Below, in pieces: positions 1-64,000 of a stretch of DNA of 64,000 nt. Position numbers and translations under genes: made by a program. Within the stretch, counting starts at the first letter, position 1, and each line of letters begins with the position of its first letter. Source of the DNA: Candidatus Melainabacteria bacterium (GTDB lineage Bacteria > Cyanobacteriota > Vampirovibrionia > 2-02-FULL-35-15). The DNA lies in the NCBI GenBank assembly GCA_023250195.1, contig JAHFBF010000002.1, forward strand, positions 372,001 through 436,000, in the 5' to 3' direction. A model generated the notes under the pieces. The model saw nothing but the letters and a program-made list of their open reading frames with translations, had not been told where the DNA came from and made no database searches.

Positions 1-227
1 ATTTTCATTTGCCATAACTATCTCCTTTTTATTTCCTTAATTTCTACAAGCTTAATTAGATAATCTACAATAAAATATATTACCTAATAAATAGTCAAAT
101 TTGCTAGTATTAGTCGTTATATTAATGAATTAGAGCAAATAAATAAATACAAGACATTGTAAAATTTATAGAAATTACATCAAATTTTGCAGTTTTTTTA
201 TAAATTTGTACAGAATATAAGGAAGTT

Positions 228-536
228 ATGGAATTAAAAAAGTTAAATGATGAAGAAATAAAAACCAGAATTACAAAACTATTAAACTGGAAATTTGAAA
301 ATGGAAAGCTTCATAAATTGTTTAAGTTTAAGAATTTCAATCAGGCTGTTTGTTTTATGGTTGGCACTGCTCTGGTTTGTGAAAAAATGAATCATCATCC
401 TGAATGGTCTAATGTATATGGTAATGTAAATGTAGAGCTTGTAACACATAGGGTAGCAGGTCTTACAGAATTAGATTTTACACTTGCAGAAAAGATGGAT
501 AAAATAGCTGGAGATTTAAATCTTAGAAAAGATTAA
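228..536 (+). CDS. 4a-hydroxytetrahydrobiopterin dehydratase (pterin-4a-carbinolamine dehydratase)
   Basis: 102 aa; EKMNHHPEWSNVYGNVNVELVTHRVAGLTELDFTLAEKMD matches the PCD family signature. Confidence 0.93.
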   Translation: MELKKLNDEEIKTRITKLLNWKFENGKLHKLFKFKNFNQAVCFMVGTALVCEKMNHHPEWSNVYGNVNVELVTHRVAGLTELDFTLAEKMDKIAGDLNLRKD

Positions 537-537
537 T

Positions 538-569
538 TAGTAGAGTCGTTGCATGCAACGACTCTACTA
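538..569. repeat. 32-bp perfect palindrome (TAGTAGAGTCGTTGCATGCAACGACTCTACTA)
   Basis: Read directly; intergenic between the PCD gene and dapL. Confidence 0.9.
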
Positions 570-603
570 GATATAATTTGAAGGTTATCATAAGGAGACA
601 TAA

Positions 604-1800
604 ATGAAATTTGCCAAAAGAATAGAATCATTACCACCATATTTATTTGCTGAAATTGACAAAAAGAGGCTGGCAGCAATTGCCAAAGGTGTAGATATTA
701 TAAATATGGGTATTGGTGATCCTGATCAACCAACTCCAAAAAATATTGTAGATGCAATGCACAAAGCTATTGATGATCCAAGCACACACAATTATCCTCC
801 TTATCAAGGGACAAAAGAATTTCGTGAAGCCGTTGTTAATTGGTTTGAAAAACGATTTGGACAAAGATTCAACTCTGACACAGAATGTGTTTCATTAATT
901 GGATCCAAAGAAGCTATTCATAATTGTATCTTTGCAACAATTGATCAAGGGGATATAGCTCTACTACCAGATCCAGCCTACCCGGTTTATAAAAGTTCAA
1001 CTATTTTATGTGGCGGTAAACCTTTCATAACACCACTAACAGAAAAAACCAATTGGCTGCCTGACTTGACAAAAATACCAAATGATATTGCACAAAAAGC
1101 AAATATATTAATGGTCGGCTATCCAAACAATCCAACAGGAGCCATTGCGCCAATTGAGTTTTATGATGAAGTAATTGCTTTTGCTAAAAAATATGACATC
1201 ATTGTTCTGTCGGACAATGCCTATTCTGAGATGACCTATGATGGCTATGTAGCACCATCAATTTTCCAAGCAAAAGGGGCAAAGGATGTAGCACTTGAGT
1301 TCCAGAGTTTAAGCAAGACCTACAATATGACAGGCTGGCGTATCGGGTTTGCAGTAGGAAATGAAAAGGTAATAAAAGCCTTAAGTACTATGAAAACAAA
1401 CATAGACAGTGGTATTTTTAAAGCCATTCAAAGAGCGGGAATTGCAGCATTTGAAACCCCTAAAGAAGTCATAAATAAGACTATCTCTATTTATAAAGAA
1501 AGAAGAGATGTTGCATTAAGCGGACTTAAAGAACTTGGGTGGAATATAAAAGAACCCATCAAAGGTACATTTTATTTATGGCTGCCAATTCCTCCTACAT
1601 TTAAAAACTCTTCTGACTTTGCCACTGCCATGTTAGACAAATGCGGTATTGTCGTACCTCCCGGAAGCGGTTACGGAGAATATGGCGAAGGTTACTTTAG
1701 AATTGCTTTGACTATTGATAAAAAACGCATACAGGAAGGTGTAGCCCGAATGAAAAAAGAAGGACTAGTCTTTGCACCACAAACTTGTTCAGTTAAATAG
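604..1800 (+). CDS. dapL: LL-diaminopimelate aminotransferase
   Basis: 398 aa class I/II aminotransferase; GIGDPDQPTP, YPNNPTGA, SLSKTYNMTGWRIGF; AAGGAG upstream. Confidence 0.9.
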   Translation: MKFAKRIESLPPYLFAEIDKKRLAAIAKGVDIINMGIGDPDQPTPKNIVDAMHKAIDDPSTHNYPPYQGTKEFREAVVNWFEKRFGQRFNSDTECVSLIGSKEAIHNCIFATIDQGDIALLPDPAYPVYKSSTILCGGKPFITPLTEKTNWLPDLTKIPNDIAQKANILMVGYPNNPTGAIAPIEFYDEVIAFAKKYDIIVLSDNAYSEMTYDGYVAPSIFQAKGAKDVALEFQSLSKTYNMTGWRIGFAVGNEKVIKALSTMKTNIDSGIFKAIQRAGIAAFETPKEVINKTISIYKERRDVALSGLKELGWNIKEPIKGTFYLWLPIPPTFKNSSDFATAMLDKCGIVVPPGSGYGEYGEGYFRIALTIDKKRIQEGVARMKKEGLVFAPQTCSVK

Positions 1801-1806
1801 AAATTA

Positions 1807-3927
1807 ATGGGCTCATCTAATGAAACAATTACAGAGTCACGATTAATCGTGACTCTATGTGAATACAAAAATCCACTCTGCATCTTTTGCTTGGGTATAT
1901 TAATCGGAACAACTTTTTATTTTCAGCATATAGATCTAATTATCCTGATTTCACTCTGCCTGATTATATTAATTCTATTCTTATTTTTTAAAAGTAAAAA
2001 AATCATTTTACTTATTGTCGCTATAATATTTGGTCACTTATACGCTGCCAGTTATTTACAATTTACTGAGCCACATTTAAATCAATTCTTAAATCAAAGA
2101 TATATTTATATTGGAAAGATTAGATCCGGACCAAATAACAATATGTTTTACAAAACATATGATTTGAATTTAGAAACCATTCAGACTCCAGACAGCAAAA
2201 ATAAGTGGTTTATAAATAATTGCAGTATTCAGGTTACCGGTTCAAAATATGAAGAGTATGAACCTGAAGATACTATTCAAATAACAGGAGTGTTAAAGTA
2301 TCCCAAAAGTGCAATTCTACCGGGCTTATTTGATGAAAAAAAATTTCTTTTAACAAAGAATATTCACTATTTACTAAAAGCAGACAATGGCTCTTTAGTA
2401 TTTCTAGATGAGCCCAAAAGCACTAAAGTAACAAAAATAATTTATAAGCTCAGAAATAGATTGCTTTCAATAAACAAAAAATTTCTAGATGGAGAGAATC
2501 TGTCAATTATAAATGGAATAATATTTGGTTCAAAAGCCAGCGCCTTAAGCAGTAAATTAAAAGAGAAGATCCAGAGTCTTGGCTTAAGCCACATAACAAG
2601 TGCTTCAGGTTTTAATGTATCAATTTTAGCTGTTGGAATCTTTTCATTATTTGGATTATTTAATTATAAAAAAAGATTGTTTCCTACGCTGATATGTATT
2701 TGTACAGTTTTGCTGTATTCTGCAATTGCAGACTTCTCTCCATCAATTATCAGAGCAACTGTTTTTATAATTTTATTGCTTACAGGAAGTTTGTTTGATA
2801 AAAAAATGAAAGCTTTACCGGGCATAAGTATAATAACAATTGGATTTTTTCTATACAATCCAATAAGCCTCTTAGATACAGGTTTACAACTTTCTATTTT
2901 AGGATTTCTTGGTTTAGATTTCTTTGCCAATGAAGCAATCGGAAAAAGCAAAAACTGGTTTTTAAACACTTTCTATCAGTCATTATTTGCACAAATTATG
3001 GTTATACCCTTGATTGTATTTTATTTTCACAATATACAGCTATTAGGTTTAGTTTCAAATTTGGCTGCAGTTCCACTTGCTTCTCTAATATTAATAACAG
3101 GAATACTGAATCTAATATTTTCCGGAACACCTGTAATAAACTGTATTTTTCAAAAAGTACTATTTTATTCATCAGAGCTATTTCTTGGCTGGGTAAGCTA
3201 TCTGGACAAAGTTCAGTTTAAACAGATATTTCTACCTGGTTTAAATTTCTATTTATTAATTCTCACATATTTAATAGTATTGCTTTTACTCGTTTTTTTA
3301 TTTGTCAGATTTTCAAGAACAAAAGCTTTTGTTTCTTTACTTGTACTTATATTTGTATTTTTCATTACCTGTATTATTACTGATACAAGCAAATACCTGA
3401 AAATATTCTTCCTACCTGTTTACAACCAGGATGCAATATTAATAATGCCACCGAATGAAAGACCAATCTATTTATCTACAAGACCGCAGGATTTCAACAA
3501 ACACAATCTAAAAGAATTCTTAATGCTAAGTAATTCTTCATTTAATACAATTACATACAATTTAAATAACAGTCCGAGGGTTTACTTCCCAAGCAATTAT
3601 GTAAAAGATGAAAAGAATAAAATCAAAGTAAGGTATAAAAATCTATCCATCGATATAATTAAAAACTACAACGAACAAATTTCACCAGAATCCGAATACA
3701 TAAAATTACCTATTCTGAACAAAAAAGACCCACCAATAAATACAATATTCAACACTCTCCCAAAAAGAATAATTATTAATGACTTTAAAAGACTCTCAAA
3801 AAAATCCAAAAAAGATATTTTATGGTTAAAATCCAAGCCGGCTAAAAGTTATTTTTTAAGCGAAACTGGTACTATAACATTGGTATCAGATGGCAAAAAG
3901 ATTTATTTAACAACAGCAGAAAATTAA
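1807..3927 (+). CDS. comEC: ComEC/Rec2-family competence protein; 5' start uncertain
   Basis: Multi-TM protein with LSHITSASGFNVSIL competence-domain motif; first codons overlap a palindrome at 1833-1856. Confidence 0.8.
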   Translation: MGSSNETITESRLIVTLCEYKNPLCIFCLGILIGTTFYFQHIDLIILISLCLIILILFLFFKSKKIILLIVAIIFGHLYAASYLQFTEPHLNQFLNQRYIYIGKIRSGPNNNMFYKTYDLNLETIQTPDSKNKWFINNCSIQVTGSKYEEYEPEDTIQITGVLKYPKSAILPGLFDEKKFLLTKNIHYLLKADNGSLVFLDEPKSTKVTKIIYKLRNRLLSINKKFLDGENLSIINGIIFGSKASALSSKLKEKIQSLGLSHITSASGFNVSILAVGIFSLFGLFNYKKRLFPTLICICTVLLYSAIADFSPSIIRATVFIILLLTGSLFDKKMKALPGISIITIGFFLYNPISLLDTGLQLSILGFLGLDFFANEAIGKSKNWFLNTFYQSLFAQIMVIPLIVFYFHNIQLLGLVSNLAAVPLASLILITGILNLIFSGTPVINCIFQKVLFYSSELFLGWVSYLDKVQFKQIFLPGLNFYLLILTYLIVLLLLVFLFVRFSRTKAFVSLLVLIFVFFITCIITDTSKYLKIFFLPVYNQDAILIMPPNERPIYLSTRPQDFNKHNLKEFLMLSNSSFNTITYNLNNSPRVYFPSNYVKDEKNKIKVRYKNLSIDIIKNYNEQISPESEYIKLPILNKKDPPINTIFNTLPKRIIINDFKRLSKKSKKDILWLKSKPAKSYFLSETGTITLVSDGKKIYLTTAEN
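1833..1856. repeat. 24-bp perfect palindrome AGAGTCACGATTAATCGTGACTCT
   Basis: Read directly. Confidence 0.85.
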
Positions 3928-3931
3928 AACA

Positions 3932-4822
3932 ATGGAAGAGATACTTGTAATAGATATTGGAGGAACAAAAACAAATATTTCATTTGTCACATCCAATAAT
4001 TCAAAAATTAAAGTTTTAAGTTCAGATACTTTTCCCACACATTCAAATCCGGAATTACAGATTCAAAAGATTTCATCATTGTATTCAGAAAAATCAAAGA
4101 AATTATCACAGATGTCATTAAGCCTGCCTGGATTATGGGATAAGAATGGTATTTTACGTGAAAGCTTTAATTTGAAAAGTTGGTTAGACTACCCTTTTAT
4201 AGATACCCTGACAAAAACTCTTAATATAAAAAATTACATATGGGAAACAGATGTCATTTGTGGAGCGTTAGGTGAGCATCATTCTGACGTAGGGATTGTC
4301 CGCGACCAATCCCTACTGTATTTAAATCTTGGGACAGGCATTGGAGCAGCACTCATAAAAGATGGGAAACCTTTTAAATCAGATTCAAAAGACATGACAT
4401 GTCATACCCCTGCTCTAAGGATGCAAAAGTTACTTGTACCAGATCAAAATGAATTAATTCCAGCAACAGATTTAATATCCGGAAGTACCATACTTAAAGA
4501 TACACCTTATAACTCAATTGAAAAATTATATAGTGATTACAAATCAGGAAAGATTGAAGCATTTGAAATAATTTCAAAAGCCCAGCTACAACTGGCAAGC
4601 TGGTTAATTAACTTATTTTATCTACTGGGTCCAGATTTAATAATTTTAAATGGCGGATTAACTTATGATTGGGAAGTAATATGTGAAGAAGCAATTGATG
4701 TTGCAAATGAAGAATTAAATAATCAAGTAAAAATCCTGCCAAGCAAACTCAAAGAGATGGCTCCAATCTATGGAGCATATTTAAATTGCTGTAGTGGAAA
4801 GTCACGACTCCCTACTCCCTAA
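3932..4822 (+). CDS. ROK/glucokinase-family sugar kinase
   Basis: LVIDIGGTKTN N-terminal phosphate motif; LNLGTGIGAALIKDGK. Confidence 0.8.
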   Translation: MEEILVIDIGGTKTNISFVTSNNSKIKVLSSDTFPTHSNPELQIQKISSLYSEKSKKLSQMSLSLPGLWDKNGILRESFNLKSWLDYPFIDTLTKTLNIKNYIWETDVICGALGEHHSDVGIVRDQSLLYLNLGTGIGAALIKDGKPFKSDSKDMTCHTPALRMQKLLVPDQNELIPATDLISGSTILKDTPYNSIEKLYSDYKSGKIEAFEIISKAQLQLASWLINLFYLLGPDLIILNGGLTYDWEVICEEAIDVANEELNNQVKILPSKLKEMAPIYGAYLNCCSGKSRLPTP

Positions 4823-5376
4823 ACTGAAATTACTTCTTTAAGCTCAGGAATTGCTTTTTTAAGCATCGATTCAATACCAATCTTCAAAGTCATAATTGAA
4901 CTTGGGCAAGAGCTACAAGATCCTTGCAAATGTAATTTCAACACACCATCTGTATAGCTATCAAAAATCACATCTCCGCCATCACTTGCAACTGCTGGTC
5001 TAATTTGACTATCTAATATCTCATGTATTTTTTGTTCGATTTCATTTGAACCTTTGGCAGTAACTGTTTCAGATTTTAATATGATAGGCTCACCAGATTC
5101 AAAATGACTATTTATAATTTTCAATAATGAATCATAAATGCTATCCCAGGATGAATCAGAAGTCTTAGATATTGTTATAAAATCTCTTCCAAAAAATACT
5201 TCTATTACAGAAGGAAGTTCAAAAAGCTTTTGTGCTAATGGAGAGTTGCTGCTTGATTTTTTATCGGGAAAATTTGCAGAACCACTTTCAAGAATTATTT
5301 TATCCAATACAAACTTAAGAGCATTTGGATTTGGTGTACCTTCAGTGTGAATTGAAACCTTTTGATTTTCAGACAT
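4819..5376 (-). CDS. Nfu/NifU-family Fe-S scaffold protein (Nfu_N plus NifU C-terminal domain)
   Basis: TPNPNALKF (Nfu N domain) and GSCSSCPSSIMTLKIGIE (CxxC). Confidence 0.88.
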   Translation of the reverse strand: MSENQKVSIHTEGTPNPNALKFVLDKIILESGSANFPDKKSSSNSPLAQKLFELPSVIEVFFGRDFITISKTSDSSWDSIYDSLLKIINSHFESGEPIILKSETVTAKGSNEIEQKIHEILDSQIRPAVASDGGDVIFDSYTDGVLKLHLQGSCSSCPSSIMTLKIGIESMLKKAIPELKEVISV

Positions 5377-5496
5377 TGATTTAAACCTCGTTTTCTATCT
5401 ATTTATTCTAATTCATTTAACTTTAGACCTAATAACCTTCTTAAACCTAGCTTTACCAAAAGCTAATCTAAAACAAGCCTTATAATATTACTACTT

Positions 5497-5961
5497 ATGA
5501 CAAAAGACTCTACTACAGAAAACGTTTTTCAAAACCTAAGAAGCAAGGGCTTAAGAGTTACTCCTCAAAGAGAGAAGATTTTACAGATATTCATGGAACT
5601 TAAAGATGGCACACATCTCAGTGCAGAAGACCTATTTAAAATGCTTGAGAAAAAAAATGAAAATATCAGTTTAGCAACAACCTATCGTACATTAAAACTC
5701 CTATCTCAATTTGGATATTTAAGAGAACTTGATTTTGCAGAAGGACATAAACACTATGAACTTAATAAAGACAAAAGACCACATCACCATATTATTTGTT
5801 TAAATTGTAATAAAACCATGGAATTTGAAGATGATGTTGTAAATGCAGTTGGCCACAGAATTGCTCAGGAAAAAGGTGTTGAAATAGTAGATATTCAGTT
5901 TAAAATTTATGCTATTTGTCCGGGTGAGCATGATGATGAGGGTAAGACTCACCGATCATAA
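5497..5961 (+). CDS. Fur-family metalloregulator
   Basis: GLRVTPQREKIL, LATTYRTLKLL, HHHIICLNC. Confidence 0.92.
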   Translation: MTKDSTTENVFQNLRSKGLRVTPQREKILQIFMELKDGTHLSAEDLFKMLEKKNENISLATTYRTLKLLSQFGYLRELDFAEGHKHYELNKDKRPHHHIICLNCNKTMEFEDDVVNAVGHRIAQEKGVEIVDIQFKIYAICPGEHDDEGKTHRS

Positions 5962-5970
5962 CTATCAATG

Positions 5971-6669
5971 CTAATGATTATGGTTACCAGGACAACAAGA
6001 ACGTTCTAAATGTGCTGTTTGAAGTTCAATTGGTTCTTGTGGTGTTGTTTCCTGAAGCTCTGGAATAAATATCTTTGTAAGCAACGGATCATTTCCTTTT
6101 TTAGCTCCTCTTACAAGTCCTGCAAGTAAATTTTCATGAATTACAGCTACGGCAAAAGGAATATCACTTCTTAGTCTACTAATTGACATTGGGGGAAATA
6201 CTCTATTACCAATCGAGAAAGAATCTGGTTTTATTTCTCCTTTATTTCTACTGTTTAATCCATTCTCAAGTGCTTTCATAGTATCCAAATTATCAAAAAC
6301 AGCTTCACTTACTTTTAGAAGAAGCCCTTTACGATCAACTAATCCTCTCTCAAGTAAAACACCTGCATATATAGCAAAATCCTGCATCCGAAAATCAACA
6401 AAAGAATCTTGAGCCAGCCTTAATAACTCTTTTGTAGCTGCTACTTTGCTTCCTTCCTGCAGCAAAGCTGGTACAATCCTCACCAGATTACTGCTGACTT
6501 GAAGAGGATTATCATAATTAACAACTGGTAATAATGTAGGATCTTGTTCCAATGACTTAATGGCAGGAATAGCTCTTTGTAATTCACCGGTTCTTAAATC
6601 AACCGTTTGTGCAGTAAGCTTAGGGACAAAACTAATATCAGTAATACCATCCATAAAAAATCTCCTCAA
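5971..6669 (-). CDS. hypothetical protein with C-terminal SCCPGNHNH
   Basis: 232-aa ORF convergent with fur; no family recognised. Confidence 0.65.
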   Translation of the reverse strand: MRRFFMDGITDISFVPKLTAQTVDLRTGELQRAIPAIKSLEQDPTLLPVVNYDNPLQVSSNLVRIVPALLQEGSKVAATKELLRLAQDSFVDFRMQDFAIYAGVLLERGLVDRKGLLLKVSEAVFDNLDTMKALENGLNSRNKGEIKPDSFSIGNRVFPPMSISRLRSDIPFAVAVIHENLLAGLVRGAKKGNDPLLTKIFIPELQETTPQEPIELQTAHLERSCCPGNHNH

Positions 6670-6774
6670 CAGACTTCATCTGAAAATTTAAAACCCATCT
6701 TGATTAATTACTCATTATCCTAACAAAGATTATGACATCCGTAAACAGAAAGTTTTTAAACTTAACATTTATGG

Positions 6775-7380
6775 TTAAGAAGTAAGGTTACTGTAAGTCT
6801 TATTTAACCATTTTACAAAAGCTCGGATAGCCATAGACCTATGACTCAGTTTATTTTTTAACCCGGGATTAATTTCTCCAGAAGTTTTATTTAATTCAGG
6901 AACAATAAAAATCGGATCATAGCCAAACCCATTCTTACCAACAGGTTTTTCAGAGACCTTTCCATACCAGGATTTCTTTGTTTTAAAAATCACTTTTCCT
7001 TTTGGGTTAGTAACTACAATTGCACAGGTAAAACAACACTTTTTGTTTTTTTTATTTTTAACTTTTTCTACTATCTCCAGCATTCCTTTGCCATTCCTGA
7101 AAAATCTCGCAGACTTTACCCCCGGTTTATTATTTAGAGCAAAGATTTCTATTCCAGAATCATCAGAAAAAGCATAAACACCTAATCTTTCAGATAAAGC
7201 ACAAGCTTTTTTTGCAGCGTTTCCTAAAAAACTTTTAGAATTTTCATTTACAGAGAAACCTTGTGGAGCTAATTTAATTCTTACTAACCTGGTTAATTTT
7301 TCATACGAAAGTATACTTTTAATTTCTTTTAGTTTATCCTTGTTTGATGAAGCAAAATAAATCGTAAAAGGTCTTTTCAT
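6775..7380 (-). CDS. rdgB: XTP/dITP diphosphatase (RdgB/HAM1 family); start trimmed to MKRPF
   Basis: FASSNKDKLKEI, YAFSDDSGIEIFALNNKPGVKSARF, GFGYDPIF, LSHRSMA. Confidence 0.9.
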   Translation of the reverse strand: MKRPFTIYFASSNKDKLKEIKSILSYEKLTRLVRIKLAPQGFSVNENSKSFLGNAAKKACALSERLGVYAFSDDSGIEIFALNNKPGVKSARFFRNGKGMLEIVEKVKNKKNKKCCFTCAIVVTNPKGKVIFKTKKSWYGKVSEKPVGKNGFGYDPIFIVPELNKTSGEINPGLKNKLSHRSMAIRAFVKWLNKTYSNLTS

Positions 7381-8419
7381 GATAAGTAATATTCTAGAGA
7401 AATTAAAATTAAAAAACGACTTAAATAACAATGATCTGGATACTCTTTATCAGGAATTTAAGAATAAATCACTAACAGAAGAAGAAATAAAAGACCTACT
7501 TATCCTTTGGAGAAAAAAAGGTGAAACCCCTTTTGAATTAAGCACACTGGCAAACCTAATAAACTCAAGCCAAAAACAAAGTGTAAAATACAGGGATGCT
7601 ATTGACATTTGTGGAACAGGAGGAGATCAATTAAATACATTTAACATCTCCACCCTAACTGCAATCATCATATCTTCACTTGGAGTAAAAGTAATAAAAC
7701 ATTCAGGCAGAAGCAATACAAGCATATCCGGCAGTGTGGATATATTAAACGAATTTGGCATTAACCTGGATATAAGTGAAAGTCTAAAAGAATCCTGTTT
7801 CCAAAAAACGAATTTAATGTTTGTCAGCTCCAATCATTTAAGAGAGATTTTTGGATCTGTAAAACCAATCTGCAAAGAACTTAAGATTCCTGGTTTTGTA
7901 AATTTGCTTGGTCCTCTGACAAACCCTTATGAAACAGCTTTTCATCTGCTTGGAGTATCAAATATAAAATGGGGAAATCTTTTATCCGAGACTTTAATAC
8001 AGGAAAAGAATTTAAAAAAGAATACCATTATTGCCTGCTGTAAGATTTCTGAAAATGTATATTTGGATGAACTTGGTTTTTGCGGAGTAAATAATCTCTG
8101 GGAGATACGACCTGATAAAAGAATAATTCAAAGAACAATCAGCCCGGAAGAATTTAGTTTGCCATTAACAAATATAGAACTCTTAAAAATAAAAGATAAA
8201 AATGAAAATAAATTAATTTTTGAATCTGTTTTAAAAGGAAACTATACTTCTTCAAAAGAAAAAGAGTGTATAAAAACTACTGCATTAAATACAGGAGCAG
8301 CCTTATTTTTAGCTAAAAAAGCAGATTCTGTTAAAGAGGGATATGAGGTAGCCTTAAAACATATACAATCCGGCATAAGCTGGGAACATTTTCAGAATTT
8401 CATTAACTCTAGTAATTGA
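7379..8419 (+). CDS. trpD: anthranilate phosphoribosyltransferase
   Basis: DICGTGGDQLNTFNIST, KHSGRSNTSISGSVDILN, GPLTNP. Confidence 0.93.
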   Translation: MISNILEKLKLKNDLNNNDLDTLYQEFKNKSLTEEEIKDLLILWRKKGETPFELSTLANLINSSQKQSVKYRDAIDICGTGGDQLNTFNISTLTAIIISSLGVKVIKHSGRSNTSISGSVDILNEFGINLDISESLKESCFQKTNLMFVSSNHLREIFGSVKPICKELKIPGFVNLLGPLTNPYETAFHLLGVSNIKWGNLLSETLIQEKNLKKNTIIACCKISENVYLDELGFCGVNNLWEIRPDKRIIQRTISPEEFSLPLTNIELLKIKDKNENKLIFESVLKGNYTSSKEKECIKTTALNTGAALFLAKKADSVKEGYEVALKHIQSGISWEHFQNFINSSN

Positions 8420-8475
8420 TGCAATTAACTTTTGTAAAAGTTATAACCAAAAAAAGCAATATAAGAGGAAAAAAC

Positions 8476-8961
8476 ATGAAATTTTTATTACTAATTCTGT
8501 TCGTATTATCTGTAAACTTATCTGCCATGGCCGATACAGAAAAACCATTAGCCGGTTCAATCAACGATCCTTTTGTGGAAGCACAGGAAAAGCTTATGCA
8601 TGCAAAAGGAAGTTATAAAACTATAAAGCAGCAGGAAGATGCGATTCAAAACATGAAAAAAGCAACAAGACTTAGTCTTAAAGCTGCAAATCTAAGAGCA
8701 AGAGCAGAAAAGTTACAGACAAAAGCAGATATGCTGGTAACCAAAGCAAATCAACAGGCATTAAGCAAAGGACTATATATTACAAACCCTCTTGGAACAG
8801 TTATGATGCAGCCACCGCCGGCAGCACAAGAACAAACAGCTAAAGTACCTTCATTTGTACCCGTACCGGGACAGGCAATAAATATTGTTATTCCAAAGCA
8901 GGAAGAAGTCTCTCAAAATTCTGGAGGTGATTCAGAACCTCCTACTTTAAATAATTTTTAA
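8476..8961 (+). CDS. secreted hypothetical protein with coiled-coil-like Ala/Lys region
   Basis: Start trimmed to MKFLLLILFVLSVNLSAMA signal peptide, preceded by AAGAGGA. Confidence 0.7.
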   Translation: MKFLLLILFVLSVNLSAMADTEKPLAGSINDPFVEAQEKLMHAKGSYKTIKQQEDAIQNMKKATRLSLKAANLRARAEKLQTKADMLVTKANQQALSKGLYITNPLGTVMMQPPPAAQEQTAKVPSFVPVPGQAINIVIPKQEEVSQNSGGDSEPPTLNNF

Positions 8962-9002
8962 ATTAAACCTTTAATTTTTGATATGCGTAATATTTTTTGC
9001 TT

Positions 9003-9563
9003 CTAAGAAAACGTCCGATTAAATCTTTGTTGTTGGTAATATGGCAGTTGACCCAAGCCCAAATTATAGGCATATGGATTATCAAAACCCAATTGGGATC
9101 CATAAACAAGTTGATCAAGATTTACTCCACTTGCAGTTCGATATGAAGGTAGTGTTATAGTTTCAGCTCCATTACGAGCTCTATGAACACTGAAGCCAGG
9201 TCTATATACCCCGTTAGAAAAAACTCCAGGAACAGTAAAGTCATATCCACCAACATTTCGTGCAATTTGACGAGCTGGACGAGCTGGCTGTACTCGTGCT
9301 GTTGACAATGGTACTCGCGCTACTGCAAATGGTACTCGCGCTACTGCAAATGGTACTCGCGCTACTGCAAATGGTACTCGCGCTACTGCAAATGGTACTT
9401 GTGCTATTGGCACTTGTACACGAAATACTGGCACTTGTGGATGAAACACTGGCACTTGTTGAAGCGCTGGCCGGTAAGATCTAAGGTGAAAAATAAACAT
9501 AACTAAATAAATTACTCCTAATTTAGGAACAATCAAGTAAGATGAATTATTACTTTTAAACAT
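9003..9563 (-). CDS. hypothetical protein with FAVARVP tandem repeats
   Basis: 186-aa ORF with hydrophobic N-terminus and heptapeptide repeats. Confidence 0.55.
   Translation of the reverse strand: MFKSNNSSYLIVPKLGVIYLVMFIFHLRSYRPALQQVPVFHPQVPVFRVQVPIAQVPFAVARVPFAVARVPFAVARVPFAVARVPLSTARVQPARPARQIARNVGGYDFTVPGVFSNGVYRPGFSVHRARNGAETITLPSYRTASGVNLDQLVYGSQLGFDNPYAYNLGLGQLPYYQQQRFNRTFS
9298..9402. repeat. 21-bp tandem repeat (GCTACTGCAAATGGTACTCGC), ~4 near-perfect plus 1 degenerate copy
   Basis: Units at 9319, 9340, 9361 and 9382; degenerate unit at 9298. Confidence 0.9.
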
Positions 9564-9847
9564 TAACCCTAAGTTAAATTGCCGGATTAATTAGAAATAA
9601 CATGTTTTTGCCTACAGGCATCCTTGCTCATTCTTCGCTTGTCGGGCTTTCCAAAGTGCTTCTAGTCTGCCATTTGTAACGTTCTACAGATTTTATCGAA
9701 TAAATCGTCAAAATCTTACCAGATAAATAGTTTACTTAGAAATATTGCATAAGCTAGGCAACAACAATAATACTAATAAAGCACCATATCATTTCAACAT
9801 TCATTAAAAAATCTTCTATATGTTAATATTCCATATGTTAATAGTGC

Positions 9848-9978
9848 AACTTGGGAGTGCAATTCTAGAAAATCAGAGGATCAGAAAATCAGAATTTAGG
9901 TCTTGGGTTTTTAGAAAAGCTGAGAAGTGGAAACACTAATCCCTGAACCTGATCCAGGTAATGCTGGCGGAGGAATAC
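9848..9978 (+). ncRNA. TPP (THI-box) riboswitch
   Basis: ACTTGGGAGTGC ... GCTGAGAA ... CCCTGAACCTGATCCAGGTAATGCTGGCGGAGGAATA matches the thi-box consensus; upstream of thiG/thiC. Confidence 0.93.
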
Positions 9979-10094
9979 TAGAGAATCAGAGAAGCAGAAA
10001 TCAGAGAATTAGAAAATTTGTTTTTTTAATAGATACTTTGAATTGTTCTCTAATACTTTTAGAAACCACGCCACTAAAATAAAGGTGGTTTACA

Positions 10095-10895
10095 TTGAAA
10101 TCAGTTTTAGATCCACAAATAAAAAAAGATGAATTAATAATTAGTGGGAAAACTTTCCAATCAAGATTAATGATTGGAACCGGGAAATTTACAGATTTTA
10201 GAACTATGAATGAGGCTCACGAAAAATCCGGAGCTCAAATTATAACTGTAGCCATTCGAAGAGTAGATTTAAATGCTCCTGGACATGCCGGACTCTTAGA
10301 TCAAATTGATATGAATAAATATTGGATTTTACCAAATACGGCAGGATGCCAGACAAAAGAAGAAGCAGTAAGAGTAGCTAAACTTAGCCGTGAAATGGGA
10401 ATTAACAATTGGATTAAACTTGAAGTAATCCCGGATTCAAAATATCTTTTACCCGATCCAATTGCTACTTTTAAAGCTGCTCGTGAACTTATTGAAGATG
10501 GATTTGTAGTTTTACCTTACATAAATGCAGATCCTGTCTTAGCTAAAAGACTTGAAGAAATAGGTTGTGCTACTGTAATGCCGCTTGGTTCTCCAATAGG
10601 CTCAGGACAGGGGGTAAAATGTGCAGCAAATATTGAAATAATAATTAAACAATCCTCTGTGCCGGTTATAGTCGATGCAGGATTGGGCGTGCCTTCAGAA
10701 GCAGCACAAGTAATGGAAATGGGAGCAGATGCTATTTTAGTTAACACAGCAATTGCATGTGCAAAAAATCCTGCACAAATGGCAGAGGCTTTTAGACTTG
10801 GAGTAGAAGCTGGAAGAAAAGCATATCTTGCCGGAAGGATTCCTATAAAAGAATATGCTAGTGCTTCTAGTCAAAAAGAAGGTGTAGTACGGTAG
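10095..10895 (+). CDS. thiG: thiazole synthase
   Basis: [48 protein letters not shown]. Confidence 0.95.
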
Positions 10896-10943
10896 AAGGC
10901 ACTTTAAAACCTGCCTATACATAGGCTAAGGAATAATTTGTAA

Positions 10944-10965
10944 GGGCAAACCGATGTGTTTGTCC
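10944..10965. repeat. short hairpin repeat GGGCAAAC-CGATGT-GTTTGTCC
   Basis: Inverted repeat between thiG and thiC. Confidence 0.75.
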
Positions 10966-10986
10966 AAATAAAAAAGGGGTAAATAA

Positions 10987-12345
<1,359 letters not shown>

Positions 12346-12529
12346 TCAATACAATACAATGCTTTACTAACAGTTAACTCATTATTAACTTACTATAAGA
12401 AAATGATGTAAATTAGCCATTATTAGTCTTTCACGCAACATATTAAAAAAATTTAATCTGCAATGTTTGACTTTTTAATTGCTCTTTAGAATTAATGATT
12501 GCTAGCATCAACTTAAGGTATTAAACAAG

Positions 12530-13627
12530 ATGTCTCTCGATAATAAAAGAATAGCTGGCAGTCCTTTCACTGTTAACAGGTTTCCAAGAATAAAGAACAC
12601 TGGTACCTCTCCTTCTGAAAAAGTTGCTGAAGAATTAACCTTTATAGATGATAAAACTGCATCAAAAAAACAAGAAGCAAGATACACTGCAGCTTATCAA
12701 GCTCACTACTTTCAAAGCAATATAACCAGCAAGAAACCAGATGATTACAATGACTACGAATATCAATACTACTCAGTATGGAAACTTATTAAAGAGCAAT
12801 ATTATGATGGAACATTCAATAATCAGGATTGGAATGTCTGGGAAAATGCTTTCAAAGACAAACTAAACTCAAGTAAAGATGTTGAACTAGCTGTTTCAAT
12901 CATGTTAAGCAGCCTGGGTGATGATTACAGTTACATGAAGCTAAAAAGTGAATTAACAACAACTTCCACGACTACTGGAGAGAAAGATATCTATGCAGCA
13001 ATATTGAAAGGAAATATAGGTTATATAAGAATAAAAAGAATGACAAATAAAACGTCCTATGATTTTACAGATCAATTAATTGGATTGTTAAATAAAAATG
13101 GATTAATAATTGATCTCAGAGATAACCCCGGGGGAACCCAGGATTCTGCTTTTTCTATATCAGAGTCATTATTACAAAACGATGCTATAGAAGGATACAA
13201 AGTAAATAAAGGAGATTATGTAGAAGAGATAAAAACCAGGCATGCAGGATTACCATGTAAAGGACCTATCATAATTTTAATCAACAGTAAAACAGCCAGT
13301 GCTGCTGAAATACTTACCGCTATACTAAGTGAAAATGATATAGCAATTTCAGTTGGTGAAAGAACTTTTGGTAAGAACACTATTCAACACTACAGTGATC
13401 ATCCGGAATTTTTTATCAGATATTCTGTAGCCAAATATTTGACTCCAAGTCATACTGATATAGAAGGCTTTGGAATAATTCCTGACTTAGAGGTAAAACT
13501 TAGCAAAGAATCCTTACGAGATAAAAACGGGCCTTGGTTTCACTATGGGACAGACATAAAAAATTGTGACAAAGACATACAATTAAATGCCGCTATAAAA
13601 CTATTAAGAACTCTTGTGTCCACTTAA
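12530..13627 (+). CDS. S41-family (C-terminal processing) serine peptidase, apparently lacking PDZ
   Basis: GNIGYIRIKRM, LIIDLRDNPGG, NSKTASAAEIL (Ser), GERTFGKNTIQ (Lys). Confidence 0.8.
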   Translation: MSLDNKRIAGSPFTVNRFPRIKNTGTSPSEKVAEELTFIDDKTASKKQEARYTAAYQAHYFQSNITSKKPDDYNDYEYQYYSVWKLIKEQYYDGTFNNQDWNVWENAFKDKLNSSKDVELAVSIMLSSLGDDYSYMKLKSELTTTSTTTGEKDIYAAILKGNIGYIRIKRMTNKTSYDFTDQLIGLLNKNGLIIDLRDNPGGTQDSAFSISESLLQNDAIEGYKVNKGDYVEEIKTRHAGLPCKGPIIILINSKTASAAEILTAILSENDIAISVGERTFGKNTIQHYSDHPEFFIRYSVAKYLTPSHTDIEGFGIIPDLEVKLSKESLRDKNGPWFHYGTDIKNCDKDIQLNAAIKLLRTLVST

Positions 13628-13749
13628 CCATTTACAGATTACATACATTAAGGGCAAATAAAACACAAAAAATCTATTTTATCTTTAAGGGATTTCTATA
13701 AAGAATAATGCTATTATTTTTAGAAATAGTTCTATAAACAAAAAATATT

Positions 13750-15174
13750 ATGGAAATTGGATTTTATGGAGCGGCGCAAACTGTAACTGGCTCCTTATTT
13801 GTAATCACTCTTAATAGTAGTCACAGTAAGAAAAAAATTCTTATTGACTCCGGGCTTTTTCAAGATGGCGGGATTATAAAACACAATCAACTGCCTGGAG
13901 ACTTAAAACCCGAAGAAATAGAAGCAGTATTATTGACTCATGCTCATCTTGATCACACTGGCAGGCTCCCAATACTAGTTGCAAATCCAAGCAAAACAAA
14001 AAGATTTGCAGGAGAAATCTTTGCAACAGCACCAACACAGGATCTGACTCAAATAGTCTTAAACGATTGTAGTTTTCTAATGGAAGAAGAAGTAGAGAGA
14101 CGAAAGAAAAAATATGGTGAAGATATTAAGCCACTCTATACTGAAGAACATGTTGCAAGAATAATGAGAAGATTTACTCAACCTGTCGAATATAATAAGC
14201 CTGTTGATATAATTCCTGGAGTTGTTAGAGCTACATATTTTAATGCCGGACATATTTTAGGAGCTAGTTCTATTCGTCTTGAAATAGATGATGGTAGAGC
14301 AAAAGTAATTACTTTCTCAGGTGATATAGGAAATGATGGCAAGCCTTTTATTGATGACCCAGTATTTCCACAAACTTCAGATTTTGTAGTAGAGGAATGC
14401 ACCTACGGTGACAGAAACCATAAACCAATAGATTTATCAACAGCAGAATTCTACAGCATTATTAGGGAGACCTTTAACAGGAGTGGAAATGTTTTTATAC
14501 CTGCATTTGCAATTGAAAGAACACAAGAAATTTTATATTTCATTAAACAGGGAATTAAATCTAATGAGATTCCAAAAGACACAAAAGTTTTTCTTGATTC
14601 ACCAATGGCTATTGAAGCCACAAGCGTTTTCAATCGTTACCCAGAATTTTACAGTCAAAAAGCACAGGAGCTTATAAGAAGTGGTTATAGTCTTTTTGAT
14701 TTTGAAACCCTGCAATTCTCAAGGACTCCTGCCGATTCAAAAGCAATAAATGAAGTAAAAGGAGGAGCAATAATCATTGCAGGATCAGGAATGTGCAATG
14801 GCGGCAGAATCCTTCACCATATGAAGCATAATTTAGGAAGAGAGGAGTGTAGCTTTATCTTCTTAAACTATGCTCCACCCGGATCTTTGCCCAGACAAAT
14901 AGTTGAGAAGAAATTCAGAGCAGGAAATGGTACAGAATATATTAGAATTTATGGATTTGATATTCCTATAAGAGCTCAAATCCATACAATTAATGGCTTT
15001 TCAGCTCATGCAGGACAAAGAAAACTTCTGGAATGGGCTGAACACACTGAAAATCCACAAAAAATATTTCTTGCCCATGGAAGTGAGAAGCCAATGCAAA
15101 CATTTGCCGGTGAGCTTAAGGCAAGAGGATTTAATGTAGAAATGCCTGAACAAAACCAAACATTCAGAATATAG
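13750..15174 (+). CDS. beta-CASP metallo-beta-lactamase RNA hydrolase (YSH1/CPSF-like)
   Basis: LTHAHLDHTG, FSGDIGN, AGSGMCNGGRILHH, FSAHAGQ, LAHGSEKPM. Confidence 0.92.
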   Translation: MEIGFYGAAQTVTGSLFVITLNSSHSKKKILIDSGLFQDGGIIKHNQLPGDLKPEEIEAVLLTHAHLDHTGRLPILVANPSKTKRFAGEIFATAPTQDLTQIVLNDCSFLMEEEVERRKKKYGEDIKPLYTEEHVARIMRRFTQPVEYNKPVDIIPGVVRATYFNAGHILGASSIRLEIDDGRAKVITFSGDIGNDGKPFIDDPVFPQTSDFVVEECTYGDRNHKPIDLSTAEFYSIIRETFNRSGNVFIPAFAIERTQEILYFIKQGIKSNEIPKDTKVFLDSPMAIEATSVFNRYPEFYSQKAQELIRSGYSLFDFETLQFSRTPADSKAINEVKGGAIIIAGSGMCNGGRILHHMKHNLGREECSFIFLNYAPPGSLPRQIVEKKFRAGNGTEYIRIYGFDIPIRAQIHTINGFSAHAGQRKLLEWAEHTENPQKIFLAHGSEKPMQTFAGELKARGFNVEMPEQNQTFRI

Positions 15175-15186
15175 AAATTATTCAAT

Positions 15187-15591
15187 CTACCGCAACATTC
15201 TATTTGCAATTTGAGAAATATATGGAATATTTGTATACTTGCCAAACAAAGAAGAAATCACACAATAAATAATAAGTGCAAGTAATCCATAGTGAAAGAT
15301 GGTTTGTAAAACACCATGAACAGCATGCAAAGCATCAGTTATAAGAGATGAAAGAGGAATCAATCCGATTATTTGAATAATAAGTGAGAACAAAATAGCA
15401 AATCCCTGAGGGATAAACATAAAAAGCAATCCGACAAAAATAGACTGGTAACAGTGAAATCGAATAAAATCTTTTTGATCAAAATAACTGCGTGAAGAGA
15501 TTAAAAGCCATATAAGTCCCCATATTCCTAACGTCAAGTAAGTTAGTCCAGCCCCAATCTTTTCTTTTACATCTGGTATTTGTGTCGGCAT
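15187..15591 (-). CDS. Tic20-like / DUF4870-like small membrane protein
   Basis: KIGAGLTYLTLGIWGLIWL ... FIRFHCYQSIFVGLLF; several TM helices. Confidence 0.55.
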   Translation of the reverse strand: MPTQIPDVKEKIGAGLTYLTLGIWGLIWLLISSRSYFDQKDFIRFHCYQSIFVGLLFMFIPQGFAILFSLIIQIIGLIPLSSLITDALHAVHGVLQTIFHYGLLALIIYCVISSLFGKYTNIPYISQIANRMLR

Positions 15592-15593
15592 TT

Positions 15594-16883
15594 CTATTTT
15601 TTCACCTTACTGCACTCACCGCATAAGATCTTAATCAATTCATTTATATTATTCCCACATTTCATTTCTTCTCTTGATGAAAGATTCTTTAATTTAAAGC
15701 TATTAGAACCTTTTTCTTCATCCAGATAAAACAATATAAAATTTAATTTTTTTTTCACAGCAGCATCAATTTGTTTTGAAAGATTTGGTGGATTAAAATT
15801 AATCTCAACATTAATCTTTAAATCTTTTTTTTGAATCTCTTTACAGAGCTCATCAGTAATCTTAAAAATATCTTCCTGATTACTAAGAATCATAATTGAC
15901 ATAGTATTATTTTCAGGTGGATCTACTACCAACAATAATCTTTCTATTCCCATTGCCCAGCCAAATCCTGGTGTAGCAGGCCCACCTAAAGATTCAACCA
16001 GAGCATCATATCTGCCACCTGCACAAATTGTAGATTGTCCTTTTAAGACATCACTTGTAGATTTAATTTCAAATACAAAATCATTGTAATAATCAAGTCC
16101 ACGAACAAGATTTGGATTTGTTATTATATTTTTTACACTTTTCTGATCTTTATATAATCCAAGCAGATTTTTAATTTCTTCCCACCTTTCAGATGAAACC
16201 TGAGACAAAAATTCAATTGGCTTTTTAGCACCCGCATAGATTTCCTGATCTTTTTTTACTTTACAATCAAGCATTCTAAGCGGGTTTTGCTCATATCGAC
16301 GCTTGCAATCATCACATAAATCACCTAAAAAACCTTTTGTATATTTTTGAAAATATTCTTTATAGGCTTTCCTTGAATCAGAGTCTCCCAAAGAATTTAT
16401 TTCAATCCTAAAATCAATGTTAAGCTCAGAAAAAAGTGAATGTAAAAAGTAAATTGACTCAACTTCACATGAAACATTATTACTCCCCAGGACTTCAGCA
16501 TCTATCTGGTGGAACTGCCTATAGCGGCCGGTTTGAGCTCTTTCATATCTAAACATTGGTCCATATGCCCAGAGTTTCACTGGCTTTGGCTCTCTATGCA
16601 AACCATTTTCAATAAACGATCGCAATATACCAGCAGTTGCTTCAGGGCGTAAAGTAAGAGAACGATCACTTCTATCCAGGAAAGTATACATTTCCTTATT
16701 AACAATATCCGAGCTTTCACCAGCGCTTCTTTGAAAAAGCTCAGTGTGTTCAAAAATTGGAATTGTAATTTCTTTGAATGAGTAATATTCTAAATGTTTA
16801 CGAGTAACATTAATTATATTTTGCCATTTATCAGAGTCTTTCGGCAAAATATCCTGAGTTCCACGTGGTGATTGATATTTCAT
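15594..16883 (-). CDS. hisS: histidyl-tRNA synthetase
   Basis: PRGTQDILP, LRPEATAGILRSFIE, FRYERAQTGRYRQFHQ, AGGRYDALVESLGG. Confidence 0.95.
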   Translation of the reverse strand: MKYQSPRGTQDILPKDSDKWQNIINVTRKHLEYYSFKEITIPIFEHTELFQRSAGESSDIVNKEMYTFLDRSDRSLTLRPEATAGILRSFIENGLHREPKPVKLWAYGPMFRYERAQTGRYRQFHQIDAEVLGSNNVSCEVESIYFLHSLFSELNIDFRIEINSLGDSDSRKAYKEYFQKYTKGFLGDLCDDCKRRYEQNPLRMLDCKVKKDQEIYAGAKKPIEFLSQVSSERWEEIKNLLGLYKDQKSVKNIITNPNLVRGLDYYNDFVFEIKSTSDVLKGQSTICAGGRYDALVESLGGPATPGFGWAMGIERLLLVVDPPENNTMSIMILSNQEDIFKITDELCKEIQKKDLKINVEINFNPPNLSKQIDAAVKKKLNFILFYLDEEKGSNSFKLKNLSSREEMKCGNNINELIKILCGECSKVKK

Positions 16884-16915
16884 ATGAATATCCTGACGTA
16901 AGATCTGAAAAATAT

Positions 16916-17440
16916 CTACCTAAGATGAAGCCTTTTAGTTACAAATTTCATGGTTATATAATAAAACGGCGCAAAAAGGGTATTTAAGGCAATTCCATTT
17001 AAGCCAACAAGCAAAGAACGATCAATAAGATTTATAGGATTATTAAAACTATACTGCCAGCCATTTAAGAAATCAACAGGAAAACTAATTAAAGAACAAA
17101 GTAAAATAAAAAATAAAAGCTCATCAGAAAAAAGATTTTTTACTAAAATACCTCCAAGTAAACCAAGCAAAGGGTAAGAAATGTAAAATACATGATCATA
17201 TAAAATATTTGCACTTAAAAAAGAGGAGATTATTCCAAATAAAGTCCCCATTAAAGGACCAAAAGATATTCCAATGAAAACTGAGCCTAAGAGTGTTAAA
17301 TTTGGCACTGTATCAAAATACATAAATCTGCTAAAGATTGAAATCTGTAAAACCCATGTAATTACAGCAATCAGAAAAACAAAAAAGTATTTAGGTGATT
17401 CTTTTCGGTTTTTGTTACTAATAAAGGTTACTTCAGACAT
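16916..17440 (-). CDS. mreD: rod shape-determining protein MreD-like membrane protein
   Basis: Multi-TM, ~174 aa, PNLTLLGSVFIGISFGPLMGTLFGIISSFL. Confidence 0.65.
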   Translation of the reverse strand: MSEVTFISNKNRKESPKYFFVFLIAVITWVLQISIFSRFMYFDTVPNLTLLGSVFIGISFGPLMGTLFGIISSFLSANILYDHVFYISYPLLGLLGGILVKNLFSDELLFFILLCSLISFPVDFLNGWQYSFNNPINLIDRSLLVGLNGIALNTLFAPFYYITMKFVTKRLHLR

Positions 17441-17522
17441 AAATATCCATCTATCGTATTATAATTTAAGATAAATTAACTATCCGAATACTGAAAGATT
17501 ATTAATGTTTTTACAAGATCCT

Positions 17523-17625
17523 AAGTGAAGGTTTGTCTTTATACGACAAACTGGAACGTTGTTAATAAACGACACTAAAAGCGAAATAATTTGCGTAGGC
17601 AAAAACCAAAGCAAATTATGGAGCG
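17523..17625 (-). repeat. two-hairpin structured repeat, copy A
   Basis: Reverse complement contains CGCTCC...AACGTTCCAGTTTGTCGTATAAAGACAAACCTTCACTT. Confidence 0.8.
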
Positions 17626-17671
17626 TTTACAAAAATGGATAGAAAACTGAAAATTAAAAAATGACTCTTAT

Positions 17672-17743
17672 TGGGGAGTCGCCAAGTGGTAAGGCATCGG
17701 GTTTTGGTCCCGACATTCGTGGGTTCGAATCCTACCTCCCCAG
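17672..17743 (+). tRNA. tRNA-Gln(TTG)
   Basis: TGGGGAG/CTCCCCA acceptor, anticodon loop TTTTGGT, T-arm GGGTTCGAATCC. Confidence 0.96.
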
Positions 17744-17783
17744 CTTTTATTGTCTATCTAAGTTATAATCGTACTTACTTGCA

Positions 17784-18281
17784 ATGAGAATAGAAAAAGC
17801 AACTCAAGCTGATGTGAGAGATATTGTTTCTTTAAATAAGCAATTTCATCTGGATGGTATTCCAGAGTTTAGATGGGATAAAGAATCATGGATTTCAAGT
17901 CAAATTGAAGATGGAAACTATCTTGTACTTAAAGTAGATCCCAAAACAATTTATGGTGCTGCTTGTGTACAACTAAACTCTGAATATGTAAAAAGTATGG
18001 GACACACTGACTCAGATGCTTATGTTGAAGCGATAGCGATTCATAAGGATAAACATAATTCAGGAATTATACTACCATTTATAAGAACTATAATTGATTT
18101 AGCAAAAAGTAGTGAAAAAGGTAAAGTGGTTGGAGAGTCATTTGTTGCTTACGAACATGATGATTTAATAAGAAAAGCAGGTTTTACTATTGGCGAAAAT
18201 CGGGAATGGTATGGTCATCAATATTTTGTGTTTTGGGCATCTGTATCTGATTTAGAAAGAAAATATAGGTTACGTAAATAG
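17784..18281 (+). CDS. GNAT-like N-acetyltransferase
   Basis: MRIEKATQADVRDIVSLNKQF; YVEAIAIHKDKHNSGI. Confidence 0.6.
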   Translation: MRIEKATQADVRDIVSLNKQFHLDGIPEFRWDKESWISSQIEDGNYLVLKVDPKTIYGAACVQLNSEYVKSMGHTDSDAYVEAIAIHKDKHNSGIILPFIRTIIDLAKSSEKGKVVGESFVAYEHDDLIRKAGFTIGENREWYGHQYFVFWASVSDLERKYRLRK

Positions 18282-18321
18282 TATAACTTTGTTAATAAGC
18301 AAACTTGTGGCTAATATTTTT

Positions 18322-18357
18322 CCTCAAAAAAGTTCTAAAATCGTCCCGCAAGCCCAG
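18322..18357 (+). repeat. dispersed intergenic motif (AAATCGTCCCGCAAGCCCAG), copy 1
   Basis: CCTCAAAAAAGTTCTAAAATCGTCCCGCAAGCCCAG; matches 22565-22600 and 28811-28837. Confidence 0.8.
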
Positions 18358-18360
18358 AAG

Positions 18361-19488
18361 TTAAAAAAACAATTGATATCTACTGCTAGTCCCTTGACCT
18401 GTTTTTTGTAAGAAACCTTTTTCTGTTAAAGCCTTTAAAGAATACTGAATGGTTCTTCTTGGTAGTTTTGTACTTTTTTCTAGTTCCATAACTTGAATTC
18501 TTTTTTCTGGACTTAATTTAAAACAGTTTAAAATCTTTAATGAAGTTTCAGACAATTTAATTAGATTTTTATATTTATTTCTATAGATATCAATATCATT
18601 TAACGATTCTGATATAACTTTGATGAAAAACCATGATAGTAACTCAAGATTATATTTTTTTGAATCTTGATAAAACTTACCATTTGACACTTTGTGCAGT
18701 ATTGAATAATACTCTGATCGCCTTTGTTCTATATGCCTGTCTATAGCAATTAAAGGTGTAATCGCTGACAAATATTTATTTTCTGATTGAAGCAGTGAAA
18801 GAATAAATAAGGCTCTTCCTAATCTTCCGTTTCCATCTTGGAATGGATGTATCGCTAGAAATCTAAAATTAAACTCACAGGCAACTAAAACAGGATGAGT
18901 ATACTCATTTATCGTCTTGTTATACCATGCCATCAAATCTGCCATTGCTGTTTTTGTTAAAATGCCTGGTGGCGAAGGTTCTAATACTACTTTTTCTTCT
19001 CCAGTTAAATGATTTATTGAAATAACTTTATTCGGAGAAGTTTTGTAATTTCCCCTATATCGATTAGCCTTTTCATAATATTTAAGCAAATCATTATGTA
19101 AGCCTCTTATTACAGATTCAGTTAATGGGAATATCTCATTATGCTGACTATATATAGTTAGCAAGACTTCCCTAGATCCTACAACTTCTTCTATACTTCT
19201 TTCTCTATCCTTAGAGAGTTTATTTAAAATGTATTCTTTTTTTGATTCAAATGCAGTAGTCTTACCATCTTTAGTAAGAGTAGTATCAACCCACTCTACT
19301 TCAATATCAGTTAGAACAGCATTTTCAATTCTTGTAGATGCACCTACATTGCTTATTAAAGCTTGCTTTTCAATATATTTTCTTTCTTCTAATTTTAAAT
19401 GCTTAATTTCATCATATTTTTCAATCAATGAAGCTTCCAGCTTCTTCAGTTCTTTTTCTAGCTTTAAGTTGAGTTCAAAAGAAATCAT
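18361..19488 (-). CDS. Fic/DOC-family protein with C-terminal winged-helix region
   Basis: HPFQDGNGRLGRA Fic motif; N-terminal STRIEN fits the (S/T)xxxE(G/N) inhibitory motif. Confidence 0.9.
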   Translation of the reverse strand: MISFELNLKLEKELKKLEASLIEKYDEIKHLKLEERKYIEKQALISNVGASTRIENAVLTDIEVEWVDTTLTKDGKTTAFESKKEYILNKLSKDRERSIEEVVGSREVLLTIYSQHNEIFPLTESVIRGLHNDLLKYYEKANRYRGNYKTSPNKVISINHLTGEEKVVLEPSPPGILTKTAMADLMAWYNKTINEYTHPVLVACEFNFRFLAIHPFQDGNGRLGRALFILSLLQSENKYLSAITPLIAIDRHIEQRRSEYYSILHKVSNGKFYQDSKKYNLELLSWFFIKVISESLNDIDIYRNKYKNLIKLSETSLKILNCFKLSPEKRIQVMELEKSTKLPRRTIQYSLKALTEKGFLQKTGQGTSSRYQLFF

Positions 19489-19494
19489 AATTCT

Positions 19495-19523
19495 AGTATA
19501 GGGGCTTGCGCAAGAATGCGCAA
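19495..19523 (-). promoter_or_regulatory. candidate fic promoter (-35 TTGCGC, 17 bp, -10 TATACT) overlapped by TTGCGCAA inverted repeats
   Basis: Minus strand: CTTGCGCATTCTTGCGCAAGCCCCTATACTAGAATTATG; another TTGCGCAA at 19541-19548. Confidence 0.6.
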
Positions 19524-19590
19524 GGTCTTACCCTAAATAGTTGCGCAATATTGCACGTTTTTTAATTAATCTATAAGTTAATCGTTTTAT

Positions 19591-19655
19591 TACTAAAAAT
19601 ATATGGTTTAATAGCTCTAAGTCTGGTTCTAACATCGTACACAGTCCCCAGTTTT
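19591..19655 (+). repeat. ~65-bp dispersed intergenic repeat, copy 1
   Basis: TACTAAAAATATATGGTTTA...CTGGTTCTAACATCGTACACAGTCCCCAG; similar to 26496 and 21031. Confidence 0.65.
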
Positions 19656-19701
19656 TTATAGGGTAAGTAAAACTAGGTTCTAATAATAAAGTAAATCTAA
19701 T

Positions 19702-20922
19702 TTGTTTGTGTTGATTGATGAAAAACAATATAAAAATATTTTACTTGCAACATGGCTTGGCTGGATATTTGATGGATTTGACAGCTCGCTTTATCCACTA
19801 GTAGCGAATCAAGCATTAAGTGAATTAATTGGCAAGAATAATTCTAATTTTGGACAAATTGCTTCAATTATATTAGCAATCTTTTTAATCGGATGGGCTC
19901 TAGGAGGATTTATTTTTGGTTACTTAGGAGATAGAATTGGTAGAGTAAAATCCCTTTCCTTTTCTATTCTTATATATGCTTTATTTACTGGCTTTTCAGG
20001 ACTAGCTTATTCTTGGATTGATCTTTCAATATTTCGTTTCTTTAGTGGAATAGGTATTGGAGGAGAATGGGCACTTGGTGTAGCTTTGCTTTCTGAATCA
20101 GTAAACTCTAAAAAACGGATAATGTCCACAGCATTATTAGCAACAGGTTTTCAATTAGGTTATATATTAGCACTAGTTGTGAATTTTTTATTTTTTCCTT
20201 TCGGATGGAGATTAATTTTCTTTATTGGAATTATCCCAGCATTGTTAGTATTTTTCATTCGAAAAAACATAAAAGAACCTACTGTATGGTCTTCAATTAA
20301 AGAAAAAAACACAAACGTGTTGGAAATATTTAAAAAAGAATATTCCTATAAATTATGGACAAGTTTTCTTTTAGGTACTACTTTAAGTGTTGGTGTATGG
20401 GGATGTTTGCTTTTTTGGTTTCCTCTTTGGATTGAGAGAACATTAAATGCTGGACAAGAAGGAAAAACAATTGCAACTTTAATATTAATGTCTAGCTGTG
20501 CCGTTGGTAATTACTTTGCAGGTTACTTATTTTTGAGATTTAAAAGAAAACCTATTTTCTTCATGTCATATTTAACCTGTTTCTTGATCGCTAGTTTTAT
20601 GTATTTTTCTTTTCACAAATATAGCCCTGCATTACTGATTTTTGTATCTGTACTTGGTTTTGTTGAAGGTATTATTCCGGCTGGTTTTGCAATTTATTTC
20701 CCAGAATTATTTCCAACAAAAATCAGGTCAACAGCTAAAGGCTTTTGTTTTAGTACTTCTAGAATTATTACTGTTTTTGGAGTTTTATATAGTGGATATC
20801 TGGTCCAGAAGTTTAGTGGAAACATAGGCTATGCAGCAGCTTCTATGTCTATTATATTTTTAATTGGTGCTATTATATCTTTGTTTATAAGGGAAACAGA
20901 GAAAATTACTTGTTTGGAATAA
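19702..20922 (+). CDS. MFS transporter; TTG start as given, could be a nearby GTG/TTG
   Basis: ~12 TM segments; GYLGDRIGRVKSL MFS motif. Confidence 0.88.
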   Translation: MFVLIDEKQYKNILLATWLGWIFDGFDSSLYPLVANQALSELIGKNNSNFGQIASIILAIFLIGWALGGFIFGYLGDRIGRVKSLSFSILIYALFTGFSGLAYSWIDLSIFRFFSGIGIGGEWALGVALLSESVNSKKRIMSTALLATGFQLGYILALVVNFLFFPFGWRLIFFIGIIPALLVFFIRKNIKEPTVWSSIKEKNTNVLEIFKKEYSYKLWTSFLLGTTLSVGVWGCLLFWFPLWIERTLNAGQEGKTIATLILMSSCAVGNYFAGYLFLRFKRKPIFFMSYLTCFLIASFMYFSFHKYSPALLIFVSVLGFVEGIIPAGFAIYFPELFPTKIRSTAKGFCFSTSRIITVFGVLYSGYLVQKFSGNIGYAAASMSIIFLIGAIISLFIRETEKITCLE

Positions 20923-21030
20923 TCTTTTTACTTATGTCCTTATGCTTTGATAAACCAAATCTGACACTGTGCAAAACAATAGCGCCAGGCATGGTGGGGT
21001 AAAATAATTTATGCAACTAACCTATCTTTT

Positions 21031-21095
21031 GGACTATAAATATATGGCTTATCCTGTACAATTTTAGTTCTAACGGTATCTACTACTATCAGAAA
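21031..21095 (+). repeat. ~65-bp dispersed intergenic repeat, divergent copy 3
   Basis: GGACTATAAATATATGGCTTATCCTG...TTAGTTCTAACGGTATCTACTACTATCAG. Confidence 0.5.
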
Positions 21096-21236
21096 ATTTA
21101 TGTGAACAAAAAGATTAATACCCTTAGATTTTAATTGGTTCTAGTTTTAGAAATTGTACCAATCTATCAACATTTAATTATATTGACTAAACTAAAAGGC
21201 ACACTTAAGCTATAAAATGTTATAGGTTTAAACCCT

Positions 21237-22520
21237 ATGATTAGTTTTAGTAAAAAAGTTTTTATCTCCTTAGGACTAATTTCAATATTAGCTACCAGTG
21301 TCATTGCAATAGACGAAAGTGACATTCAAGATCTTCTTGACATCATTTCTAACATAAGTAATGATCAATCCAGCCTAGCAGGATCTTCAGCTGGAAGAAG
21401 CATATCAAGAGAAATCAGCTCAATTGTAAATCAATTAAATAATTCAGCTAGTAATCCAGGAGCATCGTGCACTTCAAATATCAAAACGGTTCTTTCAAGA
21501 TTGCAAAAAGTAAAAAACCAGCTGCTAAGAAAAACTTGCAATGCAACAATAAGGAAAAAATGTATATCAAGTGATTCAGCTGAAATACTTTTGCAAGATA
21601 TAGAAGATTTTATTGATGAGCTTGAAACTCTACTAAGCATTGATGATGATGAGAATGGGACTATTGATGTATGTGATAGTGATCCAGATGGGGATGGGCT
21701 AGTTGGAAAGAAAGATAATTGTCCCTTAATAAGCAATTCCAGCCAAATAGATACTGATGGTAATGGAATAGGTGATGCTTGTGATTTGTTTTTATGCTGT
21801 GAAGACTCAAGCTTAGATTTTTCATGGGAATCATGTAAGAAGAAAACAATTCAATCATGTAGAGATGATGGTAATATAGTAATAAACTGTCTTCCTCCTT
21901 TACCCGCAGGAAGAGCTGGTTTAACTGCAATTGACTCTTCTTCAGGTAGTATAATTACTTTTCCTGTTATTGCTCCTGAATTTTCTGTACGCTATCAAAC
22001 TTCTGGAGGACTTTTTGATCCTTTTGGAGGAAATCATGACATATTTGGGACTAACACCTCAAGTGGTACTACTACAAATACTTCGGGTGGAACTACTAAC
22101 ACATCAGGCAACATTGCTAATACCTCAAGTGGCACATTCATTAGTATGCTAAAAGATGCAATTAGTATGAGTAATGTCCCTTCAATGGAATATACGGATG
22201 GTTATATGTGTGCTGACTTTGCAGGTGATCTTGGAATGGAACTTATGGATCAAGGTTATGATACTAGCTTTACAGCAATCTGGCGTGATGGTGGAATGGA
22301 CGGACATGCTGTTACCGATATTCATAATACAAGTGGAGGCATTATATTTGTAGAACCACAGACTGGAATGATAATTAATCTTGATGAAAATATGGATAGA
22401 ATGGTTGGTGCAAATGTTGATATGCATGTAGATACTTTTATGCCAACTGAAGGTATGAGTCAAATAGAAATTTACATGAGTAGAGATGATGCAGCTATGG
22501 CAAGCGTTCCAGGCGCCTAA
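21237..22520 (+). CDS. secreted protein with thrombospondin type-3-like Ca-binding repeats, NTSSGT repeats and C-terminal Cys/His domain
   Basis: Signal peptide; DSDPDGDGLVGKKDNCPLISNSSQIDTDGNGIGDACD; C-terminal MCADFAGDLG...GHAVTDI. Confidence 0.75.
   Translation: MISFSKKVFISLGLISILATSVIAIDESDIQDLLDIISNISNDQSSLAGSSAGRSISREISSIVNQLNNSASNPGASCTSNIKTVLSRLQKVKNQLLRKTCNATIRKKCISSDSAEILLQDIEDFIDELETLLSIDDDENGTIDVCDSDPDGDGLVGKKDNCPLISNSSQIDTDGNGIGDACDLFLCCEDSSLDFSWESCKKKTIQSCRDDGNIVINCLPPLPAGRAGLTAIDSSSGSIITFPVIAPEFSVRYQTSGGLFDPFGGNHDIFGTNTSSGTTTNTSGGTTNTSGNIANTSSGTFISMLKDAISMSNVPSMEYTDGYMCADFAGDLGMELMDQGYDTSFTAIWRDGGMDGHAVTDIHNTSGGIIFVEPQTGMIINLDENMDRMVGANVDMHVDTFMPTEGMSQIEIYMSRDDAAMASVPGA
22053..22140 (+). 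repeat. tandem repeat encoding NTSSGT/NTSGGT
   Basis: NTSSGTTTNTSGGTTNTSGNIANTSSGTF. Confidence 0.75.
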
Positions 22521-22564
22521 AGTATTCCATATGAAAGGGCGACAGAATAGACTGATACAGATGT

Positions 22565-22600
22565 TCTCAAAAAAGTTCTGAAATCGTCCTGCAAGCCCAG
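22565..22600 (+). repeat. dispersed intergenic motif (AAATCGTCCCGCAAGCCCAG), copy 2
   Basis: TCTCAAAAAAGTTCTGAAATCGTCCTGCAAGCCCAG. Confidence 0.8.
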
Positions 22601-22647
22601 TTTTTTCAAATTAAGGTCCTTTTCTAATAAGTCTACAATTACTAATT

Positions 22648-24678
22648 TTAAATCATTTCCAGCTCTTGAAATAATTTTGTATCATCAGTAGAGCTAAAAG
22701 CTTCTAATAAATAATAAAGAATATAATTATTTCTCTTAATAAAAATTGAGGTTTGTAGATGTTGAAGAGTTAATCTTCTAAAGCCTGGAATTGCACTAGT
22801 TAAAATTTCTTTTTCTTCATTAACAAGATTGCCAGAAAAAGATAAAATTTCAGCAGAAAAATCAATTGTCAAAAAATTTACAGATTGAAAAACCATCTCA
22901 AAAGCTACCTTAACAAAATTTTGCTCCACTTCTTTATTTACATAAACAGATTGAACACTTAAGCATTTAGGGTTCAATATAGACGAGAGAAACTTAGCTA
23001 AAAAGTTAAATCCTGATCTTAATACGCCAGGAAACAGGCTGCTAAAACCCATTCTTGATTCAACTACTGATAATGATAAAATTAGCAATTCTCCTTTTTT
23101 TACAATAACAGTATGACTCTTAAAATCACAATCAACATTATTTAAGTCAGGCATAGTACTTACTATTTTTAAGTTAGATTCTGGGATAATTTCACAAGTT
23201 AAATCATTCTGAAACCCCATAGAATATTCACTTTCACTTCCTGAAGGGTTCTTTATAAAAAACTCTATTTCTTTTACGATCTCATTTTTTTTTAAATCTA
23301 CAGTCATTACATGGTCACATCCAGTAATAAATTTAATAATTTTATGATTAGTAGCTAGATCTTGATAAATAGAAACAGCATTTGATGGAGAAAGCATAGT
23401 ATCTTCAAAACTATGAATTATTAAAGCTGGACAAGAAACGTTAATTGCTCTTTTCTTAACCTCATTTTCTAATAATTTATGCTGGTATAAAGATTCAACA
23501 TATGTTCTAAAAAAACCATGTTCTGTTGTTTCTCCATTATTAGAAATTTTCATTATTTTTTCAATATTTTGTTGAAGTCTTTTATTTTTAATTCCGAAAG
23601 GAGGTCCTTCTGTCCAAAATAAACGCTTTCTTAAAAATGGGAATTTAAACACTAATGGTAGTAAACATTTTAATTGGGGTGTTCCTTGACTTGGAGTACC
23701 ATATGCAATTGAAAGTAAAACTAATCCTTTTACTTTAGAATTTTCTTCTGCAAGAAGTATTCCAATTAAACCTCCAACAGATAAACTAACAATATAGATA
23801 TCATCAAACTCATCTGCTAAATTATTTAAGACTTGCCTTGCGCTTTGCACCCAATCTTGCCAAGTTGTTGCAAGAATCTCTTCATGCCCTAATCCATGCC
23901 CAGCAAGCATTGGAGCCTCAACCTTATATCCAAGATTCTTAAGGTGCTTAGCTATAGGCCTCATTTCTTTAGGTGTTCCAGTTAATCCATGTATTAATAG
24001 CACAGCTGCTTTTCTATTTTGTTTTTTTCGAGACTGATCTATATATGAGGAGATTTGAGTAAAGTTTTGAAACTCTTGAAAGGGAAGATTGTTGCTTTTA
24101 CAAAAATCAAGTAATTTAGATTTAGCAAAAATTAAATCTGCTTTTTTAGCCCAGCAAGTATCACTGAAACCATCTCCAATAACTATTTTCATACTTTTAG
24201 TTTTTGATTGATCTATAACTTGACATTTACATAAACCTAATTTGCATTCTGGGTATTTTGACTGACGGGGGAATGAAATAGAAAATTTATCATGCTCAGT
24301 AATTTCAAGTTTATTTGACCAAATAGATGCTACTTTTATATCTTCTTTGGACAGGACAGTGTTAATCACTTTATCCAAGCCATCACTAACAATATAAAGT
24401 GGAATATTGTTTTTTGAACACCAAATACTAAAAGATTTAAAATCAGGTTCCAATTTTACATCATTATTTAAAATGTTTTCAACAGCCAGCCACCCACCCT
24501 GAATAAGTGGAATTTGTTTTGACAAGCAATCGTGACTAGTAATTTTACCTTCTAACCACTCAGCTTCTATATTATTCCATTGTGGATCTGCTAATTTTTC
24601 TAGAATCAGATTAACTACATCTTTCTGGGTTACTGTTCCGTCAAAATCACAGTAAATTTCAAATTTAGGCTGATTCAT
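22648..24678 (-). CDS. fusion: HAD phosphatase (MtnX/SerB-like) + alpha/beta hydrolase + unknown C-terminal domain
   Basis: YCDFDGTVTQKD and VIGDGFSDTCWAKKAD (HAD); LLIHGLTGTPKEM, SLSVGGLIG, HSFEDTM, GCDHVMTVD (hydrolase). Confidence 0.85.
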   Translation of the reverse strand: MNQPKFEIYCDFDGTVTQKDVVNLILEKLADPQWNNIEAEWLEGKITSHDCLSKQIPLIQGGWLAVENILNNDVKLEPDFKSFSIWCSKNNIPLYIVSDGLDKVINTVLSKEDIKVASIWSNKLEITEHDKFSISFPRQSKYPECKLGLCKCQVIDQSKTKSMKIVIGDGFSDTCWAKKADLIFAKSKLLDFCKSNNLPFQEFQNFTQISSYIDQSRKKQNRKAAVLLIHGLTGTPKEMRPIAKHLKNLGYKVEAPMLAGHGLGHEEILATTWQDWVQSARQVLNNLADEFDDIYIVSLSVGGLIGILLAEENSKVKGLVLLSIAYGTPSQGTPQLKCLLPLVFKFPFLRKRLFWTEGPPFGIKNKRLQQNIEKIMKISNNGETTEHGFFRTYVESLYQHKLLENEVKKRAINVSCPALIIHSFEDTMLSPSNAVSIYQDLATNHKIIKFITGCDHVMTVDLKKNEIVKEIEFFIKNPSGSESEYSMGFQNDLTCEIIPESNLKIVSTMPDLNNVDCDFKSHTVIVKKGELLILSLSVVESRMGFSSLFPGVLRSGFNFLAKFLSSILNPKCLSVQSVYVNKEVEQNFVKVAFEMVFQSVNFLTIDFSAEILSFSGNLVNEEKEILTSAIPGFRRLTLQHLQTSIFIKRNNYILYYLLEAFSSTDDTKLFQELEMI

Positions 24679-24682
24679 ATTT

Positions 24683-26197
24683 TTATATTGGCTTTGTTTT
24701 TGCTTTAGTTATTAGAATGTCTAAGATATCATGAGCTAAATCCATTTCTTTGTAAGTGATTTCTAATGAAGGAGCAAGTGTTAGAACGTTTTTATAATAG
24801 CCACCTAAAGCTAAAATCAGTCCGACTTCTTTACCATCAATTTTTATTTGATCATCAAGTCCAAACCGAAAAATATCTTCAGCAAGTTTACGGTTTGGTG
24901 TAAAACCATCCAACTCACACAACTCTACTCTTAACGCCAATCCTAAACCACCGACATGTCCAATCTCAGGATATTTTAATTGTAGTCTTTTCAAAAGTTT
25001 AAGAAAATAATCTCCCTTCTCTAAAACTATTTTAGAATAATCTTTTTCTGAAAAAATCTTCATTACTTCTAGCCCAGCAGCCGTACCTATTGAATTTGAA
25101 GAATAAGTAGAATGAGTTGAACCTGGTCCAAAAATTTCAGGTGTTATAAGTTCTTCTCTTGCCCAGAATCCTGATAATGGATTTAACCCATTAGTAAGTG
25201 CTTTTCCAAAAACTATAATATCTGGTTTTATACCAAAATGCTCAATAGACCACAACTTCCCTGTACGGTAAAAGCCCATATGAATTTCATCAACAACAAT
25301 TAAAATCCCATGTTCTCTACAAATTTTTTCTATTCTCTTAAAGTAATTTTTTGGCGGGACAATATATCCTCCAGTTCCTTGAACTGGTTCAAGAAAAAAT
25401 GCTCCAAACTCACATTTATTAGTTTTTGGATTCCATACACCTGCATATTCATGCTCAAATTTTCTTTCAAAAAAATTCACATAATAATCTTCACAAGCAT
25501 TTTCATCAGTACTTCCAATTGGACATCTAAAAGAATATGGATATGGAATAAAATCTGCTCTATCGGCAAATTCACCAAAGGGTTCTCTATAACGATATGA
25601 AGAAGTAATTGCTGAGGCACCAATGGTTCTACCATGATAGCCTCCTTCAAATGCAAACATATGTTGCTTGCCAGTATTTCTTCTTACTAGTTTAAGTGCA
25701 TCTTCTATTGCTTGTGCTCCACCTACATTGAAATGAACACGTCCTTTTAATCCAAAACGCCCTTCAACACTTTCAGCAATGGCTTGTGCTAATTTTACTT
25801 TTTCATAATGTAAGAACTGGCTTGGAACCTGTGGTAATTTATCAATTTGGTCTTTTACTGCATCATTTACACGTTTATTTGCATATCCAAGATTAGCTAC
25901 TGAATGCCACATTTGTAAGTCTAAGTATGGTTTCTCCTTACTATCATACAGATAGCTTCCTAAACTTTTAGTGAAAAATTTAGGATTTTTTGCATAGTGA
26001 ACTGTATCTCCATAAGAACAAACTTTGCCTTCAATTTCTAACAATTTAGTTTCATCTTCAAAAGTATCTTTAAAAAACGAATTTAACGGAATTGAATCGT
26101 CATGATTTAAATCATGACGACTTGCTTTCTGGCTAAAGTCACTAGTCGCAATATTTGATTTTATAGCAGCCTTGTTATTTCCCTTCATTTTTTTCAC
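24683..26197 (-). CDS. class III PLP-dependent aminotransferase
   Basis: NVGGAQAIEDALKLVRR, VVDEIHMGFYRTGKLW, VFGKALTNGLNPLSGFW. Confidence 0.9.
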   Translation of the reverse strand: MKKMKGNNKAAIKSNIATSDFSQKASRHDLNHDDSIPLNSFFKDTFEDETKLLEIEGKVCSYGDTVHYAKNPKFFTKSLGSYLYDSKEKPYLDLQMWHSVANLGYANKRVNDAVKDQIDKLPQVPSQFLHYEKVKLAQAIAESVEGRFGLKGRVHFNVGGAQAIEDALKLVRRNTGKQHMFAFEGGYHGRTIGASAITSSYRYREPFGEFADRADFIPYPYSFRCPIGSTDENACEDYYVNFFERKFEHEYAGVWNPKTNKCEFGAFFLEPVQGTGGYIVPPKNYFKRIEKICREHGILIVVDEIHMGFYRTGKLWSIEHFGIKPDIIVFGKALTNGLNPLSGFWAREELITPEIFGPGSTHSTYSSNSIGTAAGLEVMKIFSEKDYSKIVLEKGDYFLKLLKRLQLKYPEIGHVGGLGLALRVELCELDGFTPNRKLAEDIFRFGLDDQIKIDGKEVGLILALGGYYKNVLTLAPSLEITYKEMDLAHDILDILITKAKTKPI

Positions 26198-26495
26198 TTC
26201 CTCCTAATAAAAATATTTAGTTTTAATAGTCTGATGAAACAAGTTAATAAAAAAACACTTTAGCTTAACATGGAAGAATAATCAGAATAAATAAATACCA
26301 AACATTATGTTTTTCTTATAAGTAATCCTTCATTTTATTAAGATCTATTTTGTGAAGACCTAATGATGCTCAATGCTACAATTTGCCATAATTTAAACAT
26401 CAATAATCTTGTTAAAATTTCTTGTTATGATTTTTTTAACTTGATTTATTTAGTGGTAAACAAAATCTGACTATATCCTTGAAGGTCAAGCAATT

Positions 26496-26560
26496 TTACT
26501 AAAAATATATGGCTTACTTGTTCTAATCCTGGTTCTAACGTCGGATACAGTCACCAGCTG
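26496..26560 (+). repeat. ~65-bp dispersed intergenic repeat, copy 2
   Basis: TTACTAAAAATATATGGCTTACTTGTTCTAATCCTGGTTCTAACGTCGGATACAGTCACCAG. Confidence 0.65.
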
Positions 26561-26621
26561 TTCAGAATACAGAAGCATTTGCAACTTGTTCTTAAAATGC
26601 GAACAATGCACACTGTGTAAT

Positions 26622-27971
26622 TTATTTTGGCAAATATACTTTAGAGTGATCAGCTCCAAGTTTTTCAAAAGATTCACTCAGATACGTTACTCCAGTAACA
26701 AGTTTTTTACTGTCGTATTGCAGTATTAATCCACGAATTGGTACTGTACATCCAAATGTTATTACATTAGTATTCTTAGATACAGTTCTTGCAAGCGAAG
26801 CTCCATTCTCCTCATTTCCAACACTACAACTGGCAAAAACAGCTCTGGCATCAGCACTTAACAATGGTTTCAATGATTTCATAATACCTATATCACCTGT
26901 GTCCAAATGAGCGCTGTCTTCCGTTAAACCACCAGAAGCAATGTTATCAATTTTCCAAAGTTCTTCAGTGCTAATTGTTCGTGCATAATCAGAATGTTTG
27001 CGTTTTAAGTAATCCATATATTTTGCATCCGGTCTTCTCTTGGAAATCAGTCTTTCCGTTAAACCAAAATTCGTAGTTGTATTAGTTCCATGTCCACAGA
27101 ACATAACTAAGTCTATAGATTTTCCAGTAGCCTTCTGTACACGTTTAGCTCCTTCAATAATTTGACTATCCTTATCAATTTCAAAGAGAAAGATTTTATA
27201 TCCATTTTTTTGCAAATCCTTTATAAGGAGATCTCCTCCTACGGCAAACATATCTTTTCCGCCTTCTTCTCCTTCTTGAATAACTCCAGTCAAATATACA
27301 GCCAAGACTCTGTCATTTTTTTTATAGTCCTTGTCTTCAAAATTTCTTATAAATTCATTTACAGTACTCTCCAGGGCTTTATGTTTTTCTTCTGGACTTT
27401 TACTTAAATCTACAAGTCTATTAACTCTAAGAACCCCCGAATATCTATGCAACTTAAGTAAATTATCCATAAGACTCTCTACAGGTAATGCCTGGGTAGC
27501 TGTAAAACTATACAAAGCATCATCCAGATCCGTTTCTCCATGAATAGCCAGTCTTTCTATATATCTTTCAAGAAATGGCAATTGACTTATACCTTTTAAA
27601 TCTTTTTGAACTAATAACCAACTTTTAATATGAGTATTAGCTCCAGGAGTTAAGTTTTCTAAACTGTTAATTGTATCTCTTGCAAGAAATAAAGATTTTT
27701 TATAGTCATCATTTGATGCATCGACTTTTAAGCTTAAAAGTTTTTTATGCACTTCTTTATCATTTAATCTGAATGATTCCTCAACCTCTAAAACAGTTTC
27801 TCCTTTTATTAAAGGTGGTGGTAATCTTAAACTTGACACTGTAGACATTTCAGGGACAACAATGCCCGGCAGATTCTTCTCCTTTGAGCCTTTTATTGGT
27901 TGTTCAGAATCATGTCCACTAACTAAAAACAAAACAGCTGGGACAAACGGAAGCACTCTCAGGATTTTCAT
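26622..27971 (-). CDS. secreted protein with clan-CD (caspase/DUF4347-like) candidate peptidase domain
   Basis: N-terminal signal; strand-His IDLVMFCGHG and strand-Cys ARAVFASCSVGNEENGASLA. Confidence 0.6.
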   Translation of the reverse strand: MKILRVLPFVPAVLFLVSGHDSEQPIKGSKEKNLPGIVVPEMSTVSSLRLPPPLIKGETVLEVEESFRLNDKEVHKKLLSLKVDASNDDYKKSLFLARDTINSLENLTPGANTHIKSWLLVQKDLKGISQLPFLERYIERLAIHGETDLDDALYSFTATQALPVESLMDNLLKLHRYSGVLRVNRLVDLSKSPEEKHKALESTVNEFIRNFEDKDYKKNDRVLAVYLTGVIQEGEEGGKDMFAVGGDLLIKDLQKNGYKIFLFEIDKDSQIIEGAKRVQKATGKSIDLVMFCGHGTNTTTNFGLTERLISKRRPDAKYMDYLKRKHSDYARTISTEELWKIDNIASGGLTEDSAHLDTGDIGIMKSLKPLLSADARAVFASCSVGNEENGASLARTVSKNTNVITFGCTVPIRGLILQYDSKKLVTGVTYLSESFEKLGADHSKVYLPK

Positions 27972-28122
27972 AATGCCTCTCTTGCAAAAATTGCTATCTA
28001 ACGGATTGAAAGATATAATAATACTTTCAATCTATAATTACAAGAGAACAGTAACAAGAAATATCAAATGTTTGATATAAAACTCAATGTAAAAAATGTA
28101 AAATAAGACCAGGAGATCAAAA

Positions 28123-28809
28123 ATGACAGAAACAAAATCACAATCAAATAAATTAACGCCAATTCTACTTACTATTATTGCTGCTCTATTAGGAGCATTA
28201 CTTTTTGCACAGTTTAGCAATAGTACTTTCCTTAGTAAGTTATTTGGGCAAAAAGTTGTAACCGTTCCAAATGGAACCAGACTGAATCTAACACTTCAAA
28301 ACTCAGTTAACTCTGCAACAAGCAGAAGAGGCGACATTATTACAGGAACAACATCTTCTCCGATAGTAATTGGAGAAGACGTTGCTATATCTGCCGGAAG
28401 TCAAGCAAGTGGTGAAGTAATTAGCGTAACCCCTGCTGAAAGATTTAAAGCAGGAAAGGGTGGATATTTAGCTATAAAGTTTACATCAATTCAAGCTTCT
28501 GATGACAAGAAATATCCAATCAGTTCAAGCACATATTCACTAACCGGTGAAACTGGTGGTGCCAGACTTGCAAAAGGTGTTGGTAAAACAGTTCTTGGGG
28601 CTGGTGTTGGTGCCGCACTTGGAACTGCTGTTGGTGCAATAGCCGGTGGAAGACCTGGAAGAGGAGCCTGGTCCGGTGCTGCTATTGGTGGTGGGCTTGG
28701 AGCTACTTCTGCATTAGTCTCAAAAGGAAAAGATGTCGGTCTTTACAGCGGTTCACAAATTTCAGTTACGCTAGAGAATCCTCTTCAAGTTGCTGTTCTT
28801 AAAAAATAA
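28123..28809 (+). CDS. membrane-anchored protein with glycine-zipper region
   Basis: N-terminal TM; GAGVGAALGTAVGAIAGGRPGRGAWSGAAIGGGLGA. Confidence 0.7.
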   Translation: MTETKSQSNKLTPILLTIIAALLGALLFAQFSNSTFLSKLFGQKVVTVPNGTRLNLTLQNSVNSATSRRGDIITGTTSSPIVIGEDVAISAGSQASGEVISVTPAERFKAGKGGYLAIKFTSIQASDDKKYPISSSTYSLTGETGGARLAKGVGKTVLGAGVGAALGTAVGAIAGGRPGRGAWSGAAIGGGLGATSALVSKGKDVGLYSGSQISVTLENPLQVAVLKK

Positions 28810-28810
28810 A

Positions 28811-28837
28811 GTGGATAAAATCGTTCCGTAAGCCCAG
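28811..28837 (+). repeat. dispersed intergenic motif, copy 3
   Basis: GTGGATAAAATCGTTCCGTAAGCCCAG. Confidence 0.65.
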
Positions 28838-28884
28838 TTGTGTTAAAATATTTTTCGGATTATCAAACAAGAGAAGAGGAATTT

Positions 28885-29436
28885 ATGAAATCAAGATTTG
28901 TAATTGCAGTTTTATCTTTCTTTTTAATGATTATTGCTCTGCCTTCCATTTCTCAAACTCCAATTGAGTTTAATGATGCTCAGGAAGTCACTGTTTCAGG
29001 CAGAGGGTTTTACCCTTTCTCATCAGAAGCTAATTCTGAATTTAAGGAACTTGTCCAGGAAGATACAAATTTTTCAGTTACTATAACTGATTTTCAAGGA
29101 CCCCCCATAAGAATTGCGCCTGCAAAAGATTTCAGAGAAATAGGAAAAAAGAAAAAAATAAGTCAAGATGGTGTTTATGACCTTAACTTTGGAAAAGCCA
29201 GAAAAAAGACAAAGACAGCTGGATTATCCTTTGTAGGTGGAATGTCACCAAGTACATTTTTACTTGAGGTAGGCTCAACAAGTAAAGGAAACTGTACAAT
29301 GCCAGTCTCTTGTGATACTGACTGTGTAGAAAAATCAGGGATGTGTTGTGAAGCAAACAGTGCTGGAAATGCATCTATGTGGTGCAACCCAACTGGTGTA
29401 GGAAATGCTTGTGGTTGTATAAATAAAAGAAACTAA
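28885..29436 (+). CDS. secreted Cys-rich hypothetical protein
   Basis: Start trimmed to MKSRFVIAVLSFFLMIIALPSISQ; multiple C-terminal Cys. Confidence 0.65.
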   Translation: MKSRFVIAVLSFFLMIIALPSISQTPIEFNDAQEVTVSGRGFYPFSSEANSEFKELVQEDTNFSVTITDFQGPPIRIAPAKDFREIGKKKKISQDGVYDLNFGKARKKTKTAGLSFVGGMSPSTFLLEVGSTSKGNCTMPVSCDTDCVEKSGMCCEANSAGNASMWCNPTGVGNACGCINKRN

Positions 29437-29495
29437 TTGCTTTTTTCAAGCGGTTGTGGGAAGAGGCAAGTTTACTTAAAACAATATAAAAACAA

Positions 29496-30032
29496 GTGAG
29501 AAAGTATATTTTACTCTTATTTCTTCTTCATACTCTTTCACCATTGAATGCAATTTCACAAAGTGACAGGTTTAATTTAGAAGTTACTAAGTTTGGTGTA
29601 ATTGAACAAGCTCTTTTAAACCAAGCAATTGAAAATGATTTCCAGGTTAAAAGACTGGATGAAGAATTAAATCGTGTTGGATTAGTTCGAGATATTGGAG
29701 CATTAGCTGCAACTTCCAATATGGTTGGAGTAAGAATACTTAACTTAAGTTCAAAGGATACTTCTGTAAGATTTATTACTAATGGCTTACAACTTGGAAG
29801 TGATGCGGTAAATATTAGTACTTTTGCTTACAGGATGATCAAAGGTAAAAAAATAAAAGAAGCGATGGGTAACAGATTAAACACAATAAAAAAAGATTTA
29901 CTTGATTCATTTTCAAGATTAGCAGCTTCACAAGATGACATAGAAGCAAAAAACAAGTTGATTTCTTATGTTGGTGAAAAATCAACAAGTGATTATTTAT
30001 ATTGGTTAGAAAGCAAATCCAAAGAAAATTAG
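29496..30032 (+). CDS. secreted hypothetical protein (GTG start)
   Basis: Signal peptide RKYILLLFLLHTLSPLNAIS. Confidence 0.6.
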   Translation: MRKYILLLFLLHTLSPLNAISQSDRFNLEVTKFGVIEQALLNQAIENDFQVKRLDEELNRVGLVRDIGALAATSNMVGVRILNLSSKDTSVRFITNGLQLGSDAVNISTFAYRMIKGKKIKEAMGNRLNTIKKDLLDSFSRLAASQDDIEAKNKLISYVGEKSTSDYLYWLESKSKEN

Positions 30033-30184
30033 TTTCTTATGTTAATAATGTGTATATAAACTATTGTTACCTAGTCAATTCCTTGTATTTACTTTGAAAA
30101 ATTTCTAAAAAGAACGACCATTGAAACATTTTTAAGTTATAATTTATAAGCTTATTGAGAATATAAAGTTTATCGGAGTAAATT

Positions 30185-30406
30185 ATGGCATTCTTTCAGA
30201 AAAAAAAATGGGAACCTTTAGAACCTGATTTAAAAGAAGTTGATTTTAAAGATGTAAGATTCTTATCCCGGTATGTTACAGACAGAGGCAGAATCCTGCC
30301 AAGAAAAATTACCGGTCTTTCATGCCAGCAACAAAGAATGATTGTCCGCGCAATCAAACGCGCAAGGCAAATGAGCCTGCTCCCATTTATTAACTACGGA
30401 ACATAA
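30185..30406 (+). CDS. rpsR: 30S ribosomal protein S18
   Basis: DVRFLSRYVTDRGRILPRKITGLSCQQQRMIVRAIKRARQMSLLPF. Confidence 0.97.
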   Translation: MAFFQKKKWEPLEPDLKEVDFKDVRFLSRYVTDRGRILPRKITGLSCQQQRMIVRAIKRARQMSLLPFINYGT

Positions 30407-30419
30407 ACGAGAAAAAATC

Positions 30420-30689
30420 ATGTCAAGAAAATGTGATGTTTCAGGGAAAAAAGCACAAACGGGAATGAGGTACTCATTCTTAAGAGCACACTTTAACCCT
30501 ACTGCTAAAAGAAGATTTCAAGTAAATCTTCAGACTGTAAGAACAACAGTTAACGGGAAAAGAGTAAAACTAAAAGTCGCAGCATCAGTATTAAAAGCTC
30601 ATCCTGAAATCAGAACAGGGGTAATACTTCCGTTAAAAAAGAAATCCAGAAAAAAGATTAAAAAACTTTTAGCAGCTGCTCAAACTTAG
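30420..30689 (+). CDS. rpmB: 50S ribosomal protein L28
   Basis: CDVSGKKAQTG ... PTAKRRFQVNLQ. Confidence 0.94.
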   Translation: MSRKCDVSGKKAQTGMRYSFLRAHFNPTAKRRFQVNLQTVRTTVNGKRVKLKVAASVLKAHPEIRTGVILPLKKKSRKKIKKLLAAAQT

Positions 30690-31186
30690 GCTAACTTTGC
30701 AGTCTTTACTTTCTTGATAAGTTTCGGAATAATCAACCATTCAAGTTCACCTGATAATTCAATATTATTCTGAAATTTAACTTTCGCTAAAGCTCCTTTT
30801 TTTAAAGTAATTCTATCTGCTCCAATAAGCTTACCCAAAAATATTTCCAGGTCTGGAGAATGACCAACCAGCAATGCATTTTTATTTGAGGAGTAATCCA
30901 CCAGTCCTCTTGATATCTCCTTACATGAAGTTCCGGAAGCCAAAAAATCTACTGTTTTTAATTCGGGTTTTAAAGTTAGATTTGACAGGAATATTTCTGC
31001 TGTTTGTTTTGCTCTTGCATACGGACTCGATAAAATAAGTTCTAAATTTACATCCAATTTATCAAGGAACCTGCTCAGTCTATTTATTTTTTCTATACCT
31101 TCTTCTGTTAACGCTCGATCAAAATCATTCAAACCATTATCAGATTCCTGCGCATGACCATGTCTTAAAATATAGATTTCTTGCAT
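30686..31186 (-). CDS. SixA-like phosphohistidine phosphatase
   Basis: YILRHGHAQ, LILSSPYARAKQTAEIF, LLVGHSPDLE. Confidence 0.9.
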   Translation of the reverse strand: MQEIYILRHGHAQESDNGLNDFDRALTEEGIEKINRLSRFLDKLDVNLELILSSPYARAKQTAEIFLSNLTLKPELKTVDFLASGTSCKEISRGLVDYSSNKNALLVGHSPDLEIFLGKLIGADRITLKKGALAKVKFQNNIELSGELEWLIIPKLIKKVKTAKLA

Positions 31187-31212
31187 CGTTTAAATAAATA
31201 GAATTTCGTTTA

Positions 31213-31587
31213 TTAACGTTTCAGAAATAAATCGTATTTTTGCCATTCTAACTGTAACTTATCCACCAGACTAACCAAGTTTAAAAACCTGCTTTTATAT
31301 AACTTTATAATGTTTTTATCCGCACTAGCTTCACAATCACTTTGTTTTAGCAGGACTTCCAGAGCGCTGATTGCATTTTTACATGTCTTTTTTATTGTGA
31401 TTCTAAGTTTTATATCGTCTTTCCCTCTATTTATTAATTCCTGACGTGACCTTACAACAGCAAAATTATTATCAGTGTCAAGTATTAAATCAATTAACTC
31501 TTGAACACTTAATTTTTCAACAAGAGAATTTTCTGCTAAATATAGAACCTCATTATTTAATGTTTTATATTCCATTAGTGTAGTCAT
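31213..31587 (-). CDS. hypothetical protein
   Basis: 124-aa ORF. Confidence 0.5.
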   Translation of the reverse strand: MTTLMEYKTLNNEVLYLAENSLVEKLSVQELIDLILDTDNNFAVVRSRQELINRGKDDIKLRITIKKTCKNAISALEVLLKQSDCEASADKNIIKLYKSRFLNLVSLVDKLQLEWQKYDLFLKR

Positions 31588-31887
31588 TTGATTGCCTCGT
31601 TTTTTTTCACCGCCGGCTCACTCATAATTTGCGGAGTTTACACTGAGCGAAGCGAATGTGCCGGACTTGCTACTTAAGATGTTTACAAGATTAAAAGTTA
31701 CTAGATTAATTTAGTTAGTTAATAAAAATTAAGGAATTAATAATGATTGCTTTAGATTAAAAATGTTAACAAAGTTTTTATTTTTATAGCCTTATCTGTT
31801 ATTTATTGAGAATAGTTGAAATTTGACTGATTTGTGAGGCTAATTATGAAATTACTATATTGATTATATAAAATTCGTAATTACGGT

Positions 31888-34035
31888 TTAATTGGTTCTA
31901 TAAAGCCTTAAATAAGTCCAATAATTTGAAAATACCCTTTTTACATAATTTCTGGTCTCATCATAAGGAATCTCTTCTACAAAAAAATCAAGATCATTTT
32001 CTCTGGTTCCAAATTTGCTTATCCAGTTTTTTACAGCTTGTGGCCCGGCATTATAACCTGCAACAGCAAATAAAGGATTATTCAATTCATTAATCAGTCC
32101 ATTTAAATAATAGACTCCAAATATAATATTTGTCTGCGGATCAAAAAGAACATCTCGTGATTTGATATTAACCCTAAGTTGACCTGATATTGATCTTGCA
32201 GTTGGAATAATTAACTGCATAAGACCACAGGCATTTGAAATCGAACAGGCATATGGATCATACTTTGATTCTTGTCTTATAAGAGCAGAAACTAAAAAAG
32301 GGTCTAAGTTTTTATATTTTGAGCAGGTGTTAAAGATATACTGCCAGAAATACAGAGGATAAGCCAGCTTCCAAATTTGACGATTTGGGCTGATTGAATA
32401 GCTGGAAATAACTGCACTTGAAATATCAATTGAACTATCATATTCAGAATTTAAAGCTTTTAACCAGGCTGTGACTTGCTTTGAAGGGAATTTACTCTTT
32501 CCAATTAAATCAATTGCCTCATTATATTGATGAAGTTTGATTAACTCTGCTACGGTCACCCCAAAATATTTTTTTGTGGTTTCCTGTTTAACTATCAGAG
32601 GGATTAACCATAAATCTTCATTTAAGATATTTGGACTTACCTGCATCTTCCATTGTTCATCTTTTTGACCACTTAATGCAAGAAGGCGATTATGTGCTCT
32701 AAAAGAATAATAGCTGTCAAATAATATGTTTTCAGTCAAGGCATAATATTCTTTTGCTTTGATTTTTTCTCCTTGAAGTTCACAAATCTTTCCCAACCAG
32801 AATGCAATCTTTGCCCTTGTATCGGATTTCGCATTTACAGAAGAATCTTTACTAAGCTCAAAATACCTGCTTCCAATTTCCTCTGCCTCTGAATATTCTC
32901 TGTCTTTAATCTTATCCCACATAATTACCCAAACCGCATCAAGAGTAAACTCTGTATCAGGATAAGAACTGATCAAAGCTCTTAATTTACGCTCTCTGTG
33001 CAAATCACTTTCTTCTAAAAGAGATTGTTTGTAAAGAGCATAATAAGCAAGACTGGGAATATCTTTTTCAACCTTTTCCCAGAATGCTTTTCTCGCAAAT
33101 GATGGGATTGACTTTGATGAAAGCAAAAGTGCCAGCTTTGCATTCTTTGATTTTGGATAGTGATAAGAAAACTCTTTCAGATAATTATGAGCTTCGGAAC
33201 TTCTAGCAACCCTAAATAATGAATAGCCCAGATTATAATACTTTTGAATATTATTTCCAATCTTGTAATACTGTGCTGCTTTAATATAGTCTTTCTTATA
33301 AAAAAATACATCTCCAAGCAAAGAGTAATCAGCTGAGGTTAAATAAGACTTTAATTTAGAAAGATATTCAGCAATTTCATTTACAAAACGTCCATCAGGA
33401 CTTAACTTCAAATATTGTCTCCAGCATTGAAGTGCTTCATTAAATCTTTGATTGTTGTAGGCATTTTCACCCAAATAATAATTAGTAGCAATTCCATACT
33501 GTGTTTTTGAGTATTGAGATTTAAGAGACGAAAGAGTATTTAATGCATCTTTTGTTAAGCGTAATCTTAACTGGGCTTGTGCTAAATAATACTTAGCCTG
33601 AGGGGCTGAATGGGAAGATGGAAATTCCCGGATAAGTTTATTGAAATATTTTAGAGCCACCAGATCATTGTCAAGTCGTGTATTTAAATATGCATAATGA
33701 AAAAGGACCCTTTCCTTTAGAGGATAATTTCTACTAAGGAGTTTTTCGTAAATTGAAATTGCTTTATTAAAGTCATTCTTTTCTTCATAAAGCTTAGCCA
33801 GTATATAATCCTTTTTATATTCACTATAACCAGAAAGCTCATTTATACTTTCAAGATTTGATATGGCGCTATAAATATTCAGCTTGCTTAATTTAATTGC
33901 CCTATCTAAAGTCGCTTGTGATTTTGGATCTTCTGAAGGTATATTATTAACTGAGTTGGATTTCAGAAAGAGTAAAGTAGTAATTAATATTATTATTAAA
34001 AGAGGAAAATGTTTTAGTTTAGGTGATATATTCAT
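31888..34035 (-). CDS. lytic murein transglycosylase (Slt-type) with TPR-rich N-terminus
   Basis: VSALIRQESKYDPYACSISNACGLMQLIIPTA; FAVAGYNAGP. Confidence 0.93.
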   Translation of the reverse strand: MNISPKLKHFPLLIIILITTLLFLKSNSVNNIPSEDPKSQATLDRAIKLSKLNIYSAISNLESINELSGYSEYKKDYILAKLYEEKNDFNKAISIYEKLLSRNYPLKERVLFHYAYLNTRLDNDLVALKYFNKLIREFPSSHSAPQAKYYLAQAQLRLRLTKDALNTLSSLKSQYSKTQYGIATNYYLGENAYNNQRFNEALQCWRQYLKLSPDGRFVNEIAEYLSKLKSYLTSADYSLLGDVFFYKKDYIKAAQYYKIGNNIQKYYNLGYSLFRVARSSEAHNYLKEFSYHYPKSKNAKLALLLSSKSIPSFARKAFWEKVEKDIPSLAYYALYKQSLLEESDLHRERKLRALISSYPDTEFTLDAVWVIMWDKIKDREYSEAEEIGSRYFELSKDSSVNAKSDTRAKIAFWLGKICELQGEKIKAKEYYALTENILFDSYYSFRAHNRLLALSGQKDEQWKMQVSPNILNEDLWLIPLIVKQETTKKYFGVTVAELIKLHQYNEAIDLIGKSKFPSKQVTAWLKALNSEYDSSIDISSAVISSYSISPNRQIWKLAYPLYFWQYIFNTCSKYKNLDPFLVSALIRQESKYDPYACSISNACGLMQLIIPTARSISGQLRVNIKSRDVLFDPQTNIIFGVYYLNGLINELNNPLFAVAGYNAGPQAVKNWISKFGTRENDLDFFVEEIPYDETRNYVKRVFSNYWTYLRLYRTN

Positions 34036-34071
34036 TATCTTGCTTGCAAGTAAGTGCTTTTATTATAAGAT

Positions 34072-34101
34072 TGTAGAGGCGTATTGCAATACGCCTCTAC
34101 A
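34072..34101. repeat. 30-bp perfect palindrome TGTAGAGGCGTATTGCAATACGCCTCTACA
   Basis: Read directly; between divergent slt-like gene and uvrA. Confidence 0.9.
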
Positions 34102-34106
34102 GAAAT

Positions 34107-36986
34107 ATGTCACCAGAAAAACTTATCGAAAAATCCAATTTACCTCTTTCTGAGACAATAACCTCTTACATAAAAGTACGAGGTGCAAAAGAACATAATC
34201 TTAAAAATATAAATGTTGACATCCCAAAAAATAAACTGGTAGTAATAACCGGTGTCAGCGGTTCAGGGAAAAGCTCACTTGCATTTGACACGATTTTTGC
34301 AGAAGGGCAAAGAAGATATGTAGAAAGTCTTTCATCTTATGCAAGACAATTTTTAGGTCAATTAGATAAACCAGATGTAGAATCGATAGAAGGATTAAGC
34401 CCTGCAATTTCAATAGATCAAAAATCTACCAGTCATAATCCACGATCTACAGTAGCAACGGTTACAGAAGTATACGACTATCTAAGACTTTTATATGCCA
34501 GAATTGGTGTCCCTCACTGTCATACCTGTGGTGAGACAATAAAACCTCAGACGATTGATCAAATAATCGATCAGGTTTTATCCCTTAAAGAAGGGACAAA
34601 AGCTCATATTCTTGCACCACTTGTTCATGGAAAAAAGGGTGAATATCAGTCATTATTCCGTGCCCTGCTTAATGAAGGATTTGCAAGAATCAGAGTAAAT
34701 AAAAAGATTTTTTTACTGGAAGAAGAAATAAAACTTGAAAAGAATTTCAAGCACGATATTGAACTAATCATTGACAGAGTGGTTATTAAAAAACAGTCAC
34801 GCTCAAGGATTGCAGACAGTATTTCCCTTGCTCTAAAAAGAGGGGAAGGGATTGCAGTTATTGAAGATCTTGATAATGAAAAAGATTACTTATTCAGCGA
34901 AAAGCTTGCATGTCCGTTTGGGCATGGCTCAATACAGGAAGTATCACCAAGAGCATTTAGTTTTAATAGTCCTTATGGTGCCTGTCCAATATGCCATGGG
35001 TTAGGTCACAACGCTGAATTTGATTCAAAGTTAATCATTCCAGATCCAAATAAATCCTTAAATGAAGGTGCTATTTTTCCTTGGGCAAAAACAAATAATG
35101 TTTATTACAAACAACTCTTAGAATCACTTGCAAAACACTTTAAATTTAATTTGGAAGATCCCTGGAAGGAGCTTCCAAAAAAAATTCAGGAAGTTGTTTT
35201 ATATGGCACGAAAGATGAAGAAATAAAGTTTAAAGTTGACTCCTGGGACGGCGACGAAGTCTGGACTTATAAAGGACATTTCGAGGGAGTTGTGAATCAG
35301 CTAAAAAGAAGATATGAAGAAACCGAGTCTGAAAAGCACAAAGAAGATTTAGAAAACTACATGACAAAAACTCCCTGCAATGAGTGCAAAGGGAAAAGAT
35401 TAAAACCAGAGATCTTGGCAGTTACTGTAAGCGATGTTTCCATTTCTGATTTATGTTTATATTCAATCAAACAGGCAATGGATTTTTTTGTAAACCTCCC
35501 AAGCAAATTAACACAAAAAGAAAAAACAATTGCACATCAATTATTAATTGAAATCAAAGCAAGGCTTAAGTTTTTAATTGATGTGGGGTTGGATTATTTA
35601 TCGCTTGATCGCTCTGCAAATACTTTATCCGGCGGCGAAGCACAAAGAATTAGACTAGCCACTCAGATTGGTTCCGGACTATCCGGAGTTTTATATGTAT
35701 TAGATGAACCATCAATAGGCTTACACCAGCGAGATAATACAAGATTATTAAACACCTTAAAAAGATTACGTGAGCTTGGAAATACATTACTTATAGTAGA
35801 GCATGACGAAGAAACCATAAGAGCAGGTGACTGGTTAATAGACATCGGTCCTTATGCAGGTTTGCATGGTGGAGAGATTATAGCAGTCGGAAGAATTCAG
35901 GATATTATTGCAGAATCAAATTCAATTACTGGAGAATTCCTGTCTGGAAAAAGAAGAATATCAGTACCAAAAACAAGAAGGGAAGGAAATGGAAAATACC
36001 TGGGAATAATTGGTGCAAAATTAAATAATTTAAAAAATATAGATATTAAACTCCCGCTTGGAAAATTTATAGCAATTACAGGCGTCAGTGGTTCAGGGAA
36101 ATCAAGTCTTATAAACGATCTCCTGTTTCAATTCCTGCAGCATAAAATTTATAAAACAACCCGCAAACCTGAAAAAATAGACGATGTAAAAGGAATTGAA
36201 AACTTAGATAAAATAATTGTTATTGATCAAAGCCCGATTGGCAGAACACCCAGAAGTAACCCTTCTACTTATACGGGCTTATTCGACACTGTTCGTGAAA
36301 TATTTTCAATGACCAATGAAGCAAAAGCCAGAGGATACCAACCGGGCAGGTTTTCATTTAATGTAAAAGGTGGACGCTGTGAAGCCTGCCGTGGTGAAGG
36401 TTTAAATGAAATTGAAATGAATTTTTTACCTTCGGTTTTTGTAACCTGTGAAGTATGCAAAGGAGCAAGGTATAATCACGAAACCCTTGAAGTAAAATTT
36501 AAAGGTGCTTCAATAAGCGATGTTTTAAATATGACTGTAGAAGAAGCTCTTGTGTTTTTTGATGCCGTATCTAAAGCCAAAGCAAAATTACAAACACTGC
36601 TTGATGTAGGATTAGGTTATATAAAACTTGGACAGCCTGCCACAACCCTCTCCGGCGGTGAAGCACAAAGAGTAAAATTAGCTGAACAATTATCACGTCG
36701 CAGCACAGGAAAGACAATCTACCTCCTTGATGAACCAACCGTTGGTTTACACTGGCATGATGTAGAGCATCTGCTTTCTGTTTTGAACAGACTGGTTGAC
36801 ACAGGAAATACAGTAGTAGTAATAGAACATAATCTTGATGTTATTAAACAAGCTGACTGGATTATAGACCTTGGTCCTGAAGGTGGAGATAAGGGTGGGG
36901 AGATCGTTTGCGAAGGAACACCGGAAGAAATCGCAAAGTGCCAAAAATCCTACACGGGAGAATATTTAAAGAAAATATTTAAATAG
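34107..36986 (+). CDS. uvrA: excinuclease ABC subunit A
   Basis: [46 protein letters not shown] twice. Confidence 0.98.
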
Positions 36987-36995
36987 TAATTGCTG

Positions 36996-38348
36996 TTAAT
37001 TCTCCAAGGCATGTTTTATCCTTAATTTTGTTACATAATTTACTCCCATATTTATAATCCAAACCATCAATGAATGTGCTGCAAATCCTTTATACAAACA
37101 TTTTGCATGTGCATCTTCAGCCTCATTCTGTAGTTTTTCATTTCCTTCAGTTGATTTTATTACATGATGAATCTTTGCAGGCTCAGGAAAACTCTTCTGA
37201 ATTCTTTCAAAATAGCTTTCAGTTCCATTTTTTGTTTGACTTAAATATTCAGGCTCAACTAAAATACCAGGTTGTACATTAAATTTACCACTGAGTTCTT
37301 TATCGGCATTTAATGCAAATGTTCCATTTGTAATTCTATGTCCTAACCACCATGATGGTATAACTGTTAATAATTTTAAGATTCTTTCAGTTCTTTCATA
37401 CCATCCTTGAGACGTTACTATTGCACTGATCCACTTTGGAAGTGATGTCATTGAAAATAAAAGTCCGAGTTTTGGATAAATACCATGAGTCATATCAAAC
37501 TGGTTTTGAACAATTTGCAAGAATTTACTTTTTTGAACAGCTTCTTTATCCTCGACCTTTGTTAGAAGATATGAATTTAAAACAGGTGAAATGAATATAG
37601 AACCAACCCCTACTGCTTTTTGAAAAATCGTTAATTCTTTAGATTCACCAAGATTGCTGCTTTCTTCTTCTGATGCATAGTTCATGGTCCCTGTAAATCT
37701 GTTTTCTCCTAATACATATTTCCTGAACAATCTCATAATCAAACCAAAACTTCCCCAATAACAACCCTCAATTAAACTTTCACCAATGATAGTGGCTTTC
37801 TTAAGCTTGTATATAAGTTTTTGTTTTTCTTCAGTAGCAACAAAGTTATCATAAAAATCTTCAATTTCTTTTGCTTGCATCTTATATTTTTCAGCTAAAT
37901 CTTCTTTACCTGTTCTTGAATAGAGAGATGAAATAAAATGCTTATCTTCAGTTTCTTCTATTTTAATTCTGTTTATTGCAGTTTCAAAGTTTTTAAAATC
38001 ACGAAGCTCAGACATCGAAAACTTCAAATAATGGAGTACATCTTTCTGCATCTCCTTCGGAAGAATAAATTCAGCCTGTATCCTGCCTACATAAGTAGTT
38101 AACAATGGTGCAATTACAACCATCGTAGTACCAGAAAGTCCTTCAAAAGCTGATTCCATAGCCTTTTTAAAACTTCTAAACAGATCAGCAACTATTAAAG
38201 GAAGATCTAAGCCTGTAATATCAAGAGCACCTCTATAAGTAGATTCTCTGGAACATAGAATGCTTGCAAAATCTCTACAATAATTCCAACTACCTTTTAA
38301 TTGTGGCTGTGTTTTTGCATTTAAACTTGTTTTTGAAATATTATTCAA
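36996..38348 (-). CDS. conserved hypothetical protein, paralogue of 60448-61794
   Basis: Extensive identity, e.g. SRESTYR.ALDITG.D and ERTERILKL.TVIPSWWLGHR.TNGT.ALNADK. Confidence 0.85.
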   Translation of the reverse strand: MNNISKTSLNAKTQPQLKGSWNYCRDFASILCSRESTYRGALDITGLDLPLIVADLFRSFKKAMESAFEGLSGTTMVVIAPLLTTYVGRIQAEFILPKEMQKDVLHYLKFSMSELRDFKNFETAINRIKIEETEDKHFISSLYSRTGKEDLAEKYKMQAKEIEDFYDNFVATEEKQKLIYKLKKATIIGESLIEGCYWGSFGLIMRLFRKYVLGENRFTGTMNYASEEESSNLGESKELTIFQKAVGVGSIFISPVLNSYLLTKVEDKEAVQKSKFLQIVQNQFDMTHGIYPKLGLLFSMTSLPKWISAIVTSQGWYERTERILKLLTVIPSWWLGHRITNGTFALNADKELSGKFNVQPGILVEPEYLSQTKNGTESYFERIQKSFPEPAKIHHVIKSTEGNEKLQNEAEDAHAKCLYKGFAAHSLMVWIINMGVNYVTKLRIKHALEN

Positions 38349-38366
38349 TATAAATCTTTATTAAAA

Positions 38367-38540
38367 TCAGTTTTCTCTCTCTAAGTAAAAATGTTTATAT
38401 ACCATTAACAGAAATATTGCACTTACAGAAGCCGGGATTATTAAAACTCTGCATTTTTCCACTACACCTTTTGTAGATCCATTTAAAGCACGTGAAGTGT
38501 TTGCAGTTCTTGTCTGTGCATTATGTGTAGTAATTTTCAT
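38367..38540 (-). CDS. small membrane protein (57 aa), not in ORF track
   Basis: Translated by hand: MKITTHNAQTRTANTSRALNGSTKGVVEKCRVLIIPASVSAIFLLMVYKHFYLEREN; 18 bp upstream of the next gene. Confidence 0.45.
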   Translation of the reverse strand: MKITTHNAQTRTANTSRALNGSTKGVVEKCRVLIIPASVSAIFLLMVYKHFYLEREN

Positions 38541-38712
38541 TCGTTAATAACTGGTTTAAAAAAGTTCCTCTTAAAAATTAAATATTTTATTGTTTTTTTA
38601 ATGATAATTGAACCAATAATTAATGTCAAATTTATAGACAATTAATTAACATTCATTTAATAACTTATTTTAAAATAAGTCTTATTATAAGCATTTTTTA
38701 TCAATTTAAGTG

Positions 38713-38742
38713 TTGACGAAAATATCGTCATTCCTGTATAAT
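38713..38742 (+). promoter_or_regulatory. candidate promoter (-35 TTGACG, 18 bp, -10 TATAAT) with overlapping inverted repeat TGACGA-AAATA-TCGTCA
   Basis: Read directly; ATG begins 7 nt after the -10. Confidence 0.65.
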
Positions 38743-38749
38743 TAAAATC

Positions 38750-39490
38750 ATGAACATAAGAAATATTCTCCGACAATTCGGCTTTTCAGAAAATGAAGCA
38801 AATGTTTATTTAGCATCACTTGAACTTGGATTATCTTCTGCTCAGGATATTGCAAAAAAAGCTGGAATAAAAAGGACTACTGCATATTCTGTTCTTGATT
38901 ATCTCGTTCAAAGAGGAATTATGAGCAAGACTGAAGTAAAAGGTAAAACCCGGTTTTTGGTTGAACCACCAGAAAAACTGCTCAACATCATTGGTGATGT
39001 TTATACAAAGTTTTCAGAAATGCTTCCCGAACTCCATGCAGTTTATAACATTAAACAAACAAAACCAAAAATCACTTTTTATGAAGGAGAATTGGCAGTT
39101 CAAAATATCTATGACGATACCCTTAAAGAAAAACCAGAAGAAATATTAGAATGGAATACAAACAAATTTTTTGAACGTTCAACGGTTGATCAAACTTATA
39201 TTGAAAAAAGAGTTGGGCTGAATATAAAAGCAAAAAGAATGGCATCAATTGGTTCTTTATGGGATAAGAGACATAAAGCCAGAGACAAAGATGAGCTTTC
39301 AGAAACGGTTATATTACCTAAAGATAAATTTGATTTGGATATTGAGGTTAATATTTACAATGATAAAATTGCTTTTTTAAACTATGAAGAGAATATGTCA
39401 GTAATTATTGAAAGTAAAGCAATTGCAGATGCCATGAAAAAAGTTTATGAATTATCCTGGATTGGCGCTAAAACAATTGAAGTGAAGTAA
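38750..39490 (+). CDS. TrmB-family transcriptional regulator
   Basis: LRQFGFSENEANVYLASLELGLSSAQDIAKKAGIKRTTAYSVLDYLVQRG. Confidence 0.88.
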   Translation: MNIRNILRQFGFSENEANVYLASLELGLSSAQDIAKKAGIKRTTAYSVLDYLVQRGIMSKTEVKGKTRFLVEPPEKLLNIIGDVYTKFSEMLPELHAVYNIKQTKPKITFYEGELAVQNIYDDTLKEKPEEILEWNTNKFFERSTVDQTYIEKRVGLNIKAKRMASIGSLWDKRHKARDKDELSETVILPKDKFDLDIEVNIYNDKIAFLNYEENMSVIIESKAIADAMKKVYELSWIGAKTIEVK

Positions 39491-39600
39491 TTTGTATTTC
39501 TCAATTTTTATTTCGATTAATTTGTATCATACAAATTAATTTCTGAGTTATTGGGTATTCTAGGTTTAGTTAAGAAAATATTCTCTGGGAGGAATCAAAC

Positions 39601-40203
39601 ATGGCAACAGCAACAACCGGTTATACAGCAAGAACCTTTTCACACTTAAAAGGATTAAAAGGCATTTCAGATGCGCAGCTAGAAGAACATTTTAAGCTTT
39701 ATGCAGGTTATGTAAATAACACAAACACTTTAAATCAAAAAGTAGAAGAGTTAACAAAAGCAGGAAAATCAGGTACGCCAGAATATGGCGAACTAAAGAG
39801 ACGCTATGGTTTTGAATATTGTGGAATGGTTTTACATGAATATTATTTTGACAACATGACTCCAGGCGGTATGGCAATAGATCAAAATTCAAAGTTATAC
39901 AAAAAAATCTGCGAATGTTTTTGGGATTGGAACACCTTTGAAACTGATTTTAAAAATGTAGGAAAAATGAGAGGAATTGGCTGGGCAATTTTATTCCAGG
40001 ACCCCACCACTAAAAAACTTTCAAATCATTTTGTAGCTGATCATGAAATCGGAAATATTCCCGGTTACAAGCCAATTCTTGTGATGGATGTATGGGAACA
40101 TGCATATATTGGAGATTACAAAGCTACAGAAAGAGGAAAATACATTGATGCTTTCTGGGGAAATGTTTGCTGGAAAACAGCTGCAAGCAGATTACTCGAT
40201 TGA
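39601..40203 (+). CDS. Fe/Mn superoxide dismutase family protein
   Basis: VMDVWEHAYIGDY signature; MVLHEYYFDNM. Confidence 0.85.
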   Translation: MATATTGYTARTFSHLKGLKGISDAQLEEHFKLYAGYVNNTNTLNQKVEELTKAGKSGTPEYGELKRRYGFEYCGMVLHEYYFDNMTPGGMAIDQNSKLYKKICECFWDWNTFETDFKNVGKMRGIGWAILFQDPTTKKLSNHFVADHEIGNIPGYKPILVMDVWEHAYIGDYKATERGKYIDAFWGNVCWKTAASRLLD

Positions 40204-40283
40204 TTACGTTCTTAAAGTGGGGCAGGATTTATTCTGCCTTTCTAATAATATTTTTTTTAATAACAATAAACGGAGGTAATACA

Positions 40284-40739
40284 ATGACAACTCAAACAGA
40301 ACTACAAATCGGACAAGATGCCCCTGACTTTAAATTAAAGGCTTATCCAAGCGGTGAATATTCTATCTCTCAGTTCAAAGGGAAGAAAAATATTATTCTT
40401 GCTTTCTACCCAAAAGATGACACTCCCGGATGCACTACTGAAAATTGTGCTTTCAGAGATGATCTTTTAAAATTCGAAGCTGGAAACACTCAGATATTTG
40501 GCATTAGTTGTGATGATGTGAAAAGCCATGAAGCATTTGCCAAAAAGTTTAACTTTACTCACCCATTATTAGCTGATGTAGGCGGTGAAACAGCTAAAAA
40601 ATATGGCACTTATCAAGAACAAAAAGGTTATGCCAGTAGAAAGCTTTTTGTGATTGACAAACAAGGCAAGATTCAAAAAATAATTGATGGAGTACCCTTG
40701 AATAGTGAGCTTTTGGAATTTATTAAGGGCTTGAAATAG
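40284..40739 (+). CDS. peroxiredoxin (BCP/PrxQ type)
   Basis: Start trimmed to MTTQTE after GGAGG; FYPKDDTPGCTTENCAFRDDL. Confidence 0.92.
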   Translation: MTTQTELQIGQDAPDFKLKAYPSGEYSISQFKGKKNIILAFYPKDDTPGCTTENCAFRDDLLKFEAGNTQIFGISCDDVKSHEAFAKKFNFTHPLLADVGGETAKKYGTYQEQKGYASRKLFVIDKQGKIQKIIDGVPLNSELLEFIKGLK

Positions 40740-40873
40740 CCTCTCATTAAAAATAAGTCTAATCATTTACTGTACAAATTTATTGTACTTAGGTATAATT
40801 TTTTAATATAAATACCAAGCATTTTAAATAAAGGAGAAAGCCTTGCACTCCTTATAAATTTAAAGGAGCATTT

Positions 40874-41239
40874 ATGCCTAAAAGAACTGATTCTATAAGT
40901 CCTAGACTCATTCCGTCACCTCCAAAAGCCACGAAAGCTGATACTGCCTCTGAAATTACTATAGATGAGATTCAAACCAGTATTATAGATTTTATTAAAT
41001 CACTATATGAAGACGGTATAAAAAAAGGAAGTATTCCAAATATAGAAACAAACTTTCTTTTAAAAGGAAACCTAAAATTAACTGAATTAGATATAGTTGA
41101 CATTGCAATGGACCTAGAAGAGAAATATCATATTGAATTCACAGATGCTGAAATAGATGGAATTATTACAAAAGATATTACTGCAGTTGGATTAGCAGAG
41201 CTGGTTCTAAGAAAATCCTCCGAAAGAAAAGCTGCGTAA
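40874..41239 (+). CDS. acyl-carrier-protein-like protein lacking the modified Ser
   Basis: LTELDIVDIAMDLEEKYHIEFTDAEID aligns with [25 protein letters not shown]. Confidence 0.7.
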   Translation: MPKRTDSISPRLIPSPPKATKADTASEITIDEIQTSIIDFIKSLYEDGIKKGSIPNIETNFLLKGNLKLTELDIVDIAMDLEEKYHIEFTDAEIDGIITKDITAVGLAELVLRKSSERKAA

Positions 41240-41265
41240 TGCCTCATAATGATATCCTATTTTAG

Positions 41266-42234
41266 ATGAAGATAGATTTCAAAGTCATTTTGTTTTTTGT
41301 ATTTTTTGTAGTGCTTATACTCCCTTTACATTCATGCAGTTTATCAAAAGATACCAATAAAACAGTTCTTCGACTTGGCTTTATGCCTAATGTTACTCAT
41401 GCTACAGCACTTGTAGGAATTGAGAAAAATATTTTTCAGGATGAGTTGGGGGATACTGTCAAATTCAAACCAGTTCACTTTGTAGTAGGAAACAGCATTA
41501 TAGATGCCTTTATAACAAATCAACTTGATGCTGCCTATGTTGGTCCAGGACCTTTTATTAATGCAACTTATAGAAAGATCCCCATTAAATTATTAGCAAA
41601 TGCAGCAAACAGCGGCACTGTAATCGTAGGTGTAAAGGCAATTCATGAATTGCCCCAACAAAGCAATATAAGAATTGCAGTTCCTCAATATGGAAATACA
41701 CAGGATTTAATATTAAGAGGATATTTAAAACAAAATAATTTATTAGGCAGGGCAAAGATCATCGCTATTCCACCTCAGGATACAGGAACTGCATTTTTTA
41801 CAATGTCAATTGATGCTGCATGTTTACCGGAGCCATGGGGAACAATCTTAATTGAAAAAAATATTTGCAGATTATTGGTTAATGAAAAATCAATCTTAAA
41901 TAATGGTAACTATCCTGTAACTCTATTAGTAACAAATAAGCAATTTGCAGACAAGAATCCTGATTTAATAGAAAAATTATTAACCGCTAACAGTAAGGCA
42001 AATGAATTTATAGCTAACCATCCACAAGAAGCAGTTAAAGTTACTAAAAATGCTATATCAAGGATCTCAAAAAAAGAAATAAATGAAGCTATTATTGCAA
42101 AGGCTTTTAAAAGATGTTCTTTTACCAATAATTTAGATTTAAATGTATTGAAAGAATTCCAAAGTATTGGCATAATTGCAGGGTATTATAAAAAAGGATT
42201 TTTAGATAAAAAACGTGAAAATAACATTAATTAG
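41266..42234 (+). CDS. ABC transporter substrate-binding protein (SsuA/TauA/NMT1 type)
   Basis: LRLGFMPNVTHATALVGIE, DAAYVGPGPFINA; lipoprotein-like N-terminus. Confidence 0.87.
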   Translation: MKIDFKVILFFVFFVVLILPLHSCSLSKDTNKTVLRLGFMPNVTHATALVGIEKNIFQDELGDTVKFKPVHFVVGNSIIDAFITNQLDAAYVGPGPFINATYRKIPIKLLANAANSGTVIVGVKAIHELPQQSNIRIAVPQYGNTQDLILRGYLKQNNLLGRAKIIAIPPQDTGTAFFTMSIDAACLPEPWGTILIEKNICRLLVNEKSILNNGNYPVTLLVTNKQFADKNPDLIEKLLTANSKANEFIANHPQEAVKVTKNAISRISKKEINEAIIAKAFKRCSFTNNLDLNVLKEFQSIGIIAGYYKKGFLDKKRENNIN

Positions 42235-42967
42235 AGTTGCTTTTTTTATTTTACTTTTTTCAATTTGGTATCTTGTTGAAAAGTTAGGGCATATACCATC
42301 ATATATTCTTCCTTCTCCATTATCAGTCATTGAAAGCTTTTACCATGGATTTTTAAAGGGTGGATATACAACTGCGATTTTCAGTTCACTTATCCGGGTT
42401 TTAATTGGATATTTTATGGCATTAGGTATTGGAATAATCACAGGTATTCTGCTTGCACGATATTATATTCTTGATGTAACCTTTGGCAAAATAATTCTTG
42501 CACTGCAATCAATACCAAGCGTAGCGTGGGTTCCACTTGCCCTGCTCTGGTTTGGAATAACTGACAGCGCAGTAATATTTATTATTATTTTAGAAGCAGT
42601 TTTACCTGTTACATTAAGCACAAGAAACGCCATGAAAAATATTCCGCCAAATTTAATCCGTGCAGCGCAAACTTTAGGAAGCAAAGGATTACATCTTTAT
42701 CAAAATGTGATTATTAAAGCGATGATTCCAGAACTGGTTACTGGACTAAGGTTAAGCTGGGCATTTGCCTGGAGAGCACTAATAGCAGGTGAACTTTTTA
42801 TAAGTGGCTCTGGAATCGGACAAACATTAGAGCTGGGCAGATCACTGGCTGATATGTCAGAAGTAATAGCAATGATTACAACAATTGGAGTGATTGGCTT
42901 TTTAACAGAGAATATTTTCTTCGGTACAATAGAAAAAAGAGTAAGACTGGCATGGGGGCTGCAGTAA
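42215..42967 (+). CDS. ABC transporter permease (SsuC/TauC type)
   Basis: BPD permease; ALQSIPSVAWVPLALLWFG; ITGLRLSWAFAWRALIAGE. Confidence 0.9.
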   Translation: MKITLIRVAFFILLFSIWYLVEKLGHIPSYILPSPLSVIESFYHGFLKGGYTTAIFSSLIRVLIGYFMALGIGIITGILLARYYILDVTFGKIILALQSIPSVAWVPLALLWFGITDSAVIFIIILEAVLPVTLSTRNAMKNIPPNLIRAAQTLGSKGLHLYQNVIIKAMIPELVTGLRLSWAFAWRALIAGELFISGSGIGQTLELGRSLADMSEVIAMITTIGVIGFLTENIFFGTIEKRVRLAWGLQ

Positions 42968-42989
42968 GGGTAAACCAATGTGTTTGCCT
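42968..42989. repeat. short hairpin repeat GGGTAAAC-CAATGT-GTTTGCCT
   Basis: Same layout as 10944-10965. Confidence 0.75.
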
Positions 42990-43001
42990 AACATTAAAAT
43001 G

Positions 43002-43775
43002 ATCAATCCAAAAATAAAATTTCTTAATGTCACGAAATCATATGACAACAATTCAAAAAATGAAGTCATCCTACAGGACTTAAGTTTTGAAATTTATGCA
43101 GAAGAATTTGTATGTATTTTAGGACCCTCTGGTTCAGGCAAAACAACAGTTTTAGGACTTGTTGCTGGATTTATAAAACCATCTTCAGGAAATGTACTTT
43201 TCAATTCAAAAGACATAATAAGACCAGACAGCTCACGTACATTGGTTTTTCAGGAATATGCACTCTTCCCATGGTTAAATATTTTAGATAATGTGGCATT
43301 TGGTTTAACTACAAAAAATCATAAAAATAATTATGCAAGAGAAAAAGCTTCTGAATACTTAAATCTGGTAGGACTTTCTGCATATGAAGATCATTCAGTA
43401 AGCCAGCTTTCCGGAGGAATGAAACAAAGAGTTGCTATTGCAAGAGCACTGGCTGTTGATCCTGAAGTTTTATTACTTGATGAACCTTTTGGAGCTCTTG
43501 ATCAGCAAACCAGAGAGAGCATGCAGACTGAATTAACCAGATTAATGACCAAGACAAAAAAAACGGTTTTATTTGTAACTCATAGCGTGGATGAAGCATT
43601 AAAACTTGCCGATAGAATTCTGATAATCGGCGGAAAACCCGGCAAATTACTTTTCGACACTACAATTGCTGCAACAAGACCAAGAGATTTAAATAATTAC
43701 CAGCTGGTAACTATTAGAAATAAAATTCTCGACAAATTATCTCAGCCTGATTTATTTATGGGATCAGATATCTAA
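43002..43775 (+). CDS. ABC transporter ATP-binding protein (SsuB/TauB type); track start 42978 lies inside a repeat
   Basis: LGPSGSGKTT, LSGGMKQRVAIARALAVDPEVLLLDEPFGALD. Confidence 0.93.
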   Translation: MNPKIKFLNVTKSYDNNSKNEVILQDLSFEIYAEEFVCILGPSGSGKTTVLGLVAGFIKPSSGNVLFNSKDIIRPDSSRTLVFQEYALFPWLNILDNVAFGLTTKNHKNNYAREKASEYLNLVGLSAYEDHSVSQLSGGMKQRVAIARALAVDPEVLLLDEPFGALDQQTRESMQTELTRLMTKTKKTVLFVTHSVDEALKLADRILIIGGKPGKLLFDTTIAATRPRDLNNYQLVTIRNKILDKLSQPDLFMGSDI

Positions 43776-43776
43776 A

Positions 43777-44628
43777 ATGCAATTCACAGAGAATAAAACA
43801 AATGGTTCTCTTTATGTCATAGCAACGCCAATTGGCAATCTTGAGGATATTACACTTCGTGCCATTCGGATTCTGAAAGAAGTTGATTTTATTTTATGTG
43901 AAGATAAAAGGATTACTCAAAAATTATTAAATAAATATGAAATCAAAACAAAGCTAATATCATTTCATAAGTTCAATGAAAAAGAAGAGGCTGAAAGAAT
44001 AATAGATTACTTAAACGGTGGTAAGGACATTGCTCTTGTTTCTGATGCTGGAAGTCCATTAATATCAGATCCGGGAGCTGATTTAATTTCAACTGCATAT
44101 AAAAATGGAATAAAAGTGATTTCTATACCAGGAGCATGTGCATTAATCAGTGCATTATCAATTTGTCCTATAAAGTTCAATGAATTTACATTCTTTGGTT
44201 TCCTGCCGGAAAAAGTATCGAAAAGAAATGATCTGATTTCTTCATTCAGCAAAAATTGTTCAGTGGCAGTTTTATATATTGCACCACACGATTTAAAAAA
44301 ATATATTAAGGAGATTTACGACAAATACCCGACAATAAATATTTTTCATACCAGAGAGCTGACAAAAATTTACGAAGAATCCTGGCATGGGAAAATAAAG
44401 GATTTTCTCAATTTGACAGAAAAAAGAGTATTCAAAGGTGAAATGGTTTTAGTACTTGACTTTCAAGAAATCAGATCCAACAAAACAAGAAAACCTGATA
44501 ATGACATAATTGATGAGATGAAAAAATACATTTCCAAAGGAACATCATTAAAAGAAGCTTCAAAGCTTTGTGCAAAAGAATACGATTTATCAAGCAATGA
44601 TTTATATAAAATGTATCTAAAAAAATAG
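43777..44628 (+). CDS. rsmI: 16S rRNA (cytidine1402-2'-O)-methyltransferase
   Basis: LYVIATPIGNLEDITLRAI, CEDKRITQKLL, LVSDAGSPLISDPG. Confidence 0.95.
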   Translation: MQFTENKTNGSLYVIATPIGNLEDITLRAIRILKEVDFILCEDKRITQKLLNKYEIKTKLISFHKFNEKEEAERIIDYLNGGKDIALVSDAGSPLISDPGADLISTAYKNGIKVISIPGACALISALSICPIKFNEFTFFGFLPEKVSKRNDLISSFSKNCSVAVLYIAPHDLKKYIKEIYDKYPTINIFHTRELTKIYEESWHGKIKDFLNLTEKRVFKGEMVLVLDFQEIRSNKTRKPDNDIIDEMKKYISKGTSLKEASKLCAKEYDLSSNDLYKMYLKK

Positions 44629-44651
44629 AGGCGCAGTTAATTACGCCTCTA
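44626..44651. repeat. palindromic repeat TAGAGGCG...CGCCTCTA overlapping the rsmI stop codon
   Basis: Arms match the 34072-34101 palindrome. Confidence 0.8.
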
Positions 44652-44677
44652 CACAGAGCTAATATCAATTTATTGAA

Positions 44678-44956
44678 TTATCTTCTATTTACTGAAGATT
44701 TAAATTGTTTCCCTGCAGAAAACTTTGGAGCAATACTTGCTGGAATCATAATTTCCTGTCCAGTTTTTGGATTTCTGCCTTTTCTTTCTTTTCTTTTTCT
44801 TGGTTCAAAGGTACCAAATCCAACCAATGTAACTTTTTCACCTTTTGAAAGGGCCTTCATAATTGATTCAAGAGTTGTAGAAACTATTTCATCAGCTTTC
44901 TTTTGTGTAAGCTGTTCTTTATTTGCTAATTGAAGTACTAAGTCTTGTTTATTCAT
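44678..44956 (-). CDS. HU-family DNA-binding protein
   Basis: MNKQDLVLQLA ... VGFGTFEPRKRKERKGRNPKTGQEIMIPA; start trimmed, GGAG upstream. Confidence 0.96.
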   Translation of the reverse strand: MNKQDLVLQLANKEQLTQKKADEIVSTTLESIMKALSKGEKVTLVGFGTFEPRKRKERKGRNPKTGQEIMIPASIAPKFSAGKQFKSSVNRR

Positions 44957-45340
44957 ATATCCTCCGTTTTTATTATTTATTCCGCAACACGATTTTCTAA
45001 TAAAATTGTGTTGCTTTGCAAAGTGCATCTACTCTCTGTTTGATGTATCGTAATTTAGGTTTTGTCGAATAAATCGAACAAAACCTTTCTTTGCCAGTTC
45101 ATCATTGTAGTCAAATTACACATGCTAAGGTAATTAAGATGATATGCTAAAAAGCTTGATTTGTCTAGGTTCTAGGGGATTTATAACCTTTAATGTAGTT
45201 TAAAATAGACTGTTAGTGATACAAGTTTTTACAATACACAACAAGTTCTGCCATAGATTATTTTGCTGTTTATATGCAAATTTTCAGTGCCATTCAGATT
45301 TGTAGTTATAGTATGTTAAAAAGTGTCATAATTTGCATTT

Positions 45341-46585
45341 ATGGTGATAAGAAATAAATCCGCAAAGTTAAAACTTACAAATTTTGTTAAGGCATTAGAC
45401 TTAGACAAAGCATCTGAGATTCATATCTCAAATGGAATAATTCTACCTAAAGAACAATCTGTTAAGAATGATTTTACAGTAGTTGATTGTAAAGATTGTA
45501 TTGTTGCACCAGGATTTATTGACACTCAATTAAATGGCTTTGAAGACTGTGACTTTTGGAATCTTCCAAGTTTTGAAAAAATTGATGCTTTAAGGTTAAG
45601 ACTTGCATTATCCGGCGTGGTTGCATTCTGCCCAACAATTATTACTGCACCAAAAGAAAAAATTACTCAGTCCATTGATCACATAAACTCTTATATAAAA
45701 CAATCAAAAAATGACATCGGTGCAAAAATATTAGGCATACATCTCGAGGGTATTTTCATTACAAAATACGGGGTTCATGAAAGCAAATATGTTCAAAAAG
45801 AACTGACAATTAAAAACCTTGAACCATTTATAAAAGAAAATATAGTGATTTTTACCCTTGCACCAGAGCTTGATAAGACTGGTGAAGCAATAAAGTTTCT
45901 TCAAAAAAATAATATTTTAGTTTCAATTGGACATAGTAATGCAACTTATAGAGAAGGAAAAACAGCAATAAAAAAGTTTGGACTAGACTGTGTTACTCAT
46001 ATGTTTAATTCCTTAAAAGGTATTGAAGGTTTTTCACATAGAGGAAATAATCCGGTAAATTTAAAAGCCCTGGAATTGAAACTTACAGATGACAATACAA
46101 TTATTCCAGAGCAAGATGGGATTATACTCTCACTGTTAAAAGAGAAGAATGTCTGCTGCATGGTAATAGCTGATGGACTTCATGTAAACAAGGAAACAAT
46201 AGAATTTTTATACCGGCTTAAGGGTAAAGAACAATTTTCACTTGTTACTGATATGGTTTCAACAGAATTTTTCACATTAGCTAAAAGGCAGGGAACTTTA
46301 GGAGGTGGACAAACTCCTCTTGAAAAATGTGTTTTTAATTTAGTGAATTGGGGAATTTGTAATATTGAAGAGGCTTTAATATGTGCTTCAAGACCAATCG
46401 CTAATAAATTAAGAATTGCTAAAGACTTAGGGTTAAGTCCGCTGGGATTGTGTCCGCTAGGACTGTGTCCGCTAGGACTTGGTGAATTAAGCTTTGGGAA
46501 AGAAGCAAATATTACTCTCTGGGATACTAACAAAAACAGAGTTAAGGGAACTATTATGGGAGAGAATATATTCTTAAATTACTGA
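45341..46585 (+). CDS. nagA: N-acetylglucosamine-6-phosphate deacetylase
   Basis: APGFIDTQLNGF, GIHLEGIFI, GHSNATY, THMFNSLKG, HVNKETI. Confidence 0.88.
   Translation: MVIRNKSAKLKLTNFVKALDLDKASEIHISNGIILPKEQSVKNDFTVVDCKDCIVAPGFIDTQLNGFEDCDFWNLPSFEKIDALRLRLALSGVVAFCPTIITAPKEKITQSIDHINSYIKQSKNDIGAKILGIHLEGIFITKYGVHESKYVQKELTIKNLEPFIKENIVIFTLAPELDKTGEAIKFLQKNNILVSIGHSNATYREGKTAIKKFGLDCVTHMFNSLKGIEGFSHRGNNPVNLKALELKLTDDNTIIPEQDGIILSLLKEKNVCCMVIADGLHVNKETIEFLYRLKGKEQFSLVTDMVSTEFFTLAKRQGTLGGGQTPLEKCVFNLVNWGICNIEEALICASRPIANKLRIAKDLGLSPLGLCPLGLCPLGLGELSFGKEANITLWDTNKNRVKGTIMGENIFLNY
46433..46477 (+). repeat. 15-nt tandem repeat x3 in nagA (encodes LSPLG-LCPLG-LCPLG)
   Basis: TTAAGTCCGCTGGGA / TTGTGTCCGCTAGGA / CTGTGTCCGCTAGGA. 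Confidence 0.85.
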
Positions 46586-46599
46586 GGTATTGAAATATC

Positions 46600-46899
46600 A
46601 TGAGTGTATATGTTTTAGGTTGGCCACAAGCAAATGGAAAAATTGCCATCTTATGTAGATCTGGTGGAGTAAATCCAGGGCCGGCATTTTGCCAGACAAG
46701 AAAAGAAGCAGTACTTCTAAGAACAAAACTTGCAAATGATCCAAGAGGCAGAAGCAATAGAAAAGCTCAGGAAATAATTAAAAGATTATTGATTTATATT
46801 TATTCAGGCGAAGAAACCATAATGTGGAGACCTGGTGATTTATGGGTTTATATGGATCCAAAGAAATTAATTCTTTTAGAACAGATGAAATTAAATTAA
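46600..46899 (+). CDS. hypothetical protein
   Basis: 99-aa ORF, MSVYVLGWPQANGKIAILCRSGGVNPGPAFC. Confidence 0.6.
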   Translation: MSVYVLGWPQANGKIAILCRSGGVNPGPAFCQTRKEAVLLRTKLANDPRGRSNRKAQEIIKRLLIYIYSGEETIMWRPGDLWVYMDPKKLILLEQMKLN

Positions 46900-47084
46900 C
46901 GTATCATTAATAGGAAAAGATTTCATTTTAATTTAACTTCTCTTAGGGTAAGTCCTAAATATAGATAACCCTCAGGGGTAAGTATATTAGTAAGAATCGG
47001 CTTTCACAATTAAAGGATTTATCCGGTTTACCTGGTAAATCCAATCCAGCGAAAGGAAATAGAAAGTCTGGAGCAAAATTTAAA

Positions 47085-47312
47085 ATGACCTATAATGCCT
47101 GTATTTTAAGAAGAGAAAGATTTAGAGGAATAAGCTTTCCAGCGCCAATTTATGGGTATTTGTCTCTATGCAAAGATTTAAAACACAAAAAAGCTGAAAT
47201 AGATAAAAATGCTGTTATTGTCCCGGGTAATTTGCCTTTTGTATCAAAAATGCTTGAGAAGTCCTCTCCTGAAGGTGTTAGACATGCCTGTTGGGGATTT
47301 CTACGATATTAA
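47085..47312 (+). CDS. hypothetical protein, probably longer at the 5' end
   Basis: 75-aa ORF; the reading frame stays open upstream. Confidence 0.4.
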   Translation: MTYNACILRRERFRGISFPAPIYGYLSLCKDLKHKKAEIDKNAVIVPGNLPFVSKMLEKSSPEGVRHACWGFLRY

Positions 47313-47389
47313 CCTGATATTAACCTGCTACTGGTAGTTTGACCGGGATAGCTCTAAGGGTTATTTTAAAAATTTGATTTTTAACATTC

Positions 47390-47764
47390 ATGCTCATTAA
47401 GGAAACTATGAACACCGATCTTGTAAAAAGAGATTCAACTAAAGATCTAAATTTTCTGCCTGGTTACTTTACTGGTAACTACACAGCTAAAGCATCTTCT
47501 TCAAGTATTCCTCAAATACAAAAGCTTACCAATGCAGCTCAGTCATTTACAAATGAACTCCAGAGGGCAATGCAAGAAAACCCAATAGTATTAAAAAACA
47601 CAATGATGCAGCCAGCAAAAGTTCAAAACGTTCTAAATGGTCTCCCACTTACAGCATCAGTTACCGAAAGAATTGGAGCAGAGGGAGCCATCCTGGCATT
47701 AAGTGCAGCATTACGTTACTGCCAATATTACAAAAAAAACAGCCCTTCTCCTCGTTTCATGTAA
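47390..47764 (+). CDS. hypothetical protein
   Basis: 124-aa ORF. Confidence 0.5.
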   Translation: MLIKETMNTDLVKRDSTKDLNFLPGYFTGNYTAKASSSSIPQIQKLTNAAQSFTNELQRAMQENPIVLKNTMMQPAKVQNVLNGLPLTASVTERIGAEGAILALSAALRYCQYYKKNSPSPRFM

Positions 47765-47944
47765 AGTTTTTACCTATCGCCCTCCTCGCTCATTCTTCGC
47801 TTGCTCGCCTCGCTTTGCGGGCGAAGCGGGTCGGGCTTTACATAGTGCACTTAAACTACCTCTTGTAACACTATTAGTGTTTGCAACGCTATACAATTTG
47901 ACAATATAAAGTAAATAGTTCATTATAATATCTGCATTTTTGCC

Positions 47945-48068
47945 AAAGAAAGTTAGGAGATAATCTAGAACCAAGTTCTAGAAAAGTCTTTAAAGTAACC
48001 CTAACCGAGGTAAATTAAAAATAATTTACTAATCTTTGGCCCCATCTTTAAAAGTGGGGTTTTTTGTT
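47945..48068 (+). ncRNA. putative ribosomal protein L10 leader
   Basis: Structured intergenic RNA ending in an attenuator hairpin directly upstream of rplJ. Confidence 0.55.
48039..48066 (+). terminator. Rho-independent attenuator/terminator
   Basis: CCCCATCTTTAAAAGTGGGG followed by TTTTTT. Confidence 0.85.
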
Positions 48069-48088
48069 TATCTATAAAGGATGCCAAC

Positions 48089-48619
48089 ATGGACAAGCTA
48101 AAAGAGAAAAAAGAAGTAGTACAAAGTTTTAAAGAGTTGTTTTCAAAATCTACTTTAACTATTGTTACTGATTACAGAGGTTTTACTGTTGCAGAAATTA
48201 CCGATTTAAGAAAAAGACTACACAAAAACAATGCTGATTATAAAATCGCAAAGAATACATTGATTAAACTTGCCGCTAAAGAAACAAATTTAACCGAACT
48301 GGAAGAATTCCTTAAAGGTCCTACTGCAATATTATTAAGTTTCGGTGACCCCACTGCATGTGCAAAAACATTTGTTGAATTTATCAAGGAGATTGAAAAA
48401 GGACAAATAAAGGGTGGGGTTCTAGATGGAAAATTATTAACAAAGGATGAAATTAAAACCTTTGCATCACTCCCTTCAAAAGAAGTTCTTCTTGGTCAGA
48501 TTGCAGGACTACTTACTGCAAATACTGCATCGATAGTAGGTATCTTTGAAAGTTTAATTAGAGACATTGCCCTTCTTACAGAAGAAGTAGCTAAAAAGAA
48601 TTCCACAGGTAAGGAATAA
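48089..48619 (+). CDS. rplJ: 50S ribosomal protein L10
   Basis: [19 protein letters not shown]; gene order before L7/L12. Confidence 0.95.
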
Positions 48620-48635
48620 AAAAGGAGATAAAAAA

Positions 48636-49001
48636 ATGGCAGGTAAAGTAGAAAAATTGTTGGAAGATATTTCAACATTAACAATTCTTGAAGCATCTGA
48701 ACTCAAGAAAATGATGGAAGAGAAGTTTGGTGTTACAGCAGCAGCACCTGTTGCAATGGCAGCAGTAGCAGCAGCCCCAGTTGAAGAAAAGGATGCATTT
48801 GATGTAGTCTTAGCAAGCGCAGGCGATAAGAAGATTGAAGTTTTAAAGGTAGTACGTGAAGTAACAGGACTAGGCTTAAAAGAAGCAAAAGATCTTGTTG
48901 ACGGAGCACCAAAACCACTTAAAAACGGTCTTAAAAAAGACGAGGCAGAAAGCATTAAGAAAAAGATTGAAGCTGCTGGCGGCAAAGTAGAGTTGAAATA
49001 A
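48636..49001 (+). CDS. rplL: 50S ribosomal protein L7/L12
   Basis: [31 protein letters not shown]. Confidence 0.98.
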
Positions 49002-49007
49002 CTATAG

Positions 49008-49029
49008 GGGCAGATCCATTTGTCTGCCC
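49008..49029. repeat. short hairpin repeat GGGCAGAT-CCATTT-GTCTGCCC
   Basis: Same layout as 10944-10965. Confidence 0.75.
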
Positions 49030-49051
49030 GGTTTAGGGCACCAATCAAAAC

Positions 49052-50395
49052 GTGTTCAAAAAATTACTAATTGCAAATAGAGGTGAAGTTGCACTTCGCA
49101 TTATCCGGGCAGCTCGTGAGCTTGGAATTGAAACTGTTGCAGTTTACTCTCAGGCTGATGCAACTTCACTTCATGTAGAGCTAGCCGACGAAGCTTATTG
49201 TATCGGTCCTGCAAGATCAGCAAATAGTTATTTAAACATCCCTTCAATAATCAGCACTGCAATTTTGTGCAGAGCAGATGCAATTCATCCCGGCTACGGA
49301 TTTTTAGCTGAAAATGCAACCTTTGCTGAAATGTGTGAATCACATGGAATTAAATTCATAGGACCAACATCAAAAAATATTTCTTCAATGGGAGATAAAT
49401 CTACTGCTAAAACAATCATGAAAGATTCTAAGGTCCCTGTAATTCCAGGAATTGACGGTCTAATAGATAACTCACAAAAAGCAATTGAAGGTGCAAAAAA
49501 TATTGGATATCCTGTCATTGTAAAAGCTACAGCAGGTGGTGGTGGAAGAGGGATGCGGGTAGCCTATGATGAAGAGCAATTAATCTCAAGTATTGATTCT
49601 GCAGCTCAGGAAGCAAACAATGCTTTTGGAAATGCCGGTATTTATCTTGAAAGATATATTACAAAAATCAGACATATTGAAGTACAAATACTGGCTGATG
49701 AGCATGGAAACGTAATTCATCTTGGAGAGAGAGACTGCACAGTACAAAGAAGACATCAAAAATTACTGGAAGAAGCACCAAGCTTACACATCAACAGCAC
49801 GCTAAGAGAAAAGATCGGACTCTATGCAGTTAACGCTGCAAAATCAATTAATTATAGAAATGCCGGCACAATTGAGTTTATCCTGGATCTGGAAACTAAA
49901 AACTTTTATTTTATGGAAATGAATACAAGGATTCAGGTAGAACATCCAGTTACAGAAACAATTTATAATATTGATTTAATTAAAGCTCAGATAAGAATAG
50001 CCAGTGGTGAAAAACTCTGGTTAAAACAGGATGATATTAAAATCAATGGTCATGCAATAGAATTTAGAATAAATGCTGAAGACCCGGAGAAAAATTTTGC
50101 ACCTTCACCTGGAAGAATTGACGGATATATTGCACCGGGTGGACCAGGGGTAAGGGTGGACAGCCACTGTTACACAGGTTATGAAGTCCCTCCATATTAT
50201 GATTCAATGATTGCAAAACTTATTGTATGGGATAAAGACAGAAATCTTGCTATAAAGCGTGGAATTAGAGCACTGGATGAGTTTGCCATTACCGGAATTC
50301 ATACTACAATTCCATTTCATTTAAAGGTTTTAGAACATCCAAAATTTATTTCCGGAGATTTTAGTACTGATTTCGTGGCTAAGGAATTCTCTTAA
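49052..50395 (+). CDS. accC: acetyl-CoA carboxylase biotin carboxylase subunit
   Basis: [49 protein letters not shown] start. Confidence 0.96.
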
Positions 50396-53340
50396 ACTTC
50401 CACTTCTTCCTCATCTTCTTCGCTTTCCTCATCATCTTCTTCATGGTTATGTCCATCATGTTCACTGTCATGCTCAACAGCTTCAATCTGAGCATGCATA
50501 AGTAAAACCACTGCTTCACGTTTTACATCAATAAGCAGCTGTTCAAACATATCAAAAGCTTCTTTTTTATATTCCATTAATGGATCTTTTTGACCATAAC
50601 CTCTTAAATGTATCCCTTCACGCAAGGCATCCATATTATGCAGGTGGTCTACCCATTTAGAGTCAATAACATGAAGCATAATCTGACGTTCAATTTCTTT
50701 TATATTTTCAACACCCAGATCTTTCTGCTTAATTGAATATGCATCCTGTGCAGCCTGTTCCAATACTTCATTCAGATCTTCAAAGGATTTACAACTCAAT
50801 TCTTCTACAGTAAGAGTATTATTTAATACAGGAAAATCAGCAATTAGTGCTTTATAGAGATTGGGCAAAGATTCATCCTGCCAGCTTTCCGGAGGAGTTT
50901 CAGGATTTATATGGGAATATAAAGTATTGTGGACATGGGCGTTTATCATTTCAATAACTGAATCACTTATATCTGAACCTTCTAATATCCTTCTTCTTTC
51001 ACGATATATTACCTCTCTCTGGGTATTCATTACGTCGTCATACTGCAGGACATGTTTTCTGAGATCAAAGTTATGAGCTTCTACACGTTTTTGTGCCCCT
51101 TCAACAGCATTAGTTACCATCTTGGCTTCTATCGGTAGATCTTCTTCTGCTTTAAGAAAAGTCATAATACTGGAAATCTTTTCTCCACCAAAGATTCTCA
51201 TTAAATTATCTTCAAGTGAAAGGAAAAATTTCGTTGAACCAGGATCTCCCTGTCTGGCTGCTCTTCCACGAAGCTGGTTATCTATTCTTCTTGATTCATG
51301 TCTTTCAGTACCTATAATGTGAAGCCCACCAAGCTCTACTACTTTTTCATGCTCTTTATCACACTCATCTTTAAACTTTTGAAATAATTCTTTCCATTTT
51401 TCTTTATATTCCAGGCTGTTTTGTTCCAGTTTAAATTTAGTCATAGCTTCGGCTGCTAAATAATCCGGATTTCCACCAAGAATAATATCAGTACCGCGCC
51501 CAGCCATGTTTGTAGCAATCGTAATAGAACCAAGCCTTCCCGCTTGAGCAACAATATAAGCTTCTCTTTCATGATTTTTAGCATTTAAGACATTGTGTGG
51601 AATCTTATTTCTTATTGCTTCTAGAACTACAACCGATGATTCAAATCTATCCAGGACAAATGCAAGTTCACTATCTTTATATGTTTTTTTCAGTTCTTCA
51701 ATAATTGGTTTAATATCACAACCCTTAAGATTTCCTGGTCTATCTAAAAGCTTTATTAACTTTTCAGTCTGTTCATTATTGATTTTTCTCTCTTTTAAAG
51801 TTTTTAAAACTCTTTGAGCATTTTCCTGCATTACTTTTGTCATTACCTGAGGCTTCGATAGAACTTCAGAAATTAATTCTGATTTTTCTATACTTATTGT
51901 TCCTACCAATACCGGTCTTCCTGCAAGATGAGTTTCCACTATCTCTTCAATACAAGAATAGAATTTGTATTTTTCAGTTCTATAAACCTGATCATCAATA
52001 TCTCCTCTGACATTTATCTTATTTGTTGGAATAGAAACCACATCAAGATTATAGATTTTTCTAAACTCATCCTTTTCTGTATAAGCAGTACCAGTCATCC
52101 CTGCTAATTTTGGATAAAGTCTGAATAAATTCTGAAAAGTAATGCTTGCCAGCGTCAAAGTTTCTTCCTGAATCGGTACTGATTCTTTAGCTTCAATAGC
52201 CTGATGCAGCCCATCACTCCAGCGTCGCCCCATCATTAACCGTCCTGTAAATTCATCAACTATTACGACTTCCTGCTTGTTATTATTTTCCGGATTCGGT
52301 TTTATTACATAATCAATATCTTTTTTAAAAAGCTCTTTTGCTTTTAATCCCTGCAACAAATTATGAGCCAGGTTTGCACGAATATCCCACAAGTCATCAA
52401 TACCAAGCAGCTTTTCTGCATTTTTAATACCATCATCAGTAAGAATTACATTTTTTGCCTTTTCATCTACCCAATAATCACAATTGTGATCATCTTTATC
52501 CTTCCCCTTTTTAAGTCTCAGAGCAAGTTTAGACATTGTAATGTAAATTTCTCTCTGGCTTTTGGTAGGCATTCCAGAAATAATCAAGGGGGTTCTTGCT
52601 TCATCAATTAAAATACTGTCAACCTCATCTACAATTGCATAAAAATAATCTCTTTGAACACAGTTCTTTAAATTTGTTTCCATATTGTCTCTTAAATAAT
52701 CAAAACCAAATTCATTGTTAGTGCCATAAGTAATATCTTTTCTGTAAGAATATAATTTTTCGGTTTTCTTCTGGTTCGGTATAACCAACCCAACATCCAT
52801 TCCTAAAAAGTTATAGATTTTACCCATCCATGCAGAATCACGCTTTGCAAGGTAATCATTAACAGTTACTACATTAACTCCACGCCCACATAATGCATTT
52901 AAATAAACCGGCAGTGTTGCAACCAGCGTTTTACCTTCACCAGTTTTCATTTCAGATATATTTCCATTATGAAGTACGATTCCACCCATAAGCTGTACAT
53001 CAAAATGCCTCATATTTAAAACTCTTTTTGAGACTTCTCGAACCAGCGCAAAAGCTTCAGGCAAAATCTCATATAGAACTTCAGACGTAGCTCTGGCTCT
53101 TGTAGTCCTTATAATTCCAGGAATTTTTGGAGCATCTTCAGGTATTAATAATCTGTCTTCAACATTTTTTAATTTATTGTCTATTATGCCTTTAAAATAT
53201 GGGGTTTTTGCTTTTAGTTCATCATCAGAAAGTTTCGAGATTTCTGTTTCCAAGCTATTTATTTTTTCAACCAAAGGTTGAATAGCCTTTATTTTAGCCT
53301 CGCTATTTTCACCAAACAGTTTTTCCAGGAACTTCAGCAT
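50392..53340 (-). CDS. secA: preprotein translocase subunit SecA
   Basis: [47 protein letters not shown]. Confidence 0.98.
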
Positions 53341-53381
53341 AAGATGAATATCTTTTATGTTATCCTAACCTAAGATATCAT

Positions 53382-54233
53382 ATGACATCATTAATTAAAT
53401 CAGTTCAAGACATAAAAAATGTAATTGCTGAATCTGAAAGACCATTAGCATTAGTTCCTACTATGGGCTCATTGCATGAAGGACATATTTCTCTTATAAA
53501 AGCTGCTAAGAATGAATGCAGGACAACTATTGTTTACATATTTGTAAATCCTCTTCAGTTTGGACCAAATGAAGATTTTAATGAGTACCCGCGAAATATA
53601 ACTGGAGACCTGAAGATATGCGAAGAAAACAATGTAGATTTTGTCTTTGCGCCTGAGGCAGGTGAAATATATCCTGATATAGAAAATGCAAAAAAAAATC
53701 CAATTACCCCACCTGATAAATTGAGGAATATTCTATGTGGGAGAACCAGACAAAATCACTTTAGTGGTGTTGCAACAGTTATAAAAAGATTTTTAGACAT
53801 AGTAGAACCTGATTTTATTTATTTTGGAGAAAAAGACTTACAACAACTCCATGTTATCAAATGGCTTATAAAAGAATTTAATCTGCCTGTGACTCTCAAA
53901 TCCTGTCCTACAGCAAGAGAAAGTACAGGACTTGCATATAGTTCCAGGAATAAATATTTAACCCATGAGCAGGAAGTCATTGCAGCAAATTTGTATAAAT
54001 CCTTAAAGCTTGCCAAAGGAAATACTCGCAGTGGCATGTTTTCGATAAATAAGTCCATTCTTGAAAGCCTTATATTTCTTTCCCCTTTTCCCGAAATTAA
54101 GATAGAGTATTTTGAAGCAAGAGATAAAACAAATTTAGACAAAGTGGCTGACGATGCAAAGCATGGGTTTTATTATCTAATCGCAGCAAGGATTGGAAAA
54201 ATAAGATTAATAGATAATATTGAAGTAACGTAA
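53382..54233 (+). CDS. panC: pantoate-beta-alanine ligase
   Basis: LVPTMGSLHEGHISLI, VFVNPLQFGPNEDF-type motif, YFGEKDLQQL, SSRNKYL. Confidence 0.95.
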   Translation: MTSLIKSVQDIKNVIAESERPLALVPTMGSLHEGHISLIKAAKNECRTTIVYIFVNPLQFGPNEDFNEYPRNITGDLKICEENNVDFVFAPEAGEIYPDIENAKKNPITPPDKLRNILCGRTRQNHFSGVATVIKRFLDIVEPDFIYFGEKDLQQLHVIKWLIKEFNLPVTLKSCPTARESTGLAYSSRNKYLTHEQEVIAANLYKSLKLAKGNTRSGMFSINKSILESLIFLSPFPEIKIEYFEARDKTNLDKVADDAKHGFYYLIAARIGKIRLIDNIEVT

Positions 54234-54249
54234 AGTTTCGAATTTAAAA

Positions 54250-54924
54250 ATGAAGCTTGAAAATAAAAACCACCAGATAGCAATAGATGGCCCGGCAGGC
54301 TCGGGTAAAAGTACAATTGCAAAATTATTAGCCAGGAAACTCAAATGTTTATACATTGACAGCGGAGCAATGTATCGTGCAGTCACCTTATACATCATTG
54401 AAAATGATCTCCTAAACAAGTCAGAAAATACAATTACCCGTCATCTGAAAAAAATAAAAATAACCTTCAGAGAAAACAAAAAAGGACAGGCAGTGATTTT
54501 AAACAATAAAGATGTTTCAAAAAAAATCAGATCACTGGTAGTAAGCAAAGAAGTAAGCAAAGTATCCAGCAAAAAAAATGTTCGCAAAGAATTGGTAAAG
54601 AGACAAAGAGAAATTGCTAAAAATCAATTTATTGTAATGGATGGAAGAGATATTGGAACTACAGTGTTCCCAGAAGCAGATTTAAAAATATATTTAACAG
54701 CATCCCCTTATATAAGAGCAATTAGAAGAAAAAAAGATTTAGAAAACCTCTCCGAACGAATTTCAACAAATGCTCTCATTAAACAAATACAAAGACGGGA
54801 TGACCTTGATAGCTCAAGGATGATATCACCACTATCAAAAGCACAAGATGCAATAGTTATAGACACTACAAATCTAACAATTAGTAATGTTTTAAAACTA
54901 ATTAATTCATTCTTACCTGCATAA
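54250..54924 (+). CDS. cmk: cytidylate kinase
   Basis: IAIDGPAGSGKSTIAKLLARKL, YIDSGAMYRAVTL, VMDGRDIGTTVFP. Confidence 0.96.
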   Translation: MKLENKNHQIAIDGPAGSGKSTIAKLLARKLKCLYIDSGAMYRAVTLYIIENDLLNKSENTITRHLKKIKITFRENKKGQAVILNNKDVSKKIRSLVVSKEVSKVSSKKNVRKELVKRQREIAKNQFIVMDGRDIGTTVFPEADLKIYLTASPYIRAIRRKKDLENLSERISTNALIKQIQRRDDLDSSRMISPLSKAQDAIVIDTTNLTISNVLKLINSFLPA

Positions 54925-54942
54925 TGAGGTTATAATATCCCT

Positions 54943-55608
54943 ATGACTGAAAGAAAGAATATGCTGCCTGTTTTCCCCTTACCAGAGGTAGTTATGTTCC
55001 CAGAAATGAATTTACCGCTTCATATCTTTGAAGAGAGATATAAGCAGCTTATATCCGATTGCTTAAAGACAGATAAGCGGTTTGGTATTGTTCTCGAAAA
55101 AGAAAATAACCTGTGCGCTAAAGTAGGCACCTTAGTAGAAATTCTTGATGTTGAGAATCTGGAAGATGGAACGATGAATATCTTTACTGAGGGGGGGGAA
55201 AGATTTGAAATAATAAGTCTTTTAACTGAAGAACCTTATTTTGTAGCAGAAATTCAGCCTTATGAAGATACAGACATCGAGATAGATAATGAATTAAAAT
55301 CATTCTTAAAACAAATTAGACAACTTGCCTCAAAAGCTTTGAAAATTTTTGATTTGATTTCTGATGAAGAGAATTTAAAGAAAATAAAACTGCCAAGTAA
55401 ACCTGATGAACTTTTATTTTTAATTTCCACAAATCTGACATGCTCTCATGAAGAGAAACAAGCAATTTTAGAAATAAGATCAATAAGAGAGAGAGCCAAA
55501 AAAATAATGCCCTTGTTAAAAGATGAACTACAAAAACTAGAGGTCCTGCTGGAAAATAAAAATACAAAAAAAGATGTAGAAAAAAACGGCAAATTAAAAA
55601 TTCATTAG
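54943..55608 (+). CDS. stand-alone Lon substrate-binding (N-terminal) domain protein
   Basis: LPVFPLPEVVMFPEMNLPLHIFEERYKQLI. Confidence 0.9.
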   Translation: MTERKNMLPVFPLPEVVMFPEMNLPLHIFEERYKQLISDCLKTDKRFGIVLEKENNLCAKVGTLVEILDVENLEDGTMNIFTEGGERFEIISLLTEEPYFVAEIQPYEDTDIEIDNELKSFLKQIRQLASKALKIFDLISDEENLKKIKLPSKPDELLFLISTNLTCSHEEKQAILEIRSIRERAKKIMPLLKDELQKLEVLLENKNTKKDVEKNGKLKIH

Positions 55609-55637
55609 TAGAGGCATGCCAGTCTCTACTTTTTTTT
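55607..55637 (+). terminator. hairpin AGTAGAG...CTCTACT plus T-run
   Basis: Arms 55607-55613 and 55624-55630 followed by TTTTTTT; overlaps the upstream stop codon. Confidence 0.75.
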
Positions 55638-56060
55638 ACGACGTGAAATTAATATCCCTATATAACCGCCAAGTGCAGCAAATAAGACCGTAATAACAAT
55701 CACAAAAATACTGGTAGTTAGAAACAAAGCAGGCAACAGCTCTAAAAAATTCGGTATAGAACCGGCTTCTTTTGGCCAATTTTTTTCCAGAGTTCTAATC
55801 AACATCTGCTGATTATCAGAAGATCTAAAAGAAATCAGAGTAAGAATATCAAGGAAGGTTCCACCTATAATCCCTGAGAATAGCCCTAAAAAAAGGCCAT
55901 CGCTAATAGATCCAATTTGTTTGGTAATTTTATTTGCAAGTCTAACAGTTACATAGCCACCGGCTATTGCCCATAAAAATATTGCCGGCACAAAAACTAC
56001 TGAAAGCATTGCGATTAACAATCCACCAAAAATCACCGGTTTTAAATAAGGATCTTTCAT
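55626..56060 (-). CDS. membrane protein of unknown function
   Basis: 144 aa, ~4 TM segments. Confidence 0.65.
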   Translation of the reverse strand: MKDPYLKPVIFGGLLIAMLSVVFVPAIFLWAIAGGYVTVRLANKITKQIGSISDGLFLGLFSGIIGGTFLDILTLISFRSSDNQQMLIRTLEKNWPKEAGSIPNFLELLPALFLTTSIFVIVITVLFAALGGYIGILISRRKKK

Positions 56061-56064
56061 ATAT

Positions 56065-56176
56065 CGCTCCGTGTCAACCCTTTTTTATTTTATCTTAAAA
56101 AGGGTTGGATACTCTGCTCTTAGCGGCTAATTCTTTTTAACGTTCCGGTTTTTCGCAGATGGAAAAACCTTCACTT
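56065..56176 (+). repeat. two-hairpin structured repeat, copy B
   Basis: CGCTCC...CAACCCTTTTT/AAAAAGGGTTG...CTTAGCGGCTAATTCTTTTTAACGTTCCGGTTTTTC/GAAAAACCTTCACTT. Confidence 0.85.
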
Positions 56177-56682
56177 AAATTTCTCTTATCTTTATATAAT
56201 TCATGAAGATAATGATATATTACTATACTTCCCGAACACGAAAGATTCAGTGAATGCACTAAGCCAAATTGAGGAATTTCAAGAACAGGAAAACCGCTGC
56301 TTTGTTTAAATAATGCCGGTAATCCACCTTTTTCAGCTCCAAGAAAAAATAAAGGGTTTTTAGGATAATTAAATTCAAATAAAGACTTTGAGTTTTCCGT
56401 TTGTTCAACTAAAACTAAATTATAGTCACTATTTTTCACAAATAGAAGGAAATCCTCAAGTTTCTCAAAATAATTTATTTTTGTCCATTTATCACTCGAA
56501 ACTGCGGCATAGGTATTATAACTTTTATCTCCAATTAAAAAGAATTCTTTGCCTTTAGCACAATGCACTGTTCTAAGCAGTGAACCAATATTAAACTCTT
56601 TTGAGATGTTGTAAACAGCAACTGCAAATGGATGCATCCATGAAAAATATTCCTCAAGTTTTTCATCCCTTTCTTCTGACAT
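56137..56682 (-). CDS. SpoU/TrmH-family RNA methyltransferase
   Basis: FNIGSLLRTVHCAKGKEFFLIG, FFLGAEKGGLP, SLNLSCSGSIVIYHYL. Confidence 0.85.
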   Translation of the reverse strand: MSEERDEKLEEYFSWMHPFAVAVYNISKEFNIGSLLRTVHCAKGKEFFLIGDKSYNTYAAVSSDKWTKINYFEKLEDFLLFVKNSDYNLVLVEQTENSKSLFEFNYPKNPLFFLGAEKGGLPALFKQSSGFPVLEIPQFGLVHSLNLSCSGSIVIYHYLHELYKDKRNLSEGFSICEKPER

Positions 56683-56704
56683 ATTTTCAGTTATTATCTG
56701 TCAA

Positions 56705-58408
56705 CTATTGGCTTTTAGCTGCAAGTTGATTTCCAGCAGCTATTTCTTGAATTGAAACATTGATTAAAGGACGCTTACCAATAAGCTCTAAAACACTTTT
56801 ATTTACAACATCCCTAACAATTGATTTTAAATTTAGAATTTCCTTTTCTTCTTTTTCAACGCTTTGTTTAACCGCTTCTTTTACTAACTCTACAGTCCCA
56901 AGACAAAATGCTCTCCAGTCTTTCCCTTTTGCGAAAGAACATGCTTCAGCTAAAATTTCAGGACCTGCAATAATATTTCTTTTTTTATCTACAGCAAGTG
57001 CTATTGTTATCGTTCCTTCTTTAGACAATGATATTCTTTCTTTCATTGTAGTTTCATCTATATCCAGTTTTTTTGCCTGATTATAGTAAATTGACGGGGC
57101 TGGTATTTTATTTGCAACCCTGGCAACCTGTTCTCTTAACTCAAGAACATCACCATTCTTTAAAATGTGAATATCATTTGGACTAATCCCCATCATCTCT
57201 GCAATATTTCCATACTGAACAAGCTGTCTTTCTTCTCCATGTGAAGGAGCAAATGACCTGGGCTTTGTAACTGTAAGCATAAACTTTGATTCTTCCTGTG
57301 CCGCATGACCTGAAGAATGTACTCCCTGTCCACGCCCACCGATAATCTGTACTTTCTGAACAAAAAACTGATCCATAGTATGAGCCAGAATTCTTGCAAT
57401 CCCTGGCGCAGGATTAGAGCTTACAACTATAATATCCTTAGATTTAATTTTAATCTGAGGATGCTCATTCTTTGCAACGCTGATTAAAGTAGATAAAAAA
57501 TCCCCGTATTTCCCGGAAGCTAGAATAACGACTTCATTGTCTTTTAAACTGTTAAGCTCTTTTTCCTGTATAAATAATTTCTTATCAAAGTCAATAAAAC
57601 CTGCATTAACTGCAGTATGAATTTTATTTGTCAGGTATTCTCCAGCAAGAAAAATCTTTTTGCCGTTTTTCTGTGCCAGTTTAAATATAGTCTGAAACTT
57701 ATATAAATTATTAGCATAACTAACAATAATCACTCTTGAAGAGGACTCTTTAAATATCTCATCAAATCTTTTAGTAATTGAACGCTCTGATTGAGAATAC
57801 CCGGGTGATTCAATATTTATAGAATCACTAATTAAAAGATCTACCCCTTCTTCTCCAGCTTTAGAATATGTATAGTAATCCAGCAGATTACCATCAAGCG
57901 GAGTTTGATCAACTTTGTATGAACCTGTGTATAAAACATTTCCAGTTGAATGTTTAATAAACAATCCATAAGTATCAGGAAGCATAGAGGTATTTCTTAT
58001 AGGAATAATACTGAATTCTCCGACATTAAATTCTTTTCTCGGTTCAAGAAACTCACACTCAGGCAGGGTATTATTTTTTATCTGGGACTTTAACATTTCC
58101 AGAGCAAGTTTTGAACCCCAGATCTTTGGAATTTTTACTTTATCCAAGAGATAAAATACTCCGCCAGAACAATCATCATGAGCAGAAGTTAATATCAAGC
58201 CCTTTATTTGTGATTGATTTTCACTTAAATAAGTCGCACTTGGCAATATAAGATCTACACCTGTCAAATCAAAGCCAGGAAGCATCATTCCAAAATTTAC
58301 AATTACAATTTCTCCCTTACTTTCAAGAATCCAGGAATTCTTCCCAATTTCACCATGTCCACCAAGTGGAATTACTCTTAATATGTCTTTTGTATCTTTT
58401 GTTTTCAT
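56705..58408 (-). CDS. RNase J-like beta-CASP protein with degenerate metal-binding site; start trimmed to MKTKDTKD
   Basis: GGHGEIGKN, LLISDSINIESPGYSQSER, GGRGQGVHSSGHAAQEE, PSHGEERQL; HxHxDH replaced by SAHDDC. Confidence 0.88.
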   Translation of the reverse strand: MKTKDTKDILRVIPLGGHGEIGKNSWILESKGEIVIVNFGMMLPGFDLTGVDLILPSATYLSENQSQIKGLILTSAHDDCSGGVFYLLDKVKIPKIWGSKLALEMLKSQIKNNTLPECEFLEPRKEFNVGEFSIIPIRNTSMLPDTYGLFIKHSTGNVLYTGSYKVDQTPLDGNLLDYYTYSKAGEEGVDLLISDSINIESPGYSQSERSITKRFDEIFKESSSRVIIVSYANNLYKFQTIFKLAQKNGKKIFLAGEYLTNKIHTAVNAGFIDFDKKLFIQEKELNSLKDNEVVILASGKYGDFLSTLISVAKNEHPQIKIKSKDIIVVSSNPAPGIARILAHTMDQFFVQKVQIIGGRGQGVHSSGHAAQEESKFMLTVTKPRSFAPSHGEERQLVQYGNIAEMMGISPNDIHILKNGDVLELREQVARVANKIPAPSIYYNQAKKLDIDETTMKERISLSKEGTITIALAVDKKRNIIAGPEILAEACSFAKGKDWRAFCLGTVELVKEAVKQSVEKEEKEILNLKSIVRDVVNKSVLELIGKRPLINVSIQEIAAGNQLAAKSQ

Positions 58409-58421
58409 TCTTTTTATATAG

Positions 58422-58509
58422 CGCTCCGTGTTTTCAAGAAAACACTCCACTCTTAGCGGCTAATTCTTCTTGACGTTCCAGTTTTTCGTTTGCAGAAAAA
58501 CCTTCACTT
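58422..58509 (+). repeat. two-hairpin structured repeat, copy C
   Basis: CGCTCCGTGTTTTCAAGAAAACAC...CTTAGCGGCTAATTCTTCTTGACGTTCCAGTTTTTC/GAAAAACCTTCACTT. Confidence 0.85.
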
Positions 58510-58542
58510 GCATCTTCTTTATACAGAGCAAGGGATATTAAA

Positions 58543-59322
58543 TTATTTTGCATATACTTTGCTAAAAAATATTTCCTGTAGTTTTTTTGCACCATCAACA
58601 ATCCTGGGTCCTGGTCTATTTAAAAGATTATCATCAACTATAAATATTTGTTTGTTTTTTATTGCGTCAAGTAAATCCCAACCGGATCTGTTCAGCACCT
58701 GTATTATGTCTACCTTTTCACCAAACCCACACCAGGAAATAATTATTTTCTCAGGATTATATTCAAAGAGTTTGTCAATGCTGATTGGCATACTTCTTTT
58801 GCCTGATTTAATAAGTCCATAATCACCACCTACAATTTGAACCAACTCTGGAATCCAATTTCCTGAAATTGTAGGAGGATCATGCCATTCTTCAATATAA
58901 ACCTTTGGTTTTAAAAGCTTTGAAGGCTTATTGTTTTCAATCTCAGCTAACTGCCTTTTAATATTTTCCACCAGTTCTTCTGCACATTTCTTTTCATTTA
59001 CTATTTTTCCAACTTCTAAAATATCTGAATATATTTGTTCTAAATTTAATGGATCAGAATGATAGACATTAAAACCGGCTTCTTTCAGCTTCACTGCAAT
59101 CTTTTCCTGAACAATGCTATTTGTAATAATTAAATCGGGTTTTAATTTTTCAATTAACTCATAATTAAGCTTTATCCATGAACCAATTACTGGTTTTTCT
59201 TTTAATAAATCTTTTGGAAAGTCACAATAGGCGGTCTTCCCTATAATTAAATCTTGCCTGCCAAGCAAACAAAGGATTTCAGTATGAGCGGGAGAACATG
59301 AAACAATTCGGGGTGGATTCAT
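58543..59322 (-). CDS. cobalamin/iron-chelate-binding protein (BtuF-like) without obvious signal peptide
   Basis: RIVSCSPAHTEILCLLG, LKPDLIITNSI, IISWCGFG. Confidence 0.8.
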   Translation of the reverse strand: MNPPRIVSCSPAHTEILCLLGRQDLIIGKTAYCDFPKDLLKEKPVIGSWIKLNYELIEKLKPDLIITNSIVQEKIAVKLKEAGFNVYHSDPLNLEQIYSDILEVGKIVNEKKCAEELVENIKRQLAEIENNKPSKLLKPKVYIEEWHDPPTISGNWIPELVQIVGGDYGLIKSGKRSMPISIDKLFEYNPEKIIISWCGFGEKVDIIQVLNRSGWDLLDAIKNKQIFIVDDNLLNRPGPRIVDGAKKLQEIFFSKVYAK

Positions 59323-59409
59323 ATAAGATAAGTGTAAATGATATCAAGTTTAATAAGCTAATAAAAAGTAAATACAGTAAAACCACTGCGACGGATTACA
59401 ATTAGAAAT

Positions 59410-60237
59410 ATGTCAAATAACTCAACAACAAGTATTTCTTCTATCTATGGACCTGTAGATTCCTGGAGACTGGGAAAATCTCTTGGAATCGACTTAATCA
59501 TGGATACATCAACATGTTCATTTAACTGTACTTATTGCCAGCTTGGTTTTATACAAAAAATAACCAATGAAAGAAAGATTTTTATACCAACAAAAAAAGT
59601 TATTGAAGATTTTAAAGTAAGTAACTGGCAAAACTCCGATGTAATAACCATAAGCGGCAGCGGCGAACCAACTCTGGCAATAAATATTGGTGAAGTCATA
59701 AAAGAAATTAAAAACATCACTTCCTCTAAAATCCCAATTGCGATTTTAACTAATGGCACCTTATTAAATGATCAAAACGTTAGAGCTGATATTTTAAATG
59801 CTGATGTAATTTCAGTAAAACTTGACGCAACCAATGATAAAACGCTTAAAGAAATCAACAGACCAGCAAATGGAATAGATCATGCTTTGATCCTTTTAGG
59901 AATTAAGAAATTAAAAGACGATATTATAAAGATTTACGACGGTAGACCTTTACTACAAATTCAAATAATGTTTATGCCACAAAATAAAAATCAGATTGAA
60001 GAGTTAGCAAAATTATTAAACGAAATAAGACCTGATGAAGTAGCTTTAAATACACCTACAAGACCCTACCCAAGCGGATGGGACCTGATTACAAGAGGGG
60101 CTCATGGTGAAGATGCTAAAAAAATAAAGTTTCCCACTAAACCTCTAAAGAGGTTAACCCATGAAGAAGCCAAAGAAATTGAAAATAAATTAAAAGCTCT
60201 GACAGAATTAAAAATACTCTCTGTGTATAAGAGTTAA
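59410..60237 (+). CDS. radical SAM protein (COG0731-like)
   Basis: DTSTCSFNCTYCQLG (CxxxCxxC), SGSGEPTLA, SVKLDATNDKT. Confidence 0.87.
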   Translation: MSNNSTTSISSIYGPVDSWRLGKSLGIDLIMDTSTCSFNCTYCQLGFIQKITNERKIFIPTKKVIEDFKVSNWQNSDVITISGSGEPTLAINIGEVIKEIKNITSSKIPIAILTNGTLLNDQNVRADILNADVISVKLDATNDKTLKEINRPANGIDHALILLGIKKLKDDIIKIYDGRPLLQIQIMFMPQNKNQIEELAKLLNEIRPDEVALNTPTRPYPSGWDLITRGAHGEDAKKIKFPTKPLKRLTHEEAKEIENKLKALTELKILSVYKS

Positions 60238-60447
60238 AAAATAAAAGCTTCTATAATCGACGCATTTAGTAGTATTAAAAACATTTAATCAAAGTAATCA
60301 AAATGTTAAAAAAATCTAAATTAAATAGCGAAATACAGATAGGCATTCCCCTATTGAATCCAGCAAAATACTACAATGCATAATATATAAAACATTGTAG
60401 TTTTAGTATTCTTTAATTAAAAATTTTTCAAAATCCATTTTTAATAT

Positions 60448-61794
60448 ATGACCGGTATTTCAGCAACAAATCAAAGTAATAGAGTACTGCCACAATCCAA
60501 CTGGAATTACTATAAAGATCTAGCAAGTATTGTTTGTTCCAGAGAATCAACTTATAGAACTGCTCTGGATATTACCGGATTTGACATTCCTGTATTAACT
60601 GCAGATGCCTTTAGAGGGATAAAGAAATTTCTAGAATCCCTTGTTGAGTGTTCTTCAGCAACTATTTTTGTAGGCATATCACCACTCTTAACTACCTTTG
60701 TGGGTAAAACACTCAGCAAAGCAACACTACCAGAAAAGCTTCAAAAAGATGCAATGAATTTATTAAAATTCAATATGGATGAATTAAGAGATTTTGAGAA
60801 ATTTAAACCTGCTTTACAAAGAATAAGATCAGAAGAAGTCGAAGATAAATTATTTATTGCTGCCCTGTTTGAAAAAGCAGGAAAGAAAGACAAAGCAGAA
60901 TTCTATAAAAAAGAAGCTCAGGAAATAGAGGAATTCTGCGACAAATTTGAAGCTACAGACAACACAAGAAAAGTTGCTTATAAGCTAAAAAAAGCAACTA
61001 TAATCGGTGAAAGTTTTATAGAAGGTGGATTCTGGGGTGCTTATGGATTGTTGTTTAGAGGATTTAGAAAATATATTTTACGAGAAGATAGATTTACCGG
61101 AACCAAAGGGTATGTAAGCGATGAAGAAAGCCAGGAGCTTGGCGAGACTGGAGGACTTAATTTATTTCAAAAGATTGTTGGTGTAGGATCAATATTTATA
61201 TCTCCTATTTTAAATTTCTTTTTACTTAATAAAATTGAAGATAGAGAAGCTGTAAAGAAAAGCAAATTCCTCCAGGTCGTTGACAATAATCTGGATATGA
61301 CACATGGAGTATATCCGAAACTTGGACTTTTATTTACGCAAACAACTATTCCAAAATGGATTGGTACTATATGCCTTTCCCAGGGATGGTTTGAAAGAAC
61401 TGAAAGAATTTTAAAGCTCTGTACAGTAATTCCATCATGGTGGTTAGGACATAGAGTTACAAATGGTACATGTGCATTAAATGCAGACAAAAAATTAGCT
61501 GAAAAATATAAGGTACCGCGCGGTATTTTAGTAGAGCCGGAATACTTAAATCAAACAAAAGATAATAATGAAGGCTTTTTAAAGAGGATTCAGAAGAGAT
61601 TCCCTGAACCCGCAAAGATTCACCATGTATTAAAATCAACTGAAGGAAGTAAGCCACTGCAGGATGAAGCAGAAGATCAACATGCACAATGTCTTTATAA
61701 AGGATTTGCATTACATTCGCTTGGAGTATTTGCTATAAACATGGCAGTAAATTACACGACTAAATTAAGAGCACTGTGGGCACTGAGAAACTGA
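60448..61794 (+). CDS. conserved hypothetical protein, paralogue of 36996-38348
   Basis: Extensive collinear identity with the 36996-38348 product. Confidence 0.85.
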   Translation: MTGISATNQSNRVLPQSNWNYYKDLASIVCSRESTYRTALDITGFDIPVLTADAFRGIKKFLESLVECSSATIFVGISPLLTTFVGKTLSKATLPEKLQKDAMNLLKFNMDELRDFEKFKPALQRIRSEEVEDKLFIAALFEKAGKKDKAEFYKKEAQEIEEFCDKFEATDNTRKVAYKLKKATIIGESFIEGGFWGAYGLLFRGFRKYILREDRFTGTKGYVSDEESQELGETGGLNLFQKIVGVGSIFISPILNFFLLNKIEDREAVKKSKFLQVVDNNLDMTHGVYPKLGLLFTQTTIPKWIGTICLSQGWFERTERILKLCTVIPSWWLGHRVTNGTCALNADKKLAEKYKVPRGILVEPEYLNQTKDNNEGFLKRIQKRFPEPAKIHHVLKSTEGSKPLQDEAEDQHAQCLYKGFALHSLGVFAINMAVNYTTKLRALWALRN

Positions 61795-61841
61795 AAACTT
61801 AAAGGTTAAATCTTAAAACTTCACTTTTAACTTTCAACTTT

Positions 61842-62072
61842 TCACTTTTTCTTATCTAACTCACTCCAATTATGAACTCTTGTATCCTGAAGTTTTAACT
61901 GAGATTTTTCATATTCAGAACTTAAAACATCATATGCTGATTTAGGTTTGTTATGTAGTATTGAAATGAACAAATTAATTGCAAAAAATATGAAAAAGAA
62001 AACAATTAAAACAAAAAAACCTTTAAAAATGTTTCTTGTAGAGTTATTTAAATTTTGTAATTTATCATTCAT
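61842..62072 (-). CDS. small membrane protein
   Basis: 76 aa with one TM helix. Confidence 0.5.
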   Translation of the reverse strand: MNDKLQNLNNSTRNIFKGFFVLIVFFFIFFAINLFISILHNKPKSAYDVLSSEYEKSQLKLQDTRVHNWSELDKKK

Positions 62073-62142
62073 CTCTATAATAAGTAAAATTAAAGCAAAA
62101 ATTTGGCATCTTGGTTATAATCTAACATGTTAATAATGATAC

Positions 62143-62216
62143 GGCTGGATAGCTCAGTTGGTAAGAGCAATGGATTCATAACCCATAGGTCGGCAGTTCA
62201 AATCTGCCTCCAGCTA
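62143..62216 (+). tRNA. tRNA-Met(CAT) (elongator Met or Ile2 not distinguished)
   Basis: GGCTGGA/TCCAGCT acceptor, loop TTCATAA, T-arm GGCAGTTCAAATCTGCC. Confidence 0.92.
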
Positions 62217-62320
62217 GATATATAAGCGAGGATTTTCCGAAAACAAAAATCCGAGCGCTGTGAGTTAAAACATCAAAATAGCAAGGAGTCTGCGTAGCAG
62301 CGACGAAGCGTTATAAAAAA

Positions 62321-62361
62321 TCATAACCCATAGGTCGGCAGTTCAAATCTGCCTCCAGCTA
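62321..62361 (+). repeat. exact 41-bp duplicate of the tRNA(CAT) 3' half (62176-62216)
   Basis: TCATAACCCATAGGTCGGCAGTTCAAATCTGCCTCCAGCTA in both places. Confidence 0.97.
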
Positions 62362-62366
62362 TTTTT

Positions 62367-62456
62367 AACGCAAAATAACTGCTACTCAGATTATTTCGCT
62401 ATTTATCGATAAAACTTTATGACGTTCAGGTTTGAATTCACAGCGAACCTTCACTT
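62367..62456 (+). repeat. two-hairpin structured repeat, copy D (divergent)
   Basis: ...CGCTATTTATCGATAAAACTTTATGACGTTCAGGTTTGAATTCACAGCGAACCTTCACTT. Confidence 0.65.
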
Positions 62457-62603
62457 GCAGAATAACTAAAGCGATTATATGCCCAAAGTAGTGAGTGATA
62501 AGTACATATGCTTTATGAACTTTGAGTTTTTTATCTTAATCTTCATAAAAACCTTTTTAGATTTAAAAATCATATATAATAATCCCAATCATTAATAACT
62601 AAA

Positions 62604-64000
62604 ATGCAAATAACTGATGTCAATATGGCTACTGGTGCAGTTTCTCTACCTAAAGATCCACCTACCGTAGATGCAAATACACCTATACCAGAAAAAGTTG
62701 CTGTAGTACCTCCAGAAGAGCCTATAAAAACACCTCCAAGCCGTCTCATAAGTCCAGAAACATTAAAAGCCACAGCAAAGCTTTGTTCATGGGTTACGCT
62801 AGGAACATCTAGATGGCTAGTGTATTTAACAGTTTTAGTAATAACACCTTTGCTTTGTACCCCTTTAGGAAACAGTTTGTTAAATAAAGCTGCTAGAGGT
62901 TTAGGAATAGCACCTCCAGGAGCATCTAAGCCAAAAGAAGATTCCAATTATAGTCAAGCTTTAAACTTTGATCCTTTTTTTGATGGACTCCCTTCTTCAA
63001 AAAAAATCAAACAAGATTGTGCAGCTTTAGAAATTCCACCAGGCAGTATGGGGAAACTTGAATCAAGTCAGGAAGTTGATCGACTAAAAGCCAGAATTAA
63101 AAGCAAACAAACTAATGATGAAATAAACACTAGCGACACTTTAACTCTTTTAGAAGAATATAAAACACTCAATAAATTAACTTGGGGCGAAAATGATAAC
63201 GGAACAGAAAGACTAGCATTAAATCCAGAATGGTTATGCTCCAAAGAAAGTGGATTGAATCCTCTAATGAGTATGCTTTTAAAAAGCAACAGAGATGAAA
63301 TTAAACCAGAACATGTAGAAGGCTTAAAAAGGATGCTTAAAATTAGAGAATATAACTTAAGCGATCCAGATGAACACAATAGATATATAACTTATGAAAT
63401 AGATATGTTCTATGGACCAAAACATTTAGCCACTGTAAGAGATTTAAAAAATCCAAGAATTATTGACAAAGCAAGAAACATAGATGAGCCCTGCAAAGCC
63501 CCATTCGTTATTCCCCTTGCTAACCAGATCTTCAAAAATATGAATGCTAATGACGCTGTAAGAGATGATTTGATTCCAATTCCTGATTATAGCAATCACT
63601 ATGTAATCAGAACATGGGTTCTATCAGATTCCCAGTTAGAAAACATTTTGAGACCAAACAAAATATATCCTGCATTCAGGTTTGAAGGTTCAGGTAAACT
63701 TTCTGAAAATCTATGTTTTGTGTACACTAACGAAGATGGCAAACTCACATCAAGAGATCAATATGGAAGAACAAATGTTTATGAAAACTTGTCTGAATTT
63801 AGATCCGAGGTGAAATTAATTGTGCTAGAACCAGATTCAGTGCCTAACTTTAACCTTTTGACTCTTATTATATTTGGTGGTGCAATTCCTCTTTCAGTTA
63901 TAACTCATATAGGAACAAAATATTTAAGCAGGAGACTCTATCCAAAGCCACCAGATTTGCCGAATAAATCGGACAAAGTAAACTTAGCTAATCCTATTAC
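62604..64000 (+). CDS. hypothetical membrane protein, truncated by window end; absent from ORF track
   Basis: Hand translation: MQITDVNMATGAVSLPKDPPTVDANTPIPEKVAVVPPEEPIKTPPSR..., open for ~465 codons; TM-like segments near both ends. Confidence 0.8.
   Translation, partial: MQITDVNMATGAVSLPKDPPTVDANTPIPEKVAVVPPEEPIKTPPSRLISPETLKATAKLCSWVTLGTSRWLVYLTVLVITPLLCTPLGNSLLNKAARGLGIAPPGASKPKEDSNYSQALNFDPFFDGLPSSKKIKQDCAALEIPPGSMGKLESSQEVDRLKARIKSKQTNDEINTSDTLTLLEEYKTLNKLTWGENDNGTERLALNPEWLCSKESGLNPLMSMLLKSNRDEIKPEHVEGLKRMLKIREYNLSDPDEHNRYITYEIDMFYGPKHLATVRDLKNPRIIDKARNIDEPCKAPFVIPLANQIFKNMNANDAVRDDLIPIPDYSNHYVIRTWVLSDSQLENILRPNKIYPAFRFEGSGKLSENLCFVYTNEDGKLTSRDQYGRTNVYENLSEFRSEVKLIVLEPDSVPNFNLLTLIIFGGAIPLSVITHIGTKYLSRRLYPKPPDLPNKSDKVNLANPI

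Follow-up and report, generated by a model that had tools for sequence, protein, structure and literature searches.

A degenerate RNase J paralogue conserved across Vampirovibrionia families, a probable non-catalytic partner of the canonical enzyme

Each family of the class Vampirovibrionia ('Melainabacteria') that carries RNase J encodes one canonical copy with all seven metal ligands (7/7) and one degenerate copy in which 0 to 3 of the seven are left. We consider it rather probable that the degenerate protein, referred to here as pseudo-RNase J, is a non-catalytic structural or regulatory subunit, or a scaffold, of canonical RNase J. The gene from which the analysis started lies in a stretch of 64,000 nucleotides of a Candidatus Melainabacteria genome (the window; Table 1). 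An earlier note, made from the letters of this window, had proposed an RNase J homologue with a dismantled metal site that might serve as an RNA-binding or scaffold paralogue or use a different chemistry, an interpretation that is, taken as a whole, partly supported by the results.

The gene, its metal site and its RNA channel

The coding sequence of pseudo-RNase J (last stop base at 56705) specifies 567 amino acids from its ATG, and an alternative in-frame GTG start is present upstream at 58450. The earlier description of the gene gave the motifs correctly and no strand, which is minus. The RNase J model TIGR00649 covers the protein from end to end with a score above its cutoff of 400 bits, and B. 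subtilis RNase J1 (3zq4) aligns with it over 548 residues, so that the homology is indeed full-length, as had been claimed. Pfam matched RNase_J_b_CASP (PF22505), RMMBL (PF07521) and RNase_J_C (PF17770) and gave no match to Lactamase_B (PF00753) in the window protein; the latter domain is detected in 15 of 30 degenerate members versus 16 of 16 canonical ones. The only PHROGs match was to a generic metal-dependent hydrolase. Pseudo-RNase J thus has in common with the canonical TIGR00649 protein the domain order MBL, RNase_J_b_CASP, RMMBL, RNase_J_C, but it is without the metal ligands and the RNA base pocket of the latter. Scanning genome contigs with the window protein revealed a relative in JAHFBE010000057.1 ('Candidatus Melainabacteria bacterium isolate nzgw191'). 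The search for a canonical RNase J elsewhere in the window genome (2.21 Mb, 7 contigs, 98.9% complete), which had been suggested as a check, found one with all seven ligands on another contig (L001; C6:381815-383458). An AlphaFold2 model (window protein and L074 only) reached a pLDDT of 34 and a pTM of 0.30 and was set aside; fold and interface are judged here by sequence.

In the numbering of B. subtilis RNase J1, used throughout, the seven ligands H74, H76, D78, H79, H142, D164 and H390 read S, H, D, C, S, S and H in the window protein, i.e. four are gone (H74S, H79C, H142S, D164S) and three are kept. The altered motifs TSAHDDC, NTSMLPDT, YTGSYK and IVNFG had all been read correctly, and the loss of at least four ligand or strictly conserved positions is confirmed by the four missing ligands together with the missing motif-1 Asp. 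Mutation of metal ligands inactivates RNase J1 (PMC7864078). The change of the motif-1 Asp is real in the window protein, but it does not belong to the signature shared by the group, because Asp is kept in 24 of 32 degenerate relatives (Asn in 8; Asp in 35/35 canonical copies); it is mainly limited to the window's family. Sequencing or assembly error, which would have undone the earlier claim, is excluded because ten family-level orthologues from separate assemblies repeat the same pattern without internal stops.

Table 1. Features of the pseudo-RNase J gene and its neighbours in the window (Bsu, B. subtilis RNase J1 numbering)
Feature	Position	Strand	Remarks
SpoU-family rRNA 2'-O-methylase gene	56140..56682	-	next downstream, 22 bp past the pseudo-RNase J stop
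Pseudo-RNase J coding sequence	56705..58408	-	TIGR00649 420.8 bits; PDB 3zq4 E=1e-97
GPEILAEACSFAKGKDWRAF, C-terminal-domain block	56906..56965	-	20 residues with the strongest conservation in the window's family
PSHGEER	57227..57247	-	H390 kept in the window protein; G391, E392, R394 invariant in the group
HSSGH, 5'-phosphate-binding loop (Bsu H364-S366-H368)	57305..57319	-	kept in the window protein
D346	57371..57373	-	invariant in 35/35 of the degenerate group
Motif 4, YTGSYK (canonical HTGDFK)	57914..57931	-	H161Y; D164S, which removes the bridging metal ligand
Motif 3, NTSMLPDT (canonical N/T-H-S-I-x-D-S)	57971..57994	-	H142S
Motif 2, TSAHDDC (canonical THGHEDH)	58169..58189	-	H74S and H79C; H76 and D78 kept
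N38 in place of the motif-1 Asp (Bsu D37)	58295..58297	-	from alignment of both copies
Periplasmic-binding-protein (PF01497) gene	58546..59322	-	upstream, same strand as pseudo-RNase J

The channel for the RNA is altered as well. RNase J of Streptomyces coelicolor holds the bases of its substrate with F52, F241, R267, Q311 and I343 (PMC4652760), which correspond to F42, F231, R257, Q301 and I334 of the B. subtilis enzyme. This base-sandwich pocket is invariant in canonical copies; in the window protein it reads L, Y, E, Y and A, and in the degenerate group the five residues are kept in 19, 0, 9, 3 and 6% of the members, respectively, with R257 replaced by Glu or Asp in 25 of 34. Since the metal site and the base pocket are both lost, canonical exonuclease action by pseudo-RNase J would be excluded on two independent grounds, and we infer from these residues that the protein should have no ribonuclease activity.

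Distribution, origin and selection

In a first survey, 60 related genomes were searched for RNase J, and gene pairs were present in nearly every genome of five families: that of the window (f1) and f2, f4, f6 and f7. In the first alignment all 35 canonical copies had 7/7 ligands and the 35 degenerate ones 0 to 3, and 40 further sequences, taken from additional genomes of the order of f2 and f7, split into 18 with 7/7 and 22 with one or two. In other classes of the phylum, including the photosynthetic ones, nearly all genomes have a single RNase J, and all 40 sequences fetched from them carry 7/7 ligands; in total, 7/7 was found in each of the 93 canonical sequences checked. The search for similar proteins covered this phylum. 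In the library searched, no paper joined 'Melainabacteria' and 'RNase J'.

None of the 57 degenerate sequences retains H74, H142 or D164 wherever the respective position is aligned. Position 74 is always Ser or Asn, Y161 is found in 33 of 34, D164 in 0 of 34 and K166 in 34 of 34, and K166, S196, E200, E208, D325, G391, E392 and R394 are invariant throughout the group. H390 is kept in 31% of the members, and some have no ligand left (0/7). Because the same losses and the same invariant residues recur in the whole group, the ligand changes represent a shared, conserved signature and not scattered decay; the survey of relatives recommended in the earlier note thus found H74, H142 and D164 lost class-wide in the degenerate copies.

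Phylogenetic trees were built without the motif columns, so that shared loss cannot pull sequences together. In these trees the degenerate proteins fall into one clade with an SH-aLRT support of 100 under a mixture model and 100/100 under LG+G4, and this clade is located among Cyanobacteriota sequences and apart from staphylococcal J2. As RNase J2 of Staphylococcus epidermidis clusters with Firmicute J1 (100/99), the degenerate copy arose separately from Firmicute J2, and descent of the group from the Firmicute J1/J2 duplication is not supported by the tree. The topology within the degenerate clade, (f2+f7)|(f1,f4,f6), matches the trees of the canonical copy and of SecA. Given a single clade whose branching mirrors that of both markers, the simplest account is that one old duplication took place in, or before, the ancestor of these families and that both copies were then inherited vertically. 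SecA is also encoded in the window (50395-53340); compared with SecA of f5, f10 and photosynthetic outgroups, the protein of the window's family contains about 80 additional residues (near 497-578), which split the alignments.

The pseudo-RNase J gene is under purifying selection. In the window's family, dN/dS is 0.07 to 0.09 for the closest pairs and reaches 0.14 where pairs are distant and saturated; the canonical copy of the same close genomes gives 0.03 to 0.04. The distribution of constraint along the protein has changed: in the same genomes of f1, f2, f4 and f6, degenerate copies differ 1.2 to 3.5 times as much as canonical copies in three core segments, but only 0.81 to 0.91 times as much in the C-terminal domain, in all four families. 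Constraint has thus shifted away from the catalytic core and towards the C-terminal domain. The best conserved stretch of the entire degenerate protein in the window's family, GPEILAEACSFAKGKDWRAF, lies in this domain and has 85% invariant columns, and W498 is invariant across 30 aligned members. The C-terminal domain has a role in oligomerisation in other RNase J enzymes, though not in every species (PMC10119312; PMC7864078). In the dimer of Mycobacterium tuberculosis RNase J, D353 contacts R401 (PMC10119312); D346 and R394 correspond to this pair, mapped by a constant offset and not by direct alignment, and R394, like D346, is invariant in 35/35 degenerate copies and nearly so in canonical copies too.

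Co-occurrence and gene neighbourhood

Co-occurrence of the two genes was counted in genomes that are at least 90% complete and have any RNase J, a few second copies being recognised by profile score only. Both copies are present in 39 of these genomes (in two of them the degenerate gene is cut by a contig end), and none of the RNase J-bearing genomes at this level of completeness has the canonical copy only. In one genome of f2 (G026, 93% complete) the degenerate gene is present and no canonical RNase J was found, which is either an assembly gap or a case contradicting an obligate pair; another (G037) combines the degenerate gene with a low-scoring canonical fragment of 43 residues. The other genomes with a single copy are 54-88% complete. 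Because the distribution follows one clade, the co-occurrence reflects retention and not repeated joint gain or loss.

RNase J of either kind is absent from f3, f5, f8, f9 and f10 (e.g. G012, G014, G017, G056 and G258), in genomes that are 85-99% complete, and RNase E/G is present in nearly all tested genomes of these families. In the SecA tree they constitute one sister clade (f9 not placed), and RNase J was probably lost only once. We considered the joint loss of both paralogues as a sign of coupling and rejected it, since in a single clade it counts once at most.

The genes around pseudo-RNase J were considered as a functional clue and discarded. Among eight loci examined in the window's family, the SpoU gene and the PF01497 gene each adjoin pseudo-RNase J in seven, but this order is fixed in f1 only and different in all other families, so that the neighbours reveal no partner. 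In f4, for example, the neighbour encodes what we take from its sequence to be an Mfd-like protein. In the window genome the degenerate and the canonical gene are located on separate contigs; as the contigs differ and the neighbours vary by family, no operon joins the two.

Some further features of these regions were recorded. A 144-aa hydrophobic protein (window 55629-56060, minus strand; a weak DUF5518 match below cutoff) is encoded downstream of pseudo-RNase J and SpoU in 8/8 window-family loci examined. Two long open reading frames on the plus strand of the window (60448-61791 and 62604-63998; 448 and 465 aa) have no Pfam match, and relatives of the former at the same place were seen only in the two same-genus genomes examined. 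In f6, pseudo-RNase J (L048, L049, L064, L066, L069) starts with an N-terminal tail in which N, S, G and R are abundant; at about 65-130 residues it exceeds the tails of most canonical f6 copies, and it is possibly of an RNA-binding or condensate type.

Alternative explanations and known systems

The reading that we favour is as follows. RNase J was duplicated once, long ago, in this class; the two-metal active site and the base-sandwich pocket for RNA then disappeared from one copy, which was probably retained as a non-catalytic protein. Most likely, pseudo-RNase J pairs with the canonical RNase J of the same cell, using its conserved C-terminal domain as well as the dimer faces of RNase J, and in the resulting heteromer it would tune or anchor the nuclease in the way of J2 with J1 in S. 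aureus and of INTS9 and CPSF100 with INTS11 and CPSF73. We infer physical pairing because the active site and the pocket are lost, the protein is retained under selection, constraint is concentrated in the C-terminal domain and there are known precedents; an effect on the canonical enzyme would follow by the same reasoning. The non-catalytic scaffold paralogue suggested earlier is well supported: the Zn-1 ligands and the bridging Asp are lost class-wide, selection is purifying, constraint has moved to the C-terminal domain, and a canonical RNase J constantly co-occurs.

Pseudo-RNase J could instead be a stand-alone RNA-binding protein without catalysis, which holds 5'-monophosphorylated ends through H364, S366 and H368 and protects or delivers them, leaving canonical RNase J untouched. 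The phosphate loop is kept in most members of the window's family, and H364 in 83% of the whole group (S366 in 51%, H368 in 71%), and the f6 tails with their R, N, G and S residues are of a type common in RNA-binding proteins. However, S366 is present in only about half and G367 in about one third of the group, the base-sandwich pocket is lost together with R257, whose charge is usually reversed, and the strongest constraint is found in the C-terminal domain and not in the channel. We therefore regard this explanation as unlikely. Of the earlier RNA-binding idea, binding through the normal channel is weakened by the loss of the pocket and the acidic residue at 257 in most copies, but pseudo-RNase J may still bind RNA ends weakly by means of the partly kept loop.

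Clearly less probable is an altered metalloenzyme in which H76, D78, C79 and H390 bind one metal in the window's family and support a weak endonuclease. Three ligands and a Cys do remain in the window protein, and the one-metal J2 of S. epidermidis (D78H, H79A, D164E, Gln at 390) is a metal-dependent endonuclease in vitro (PMC7864078); J2, however, has a complete single site (H74, H76, H142 and an acidic residue at 164), of which H74, H142 and D164 are all gone here. The residue at 79 differs (S, C, T, A, F) even between members of the window's family, where one protein has Cys at 76 and Glu at 78 and several have H390 replaced, and this variation of positions 76, 78, 79 and 390 indicates that the metal site is not under selection. 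A different chemistry, as the earlier note had it, is thus conceivable within the window's family only and does not characterise the group, in which some members keep 0/7 ligands. A non-catalytic protein with a new role unrelated to RNase J, for example one tied to the SpoU rRNA methylase in ribosome biogenesis, has an even slimmer chance: the SpoU gene is next on the same strand in most window-family loci examined, but this neighbour is not retained in other families. A decaying pseudogene or an assembly artefact is hardly credible; early decay would be expected to show itself in lost catalytic residues alone, but the complete copies of the window's family are full length without internal stops, dN/dS is low and the gene is kept across five families, and both this reading and that of a sequencing error were rejected on these grounds.

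Active MBL/beta-CASP nucleases paired with a dead one characterise eukaryotic 3'-end processing, and Firmicutes are known to have J2 proteins that are dead in part. In Staphylococcus aureus, a J2 active-site mutant, unlike a J2 deletion, behaves like the wild type, and a complex of J1 and J2 has been proposed in which J1 is the active and J2 a structural subunit (PMC3937233); J2 of S. epidermidis binds one metal (PMC7864078). Staphylococcal J2 and pseudo-RNase J resemble each other in being second copies that have a changed metal site and accompany a canonical RNase J. They differ in origin, as J2 of S. epidermidis groups with Firmicute J1 and not with the degenerate clade, and in extent: J2 retains the side formed by H74, H76 and H142 together with an acidic position 164, whereas the degenerate group is always without H74, H142 and D164 and has also lost the base-sandwich pocket. 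CPSF100 and INTS9 are MBL/beta-CASP proteins with a destroyed HxHxDH motif, lost in pseudo-RNase J as well, and these pseudonucleases form heterodimers with the catalytic CPSF73 and INTS11 through their C-terminal domains (PMC7980224); pseudo-RNase J shows raised relative constraint in its own C-terminal domain. CPSF100 and INTS9 are eukaryotic, belong to another beta-CASP family with other C-terminal domains and act in 3'-end processing. The likeness drawn here is one of working principle only.

For annotation, the score of pseudo-RNase J above the curated cutoff means that TIGR00649 can label a probable non-enzyme as a ribonuclease. Whether the whole clade runs RNase J as an obligate pair, independent of Firmicute J1/J2, of a catalytic subunit and a metal-free pseudonuclease subunit, the latter devoid of metal and of a working RNA channel and retained for a part in assembly or regulation, is in our judgement evenly balanced. 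If true, it would parallel CPSF73/CPSF100 and INTS11/INTS9, and relatives of the cyanobacteria would have arrived separately at the pairing of an active with a dead nuclease; in them the active site is more completely lost, and selection has long retained the degenerate copy. With its shift of constraint from the core to the C-terminal domain, this set of sequences offers natural material for asking why RNase J systems recruit dead partners.
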